Positions 1 through 64,000 of a DNA stretch of 64,000 nucleotides are shown here, piece after piece. How positions within the stretch are numbered: the stretch's first letter is position 1; each line of letters starts with the position of its first letter. The stretch spans positions 29,231,501 to 29,295,500 of the forward strand of contig NC_092568.1 of the NCBI RefSeq assembly GCF_037975245.1, written 5' to 3'. Below the pieces are notes generated by a model. It worked only from the letters and a program-made list of their open reading frames with translations. It had not been told where the DNA came from and did no database searches. Both the position numbers and the translations under genes were made by a program. This DNA is from Apostichopus japonicus (Eukaryota > Echinodermata > Holothuroidea > Aspidochirotida > Stichopodidae).

Positions 1-2307
1 ATCACTGATTTTCAACCAGATAGTGGATTGTTTATTTACACGTCCTCTTCTTATCCATGTTTAATACATTCTGAGGACAAATAAAGCTGAAGTGAAAGTA
101 TTTTAATGGTAGACTAATTCACTCTTGTATAAATATTTCAGCTGCAAAAGTAACTTTGTTTAACAAACCACCCAAATTCAAATCTCTGACATGTGGCAAA
201 GTTACGGCCTAACCTTTGAATGTTACAACACCAGTCAGACGCAATTGTGTTACAACTGTTCAACAATGTGAAATGCAATTCTCTCAGAATTCGGTTAACT
301 GATTGCACTCCTACTACAATGGGCAACCATGGTTTATGTCTGTATTTGAAAAAAGAAAAATAAGAAAAGGAAAACGACATGTAGCAAGTCTTTATGAGAA
401 CAGACCTACCTATACTGAGACTAATCGTCTGAATGTATTTCCTTTACTTTCCTTTCATTTATGTTTTTGCTGTTTTCTTCTTATTTTTTTCTCTCTCCTT
501 TTTTTTCTTTCATTCTTTGACAAACGATCTTTCCAATATTATTGATTGCAATTAACCAAGAAGAGAAACAACTATTTACTTCTAACTTCGATATTCAATT
601 CAATTACAAATATAAGACATTGGATCGAGAAAACTTGCATCAGAACATTCTAATGTAATTATTTCGACTGCAATTTGGTGGTACTATGTCAGAGAAATGC
701 CCCGACTTTTAGGGAAACAAGAACATGTCACGCACTGACTAACTTTATTTGTGCGAAATTTGCAAAGACTCTCTCAAGTCAAGATAGTCCATTAAAAAAA
801 TGTCTCTTTAACTTCTTAAAAGGCTCAAATATGACTTTTATTTGTGGAGTTATTTTTTTCGTTTTTCTCTAATATAATGATAGCTCACGGTTTCTAAAAG
901 CAAATATGAACATAAAATCACAATTGGTTACCTAAAAGCTTGTCACATTAAGTATTGCCATCACTTTTCTACTTAATTAAGAAGTATTTATAGGCATCTG
1001 AAAACATTTCATGTTGCTTTATTTCACCAAGAATGAAGAAAATTAGATATCAACTTGCAATCCGTGGACCAAGAAACTAAAATATCTAAATACATACGTA
1101 AATATTTGACTGTGATTTGGTAGTACTGAGTTTGACAAATGTCTCTGACATTTACAAACAAAAACACATCCCACACACAGACCGACTAACATGCTTCTAG
1201 ATTTGCAAAAACATTCTTAAGTCAAGTTATTTCATTTAAAAACGAAAAAAAAATCTTCTCTCCAAATGATAATTGCTAAAGTAATGATGGATCACGGTTT
1301 CATTTTGACGGTTATGAATTTAAATTTGAGCAGGAATACCCTCATTAAAGATGACAATAATAAAAAAATATCAAAAAAAAAAAAAAAAAACTGATTACCT
1401 ACTAAATGTCAATTTAGTTGTCACCGTATTCTCCTCATCTAATTAAGAAGAGATAATGGATCCCCAGGATAATTTATTTGTTAATTTATCATCCACCAAA
1501 ACAATGACTGACAGAAGTAGACATTAACTTTAATAGATTACAAACGAAATTATTGATCATAAACTCTAACTCTGTGGAGCACAATTTTTGATTTCGTAAT
1601 GGAGTAAATATTGACTTATTTTGCTAATTACGAGACGCCAAATGATAGCAAACTCATGGATTTCTCTCACACATCTAAATAAATATTGTCAAAATATCAG
1701 GGTATAATTTAGTGCTTAAATATATTTTTTTTGGAGCAATTCTTCATGGATTATAAAATTATGTCAATCATAAAAAAAATTAAAAATAGCAAAGTTTTGG
1801 TTGACATAAACTGCTAGACATATTTGCACTTGTGTAGCAAGTAATGATAACTAGTATTGGTCCCAAAGTTTGGCATGCTAAAAAAAATGGCTTAAAAAAG
1901 CTTTCAAGAATTACTCCCCTGGAGGGTCTGACCACCCAAACGATGCCCTCATATTAATGAGCGATTAATTAGATAATTAACTGTGTCAGTGAGAACAAAC
2001 TCTTCGAGGGTGAAGGAAAATGCTTGTTGAAATTTGAGAATGAGTGACCACTTTTTCCACTTTCTAGCATATTTCCTGGCCAAACTGATGATCTTTACTC
2101 TATTTTGCATTACTATGTCATTATACGATACCAGGTATTATTCCAGGTACCGTGACTTGGTTGCAATCAAAACCCAACGCAAAACACAGCTTTAAGTAGT
2201 GTCACCAAATGAATGGAATTCAGATCTGGATGATTTGGCCCACTTTCCCAGACCACTGAACTCATTGATATATCCTGGCAAATATATTTCTCTGTCCAGA
2301 GCACGAT
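1..2307. other. PUS10 downstream region / probable 3' UTR
   Basis: AT-rich, with no supported coding region on either strand. On the minus strand the first AATAAA after the PUS10 stop is at 1478-1473, about 830 nt beyond it. It is a possible poly(A) signal with no other support. The rest is low-complexity A/T sequence. Confidence 0.5.
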
Positions 2308-2385
2308 TTACGGGTCCGCACCATCATCTGGTAAATCTTTAATCTCTTCTCCATCGATTGGTTTTGGCCAATCCAGATTTACTGC
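2308..2385 (-). CDS. PUS10: PUS10 exon 18 (residues 517-541, stop)
   Basis: Encodes A-V-N-L-D-W-P-K-P-I-D-G and an acidic tail, then TAA at 2310-2308. Human ends V-D-V-D-W-P-P-A-L-D-D. Acceptor TTCAG follows a long T tract in the gene's sense. Confidence 0.92.
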   Translation of the reverse strand, partial: AVNLDWPKPIDGEEIKDLPDDGADP

Positions 2386-5300
2386 CTGAAAAAAAAAAAA
2401 AAAAAAAAAAAAAAAAGGAATTATTGCAAAGCCATATCATATTTTTGCAATTGAAAGGTTAAAGTATTTTAAATAGATATCATACAAGGATAATAAACTT
2501 AATATCCACTGCTGTTACTTCTGGGTTTCATCGCTGCTTCCGTTTCTGAGATATAAAATACTGAAATGTTTTAATTCAGTTTGGGGACAAGGGAATGACA
2601 CAGCAATCTGCGATATCACATTGTAGTGAGTAGCAACATATCGAAATTTACTTTTCTGACTTTCTCATATTTAATGAGTGTGTCTAATGGTTCTTAATAC
2701 GTGACTGGATTGTACCTAATCATACCACATCCAATTAACGACAGTAGAAAAATAGTCAATCCTTTTGACAGCAATCGTCAATCTTGTCTTGTAGAAATGG
2801 CCAAGAATGACTTTCAATTAAACAAGGGTAAAACCAAAGACAAAGTTTACACTAATAGAAGATTTTAGAAATTAGAAAAAAGACAATAGTTAAATAAACT
2901 AAGTGAGACATGAAAACAAAAAGAAAAAGTTGCTTTCTTATCCAGAGATATTTCATAAACAAAACTGCAAAATGGATACAAATATAATGATCCGTTTAAA
3001 TATTTACTTTATTTGGCGCTAACTGACAGAAGAAAAATAGCCAGCACAAATATTGTCCTCGTGCGAAGGAGAATATTTTACCGCGATAGTCAAGATAAAA
3101 CCGATAGAAACTGGATACATAAAATTAGATTAATAATCTTACAGAATTTCATTCCTTTCATCCTGGAAAGTCCAATAAATTTGACGGTTTTTATATTTCT
3201 CTCTTATTTTAGTCATCGGATGAAATTGAAATCCTGAACGAAAGCCAATTTTACCGCCGGTTCTTACCCTCGAGAAACATCTATTTATGTCTAATATGCC
3301 TCAGAAGTAAATGCAAACACTGACAATAGAATACAAAGAAGCTAGCTGTCCATTTATCCTTTGCCGCCTGAGGTAGTATAGCAGCAGATTTAATAATAAA
3401 GACTTTTAATGCTACCCAAGGGAAAGAGAAAAAGAAGAAGTCTATAATGGTGTTTTGTCTGGCTTTATTCAGTGAAAATGTAGTAAAATAACCACAAAAA
3501 GGAGCAATCTGATGGCAGGTAATAGGAGAAAGGCATTTTCCAATATCATATTTCATAAAAGCTTTGATTCGGCCCTTTTTATCCGGAGGTTTTCAACCTT
3601 CTGAGATAACTGGTTACAACCTTGCTTCACAGAAAACTCTGCATGGTTTTCAATTTACGAAAGTAACAATTTATTTTTATTTTAATAAGAAAAACTGTGA
3701 TTTCTTTTTTCATTTAAAATTCAAATCCATCCACCATGACTTATTGTCTGTTGTGGTCTGTGAAAATAGCTCAGACTACTACGAGATCAAACAAGCAAGC
3801 CGACGTGGTTAGTGATTCCTTTATACCAGGTTTCATATGAAAATATTAAATGTAAAATTTGTGGCCAATATTTTCAAGGTATTATTGACTTCATGTCATC
3901 AGGAAGGCTTTTGGACTTGATGTATGCTTACTAATCATCTTCATCAACGTTTTCGTTTGCAGATATCCTGTTAACAATGTTTTTGTACTTTGACTTGTTG
4001 ACCTCGAATAACCTTTGACCTTGCAGTGTTTGTAATCAGTAAAGCAAATCTAAATGCCATGTATGAAGTTTACTGTTAGCAATATCAACTAATCCTGTTA
4101 ACAAGGATTTTATACTTTCACCTTTGTTGATGTCAAATGACCTTTGACCTGGACTGTACACACCATGTATTAAATTCATCTAAGCTTAGCTTTTAGGATT
4201 TTGGACATTGATGCCTGTTGTCCTCAAATGACCTTTGACCTCTATGAAAATAATCCGGTTCTTGCATTCATAGAGGTGGATCCACACCAAGCAATATTTT
4301 TGGGGTGTTTACATTTTGACCTATGTTGACCTAGCATGACCTTAAAAAAATTTCTTTAACTAATTAAGATGGAACTACATACTAAGTATGAAGCTACTCA
4401 TAGGTTTACCTAGGGAGCTATGGCAGTGACAATGCTTTTGTTCTTTGATCTCTGATGACTTCCTTCGACCTTTGACCTCTATGTAAAACAATAGGCTTCT
4501 TGCAGCCACTAAGATGGATCCACATTCCAAGCACAAAGTTAATCCATTATGCTGTTTGCAAGTTACCATGCTTACAAGCCAAAGTGCCACGTACATAAAC
4601 ATACACCTCACCAACACATAGATTTCTTTTTGCGTCCGGCACGGAATCAACATGGAAAAGCACCTTCTGGAATTTATGTATTCCATTGTGAATTATTATT
4701 ATTATTTTTTTTCTTTTGCAAGGGTGACTTGAGGCAAGACTTAATGTAAGTGCCAAGTCTCATACTGTACAGTTCTGAAGCAATCAATGCTTTTAAAATA
4801 AACACAGTAATTCAGTTAGCTCCATGAGTCAAATTAAAGAGGGCATACATAGCAGGGTTGTTGATTTTTTTGATTTTTTTAAAAAAATCAAAAAAATCGG
4901 ATTTTTTTTATTTAAATCAGATTTTTTTGATTTAAATCGGATTTTTTTGATTTTTTTAAAACCACATTTCAGTTGGACCCCATTGTTGCCTACATTATCA
5001 CATATATGCACCCATATCCACCCAGATCATTATATCCCCACATTGGGGATATTATGGTGTTGATCACTTTCAATTTGACCACATGTGACCCACTGCAGTG
5101 GCCATTTAATTCATCCAATTTGAACAAAACAAATGAGAGCAACGTATGGTGGTACCAAAAGTTGGTGGTGATCTCATATAGTTCCTGATATTCTCCCATT
5201 TGGCTTTTAAACACACTGTGATTGCTATGATGTGGGGATATACGTTGGCGGTTTAACGCCAGCTGATGTCTAGTTTTAATATATAAGCCTTATAGGCCTA

Positions 5301-8300
5301 TAATATATTCAGAATACTTTGCAGGCTAATTAAACCTGGGCCCTGGGCCTCAATCAATTTCTTTGCCAAACTATGTAAAAACTAAAATACTCGCTACATT
5401 TCTCTAAATGTTTTATGTAACCCTAGTTCTGACCGTGATGCACTTGTGTGCGTGATATGATTCCTTTAAATAACAATTTCCAACTCGATAAATATCTTGG
5501 TAAACACTGAAACTCAAAATTTAAAAAAGTAGTATGCTGTTTATTTAGATCTGATGCATCATGTCTTTTACTGTTTTAGGCCCTAATTGACTTGGACAGT
5601 TGGACTACAACAGTTCTGAATTCTGAAGTTAGCAAAATAGATGTTTTTAATGTTTCTATTATTTATTCGTTTCCAACTTCCCATTGATGTTTTCACTGTA
5701 GGCTATAGACGGAATAAAACTGAAAAATGACCGAAAAATCTGGTATGTATCTGTCATTACTCCATACCTAGGAATACATCGACCCAGAAGGTCACTTAGG
5801 CTTTTGGAATGACTTTGGTCGCATGATCGTATATGGACAGTACCAGCCTCTCTTTTAGAACATTGCTCACAGACTACTATAATCTAATTTAGTTGCTCCA
5901 GGGATTGCCTTTTTCACCTTAATCCAATGGACTCAACATTAAGCCTCATTCACCTCCCGGAGTCCTGGTCCTCGATTCCTCGAAGAATGAAAGGAATGGT
6001 CACCTCCTGTCTATCACCACTGAGTTGTGCCGCAACAAAACCAACCATGCAATACATCACTCAATATATCATATGCATGCATACAACTTTCATGGCATCA
6101 AAATATAGCAAACTACATTCCTGATTTTGTAGGGTTTAGCTACAAATTCCAGCGTAATGAGTATGGAAATTTAGTGTGTGAACGAACTACAGTGTACAGT
6201 ATGTCTGGTTCAAGTAATCTAGGCCTAGTAATTCTGGTACCACAGAGACTGGAAATAATGAGGGGGGTAGCCTGAATGTCTTACAATAAATTATTGTGTG
6301 TACTCTAATATAGAATTGGTGATTTGCAATGATTTCAAGCAACTATTCACATAAAAAATGGAAAAGTAGTAAAAGTGATTTAAATCAGTGATTTTTTTTA
6401 AAAAAATCATCTGATTTAAATCGCGATTTAAATCAGTGATTTTAATCAAGGTGATTTAAATCAAACAACCCTGATACATAGAGATGAACATATCCAGCAA
6501 GAACAGTGTTCTACCCTCTAAAGTTCTTACTCAATCTATGGGAGAGAAGAACCAGGCAATTGTTACCGTATTTACAAGAAATTCCTCTTTTTCCTTGTAT
6601 TTTTGTCTTGCAGATAAGACCTTTACAATGAAGTTGAAATGCCGATGTTGTTTGATTTTATAAACCAAAAAATTCAGAAAGTTGTCAAATTTGGGATCAA
6701 AGTTTTTAAACTCAGAAGGGCACTTTTAAGCAGACTGCTGCACAGAACTTCAAAGTGCTAGTCCCCCCCCCCCCCCCCAGCTCCACAGCGTGACGAATGT
6801 ATGTCAGTGACGTCAACACGGGATGCAACAACAGATTTCTACCTATCTATGTTATTTTTTTGGTTATTTCCTAACTTTTTTTACTAATTTCTTTTTTACT
6901 TCTCTTGGGGATTTAACTTATAAATTGTGGATATAATATTTACAAGGATATGTTGAACCTTCTTAGTAACTGTAGTAGCTACTGCTGTTGCCTTATCTTT
7001 GACTTAGAATTCAAAATGATACCTACGGATGAAATTATGCAGAAATAGGCTGTATTATATCATTAGTGATACAGCAAATTATCTTAATTTATTCATTTTA
7101 ATTAGAAATAAGTATCACCCTTAGGAAAGAGTGATATCCTATCCTTGATTTGCCGAAACAACTTTTTAATTTCTCATTATACATTATACACACTATATCA
7201 CTTTGAACAGAGATCGACTATACTAACAAAATAATCTTTAAAGGCAAAATTTATTTTATCGAAAGATATTCATGTCACATTCTCGTGTTACTTTTGTACT
7301 ATAAAGACAGATCAGATAAAAACTCATACTTCCTATTTTTCTTTTCTTTTTTCAATTTCTTAATTTCATAATTTCATTCTCATTTATGACTTTGCTAACA
7401 CATTGCAGTCACTGCATGCTAAGGAAGAGTCTGATACATGTTTCGAACTCCTAGCACTGTGTATACAGTTTAAATAACTTTGCTCACAAACATAGAGAAA
7501 ACAGGAAAAATGTCCACACAAAGAGACTAAAAGTATGTTTTGAAATTTTAGTAAACTTTAAGCCATCAAATGTAAACAATTTTCATGACTGGGACACATG
7601 TCAAAAGTTGACACAATTTTGAACATTTATGAACCACTAAAGCAACTTTGGCTTGGTTAGTATACTTTAACCTTTAACCTACCTTTTTTTCTCTCACTAA
7701 ACTGGGACTCAAATATCCAAATAAGGGCAGCGTTCAGGCTTTATCTTTTCACAGGGTTGACATTAATCAGTGCATGTTAATCAGTGCATACTAGAGATGA
7801 CAATAGGTTTTTGGTGACATTGTTGCTGGATAATGCACCTATCTATTCCTAAATAACAATTCCATATCAAGGCAGAATATTTCAAATATTCAAGATATCC
7901 TTCATTCTTATTAATACTATGATATAGAGATTTGTGGAATACAGTAGGTATGTGCACGAAAATGATTTTTTTTTTTTGTAAAAGAAGCCATGTCAATATT
8001 ATTCCTTGCTAAGTTTAATTCTTAAATACATCAGGACTGTGTCAACACTAGAACTCACTTTTAATTCAAACTTTTCAATTTAATATATGAATAAATCTCA
8101 GCCTGCTTCCTGTCAGGAAAAAAAACCCAACTGAAAATCATGTTTAATTTTAATCACTTTGTTGATGACAGGTTGATGACTCTATAAACAATAGAGTACA
8201 TACCAAAAGGAATATTCTGTGTTCATTACATTATGATTTTGTTCACTACTTTTGTAAGACTAAGTCTTCTTCCTTGACAAGTATACCATAATTCATTTAA

Positions 8301-11300
8301 TAATTTTACCACAACAGAGCATTATAATTTACCTCAACGTCTAGAACCAGAATGTCTGCCTCTGTTCCGAGTATCGTGGAAACGTTTGGTTCCGTACGTC
8401 CAAAGTCGCCATGCACAAACTCCTTGATGTATCTGAAGGGATTATTAAGTTAAAAATATTCAAGATATATCAAAATTCAAACAAAAAGAGCTTTTTAAAC
8501 CAATAGTAAAGAAAGTACAAGAAATGCCAGCTAGTCATTCGTTGACCTAAATGTTTCTAACATGAACAAACTTTTCGACCCTTTATTCACATAAACAACA
8601 GAATTTGTTTCAAAATAGAGCAGCAAAAGTTGTTTCTAAAACTTTTACAAATGGCAGAAGCTGCCAGTACATCCATAAATATCTATGTTGCCAAAGCGAA
8701 ATGCTGAGAATGTTGTTTTAATACTAAGCGTAGTGTTTTCCGATGCTGGAATTGAACAAAAACCTATTCAAAGCTTCGGATGATTTCAGCTATACAATTA
8801 ACGTGACTCTTTTTATCTTCAAAAACTAGTGGGAGAAACAGGAACAATACCTCCCCTAGTTTGCACACACCTACCCCCCACCCCCCACCCCACCCCCATG
8901 GAAACAACATTCATGGGATGCTGATTAGGAAAAAAACGTTAAAACACCTAAGATGTAAACATTGGATAAGGATACGTTCCTGCTTGGGTGCAAAGATGAA
9001 GTTTAAAATGATGATCATCTACAGGAGTGGTTGATAAACTGTGCACGATTTTTTCTCTTGTGGCAAGAGGGCGCCGATGAAGAACTCGAATCGGTGTCTT
9101 CTGTTGCAATGTCAGATTCTGCAGAATATGTGAGAAGAAGAAAAAAGTTTGTGATCAAGCTGCTCATTTATATAAATCAGATACGGTCATAGTAACATCA
9201 ATCTCCTGGATGTTATTCTGGATACAAAAGAATTTTGTTACACAACAGATCCATAGAGATCTATACAGAATGTGACTCACAATCTTTTATCAAATATGAA
9301 ATATTCCGGATAATAATCTAACTGAGCTGGATGTGATCAATTTAGCACTTTCTTTAAAAGTTATGGACACCCACATAATAAGCTTGTCAAGAACGATGGT
9401 TTCCAAGTTTCACCTTTTACATTTTTTGTCTCCTTTAAACTAATTGTAATAAATAAATTTATTTGGCTTGATGCATTAACTTTGATGGTTTAAGACTTGT
9501 CACAGCAAAAGGGCATATCGTGTCAACAACGAACAATGTTTAGTACACCACTCACATTCTATACCAGATGGATCAACAACTAGTGGCCTAAAACCTACAG
9601 CCTTTCAACACACACTGGAAAATGTAACAAACCGTCCAAAACAAACAACTTGATAAAGAAGTTACATGCAAATATCACAAGGCTCGGTCAGGTGGCAGCG
9701 CGACGCAAAATGCAGCTATAAATTAACGAAGACGCTATTGTTACAGAGATTCTTACCTCAATTTTATCAAAAGTCTCTAGCATTTCAGGGGTCACTTCTT
9801 TGGCCACCCAAACTAATGCAGTATAGTCTTTAGTCTTCTCTTGTTCTCCTTCCTTCAATTTACTCGTCTCTTCTCTGTGAAGAACAAAAATATGGAAATT
9901 GAAAAAAAAGGAACATCTTATTACCTCTGATTGAAACATTTTGGCTTGAATGGCATGGCACATAATGAATAACTGATGCAAATTATCATAAAGGATATAC
10001 CAGATTCTGATGTGTTTTTTTTTTCTGTATCATATTTATGTTTTAGGAGTGATTTAGTCTTGTTAATTGTATGTAATATGTAATATTGTTATTTTTACAC
10101 AAAAATTGTATGTGACTTTGCTTCTGAATTTTTTGTTTCAAATGGACACTCATGTAAAGAGCAACTAGTGAAAGGTCACTATTTAGCGCATTATGAACCT
10201 TGCAGCTTACATTTTTAAAGTTCCAATCCTTATAGGAAGATATATTTTTACTTATATATTCATGATCCTCAGTATACTAACTTGTATTTTTAAAGTTTAA
10301 CATGAGGTTATCGTTTCTCAGGAAAGTCTGTGAAGACTGTGTTATATCGTAATGACAGGTCTATTTTTCATCCAACGGCAAAGATTTATGGTACAAACAA
10401 ATCACAGCCCGATATCCGCAGCAAATTTGAGGAGGAACTTACCTGGTAACGATCTGCAGATCCCTGACTGCAATGTTAGTCGTCTGGTTATTAATTGTCT
10501 GTGAGGGATAAATCAAAAAGGCTCGGTGACGAAGCTACAATCTTTCAGCAAGACAAATTACTTAACAAACAAGAAACCCAGCTTTATAGTGCTAAGTCAT
10601 GGTTGACTGTTTCTTTTTATTCCTCAGATGGTTCTCTCCCATTTCCTAAACAAATACATTTCTTTCAATCAAATTCAGTAAAAATTACAACAAATCCTTG
10701 AATACATAAATCTTGGTGCTTTATTAGTGAAATAAAAATATATTGTGAATATTAACATACTTCCTGTTATTTTGCGTTTCTCGAAAGAAGCATTTTTCAA
10801 AAAGACGAAAATCTCTCAAAGCCCCCAAAATATCCAAATCATATATGCAAGCCGACTACTGTTGCTGATAGAAGCACAATCCTCTCAGAGTAATACTGTC
10901 ATACTTGATGTATGCAAATCCCTGTTAGATTCTAAGAAATGCACAAAACAGCCTAAGGGTAACTACTAACTATGTTTCCAGACAAAGAGTGAAAAAAGAA
11001 AAAGAGCCTTAAAATATAAACGAGCTTACATTTTGTAATATTCTCATGTCTTCTGTTGTTACTGTAGTTTTGTGCGGGCAGCTCATCTCGGCGGCAAATG
11101 GTCTGCCTATAAGAAATAATACAGTCGAATCGAATATATGGGCCATTATTCCATTGATATTCAGAAAATTATGTACGTAAGCCAGGTAACTAGTTTATCT
11201 TCAGGTTTGTATATCTCCACATTAATTTTTAATTTTTTAATTTATTTTTAATTTAATTTTATTAATTAAAAAACAAATCCTGATACAGTTAATTTAAGCG

Positions 11301-14300
11301 TATACTGCTACTTTGGAATACTCCGTCTGGCATAAAGTAATAATATGTATATTAGCCTCAGAATTGATCAAGCCCTCTGAATGACACACAGAAGGGTACT
11401 ACCTCCCCCTCTAGTCCCCCCGGCCTCCTCCTTTAGAACTGGCTGAAATATTGAACAGGGTTAAACTTACTGAAGTTATCTTTACTTCAAGATATTAAAA
11501 ACAGGTTCAAGATATAACAACTAGTAGGCTTTAATGTTCTTTGATGAAAACAAAATACCATAAGATTGGCGTACAATGTCGTATCTTTCAAAGAGGCAAG
11601 ATTATTTTAGTAAAAACATAACAGTTTTTCTTAGCTTGAAGAAGAAACACTGTGAGAAACACTACCTTTAACAAAGTTACCTTTACCACAGTGTTGGCAA
11701 CTCAAATAACTTGTCACAGTTGCAATGCAAAACATGACTCTCATAAACATCTGTTTCTTTGGATGATGCAAAGGGAATAATTGTGTTAAATAGATTCTTT
11801 ATCATTGTAAATGTCTGTAAAATCTGTTTTCTTCTATAATAATTCTTCCCTGCCCCCCCCCCCCTGTCACTCCTCTTCTCATAGCTCTCTTCCACCCTTT
11901 GATCTCCTGACCTTGCTGTCCTTGTCCTTCTCTAGTTTATTCCCTACCCTCTTCCCTTAATCCTCTCTTTGTCCCTCTACTGTTTATCTCCTACCTCTCC
12001 TCTTCCCTGTTGGTTTCTTTCTTTCTTCTCTCCATCCCTTGTCTACTAATCCCCTTACATCTATCTCTCTGTGTTCACCATGCTTTTTTGTCCCTTCTGT
12101 TACTGTTACTTGTCATTTAACCTCTGAAGAAGATCCTGCTAGGATCGAAACGTCAGGTCAACTTACTTTTACACATTCTTCTATAATAATATACGATAAA
12201 ATAAAAATGTCTTTCTAATTTGTTTCCGTTTCATTTTGCCTTTTAGATCCTCTTAGGATTGAAACATCAGGCCCTCTAAGGTTTACATTTACCTACACAG
12301 GCTTTTAGTAGTGGAATAGCAGTTTGCTAATAGTAATGTTTGGCCCCCTCATAGTAAATGTCTACAGTCTGGAGCTCAAAATGAAGGCAATGAATGAACT
12401 ATGCACCTGATTTGAAAGCAAATACTTGCAGAAATTGTGTAGTTCCATCTTTCCCCATACCATCAATACAATGTTAAAGACATGTGGTTTTGAGTATTAA
12501 TGATATTCATAATAATGATAATAATGATAATAATAATGATAATAATGATAATAATAATAATAATAAAAATAATAATAATATTGATGATGATGATGATGAT
12601 AATAATAATGATAATGATAATAATAATACTAATAATAATATAGTGATTTATGACATGTGCATATCCACCTGGGAAGGGTGCTCAAAAGAATTATTGGTTA
12701 ACATTGATGAATGCTTGACGCATAAGATGAGTTTTCAGACGTTTTTGTAACAAAGTTAGGGAAGCACAACATCTGAGTTCTAGTGGTTGTCCATTCCGGA
12801 GGTGAGGAGCAGCTACTTTGAACGATCTGTCACCCCACGTATGCTTAGGCCTAGTAAACTACCAAGTGGTTTCAACTAGAATTGCAGTCTAACTTCATAC
12901 ATGTATTTCTCTAATGGTTTTAAGAATGTCCTATTGTCACTTTACCTTTTCCAAGGGTCTTAACATCCACGTCTTCCCTCCCTGATGCTACAAAGTTGTA
13001 TCCTAAAAAAAAAACACAAAGATCATAACAAATAATTTAGAGGTAGGATTGAATGATAAATGAGAAAACCATATAAACACAAGAGTTGCCAGGAAATATT
13101 TGACTCCAATGATCATGCTCAGTATTCATAATTTGTAGCGAAACATTTCCTTTCTACTTCACAATGGATAAATAGGTGATAACCAGCTTTCAATATTTTA
13201 ACAACAAATAACTGCTCTGCCCGAGATCATTAAATGTGAGCAGAGCTACAGCCATGTACATTAAAATGTTGTTAAACTTAGTGTTAAAGGTTTTAAGAAG
13301 AATTACAAGCTTTTGAAGAAAGATTTTATAGATCTGCCTTTGGGTTTAATGACACAAATGCTACCTTCCAATTGCCAACATCTGCTTCAGATGCTTATAT
13401 TTCAAGTTTTGTCCATGTCCTACTGTTTCTTACATTATTGACAGGAAAAAAACTTAAAGAGAAAAAAGCGTAACATCTTGATTCTTTTTGTGCGTATTTG
13501 AAAGAAAAAACTTCATTCCAACCGAGAAATGTAACTTTGAAAAAAAGCAGCCGATGAGACAAACTTATAACTAACTCCCTTTAATAACTTTCTAATTTTT
13601 CTCTCCAAAATTTTTCTACATCCTTTTATGATACATTTGTGCTTTGTGAGAAGAACAAATTGCCTTTGCATTAATAATCATTCTCTCAGACAAAAAAGGC
13701 AAACAGAAGACATCTCCAATAAGCTAATGACATTAAAAAAAAAAATCTGAGAAATGCAACAAAGGGAAAATTGCAGGCTGAACTGAACCACAGATATTTA
13801 ACTTCTAAAATGAAGATATTAGAGAAATTTAGAAGAAAAAAACATTCTTGTCTAGACATAATTTACATTCAGCAGTGGAAATACATAATTTATTGCCTGA
13901 GGCGGCAATGTTCTCTAATGAGGGCCTAGTCGGTATTGTATTGAAAGTCAAGAAAAATTTGATGAATTTAAACAAAATCAGTGACTGAAAGCTTGGTGAA
14001 TATTTAGGGCACATTTACGGAAAAGAGATCTGATTCCTATCAGCAAGTCATTTTCTATAAAGGTCACACGGCTAATGCACCAACCTAATGCATCCAGAGT
14101 TGAAAACAAAAACACATTTACTTGTGTTTTATAATTAAGGAAGCAAAGTGATTCCTTTATTTTCCATAAGTATCGACGTCACTGTTCGTCACGGTCGGCA
14201 CACAAGTACTTGTCGGATACCGCTAATGTATCAGATAAATTTAAAGTAATGAAAGAAAAATTTTTTTTTTTAAATGTATCAACAGTAAACCTGACAAGCT

Positions 14301-17300
14301 GTTTCTTGCAGGTGATAGAAATGGCAAGGTAAATAACTAACAGTTTGTTAATACGTAAATACTGCGATGCTTTGTTTTGTCGGCACACTCCTTGGCCCCC
14401 CTAACATAAATAAGGCTAGATATTAGGTATAACCCTGGTCAAGTTTCTCTCTTAATGGAATGTGCATTATTCATGCATCTTCTCATTCATGGGTACGGGT
14501 GTATTTACTTTCCATACGACAAGAACTACGAGAAAATACACAAAACATTTCTCGTTTGATTGTATAGTACAATTTCCTCATCTACTCCTGCAGCTTGTGT
14601 AGGTACCATTAGACACATGCAATGGCATATCACTTATAAAAAAATACACACACATATATATATATATATTACATCTTACATTTATAAATTGTACATATGC
14701 AAATGATTCCAGGGAATAAAAATCATGGCTCTTAATTTTTTTTTTCTCTCATTGAATAATTCATTTCTTGTGTAGAAAACTGCATGACACCTTTACTTTA
14801 CCAGTGGCTCTAATGAAGTCCTTCATTGGCTCACAAATCAGTTCCTGAACTGATGAGGTGGTCATTCTGGTTCCTTCTAAGATCCAGGGGGTCTGGCTCA
14901 GAGATCTGGAATACTTATTATATCGCCCTGACAGAGACAAAGACAAAAATTGTTTTATCGTTCAAGTTCATATCGAGTACTTTTATATAATTCTCTTTAA
15001 ACTATTCAACTTGGAAACTAAATCCTAATTCCAGGTAGGCTATGAAAACCTGAAATCTAAAATTCCAAGTGGTTTGTAAAACGAGGAATACAAAATGCTG
15101 ACACGAAGTGGATTTCGATCCTAGAATGTAACACGTTGATTCTAGGTAGGTTTAGAACCTGAAATCTAAATTAATAAAAAACAGGTAGAGTGTGAAACCT
15201 GGACTCATATAATACCTTTACTAGGTGGGATTTGAACCTGGAAGCTAAAGTCCCAATTCTTATGAGTTTCAAATCTGGAATCTAAGATCCTAAATCCAGT
15301 TTGGTTGTGAACGTGGAATCTTCAATCCAAATTCCAAGCACGTTTTGAATCTGAAACGCTAATTCCACATTGGTTAAAAACCTGGCATAAACACAGATAG
15401 ATTTTAAACCTTGAATCTAAAAGCATAAACACAGGTACATTTTCAACCTGGAATCTAAAATTGCTGGTAGCCAGTGAATCTCGAACCGAGAATCTAAAAT
15501 GCTGGTTGCCAGTGTGAATTGTTCTTGGAATCTAAACCCTTGATTCCAGGTGGTATTGAGCCTGAAATTTACATATGATCTTCATTTTCCCAATGCCTAC
15601 ATGAAGACAAATGGTTTGAAGTTCACAATCAACTTACCGGCGATAAAGATAGGTTCATGCAATCCTTCCATCTTACAAATACTGTAGGATGCAGGTGAAC
15701 TTGGTGGGAAATTGAAGAGCCTGGTGAAAGAAATTTGCATGATTGGGTTTTTTTAAAGACAAAATCAAGCAAAAGATCTTGAAAAGAAATATTTGAATTT
15801 TCTTTACTAATGGAGGGTCCATTATTTTAGTTTGAAATTCCATTGGAAATGACGATGTTGAAAATAAAAAAATTGAAGTTCTTTCAAGTGTGACCGAATA
15901 ACTTGCTGTTTAGCCTTGGTCATTGGAGATACAAATTGCAAATAGCACAGAATAGCACAGTGTCCAACTGAGATGGGAAATTCACAGATTGTGAGAGGTT
16001 AATAGATCAGATATCATATGAAGGGCATGATACACTAGTTTAACTTTATCCATGCTATTTTAACTTAATAAATATTATAAGTGTGATAGTTATGGGATTC
16101 CCGTTCAGTGATGGCGCTCTTTATGTTTAACTCTGCAGACTTGAAATTGATCAATTCTTTGATGTAACCAAAGTCCTACTTATAAAGTAAATGACTACTT
16201 ACGCTTTTAACTCTTCGCTTGACTTTTCTTTCAATTGACCTATGACCTGCTGTTTCGTCGGTGGAGCTGCTTTGGTAGGCTTGGGCTACGGAAAAATTAC
16301 AAGATCGTAATTTAGTATCAAGGGCTAAGTGGGAATAAAATGGTTCATTGCGGCCTGGTCCAAAATGACCTCGTTCTCATGACGCCTATTTCAACGAGCT
16401 AATAAGAAGTAGTCAATTCTCTCTGCTGCTTTATATAAAAAATATGTAATTGTTTATATTTTGGCATCTACAGAAATTAAACTCCACCCTTTCCCCCCCT
16501 CACCTCCCATCAAATATCTTTGATTGTAAAGTCCCTGCTGATGTTGGATTCTTAATCCATGGCCCCTGTAGGAGATGCAATTAACATGAAAGTAGGGTAT
16601 TATTTGGTTTCCAAATGTAATAGTCACAATCAACTAATTTCACTTTTGTTTTTTCATTTTTTTATTTTTACCTGCAAACTTTATGGATGAGGCAATAGTG
16701 ACAAGTTTGTATTTACTATCCATAAAGCAAATCTAAAATGCCTTTGGGTTACCCTTACCTAACAAACAGTTGTTTGCTTTTCGATAGGTAATAATTTTAA
16801 CTTGTTGTGCATGCAGACTATAACAAAATATCTCTTCTCTAACAGAGAGGTCCAAGATATAGTACGCTTGGCCAGTTAATGATAATAATAACTTACAACC
16901 AGATTCTTAAATGCAAAGTAGGTTCAATATTGATATGTAGGTGTTGTAGCTCCCCTTTGCTAAGTTTTGAATTTTGCTTTGAAACCTTACAGTATTTCTT
17001 GAAGATTCTTAAAATTTTGTTGTAATATTAGTTTACTGTACATAACAGACTAGCAAGGTGTGTCGTTCCTTTATAAATTGACCTGACACGAAACAGTCCT
17101 TAAATGTCCCCAAACATAACATAAAGATTTGATGGATACAAACCTTGAAAAACCTTCTCTTCTTCTTTCTTGGTGAGGTCCCTGACAGTCTACAAGAAAA
17201 CAATAAAGCAAATAATAGAACCATGACCAAACCAACCTGGCATAGGCTACAAGAGAAAACAAATTCACCCACCCCCCCCCCCCAAAAAAAAATGCATAAT

Positions 17301-20300
17301 ATGAAATAAGTTAAACTTTGTTATGAATGACCCCCCACCCCCTCCATCCCTCCCACCCAAAAACAGGAAGATGTAGTATTCTAATATATTATTTGCCTAT
17401 ATATATATATATATGATACTTATATTTTGAAATAATATATAAAATACTTTATACATTATACTTACATGACTATATTTTAATAAAAATTATTTATTGAAAA
17501 TTTGAAATCAATACAAAAAGGGAAAAAAAACATGAACTAACAAGTCAAAAACTTCACTTTCAGTCCCAGCATTGTGGAATGTCATGTGCAGCTCAAATGG
17601 GCTCTGAAACAAATCAAACACAGTAGGAAACAATAAAAAATGAAAAGGAAACATCGTTTTATTTTATTTCCAGTTCTGTCAACTACCTTGTACAAAAGCT
17701 GAGACACTTTCCTTTTTTTTCCATTTATTTATTTCCAGTATAAATATAAATATTTATAAACAGGACATATTTATAAACTAGAAGACAGAATGCCATAATT
17801 CCATGTATTTTCTGACAATTTTGTGTTACAATATTTGTGAAGAGACTGTAAATAGAATTAATTGCAATGAGCTTTATTGAGACGCACTACTAACCAGAAA
17901 CTTAATGTGGCCAATACTGCAGTAGACTAAGTTGTTGTCAAGCGATTAGAATTATATATCCATACAAAACACAAGAAAGTTCCTTTCCTGAAAAATTGTT
18001 TACTTAGCGATACAAAACAACAACAACTCACTCTAGTTACAGATAATAACAACCTTTGCTATACTCTTGCATGCAAATTCCATTCACCTTATTTGAAAGT
18101 GTTATCAGTGGTAAGATATGTTTGAAAAAGCTTGATTTTCTTCCAACCAAAAATTATACTTATTTCATACTCAGGTCCTAAGGTGTATACTACTTATACC
18201 GCAGCATATTATGCAATTCATGTTTTAGCCTGCCATGGAAGCACTCCATGAAAAAAAGTAGTGAGCTACTTTCATTTGCTTCCCAATTTCAGGGTTATCC
18301 TTGGTAATCATTAAAATCAGTATGTAAGTTTTTTTTTGGTCCGATAAGTTAACAATCGGAGAAATAAGCTGAAAAAGCAGACAATATAAAAAATACAAAT
18401 AAGAAATATTTTCCTCAAATTACTGTGAATCTACTTTGGAATATGAAAATAGTTTAAATGTTTGGCAAGACCGTTTGACTTACCTTGAGTCGGAAGGGAA
18501 CTTTCAATTCAGATGACATCATAGGACCACAAACCCACTTAAAAATATCTTTGACATCCACCACATCAAATTTTTCCAACTTCAGTCTGAAAGTAGAATA
18601 GAGGAAATAGTGTAGAGGTCTCTTCACTTAGAAGACGAACATAAAACTTGGCAAACATCAATTTATGTATGGAAATAACCAAAAAAATTGCAATATATTT
18701 TTGTACATTAAAATTTAAAGGACACTCATTCTAAAATATGTGACCCACAGCAGACAAAACAAAAGGAAAAGTGGGTAATTACTTCAGTTAAGTCCTTCTC
18801 AACTATTATTCTTTATCTTCACTCATTTTTAAACATCAAAATAATTTCTTTTGATTTGGTGATAAATGGTGCCTCAGCTTTAAGACAAGTCAATGGAAAA
18901 CAGATCACATCAACTAAACCAATCAGAAGGATTTTCAAAACACCCCCCTTAACCTCATGCACCCCCCTCCAAAAACCAGTTTGTAAACTCCTTTTCTTTA
19001 TTGACAAAATTATGTTTATATATAAAGTCTTACAATGTTTAGGTAAGACATGTTTTGTGTAAATCTTCTCTAACCATTGATATCGACCGTTCTATGCTTG
19101 TGATTGGAGCTCACATGCTAGAGACGTATGTTCTTTAACTAAAAATACAAAAGACCCCAAACAAGTACAAAGTTCAAAACTATTTCAACCAGAGCATAGG
19201 GCTCTTATGACAATTAGTATGATACACAGACGAGAAGTAACTTCAAGACAGTATCAAGATATAATACCCTTACCTTCCTGACTCTAACAGACATTAAATG
19301 GCAAATATATGTAAAAAACTAGCTCTGAAATAGCAAAGATCCCAACTTTTATGCATTTTGCCTTTTATTCTTTCTGGTAGAGATAAGGAAAAACAACTCA
19401 AACTGATCTAAAACTTACCTCTTATTCTCTCTCAGATAAAGTAGGAACAGGCGCTGAGAAAGAAATTAAAATAAAGAAAGTAGACAGTCTTAAAGATGGA
19501 AAATACCACAAACAATTTTTTTATTTTTAATATCTGCTAATAATTAAGGATAATCTTGTTGCATATGAACATTTATTTGTTTTTAAAAGTTTTACAAGTA
19601 ACTGACCTTCTCAAGAGTTTCACAAAGTGTTTGTTGTGACATTCAATATAACATCGGTCAGGAAGGTAATTATGTTACGATGCTAAACAGCCACACTTGC
19701 ATGTGCGATACAGCCTTACACGTCATGAGAGGTGGCTATTCAAATTTACACTTTTAGCACATTTTGGAATTGCTTACAATTACCAAGACCATTTTCAGAT
19801 GGAAAAACTGTGGATATTTCCTAGATGGAGAATCGACCTTATTGGAGTCAGCCAGGGTCTGAACCTACACCCTGCCAGATGCTAGATTTCATTGCTTCTA
19901 ATTCCATGGTCTTTATCTACTCAGGATATGAAGGTGCAATTTGTAAACTATTGCTTTCAGCGATACACTTACCACCTTTTTCTTCAATACAGTTAAAGAC
20001 TACACTGACTATTTAGCCTAAAGTTTAAAACTTCAAAAATTTTAAACATTAAAACCCACACCGTTTATCACTTCAGTGTAAATACAAAAATATCATCAAC
20101 AGAGAGTGTGTAGTGAACGCATCATGAAACTTGTGTGTACAAAGTCTATTGTAGCGTACCTGTCTAATCAGAAGTTCCAACGGTAAGGAGAGGGTGAACG
20201 CATAGTTGCCAAACTCGTAACCCTCAGATTTTAACTGTTTGGCCGACTAAAATATAAGAAGGAAAAAACACAACTTCTTAAAACATGACTACTTCTGGTA

Positions 20301-23300
20301 CGTGTGGTCCAATAATTTGTCCAGTACTAAGTACTCACTGAGTTTTGTCCAGAAGGCAATTACACTTTCATCATAAATATTTAAACACATTCTTTCACCC
20401 CATAACTAAGCATGGATAGTTAAAGAACTGGGGATGTCTTTAAATTCAGAATTTTGACGACAGCGTTATTCAGCAAAGACAAGCTTTAGAAGTAGCTGTT
20501 TGTATTAAGTCATCAAGTCCTGGGAAATGGTCCAAAACCTTTTTGATACTACTCAAAATAAGAGAGCAATACAAAAACAAGAAAATGTCTAATTAACTTA
20601 AATTAAGTAAAATTAAATTTTCATTCAGTCCGACTGAAAATGTTGTACCTTAACAGTTTTCACATAATAGGCAAATAATTGCACACTTTTCCTTCTCTAT
20701 TGGAGACCCAAAATTAACTCTATTTAAGTTAAGGAGAAATTATAGGAATTTTCTTACTCTGTTTGAAAATTAAGGAATTAAGCTAATGAAACGCAGTGGT
20801 TTTAGTGTTCAACAATAAGGATTCAACACTTTAAATTTCACAAAGCAAGACCTAAAAGGAGGCTTTGAAAAAACAGTGTAATTTTATCAATGCAGACATT
20901 TTTGCAATTTGTAGCTTTTTCACAATTATTTGAAGTTAACATTTTTTGAGCTTATGAGAACTCTTCTACTCTAACTCTCTTTTCTCCTGTTGAACTGAAA
21001 ACTTGCCTACATGGAGTAAAGTACAAGCCATGCAATATTTTTTTAATTGCTTTGCTTTTGACACCAATATTGCTAATTAATACAACTTTTGTCAGTAGAG
21101 TTCCTCTGCAAAAAGTGCAATGTTTAATGATAAACTGTGAAATTCGGTCACTTTCTAAAAAAAAATATGAAGAAAAGTAGAATAAAAAGTCAGACCTCCT
21201 GAATAAACTGTTTTTCACATAAATCCTGCAAGATCCCCAAACACAGAGGACAGACCGGTAAATCTTTTGTTTGACATTTAGCTTGGTCTGCTTCTGCGTT
21301 TTCCTTCTCGTTCGGTTTTAAACCAGCACCTTCATTTTCCTCTTTGATATTCTGCACAAAAAAGGAAAATGAGTATTATTATTATTAGGGTTTGAATACA
21401 ATACAAAGGAAAAGTTATAATAAATCTCATTGTTCAAGGATATATGCATCCAATGTAATGACAATAGATATCTACATGTAATTTGTAATATTCTGCTATG
21501 TTTATGGTAATTCTTCCACAGGCTGAAAATTAATTCAGGATCCAAGTTGCATTTATGTCGATGAAAGAATCGACACAACTGATCTACATAATTTCAAAAT
21601 CCTCTAATTTGGCCCACTCCCCAATAAATATTTCATTACTTGAAACAGTGGGATCCACCTGATTTGTTCAAGACCAATCGAAGAGGGAAACACATTTTCA
21701 GAAGCATAGAAGGGGCCTCCTTAGTACTATGAATAGCTACCAAGGGTATCTACCCCATATAGCCCATGCCCCCGCTCCCCCTTTATGTATAGCATATTCC
21801 ATAACTTATCCTGTGAATTGGTGCAAGGATAATTATATGCTTATTAATGGTAAGAAAACCAAGGAAATGATTGTTGATTTTCGTGCAGTGCAAAGTCATG
21901 CCCCATTGTTCATTGACAATAATGTGATTGAGGTTGTATCAGATTTTAAATATCTTGGATTAACCTTCAGCAGCTTGCTTACTTGGAATACCCATGTAAA
22001 CAATATGGAATCAAAAGCTAAACAGAGATTATATTGTATTCATAGGCCTGCCGGGTTTGGCTTAGATTTTGATAAGCAGCTTTGGCTTTTTCAAACAATG
22101 ATGTTGTCCTTCCTTGTGTACTGTGGCCCAGTTTGGTTATCATCCTGTTCTAAAGGACAATTAGACTACTTGAATAAATCCATCAAGTTGTATTCTACCA
22201 TCACGGATGATTTCATTGATCGTATAATATGTCAGTGTGCTTCTTCTATAGTCGAGGATTCCGATCACCCTCTCTTTGATTTTTACATGAAACCACGTAG
22301 ATTTTACACGATCCCACGTTTGCGGACAGAACGGTTTAGGCGATTATTTTTACCTAGAAGTATTAAGACTTTGAATTGTATGATACATAGATAACTTTTT
22401 TTTTAAACCTATTTTTGAGATGCTGTAGTCCATTTTATTATATTGTCATTTTATGATGAATATCAATAAATTTTACTTGACTTTACTTATACTTTAACTT
22501 TGCGTACTGTGTTGTATATATGAAGCTGCACTTATAGACACTGTAGCTGCCGTTTTCATAAGTCAAATTGTAACCACTTTTTGAAACCAATTTTTAATCC
22601 ACAAAGCCCAGACAACAATGGTTCAAATTGCTACAGTGCAAGAAGAAAACATCAATTTTGTATTCTGAGGCATTTTAATGAATTATTTCACCTATTAACT
22701 AGAACTATACAATGAACTTCATCTCATGCACTCAAACTCAAACTAGGGGCAATTTTCTTTTCTTTGAACACTTTGACTTCAGAACCTTACAAGTATAAAT
22801 CTATCTCTCACTGACGGAATTTGATGAACTCATTTAGGTGTAGGATAGATCTAACTAAATTACAGAGCAAAATCAGAGACATATTGATAAGGGAGAACAT
22901 TTATGCTCTTTGCACCACGATGCTATCGTATACCATCCTACCAATTTATTGCTACACTGAGGGATTCAAATTACACTTCATCTTACCTCTTGTTTAGGGC
23001 TGAAGTAAGCTGCTTGACATCTGATATTTTGAAATCGAAGCTGACAACGGGGACAACAGTGACATTCTTGTAGAGCAGACAATAGTACTTTCCTCATTGA
23101 GTCATCTTCCAAGTTGATCTTTTCAATGGGCTAAACAGCAAAACCAGAAAACGAGCAAAATTGGTAATGAGACACATTTTCTGCATTGATGAATATATAA
23201 ACACTGAAAGATCTGGACTAAATTTCCATCTCAGCAGTATTTAAAGTCACCAAAATTAACAAAAAGATTAATCTCACCGAATGATTTCAATAAACTGTGC

Positions 23301-24373
23301 CTGAAAGAGTTGCTGTTAAACTACAGTATGGTCTTAAGACATATTGCTTCATAGCTTGTAAACTAGTGTATAGTATTGTCTGCATGGCACTATAGTGGGC
23401 ATATGGATGAGGTGCAAGATGGAGAAACCACCATTGGGATTAGCTCAGCAAATAATAAAAGTAATGGGCCTAGTTAGAATTCTGTGATTGGTTTTTCTCA
23501 ATCACAGATGTTGTTCACTCAGCAGTCAAACAATGTCTTTACAATAAATATTGATACTTTCTTTATTAGTAAGAATGGTAATATTAAATGGGATTAAAGA
23601 TGCACTTTTTAATTTATTTTTATTGTTTATATAGTATATATATATATGTATTTTTTTATATTTTTGTGTATTCTTGTTTTCTATTGTTGGACTTTCCATG
23701 GGGCTTGTGCCCTGCTTGGCCCTTTAACTTTTCATGTTATGTTAAAATATACAGTACTGATTCTGACTTCTGAGAGTACAATACTTTGTCTTGTAAACTT
23801 TCAAAAGCAAAATGCAGATGGACTTGATTGGCAGTTTTGCTACTCAGAACATTTGATAAAGAAGTGAATCAGAACAAACTAACAATAACAACAAATGGCA
23901 GAGGCATAGATAAACTTGGGTATAAGCAAGAATTGCAAACATTTTTATGGAAATACTTTGAATCAAAAGTGGCTAAGACTGGTACTTTTGGTAGACCACA
24001 TATGGGAAGTCGTTCTTGAATGGCATCTATAAACATTCACCCTGACAACTAAGCATAGCATTTGGGAATGGGATAGTAATTGTCCAAAAAAAAATATGGA
24101 AACTCTATTATTGGTTCTTATTGATAAAACGTATAGTATCGTCACACGATTGCAACTAGGCCTAGTCTAGCTTATTCTATGTTACGTTTACATACAATTT
24201 AGCGCTATGCGTTCGCGCAACTAGGACAAATGAAAACAATATAGGGAAACGGTTAAGAAGCACTAAGTTACAGGTATGACAAATGTTTAATGTACTCTTA
24301 CGGAATCCGCGTTGTCTGGGTTCGATGAGCCTTTTTCTGGATACGTCACCGTTTGATTATTAGTCTCCGCCAT
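2308..24373 (-). CDS. PUS10: PUS10, tRNA pseudouridine synthase Pus10 (18 coding exons)
   Basis: PUS10 isomerises uridine to pseudouridine in tRNA (positions 54/55 of the T-loop) and in animals also has a role in microRNA processing. Joining 18 minus-strand exons gives 1626 nt (541 residues plus TAA); human PUS10 is 529. Exons: 24373-24302, 23130-22987, 21351-21196, 20246-20160, 19453-19419, 18586-18484, 17603-17542, 17189-17144, 16285-16203, 15720-15638, 14927-14802, 13002-12946, 11106-11030, 10498-10443, 9874-9757, 9118-8976, 8432-8333, 2385-2308. All junctions are GT-AG and in phase. Zinc-binding Cys pairs sit at C50/C53 and C106/C109. The catalytic block is G-R-E-D-V-D-V at 340-346, followed by L-G-K-G-R-P-F. 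G-R-Y-N-K-Y-S-R (291-298) and T-Q-A-G-T-Y-I-K-E-F-V-H-G-D-F-G-R-T (479-496) are family signatures. It is head-to-head with YY1. No frameshift or missing key residue was seen. The N-terminal 24 residues are the least conserved part. Confidence 0.96.
3940..4535. repeat. Degenerate repeat block with TGACCTTTGACCT motifs
   Basis: Four related segments each carry a TGACCTTTGACCT-like core, at 4009-4022, 4138-4150, 4229-4241 and 4466-4478. The last two also share a downstream segment containing TGGATCCACA (near 4268 and 4513), about 240 bp apart. This looks like a diverged interspersed or tandem repeat. A similar core on the other strand occurs at 39272-39284. Confidence 0.6.
4845..4852. repeat. 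Left target-site duplication ATACATAG
   Basis: Identical to 6474-6481, immediately outside the inverted termini. Confidence 0.88.
4853..6473. mobile_element. Non-autonomous hAT-like DNA transposon, 1621 bp
   Basis: The left end begins CAGGGTTGTTGATTT and the right end read on the minus strand begins CAGGGTTGTTTGATTT, forming terminal inverted repeats. A perfect 8-bp target duplication, ATACATAG, flanks it at 4845-4852 and 6474-6481. Eight-base duplications with CAGGG-type termini are typical of the hAT superfamily. Both ends continue into arrays of ATTTAAATC and ATTTTTT words. There is no transposase open frame, so it depends on an autonomous relative. The perfect duplication suggests a fairly recent insertion. 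Confidence 0.88.
6474..6481. repeat. Right target-site duplication ATACATAG
   Basis: Identical to 4845-4852. Confidence 0.88.
8333..8432 (-). CDS. PUS10: PUS10 exon 17 (residues 483-516)
   Basis: Encodes Y-I-K-E-F-V-H-G-D-F-G-R-T-E-P-N and A-D-I-L-V-L-D-V-E, both conserved in PUS10. TTCAG acceptor, GTAAAT donor. Separated from the last exon by a 5.9-kb intron. Confidence 0.96.
8976..9118 (-). CDS. PUS10: PUS10 exon 16 (residues 436-483)
   Basis: Encodes Q-K-T-P-I-R-V-L-H-R-R-P-L-A and later H-H-F-K-L-H-L-C-T-Q-A-G, both Pus10 signatures. TGCAG acceptor. The donor is GTATCC, weak after position 4 but forced by phase and homology. Confidence 0.95.
9757..9874 (-). CDS. PUS10: PUS10 exon 15 (residues 396-435)
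   Basis: Encodes K-E-G-E-Q-E-K-T-K-D-Y-T-A-L-V-W, nearly identical to human K-E-G-E-E-E-K-T-K-T-Y-S-A-L-I-W. CACAG acceptor, GTAAGA donor. Confidence 0.96.
10443..10498 (-). CDS. PUS10: PUS10 exon 14 (residues 378-396)
   Basis: Encodes I-N-N-Q-T-T-N-I-A-V-R-D-L-Q-I-V-T-R, matching human I-N-N-S-S-N-K-I-Q-V-R-D-L-Q-L-V-T-R. CACAG acceptor, GTAAGT donor. Confidence 0.95.
11030..11106 (-). CDS. PUS10: PUS10 exon 13 (residues 352-377)
   Basis: Begins G-R-P-F-A-A-E-M and runs into T-T-E-D-M-R-I-L-Q-N, matching human G-R-P-F-A-I-E-L and T-S-Q-E-I-K-E-L-Q-Q. TATAG acceptor, GTAAGC donor. Confidence 0.94.
12121..12285 (+). mobile_element. Possible Penelope-like element remnant with hammerhead-like motif
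   Basis: At 12124-12160 the order is CTGAAGA, an inverted pair GATCC/GGATC around a short loop, then GAAAC and GTC. This resembles a hammerhead ribozyme core (CUGANGA, stem II, GAAA). A diverged second copy of the stem and GAAAC-like part lies near 12246-12275. Such motifs are known in the terminal repeats of Penelope-like retroelements. It lies in PUS10 intron 12, antisense to the gene. The pyrimidine-rich stretch 11865-12110 may belong to the same remnant. Stem III is too short to judge by eye. Confidence 0.4.
12505..12645. repeat. AAT/GAT trinucleotide microsatellite
   Basis: Imperfect AATAATGAT repeats over about 140 bp. They give an artificial Asn/Asp-rich open frame, which is not a gene. 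Confidence 0.9.
12946..13002 (-). CDS. PUS10: PUS10 exon 12 (residues 333-352), catalytic aspartate
   Basis: Encodes A-S-G-R-E-D-V-D-V-K-T-L-G-K-G. G-R-E-D is the Pus10 version of the pseudouridine synthase G-R-x-D active-site motif, so D343 is the expected nucleophile. TTTTAG acceptor, GTAAAG donor, 57 nt. Confidence 0.96.
14802..14927 (-). CDS. PUS10: PUS10 exon 11 (residues 291-333)
   Basis: Encodes G-R-Y-N-K-Y-S-R-S-L-S-Q-T-P-W-I-L-E-G, nearly identical to human. It continues with S-S-V-Q-E-L-I. CTGTCAG acceptor, GTAAAG donor, 126 nt. One of the strongest family identifiers in the window. Confidence 0.97.
15005..15575. repeat. Degenerate periodic repeat in PUS10 intron 10
   Basis: About a dozen diverged units with spacing roughly 40-50 bp, each containing variants of AACCTGGAATCTAAA and ATTCCAGGT. 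The similarity is low enough that only the phrase recurs, not the whole unit. It looks like an old minisatellite. Confidence 0.65.
15638..15720 (-). CDS. PUS10: PUS10 exon 10 (residues 263-291)
   Basis: Encodes F-N-F-P-P-S-S-P-A-S-Y-S-I-C and ends E-P-I-F-I-A-G, matching human F-P-C-P-P-N-S-P-K-A and A-V-F-V-A-G. CCAG acceptor, GTAAGT donor. Confidence 0.94.
16203..16285 (-). CDS. PUS10: PUS10 exon 9 (residues 236-263)
   Basis: Encodes Q-V-I-G-Q-L-K-E-K-S-S-E-E-L-K, matching the human A-V-M-K-A-L-N-K-I-K-E-E-D-F-R helix. CGTAG acceptor, GTAAGT donor, 83 nt. Confidence 0.92.
17144..17189 (-). CDS. PUS10: PUS10 exon 8 (residues 220-235, basic)
   Basis: Encodes S-G-T-S-P-R-K-K-K-R-R-F-F-K, in place of the human Cys-containing, Lys-rich segment ending K-N-K-Q-S-V-F. 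A second AG eight bases inside the exon would give another reading. The first acceptor was chosen because only it leads in phase into exon 9. Confidence 0.85.
17542..17603 (-). CDS. PUS10: PUS10 exon 7 (residues 200-220)
   Basis: Begins S-P-F-E-L-H-M-T-F-H-N and ends in a Leu codon split after TT at a GTTAGT donor. Corresponds to human L-F-E-V-S-V-V-F-A-H-P-E. Acceptor TTTCAG. Confidence 0.88.
18484..18586 (-). CDS. PUS10: PUS10 exon 6 (residues 165-199)
   Basis: Encodes V-K-D-I-F-K-W-V-C-G-P. This aligns with the human V-Q-L-K-E-A-Y-K-W-I-T-H-P segment. TTTCAG acceptor, GTAAGT donor, 103 nt. Confidence 0.92.
19419..19453 (-). CDS. PUS10: PUS10 exon 5 (residues 154-165, small exon)
   Basis: A 35-nt exon encoding R-L-F-L-L-Y-L-R-E-N-K-R, like the human R-E-H-A-A-W-L-L-V-K region. 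TCTCAG acceptor, GTAAGT donor. The last codon is split after two bases and the next exon restores it. Confidence 0.88.
19795..19940 (-). mobile_element. tRNA-derived SINE-like repeat, copy 1
   Basis: Diverged copy of the sequence at about 58485-58645: the phrases around GATTTCATTGCTTCTAAT and CCAGGGTCTGAACC match in order. On the minus strand, GGTTCAGACCC fits a pol III B box and TGGAATTAGAAGC upstream could be an A box. It lies in PUS10 intron 4, in the same orientation as the gene. Confidence 0.5.
20160..20246 (-). CDS. PUS10: PUS10 exon 4 (residues 125-153)
   Basis: Encodes S-E-G-Y-E-F-G-N-Y-A-F-T-L-S-L-P, aligning with the human segment G-F-E-F-T-S-L-V-F-S-V-S-F-P. Acceptor TTTAG, donor GTACGC, 87 nt. 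Part of the THUMP-containing accessory domain. Confidence 0.9.
21196..21351 (-). CDS. PUS10: PUS10 exon 3 (residues 73-124), second zinc Cys pair
   Basis: A hydrophilic linker is followed by V-C-P-L-C-L-G-I-L-Q-D-L-C-E-K, close to human V-C-L-G-I-L-Q-E-F-C-E-K. Acceptor TGCAG. The donor GTCTGA is non-consensus after position 2, but it is the only one that keeps phase. Confidence 0.92.
21729..22490 (+). mobile_element. 5'-truncated LINE, 3' end of reverse transcriptase ORF
   Basis: The frame 21729-22394 is open for 221 codons. Residues from about 27 onward resemble the thumb and C-terminal part of Jockey/CR1-type LINE reverse transcriptases: W-C-K-D-N-Y, K-T-K-E-M-I-V-D-F, F-K-Y-L-G-L and K-A-K-Q-R-L-Y. 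The catalytic palm, including the YADD box, is missing upstream, consistent with 5' truncation. A short AT-rich 3' tail with TTTACTT repeats ends near 22490. It sits antisense in PUS10 intron 2. The frame carries no internal stop, so the copy is not very old. Confidence 0.85.
22987..23130 (-). CDS. PUS10: PUS10 exon 2 (residues 25-72), first zinc Cys pair
   Basis: Contains C-C-P-R-C-Q-L-R-F, matching the C-P-R-C-x-x-R-F start of vertebrate PUS10. Acceptor TTTAG, donor GTAAGA. Length 144 nt, phase 0 to phase 0. Confidence 0.93.
23481..23508. other. Perfect 10-bp stem hairpin
   Basis: TCTGTGATTG and its exact complement are separated by 8 bases. It lies in PUS10 intron 1. No function is evident. 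Confidence 0.5.
24302..24373 (-). CDS. PUS10: PUS10 exon 1 (residues 1-24)
   Basis: Starts M-A-E-T-N-N-Q and ends in phase 0 at a GTAAGA donor. The start is the first ATG that splices in frame to the Cys-rich exon. It encodes a short acidic, non-conserved leader, so the exact start is less certain than the later exons. Confidence 0.8.
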
Positions 24374-25377
24374 ATCAATTATATTGAAATAAGATGAAAA
24401 CCAATTGAAGATCAATATTCGAAGAGCTTTACACCATGAACTAAAAAATGTTGATATCTTTCACCCTCATGGAAAGGCGGCAGCATGCAAGTTCAACTTG
24501 TCCTAATGAACCTCTGCTATCGCATGGTCTACGGAGTCTGCTGTGTGCCTTTCCTCGAGCGACATCACTGTGGATACATATCGTATCCTTGATCTACATT
24601 CTACATGGTAGAGATAACCGTAATGAAAAACTTCCACTAACAGCATCACAGGTTTTAACCTTCCCTCACACACAATGCTGAAATTACTTCAAGTTTTATA
24701 AGTAATTCTGTCAATGCTGAAGCTAAAATGTTGATGGCATTTGCGTTAGTATATCAAATATTTACTGCGTTTACCAACTTTAAAAATTGAAAAGAAAAAG
24801 AGAGAGAAAGTAAAAAGTTTCAGCTAGATCCTAGTAGCACTATATATGCCATCACATATTTATCAAATAACTGTATACGGATATAATTTGTTAAATATAG
24901 GTTGCCTCCCAAACGGAGCAAGATTTTTCTGAGCTGCTTCAGGGAGTCGCCCATTACACATCACATATGTTAAACATGATGGTAGGATTGGTGTCTATTT
25001 TAATGACGGGCAGCATTCCATATTAAGTCAGTAAACGTCACCGTACTATCGATGACCTGTATAAGATTAAGATAAATAAAAAGATCATAAATATCCTAAA
25101 CTATGGTTACTTCCATCCTTATAACAGTGTTGGTACTCGAGTAGGCCTATTCGTTGCAAGTGTTCGACTACTCGCAATATCATGGTAGTAGAATGTACCC
25201 GGGTATTAAAGTGCCTGTACTTTTATTTGTACTCGATTTAAAGTACTTGGTGCTCGGTTTATTACCACGATCACTTTTCGAGTGCTTTTTTATAAATGGC
25301 AGTTTAAATGACAGTTGTGTACATGAACTGAAGTTATAATTATGAGGAAGCTGCATATAGTTCTTTCTAAGTGACCC
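24374..25377. other. PUS10 upstream region
   Basis: Contains the presumed PUS10 promoter and 5' UTR. There is no clear TATA box next to the start. The segment 25130-25290 has repeated ACTCGAGT/ACTCG words and may be part of a repeat. No coding region was seen. Confidence 0.5.
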
Positions 25378-25381
25378 ATAT

Positions 25382-25981
25382 AGTCAGGTGGCTTAGCAAC
25401 TTTAACGTTACCGGCCGGACAAAAGTACCAAATTTGGCATGGAGTTTCTTTCCGACCTATCTATCGATTTTATCCGTGGAACCCACTTTATCGGTTTCGA
25501 TTTTTCAAGATGGCGGCCAAAATCCAAGATGGCCGCCAGAAAAAAGGAAATGTCATATATCTGGCTGTAAAAATCGGAGATGAACAAATGAGGGGTCAAT
25601 TCAGGTGTTTCCGGGGTCACTGAAACAGATTATGATCATGGCATGTTGCTTGAGTAACCCACTTCCAAGATGGCGGCCAAAATCCAAGATGGCCGCCAGA
25701 AAAAAAGGAAATGTCATATATCTGGCTGTAAAAATCGGAGATGAACAAAAGAGGGGTCAATTAAGGTGTTTCCTAGTTCACTGAAACAGATGATGGTCAT
25801 GGTATGTTGCTTGGGCCACCCACTTCCAAGATGGCGGCCAGAATCCAAGATGGCCCCCTGGAAAAAAAAAAGGAAATTTCATATATATTCATTCCCCAGA
25901 CCCCCTGTGCCCTTTTCTGATCGGGACCATCAAACCTTCCGTCCCCAAACGTGTAAATGAAACCGGGCTAGCACCCTGACT
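25382..25981 (+). mobile_element. Left arm: MITE-like unit, AGTCAGG ends, ATAT flanks
   Basis: Starts AGTCAGGTGGCTTAGC and ends GCTAGCACCCTGACT, with ATAT on both sides (25378-25381 and 25982-25985). Inside are three tandem units of about 160 bp, each starting near an AAGATGGCGGCC site (25507, 25667, 25828). No protein is encoded. Confidence 0.75.
25507..25858 (+). promoter_or_regulatory. Six YY1-type motifs, left arm
   Basis: AAGATGGCGGCC at 25507, 25667 and 25828. AAGATGGCCGCC at 25526 and 25686, with a degenerate version at 25847. The first form fits the YY1 consensus AANATGGCGGC. Paired sites are 19 bp apart. They are repeat units, so presence does not prove binding. Confidence 0.55.
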
Positions 25982-26092
25982 ATATGTTATGACTGGTATT
26001 CTAATTGTGTCACTTTGGTTCAGGAAGCCACATAGGACTTACTGGGGAACTTTGAGGTGTGATCGACCGTGGATAGACACTGTCGCAAAGCC

Positions 26093-27660
26093 GTTGGTGA
26101 GCTCTGGACAGCGGTAGCAGCGATGAAGAAGGGAAAGTCCCCGGTCCCGATGGCCTCCCTGCTGAGTTCTATCGGACCTTCTCGAAGGTTCTCGGTGGGG
26201 ACTTTAGAGACGTGTTCGCTACCGCTTTCCATTTGAACTACATGAGCCAAACACAGAGGGCTGGAAATATTGTTCTCCTCCCAAAGTCGGGAGACCCTTT
26301 GGACCCTAATTGGCGTACAATAACGCTGTTAAATCTGGACTACAAAATCCTGGCCAAAGCATTAGGAAATCGCTTAGCGGATGTGATGCCGGATATTGTA
26401 GGTCCTCTCCAGACTTGCGCTGTGCGAGTCCTTCGGATTGAACTCAGTGTTTATTCGTTGGGTCTCGTTACTATATAAGGACGTCACGAGCATGGTCAGT
26501 TAACGGATTTACTTCTGGTCCCTTCCCGGTTCGAAGGGGAGTCCGTCAGGGTTGTCCCCTCTCCCCGTTGTTGTATGTTCTCTTCAGCGAAACGCTCAGT
26601 ACCTCGCAGGACAGATGCTTGGGGTTTCGACCTTTCAATGTACCGGGTGGGGCTAGAGTTAAATGCGTGCAATATGCCGATGACGTCACTTGTATTGTGT
26701 CGGACCTGGTCTCCTTCAAGCCTTTATCGAAGGTTTTGGCCACCTTCCAAGAGGCTACTGGTGCCAGACTTAACAAGTCCAAGACCAAAGGGCTGCATTC
26801 AGGAAGTTGGCGCGGCCAATCCCTCCCGTTCGATGCTACTTGGTCAGATGTCATGATCAGGGTAATCGGCATCTGGCTAGGTTATGGTGCCCCGGAGGCC
26901 ACCACTTGGCCCGAGGAGGCTGATCAGGTGGAGGCAAGGCTCGACACATTCAATCGGAGGTGACTCTCCCTCCCTGGGAAGGTTACAGTTGTCAATTGTT
27001 TTATTGTTCCTCTCCTTTGGTATCCTGGTACGGTGATCGCTGCACCAGATTATGCCTTGGTGCGATTGGAGAGGATCATTTATTATTTCATTTGGGGAAA
27101 GTGCAAACCAAACCTTCTCCAAAGGACCGTTCTGTAAAAGACCCCCTTGAGCGGGTGGGCATGGTTTGGTCCACCTACCATCTTAACTGCGCTTTCTCCT
27201 TTTGAAAGGTTTTTTCGTTGCGTTTGAGAACCCCTCGTTTGCCTTTTTTGTTAGGTTCTGGAGTGGTTTTCTTTTTCGCCACTACTGGCCCGGATCCTTT
27301 TCCAATAACCGGCCAAAGGCGACACGCCCTTCGGGGGTGTATACTCAGATTGGTGACTCACTTTGCAGAATCAAAGAGGAGGGTGGGCCAGATGTTCTGC
27401 TGAACGTGGCCCCCTCGGCTTGCCAAACCGCCATCTCTCCAGATGTGTGGTGTTCTGTGTGTTGTAAGTCACTAGATAGCCGTCTCCGGGACTTGGCGAG
27501 GAGGATTGCACAGTGGGTCCTCATCACTAACCATTTTCACCTAGTCAGGTGGCGATTAGGTTATGGGATTTGTCCCTGTGTGGGCTGTAAAGCCATCAGG
27601 ACTATGCAACACCTTTTGCTGGAGTGTCCCTTTGTCCGGTTGGTGTGGGAATGATGGTTT
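26093..27660 (+). pseudogene. Inactivated L1/Tx1-like LINE reverse transcriptase
   Basis: Reverse transcriptase motifs occur in order but in several frames. First is a K-S-P-G-P-D-G-L-P-A-E-F block (about 26130-26170) with a frameshift in it. Next comes L-P-K-S-G-D-P-L-D-P-N-W-R-T-I-T-L-L-N (26279-26335), then R-G-V-R-Q-G-C-P-L-S-P (about 26535-26570) and Y-A-D-D (about 26672). Last is a C-terminal C-x2-C-type segment with H-L-L-L-E-C-P (27565-27640). The segment between Q-T-C-A-V and F-I-R-W, where the first catalytic aspartate of the palm normally lies, is deleted. The element cannot be active. Confidence 0.85.
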
Positions 27661-28036
27661 CACGCCTTCATTATTGGTGTTATTGGTTGTTATTGTTGTT
27701 GTTTTGGTTATTAGTGTTATTGGTCGACCTCAGATGACTAGTGACCCGACTTAGCGTGTGTTGTTCGCAGAATTGACGTTGTGTTTATGAAGGGTGCACA
27801 ATCGTACAAAATCTCTCAATGAGTCGGTATTCACATCTGGTCTGTTTTCCCTCAAGTTACCCTATTATATAGTTGACTCAATGCAATCAGTCTTACATGA
27901 CACTCGTAACTCCCATATAATAACGGGCTTTGCGACAGTGTCTATCCACGGTCGATCACACCTCAAAGTTCCTCAATAAGTCCTAAGTGGCTTCCTGAGC
28001 CAAAGTGACACAATTAGAATACCAGTCATAACATAT

Positions 28037-28645
28037 AGTCAGGGTGCTAGCCCGGTTTCATTTACACTATTGAGGACGGGAGGTTTGATGGTCCCGATCA
28101 GAAAAGGGCACAGGGGGTCTGGGGATTGAATATATATGAAATTTCCTTTTTTTTTCAGGGGGCCATCTTGGATTCTGGCCGCCATCTTGGAAGTGGGTGG
28201 CCCAAGCAACATACCATGACCATCATCTGTTTCAGTGAACTCGGAAACACCTTAATTGACCCCTCTTTTGTTCAACTCCGATTTTTACAGCCAGATATAT
28301 GACATTTCCTTTTTTTCTGGCGGCCATCTTGGATTTTGGCCGCCATCTTGGAAGTGGGTTACTCAAGCAACATGCCATGATCATCAACTGTTTCAGTGAC
28401 CCCGGAAACACCTGAATTGACCCCTCATTTGTTCATCTCCGATTTTTACAGCCAGATATATGACATTTCCTTTTTTTCTGGCGGCCATCTTGGATTTTGG
28501 CCGCCATCTTGAAAAATCGGAACCGATAAAGTGGGTTCCACGGATAAAATCGATAGATAGGTCGAAAAGAAACTCCATGCCAAATTTGGTACTTTTGTCC
28601 GGCCGGTAACGTTAAGCCTGAAAATTGTTGCTAAGCCACCTGACT
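28037..28645 (-). mobile_element. Right arm: inverted copy of the MITE-like unit
   Basis: Reverse complement of the left arm, with the same three internal ~160-bp units (sites at 28178, 28338 and 28499). The inner flank is ATAT. The outer flank is AATAT. Confidence 0.75.
28161..28510 (-). promoter_or_regulatory. Six YY1-type motifs, right arm
   Basis: Mirror image of the left-arm sites: GGCCGCCATCTT at 28178, 28338 and 28499, plus GGCGGCCATCTT at 28319 and 28480 and a degenerate one at 28161. About 0.9-1.3 kb upstream of the YY1 start codon. Confidence 0.55.
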
Positions 28646-35402
<6,757 letters not shown>

Positions 35403-36640
35403 TAAAGAGAACTATGTACTTTGGAAAGACTTTTCTGAACAGGATGTGCATCATATTGTTATGTGCGTAGAATGGCAATTTCGTAGTGTGTGGAAAACCA
35501 GATGCAGCACCCTTACGCTTCTCTTTTACAGTGGTGTTTGCTTTCACTGCTGCAACTGACAACCTGAGATATTAGACGTACTCTGAATCTGCCAGAAATA
35601 CCATACCGTTTCAGCCGGTCACTGTTTATTGGCTCCATAGATCCACACGGATTCGCTCCTGCAGATGGACTTGGAATGGGAAGTGTCTACAAACTCTAAC
35701 GTGCCACTTAGAGACAGACGACACTCAATGTGATTATTACAACAGCATTAATAAGGTGTTCCTCTTAAAATGGACAGGATCTCTTGTGTGGCCAGTTTTA
35801 ATGGCAGTTGAGAGGATTTAGATCAAAACTGTAGCAAAATCTGGGGTGTCACTGGGCAACCACTGAAACAAGACACTGACAGTGATGTAAATGCTAGCTT
35901 GGAGGAAAGTGCAGACTATGAGAGTTATCAAATATTGTATCAAAAAATATGTATGCTGGTGCCAGGAGTTATTGTATTGCTGATACATCAGTAATGCACT
36001 GAACAAAACAACTACCAGCCTTTGTAAGGTTTAATATTCTCACAGTGAAAACTCCTCAAAGGTAGGCAGGCCACCACTGTATAAGTATGCCTATTAGCCC
36101 CATGTTTAACACATAGTGCTGACAGAAAATACTCAGAATAAACCTTCTTTGAATATTTCTTCAGTGGAAACTGGGACAAATAGCATACAGCTATATGTTG
36201 TATGCACAGTCACTATGTATTTATAAACAGCACCCTCTGCTCTACTAATTTAAGTCTAAGCCATCTCAGTCCACTCAACCAGCTATTGCTGAAGTGTCTA
36301 CATCCTCCTATAAATTATGTTAGTCCTCATAGAGGTGTCTCCAACCTCTTATGTACCTCATAGAGACTAACTTTACCTTGTGACAATACTATTACTGATG
36401 TACCAACTGTCTGTCTAGTGTCTAAAATATAAGACAAAGGTTAGGTTGTTGAATACAAACAGCTGTTTTTCCCTTGTTCGTGTCTGTTCACGGTTTGGTA
36501 ATATTGTGACATAGAAACATGATTGATGATATACAGTAGTTAGTATACATGTAATGAATACAGTTGAAATTGCAACTAATTTGAGATGTCTGACTCATCG
36601 GTTTATGTCTAATAAAGGACTGTATCCTCTATCATGCAGC
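35403..36640 (+). other. Probable YY1 3' UTR
   Basis: Follows the TGA directly. AATAAA occurs at 36611-36616, with T/G-rich sequence after it, and is the best candidate poly(A) signal. An earlier AATAAA occurs near 36138. Length about 1.2 kb by this reading. Confidence 0.5.
36611..36616 (+). terminator. Candidate YY1 poly(A) signal
   Basis: AATAAA about 1.2 kb past the stop, followed by T/G-rich sequence. Not confirmed. Confidence 0.4.
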
Positions 36641-39271
36641 TGTTGAACTTTGTACCCTACTGCCAACCACTTCAGTAGCAAACCATCTTTCTGCTGCTGT
36701 CGTTAAAATAATAACATAATTGAACGATTTGAAGTAAAAGTTAAGAGTTACTTTGAGATAGGGCTGAAGCTAACTTGAGAGCGATGTTTCTTTTAGTCTT
36801 ACAGTGTTGAAGGAGAAAAAATGCTGATCATTTGAAACTTTCAATACTTGTGTCTTGGGAATTGGAAAATGTTGCAGTAATGTAGAGTGTCTGGTGTTAA
36901 AATGCTATCAGGACAATTTTGTAAGAAGATTGATGAATCACAGAAGGTTTCTTTACAGCATGGAATAGACCGAATTACACCTTTGATAATGAGGGGAGGA
37001 GGGGAGGGGGAGAGAGGGGTTGGTGGATTGGGAAGAAGGAAAACACTACAACCTTGTGTTCAACTTAATGTGCAGGCTTGAATTTATCAATCTTTATGTG
37101 ATAGAAAGTGTATTTTGTTATATTGGGCCATTTGCAATGTTAGTGTTTTTTTTAATTGAAGACCTTGAAGAAGTTAGACAAAATTTTTAATTTAATACTT
37201 TCAAAAAGGTCAGTACAGTATCCCACTTAATTCTCATGAAATACCTAATATTACTCTCCCTCAAAGTTAACATTAATCTACTTGCAGCTTATGTGATTCT
37301 GCCTATTAAACATTTCAAGAAGGAAAATGAGAAGATTAATTTATAGACATTCCTTTTGTCAGTTTGGTTACTATTTATTTGTATTGTATTTATAGCTCAT
37401 TGTCTATGTTGATGTCACAGTGGTAAAGCCTGCATTCACTGGTCTTTTAACAACAGAATTTTAACAACAGTATGCTTATTTGGCTACACTATTGATTACT
37501 TGCCATTGGCAGGCAAGTAACCTATGCAGTCAAGTTGGCATGTGTTGGATGTGCTCGTACGTGTGTGTGTATGTGATGCCCTAGCTTGAAAACATGATAT
37601 CTCAAGATCGGTAGCATCTGCACTTCTCATATTTGGCATGTGGCTTCCCCATAACTAGTGCATGAACGCTATTGGTTTGGGTGGAGGTCAAATGTCATTT
37701 TGGGTCAGCAGAGGGCATAATGTGAAAATATCAATAACGCTGTATCTCCAGAAACTAGCCATGAAAGGAGTTCAACTGATCAGTGTTGACAACTGGTAGT
37801 GGGAAAAAATGCATAGAAGGCCGTCATTCAAAGTTTTCTAAATATGACTCAAACTTTCTTCTGACTGAGGGACACCCTCAGGTATATGATAAGATAATGA
37901 TCAGTCTTGGTTTCAGCGCTTCAGTATATGAAAGGACTCAACAGTGTATCACAAATAACATGCATATGAAATTTAGACTTAATGGTACTTGTAAACATCT
38001 ACTTTCAGTAGTATTAAAATACAGATAGTAAGCTGAAGCCAGTTTATCAAATTCACCACATGACCTTAACAACTGGTCAACGATTATCTAATCAATTATA
38101 GACATAGTGACCAAAATTGTCACAATAGTTTCTTACTTGCGGAAATGGGATGTCCATTCTGGTTGCAGACTTCATGTGTTAGCCAATTCTGACAAGAACT
38201 GCTATGATTTCTAGGGAGTAAACTGGTTCCTTTAGAGCAATTGGGTCACTGATAATGATCTTGTTGACAGTTTTGTGTACCAGAATAAGTCAACTATTTG
38301 AAAGGTTGTTCTGCATATACTGTCAATGCAAGTAACCACTGGTTCCACACTGGTTCTTTTAATCCCCTTGCATGTGATTTTAAAGTAAATTACAAGTGGA
38401 AAGAAAGAAAATATTACAAACTGTGCCTTACACTTAACTTGGACATTGTTCATAAGTAACGTTTTGTTCTGTGCTGTTGTAGCAACTTTAAAGATTATAC
38501 GTTAACCCTCCTTCCCCACCTACCCCACCATCCCACACCCACCACCTTCCCACACAACTCACTGTCCCATCACAGTATGCTTAGTCGTTTTTCTGACGAT
38601 GGGTCCTATTTTGTTAGCAGATATCTGGATGGATGGGTCCACTGTAGACCTTGTATAGTTACATTTGTGGAGAAGTATGGATTCCTTGAAGTTTAGGTTT
38701 TAAAGGGTTTATTTTGTAAAGTGTGTGGGCCATGCAAGGCATGTTCAAATCAATTTGCACAATTTACATTAATTTGTATTCAGTCACAGTTTTTAATAAC
38801 TCTTTAGGTAGACTTCAAGTGTTGGCATGTATTGGTCTTCACCAGCAGGTCAACACATGGAATTTCATATGATATGCAAGGCTCGCTCCACAGTAGGAAA
38901 ATGTACCAACCCATGGAGGGTCATGTGACCTGCTCCCAGGTGCTACTAATACATTATTTAACCCTTTGTCAGTTCGAAGCGATAAGAGTTTGTAGACAAA
39001 AGAAATTGAAAGATGCAGTAAACATTGGAACAATGTAAGCCTAGGTTAGATTCCCTTGTTCACGTAGCATCATCTAGAATGTGGTAGCTACGAGATACTT
39101 GTAGAATATACATTTAAGGAGTACTATAAGAGTACTCAAGTAAGAGTACTCAAGAGTTCTACAAGGTAGCACGTCTGCATTATTGGTACTTTTATGCACG
39201 TCTCCTTATTGACAAAGTCTGTCCAAATTCATATATATGCCAATGGGTCAACATTGTTGACTATATGGTAG

Positions 39272-39284
39272 AGGTCAAAGGTCA
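39272..39284 (+). promoter_or_regulatory. Perfect DR1 nuclear-receptor-type motif
   Basis: AGGTCAAAGGTCA, two direct half-sites with one base between. Same core as the repeat block at 3.9-4.5 kb, opposite strand. It may be part of a related repeat. Confidence 0.5.
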
Positions 39285-40053
39285 TTTAATACTTAACCTG
39301 TGTTGCATGTGCATGGCAGCAAAGTTATGTTGGTATTCTGTAAGTTATCAAACCATTTTATCTGCACTTCTGACAAGTAGTGTACCAAAATGATTAGTAT
39401 TGTCAGTAAATTGGTTCCATTTGCATGTACTGTGTGAAAGATGAGTATACATATTTAAGTGAAAACCTAAAGAGGAAGTCTTTTTCCATTTTCCCTTAGA
39501 ATACCACACATACTCTGAACAGATAGTAAAGATTCTGAAATATTCTGCAAACTGTGCAAAGTACATCGTCAGCTAAACCTCAATTGTACTCTTGGTTTTT
39601 AGTGAAAATGGTTTGGTGATATAGAAAATGGAGAAATGTTAAACAGTGTATCTAGTTTACATATCTCTTTAGCCAAGTTTTGTGATTGAAAAATGGAACT
39701 TGAAACATTTTATTATCTGTTTAGCCAATGGGCAAAATTGAAACATCTCATTTGCATTTGGTTTTAGCAATGATTCATTGTCTAATGCAGAAAGCATGTA
39801 AATGTCTCATGCTTATAATTAAAATCAATAAACAAATAAAGGCACAGTCAGATCAAAGTGTAATGGAACAACATATATTTGCTACATGTTGCTGTATTGA
39901 AAGAGTGTTTCCATTAACGTGAAGGCCCTTAACGACACTGTCAACATATATGGGAGAGATTTCTAGTTATCAAGTTTGATTTTTCAGATTGTTAGTCAGT
40001 GATTACAAAATGTAGAAAGTAGGTGGTTTTGTTTTTTTGCAAGACATCTCTCT

Positions 40054-40084
40054 CATCATCATCATCATCATCATAATCATCATC
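40054..40084. repeat. ATC microsatellite
   Basis: About ten ATC units with one interruption. Confidence 0.9.
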
Positions 40085-42129
40085 GTTAACATCATACCAT
40101 CATAATATACAGTTGAATTTACAGTGTAGTGTTAGTTAAGTTTGTTGCAACTTACAAAATTATAGACAACAGTGGTGCTTCGTGTCTTCAGAAGCTGATT
40201 AAATTAATTCATATCAGTGATGTCAGATATAAAGTAGACCTACTACACTTACATATATCAAATAATACAATTGACCTTTGCCTACTTTGCATATAAGCAT
40301 TGGGGCTGCAGCTGATATTTTCATTCATGTGTTGAGAATGATTATCGATTTATTTGACCTTTTTGAGGCAAGAAGACATATTTCAACGAGTATAATAGCA
40401 CAGACCGTTCAGATGAGTAATTTGAGTGAAATTGACAACGAGAATCAAAATGTCGTTGACGCCGTCGTGAGGGTATGTGCTTGTTGTAAGGTGTAGAATC
40501 TCTAGACCAATTCATCTTTGTAAAGTCCAAATTCATCGGTCACATTAGTTGTGCATCACAATATTACCCATTTGTTCGGTGGGTCCGCTATGAAGGAAGG
40601 GTGCCTATACTCTGTTCATACTTTAACAATGCAAAGACATTCATTGAAGTTACTTTTATTATCAATAAAAGAAACAAAACTATTCATTAATGCGTTAGTT
40701 GTTATCATTGTTTGTATCTTTTAAAGCATGGTAGGTCTACAGACTTGTAATGTAGTCTTTCGAAAACAGGACTTCCACTCTCCATATTGCAACACCACTT
40801 GAACATCTCATGACTTCTTGCAACATTTCCCTTTTTTTCCCTCTCTCAACACTTTTTATTATATCTGTTTCTACTTTGACTGCATTAATTTCATAAATAC
40901 TGGTATTGAAGTCGGTCGTATCTCAAATAGATCCTGTTTAAGGTATTCGTGTAATTCTCCATACAGTATTTCCTTCTCATCCATAAGCTCTAATCAGCAG
41001 ATTATTAGCCTGAAGAGAAATGACAATGATGACTTTTAGCTTGTGTTATAAGTATATTCAAAGTACTGAGTACCTGCGTATCAATGCTGATATTGACTGT
41101 GTTGTTGATGTTTGTTTTGCAAAGAAATATGCCCTGTGACATTTCTTGTGGCATTCACACATCAGAAACAATTCTTTCCAAGAATCATCCTTGGAGATGA
41201 CAAAAAATTACATTGCCAAATGACCAGTCACTAAAATTATTAATTCAACACTTTGCAATGTCTGACACTGAGTTTGCTGATATAATGTTACTTACCTGAA
41301 TTTTAAGCTTAAGAAAATATTGGTTGGAAACCATTACCATATTTTAAAGCTTGGAGATAATACATGACCATAAAAAATTTCACGAGCAAAAATTTGGTAA
41401 AAGCGGTCAGCAGTACTTGATCACTTTACTATGAAATTATTAGGGCAATTCTGTCAGGTAAAATATGATTGATCATAGGAACTTTTTTACTGAAGTAAAA
41501 AGAATATGTGTCCAAGCAGGTGGAAAAATTCCAAATCATAACTGTACTAGTTACCAATGAGTGTAGAAGACAGTAGGACTGAGTGAGACAGGACTACCAA
41601 CATATAATTATATTTCTTAAGAAAGTAACTTGGAAACAGGATCTTGTGACATTTACATAAACACTCAAATTTGTTGTTATAAACATACCTTATACATGAT
41701 TGACTAACTTATGGCACTGATACATTTTAATTACACCGCTCGAATATACATTGAATTTGGAAGCAGGGAAATTGAATTTCCCTGTTCACAAAAACGTACT
41801 GCACTGTAACAGTTGGAATTTCCCTTGTTACTCTTTTGCGCTGTGCGCCATCACATAACTTTTTACACCCCTTATGAATATTCAATATTGTCGTCTGTCG
41901 CCTCAGTCCAAAATCAAAACAACACGAATTTACGTCAGCATGCATGATATTTACCTGGCCAGGTCAGTTTTGTGCAGTATAATCTTGGTCTACCCATAGT
42001 GATTTGAGATTTGATGTTGAAGCAGTCTTTGACTTCACTCGTACTCCTCGTTACATACTTAGATCGTTCTGTTGAAGCTGTCAGAAGACTTTAGGGTAAG
42101 ATTTGTGGTTGACGAATTTGAACTTCTGA

Positions 42130-62750
<20,621 letters not shown>

Positions 62751-63660
62751 TAAATCTAGCTGCAACTCCTGCTCCGAGTGGTAAAATCCGATGTTTGTTT
62801 CAGTTAATTTCTCGCAATGATGAAAATGGAATATTTGTCACTAAGAAGACGACACCAGCTTGCCAATATTTCAAGGTTTCATTGTGGAAACTTGTAGGAA
62901 ACCGTTTGTGATTAATCTTGAGTTTATAATATTTATATTTTATTTTCTGGCCAGTTATCCACCAAACAAAGATGGGAATTATTGTGAGTGTACTAACAGT
63001 AAGGGTGAACATTATTTATTCATATCTATCATAATATATATTTAAAACATGACAAAATATTTCAGTATGCTTAATGATGATCAGCGTGGTGAATAGTCGA
63101 GTCATTTTTTAATTCTCTTTTTTTTACTAAAAAGCTGACCACAAAGCACAAAATAAAAGCTAAAAACATACTGCTGAACCAATAGCGCAAAAATAGACAC
63201 TAAAAAGCCACCAAAACAGTTTATTTTTTGTAAAAAATACAGGCACACTATACAGAATAGGTCAAAGTTCATCCCATGCACTTTTATATTTTGCTCTGCT
63301 TCTAAAGTCATCAGTGTATCACACAAATATTACAACTACTTTCTACTTTGTTTATAATTTTGTTTGATGTCAAACTATGAAGCATACAGCTAATTTGAGG
63401 TCCTTTTAGGAACAAAGTCTGACCTCCACCTTTCTAGCACCTGCAATGAATGTTACATTGGGTCCACCATTATATCTCTTTGAGAGTACTGTACAGTTCT
63501 TCCAAGCCTTGACAAAAGTCTTACAAGGATCCTTGCTTGTCTTCTGTTGTACCTTTCATAATACAAAAAATACTTCAAAATACCCCCCCCCCCCACAAAA
63601 ATAAAATTGTGAATTTAGTTTAACCAATTGACTATTGTCTTGTGTTTTTTGTTTATAATG
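62751..63660 (+). other. ZFYVE21 downstream region / probable 3' UTR
   Basis: AT-rich. AATAAA occurs at 63152-63157 and 63600-63605; either could be the poly(A) signal. No coding sequence recognised. Confidence 0.45.
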
Positions 63661-63674
63661 CTGTCTTTCACTAT

Positions 63675-63935
63675 AGACTACCCATTCCTCTGTTATCCAT
63701 ACCAGCCCTACCCATTCTTCTGTTTCCGTACCTGCCCTACCCATCCCTCTGTTTTCCGTACCTGCCCCTACCCATTCCTCATTTATCAATTAATGCCCTA
63801 CCCAGTCCTCTGCTATCAGTAAATGCCCTACCAATTCCTCTGTTATCAGTAAATGTCCTACCCATTCCTCTGTTTTCCATATGTGCCCTATCCATTTCTC
63901 TGTTATCCATACCAGTCCTACCCATTCCTCATTCA
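63675..63935. repeat. ~30-bp minisatellite CCTACCCATTCCTCTGTTAT
   Basis: About nine to ten units, each with CCTACCCATTCCTCTGTT followed by ATCCATA, ATCAGTA or TCCGTA. On the minus strand it creates a frame of repeated E-E-W-V-G. This is an artefact of the repeat, not a gene. Confidence 0.88.
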
Positions 63936-64000
63936 GATGACCACCATCAGTTCTTGTCTTTTTCTCAAAACACATTGGTGATTGGTTTTAACATCTTTTT

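Follow-up and report, generated by a model that had tools for sequence, protein, structure and literature searches.

Amphioxus YY1, according to the available text of PMC7481187, represses RAG-like genes and transposition and promotes post-excision joining, acting through the word GCCATCTTG in the ends of the transposon ProtoRAG. This word is the TR5 of ProtoRAG; human-cell extract shifted TR5 probes, and an antibody against human YY1 supershifted them (PMC7481187). In the 5′ UTR of the mouse retrotransposon L1 Tf, as far as the accessible portion of PMC11602158 describes it, tandem monomers each contain a functional YY1 site, YY1 activates and its motifs explain the synergy between monomers. 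YY1 genes themselves carry up to five YY1 sites within ~100 bp of intron 1, the outer ones oppositely oriented; YY1 binds this cluster in mouse brain, and in cell lines both promoter activity and self-regulation depend on it (PMC2743690, excerpted text). The same excerpts count four such sites in amphioxus, three in a sea squirt and none in fly pho, include a sea urchin interval in the alignment and report that Kim and others term the cluster unique to vertebrates (PMC2743690). Among the titles and abstract openings listed from the open-licence literature, no DNA transposon other than ProtoRAG was described as having YY1 sites in its arms.

Here we describe an inverted-repeat transposon of a sea cucumber that carries the ProtoRAG word in its arms and lies directly upstream of the YY1 gene. 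The window, the whole stretch of 64,000 nucleotides that was analysed, corresponds to C8:29231501-29295500, and genome-wide counts cover 671.6 Mb in 35 contigs. The element and its borders are as follows.

25378-25380, no strand: left target-site duplication, ATA (element ends aligned across copies)
25381-28646, no strand: inverted-repeat transposon, 3266 bp
25381-26092, plus strand: left inverted arm, 712 bp, first letters TAGTCAGGTGGCTTAGCAAC, three ~161-bp units
27926-28646, minus strand: right inverted arm, 721 bp, last letters GTTGCTAAGCCACCTGACTA, three ~161-bp units
28647-28649, no strand: right target-site duplication, ATA (element ends aligned across copies)

The 5′ end of the element reads TAGTCAGGTGGCTTAGCAAC and the 3′ end is its reverse complement, the two arms are 95.9% identical (714 columns compared), and 800 bp separate the element from the YY1 start codon. 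Arm lengths are approximate, as their outer limits were taken from the element ends and their inner limits from repeat I2 of a repeat search. Of the first 20 fetched copies, 19 had two defined ends, and in the remaining one (L002) the right end was not found. Identical 3-bp duplications flanked 16 of the 20 elements with both ends defined (these 19 and that of the window), with unequal flanking triplets in four (L001, L004, L005 and L011). Terminal inverted repeats with fixed ends, and a target duplication of fixed length at independent sites, place the element among class II inverted-repeat DNA transposons. An earlier note on this DNA had assigned the arms to a transposon, which the terminal repeats, the ATA duplication and the sibling copies bear out; its limits of 25382-28645 were right as to place and wrong as to the exact ends, and its estimate of ~600 bp per arm was too short.

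The element resembles ProtoRAG in being an inverted-repeat DNA transposon with GCCATCTTG in its ends, a word that is YY1-bound in ProtoRAG (PMC7481187 and PMC8289069, available text). In those texts, ProtoRAG encodes RAG-like transposase genes and has CACTATG termini, 5-bp duplications and a single TR5 at each end, whereas the sea cucumber element has TAGTCAGG termini, duplications of 3 bp and six sites in each arm, with no transposase that we could see. With neither a 5-bp duplication nor CAC termini, it falls outside the RAG/Transib type to which ProtoRAG belongs. The search for a transposase was made by eye among the printed stop-to-stop open reading frames (ORFs; cut-offs of 100-170 aa, with at most six per locus for part of the loci) and found none; a Pfam scan covered 6 of the 10 ORFs of the window, one of the six in trimmed form. 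Duplications of 3 bp also occur in Zator, EnSpm and AcademX (3 or 4 bp in the last; PMC10045372 and PMC12730594, in the parts available). EnSpm differs in its CAC..GTG termini, compared with TAGTC..GACTA here (PMC12730594, same limitation), so that the element shares the duplication length of EnSpm/CACTA transposons and not their termini, and is not a member of that group. The likeness to mouse L1 Tf lies in tandem units that each bear a YY1 site, predicted in our case, although the mouse array is a LINE promoter rather than a pair of DNA-transposon arms (PMC11602158, accessible portion), and the LINE sequence in our element lies inside it and derives from a LINE of which two source copies have no such site. 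By analogy, the arms may be viewed as combining the ProtoRAG and mouse L1 Tf designs.

All 12 exact copies of the 9-mer GCCATCTTG in the window lie inside the arms. The longer form AAGATGGCGGCC occurs six times, always in the arms, and was never seen in 100 shuffles; AAGATGGC occurs 12 times, again only in the arms, against a shuffle mean of 1.53 and a maximum of 5. Each ~161-bp unit contributes two direct sites 19 bp apart in a fixed orientation, giving six sites per arm, and the second site in the inner unit of each arm is the variant AAGATGGCCCCC. The pairs, located from pattern counts, are listed below.

25506-25537, plus strand: site pair 1, CAAGATGGCGGCC and CAAGATGGCCGCC, 19 bp apart
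25666-25697, plus strand: site pair 2
25827-25858, plus strand: site pair 3, inner unit, second site the variant CAAGATGGCCCCC
28162-28189, minus strand: site pair 4, inner unit, variant second site
28323-28350, minus strand: site pair 5
28484-28511, minus strand: site pair 6, closest to YY1

The earlier description of six strong copies and six related AAGATGGCC sites in two inverted arms, paired at 19 bp, agrees with these counts and positions once the inner-unit variant of each arm is allowed for. The site closest to YY1 occupies 28503-28510, 937 bp ahead of the ATG at 29447, in line with the ~0.9 kb given before. As predicted YY1 sites, all 12 fit GCCATCTTG and 6 of the 12, the strong form already said to match the YY1 consensus, fit CGCCATNTT (consensus per PMC7481187).

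The adjoining gene, previously named as YY1 from its sequence, has the zinc fingers expected of a YY1 orthologue. Its features in the window are the following.

29444-29451, plus strand: AAAATGGC, a YY1-type core overlapping the YY1 start codon
29447-29971, plus strand: first coding exon of YY1, 3′ boundary approximate (read from the sequence)
30261-30327, no single strand: YY1 intron-1 cluster, cores at 30261 (minus), 30274 (minus), 30307 (plus) and 30320 (plus)
34262-34417, plus strand: YY1 coding stretch, zinc fingers 1 (part) and 2
35109-35399, plus strand: YY1 coding stretch, zinc fingers 3 and 4, start approximate

Fingers 3-4 had as their best match the solved YY1 domain 1UBD, which we take to be human YY1 (E = 1.6e-43); within the fingers, a single change separates the two. 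In fingers 1-2, 52 aa matched 1UBD (E = 6.2e-39), with one change by eye; 1UBD stood sixth in that match list, behind many-fingered proteins that match repeatedly. Fingers so nearly identical to those of 1UBD should have conserved binding specificity and, together with the consensus fit of the arm sites, suggest that YY1 likely binds the arms.

The YY1 gene also has a cluster of its own. The 60.7 kb outside the element contain the core AANATGGC nine times, five of them at the start of YY1. Four of these cores are packed into 67 bp of intron 1, the first two in minus and the next two in plus orientation; with the other five cores as background, a cluster like this would arise somewhere in the window with a probability of roughly 3.5e-8. 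The assignment to intron 1 follows from the frame end of exon 1 and from the next coding stretch near 31999. In position, number and orientation, 30261-30327 resembles the autoregulatory cluster of other YY1 genes, which is host sequence occupying ~100 bp of intron 1 and not an upstream transposon (PMC2743690, excerpted text). By analogy, the module through which YY1 most likely regulates itself in this animal is the intron-1 cluster rather than the upstream array.

Genome-wide, the 32-bp site pair has 264 exact copies and the 20-bp tip of the element 165. The first 100 listed tips form 73 clusters, from which we extrapolate an estimated ~120 insertions with at least one intact tip, and we scored 40 of the 246 first-look candidates that a genome search with the outer 120 bp of the arm returned. 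Among the listed tips, 23 of 25 convergent pairs span 3.0-4.3 kb, the other two spanning 651 and 11098 bp. When arms were chosen by their tips, 37 of 40 contained at least one 9-mer GCCATCTTG and 11 of 40 contained six, with no 9-mer in reverse orientation across the 40. The site pairs and these arms confirm the earlier view that the motif belongs to the repeat family, and a motif shared by the family indicates that the sites were not made for YY1. On contig C1, no exact tips, site pairs or 13-mers were listed (the ordered listings start on C2), and at least 18 AAGATGGCGGC sites are nevertheless present there.

Three of the 40 tip-chosen arms had no 9-mer (L048, L056 and L057). The first resembles the arm over its first ~140 bp only. 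The other two, on C14, are a 59-bp mini-element with both family tips, ATG on either side and no YY1 site; they share flanking sequence and therefore probably represent one event. This mini-element may have been left behind by a deletion or may indicate that the tips alone suffice, and a motif-free mover of this kind suggests that the motif may be dispensable for movement, unless it was lost later. Two candidates for an autonomous partner were rejected. Spanning 11 kb, the tip pair on C10 (L021/L022) is an ordinary copy enlarged by an insert several kilobases long, in which no transposase was seen by eye among printed ORFs of 120 aa or more, and two ~8.7-kb spans on C2 (L065 and L066) are truncated copies inside a duplicated segment. 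A non-exhaustive inspection of long tip pairs and spans yielded no autonomous partner, and the family is apparently non-autonomous.

Between the arms lies a piece of a retrotransposon.

26101-27654, plus strand: broken fragment of a non-LTR retrotransposon ORF2 (reverse transcriptase) inside the element (RVT_1 profile, copy comparison)

The RVT_1 profile matched one interior ORF above its curated cut-off and a second below it, and a third had no match. Every one of the 19 fetched elements whose ends were defined has the same kind of interior as the window, its longest piece being 87.7-97.1% identical; across fetched copies, sibling interiors reach 97.7% identity with that of the window. The position of one match in the LINE protein search supports the interior of L002; the interior is also present in L024 and absent from the 651-bp copy (L023). 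That search used a 185-aa query from the copy L006 and scored 150 of 2713 candidates, among which loci on C16 and C17 have open frames of 1148-1158 aa and 92-94% identity. L006 is collinear with two fetched source-LINE loci over ~2.16 kb at 93%, inside their ORF2. Thus, a DNA transposon captured a LINE piece and then amplified carrying it. Neither AAGATGGC nor GCCATCTT occurs in the two fetched source-LINE loci, which indicates that the motif originates from the arms and led us to reject the idea, modelled on mouse L1 Tf, that the arms are LINE promoter monomers. The earlier note mentioned neither the LINE interior nor the copy number of the family, and it missed the start-codon core and the cluster in intron 1. 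Elsewhere in the window, a 243-aa open frame (21663-22394, plus strand) looks by eye like a retrotransposon remnant and has no Pfam match at E 0.01.

The form CAAGATGGCGGCC occurs 528 times, compared with once for its reversed control, and 96 of 100 listed copies lie within 5 kb of another copy or a tip, with four isolated. The form AAGATGGCGGC occurs 1159 times (control, 37), and 33 of 100 listed sites, all on contigs C1-C3, could be assigned to the family. The 9-mer CAAGATGGC occurs 6354 times (control, 2372), a number that, given the family size, implies that most weak sites must be outside the family. The suggestion that the repeats form genome-wide YY1 sinks therefore has support from the counts for the strongest form, which clusters with the family, and not for the weaker ones.

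A first conservation test appeared to favour the motif. It used 88 units from copies mostly picked by an exact 32-bp motif match, and was biased to intact motifs; of 149 twelve-base windows, the strong site came 2nd and the second site 22nd. The next sample comprised 42 loci chosen by tip, of which 37 gave 67 usable units in one phase and 35 gave 64 in the other. Among 150 windows, the ranks in the two phases were now 27th and 16th for the strong site and 55th and 72nd for the second site. The top rank vanished with the tip-chosen sample, and we dropped selection on the motif as an interpretation: no clear signal of it is left after bias correction. The strong site in tip-chosen copies has a mean identity of 98.7%, compared with 94.6-94.9% for the remainder, and the arm motif is not conspicuously better kept than the remaining arm.

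We consider it probable that the element is a copy of a recently amplified transposon whose sites are its own control DNA, and that its insertion near YY1 is a coincidence. The arms consist of ~161-bp units, each with a pair of YY1-type sites in fixed orientation, to which YY1 probably binds and through which, as in ProtoRAG, it probably tunes transposon transcription or end processing; the family took up a piece of a host-LINE ORF2 and spread with it. A use of the motif in transposition is proposed by analogy, with neither transposase nor partner found. The sibling identity of up to 97.7% suggests a recent burst, and hence that the insertion is not an old component of the gene; it probably has no selected role there. 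Its place 0.8 kb upstream of YY1 would most likely be due to chance, any effect on YY1, which is possible, being a by-product. The earlier note had instead read the insertion, if YY1 binds it, as a feedback array next to the gene; such an array would damp or raise YY1 transcription when YY1 is abundant. Twelve exact GCCATCTTG sites, all intact and six of them also fitting CGCCATNTT, do lie 0.9-4 kb upstream of the ATG, and YY1 autoregulation through clustered sites is known (PMC2743690, excerpted text). Taking position alone, simple arithmetic gives a probability of ~1.4e-4 that the 800 bp upstream of one named gene would receive any of ~120 insertions, which speaks somewhat against pure coincidence, although the figure is post hoc. 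Against a feedback role, the sites are ordinary for the family (six are also found in 11 of the 40 tip-chosen arms), the copy looks recent and the YY1 gene already owns its intron-1 cluster; we therefore regard the array as distinctly unlikely to serve such a role.

The repeated word might also be a binding site of the transposase, its fit to YY1 being accidental. In plant CACTA elements, subterminal repeats are transposase binding sites. The word here is likewise subterminal, tandem and fixed in orientation, and at either site the mean identity of the 9-mer is 97.6-99.2%, while the GC part that follows the second site varies between units. However, the match to the YY1 consensus is exact, the same 9-mer is YY1-bound in ProtoRAG (PMC7481187, available text), and AAAATGGCGGC, a YY1-type variant outside the commonest sequence of the family, is 7.5-fold more frequent than its reversed control (758 versus 101), suggesting that the host uses such words. 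This explanation is unlikely, although it keeps some weight. A broader proposal is that the recently spread family depends on YY1 through the tandem sites of its arms and supplies nearly all of the strongest YY1 words (96 of 100 listed CAAGATGGCGGCC), and that the insertion couples the YY1 level to an added array atop the older intron-1 feedback module, so that transposon load and YY1 homeostasis interact; we see this as a long shot. Finally, arm-bound YY1 could tether the transposition complex to YY1-bound chromatin and so favour insertion at YY1 targets, among them the YY1 gene and its intron cluster. The insertion does end ~1.6 kb from the densest cluster of YY1 cores outside the element in the window, but this is a single locus, and we hold tethering to be very improbable.

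After ProtoRAG, the element gives another case of an inverted-repeat transposon that bears the YY1-bound word, here with termini and a duplication length unlike those of ProtoRAG, and opens to direct testing the question of whether YY1 is recruited time and again by DNA transposons of animals. The dispersed strong sites, which number in the hundreds and include twelve next to YY1, form a natural test of whether such sites alter YY1 homeostasis, and the intron-1 cluster provides a comparison point for the age of YY1 autoregulation.

Among the 150 scored of 2713 candidates, copies of the source LINE and of a related LINE, with open frames of up to ~1170 aa, are concentrated in one block per contig, at 15.4-25.7 Mb on C17, 26-31 Mb on C16, 13.1-14.5 Mb on C11, 20.9-21.2 Mb on C12 and 16.46-16.49 Mb on C7, and these blocks are possibly centromeric. 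At one locus (L067), a full LINE is flanked on both sides by partial LINE copies.
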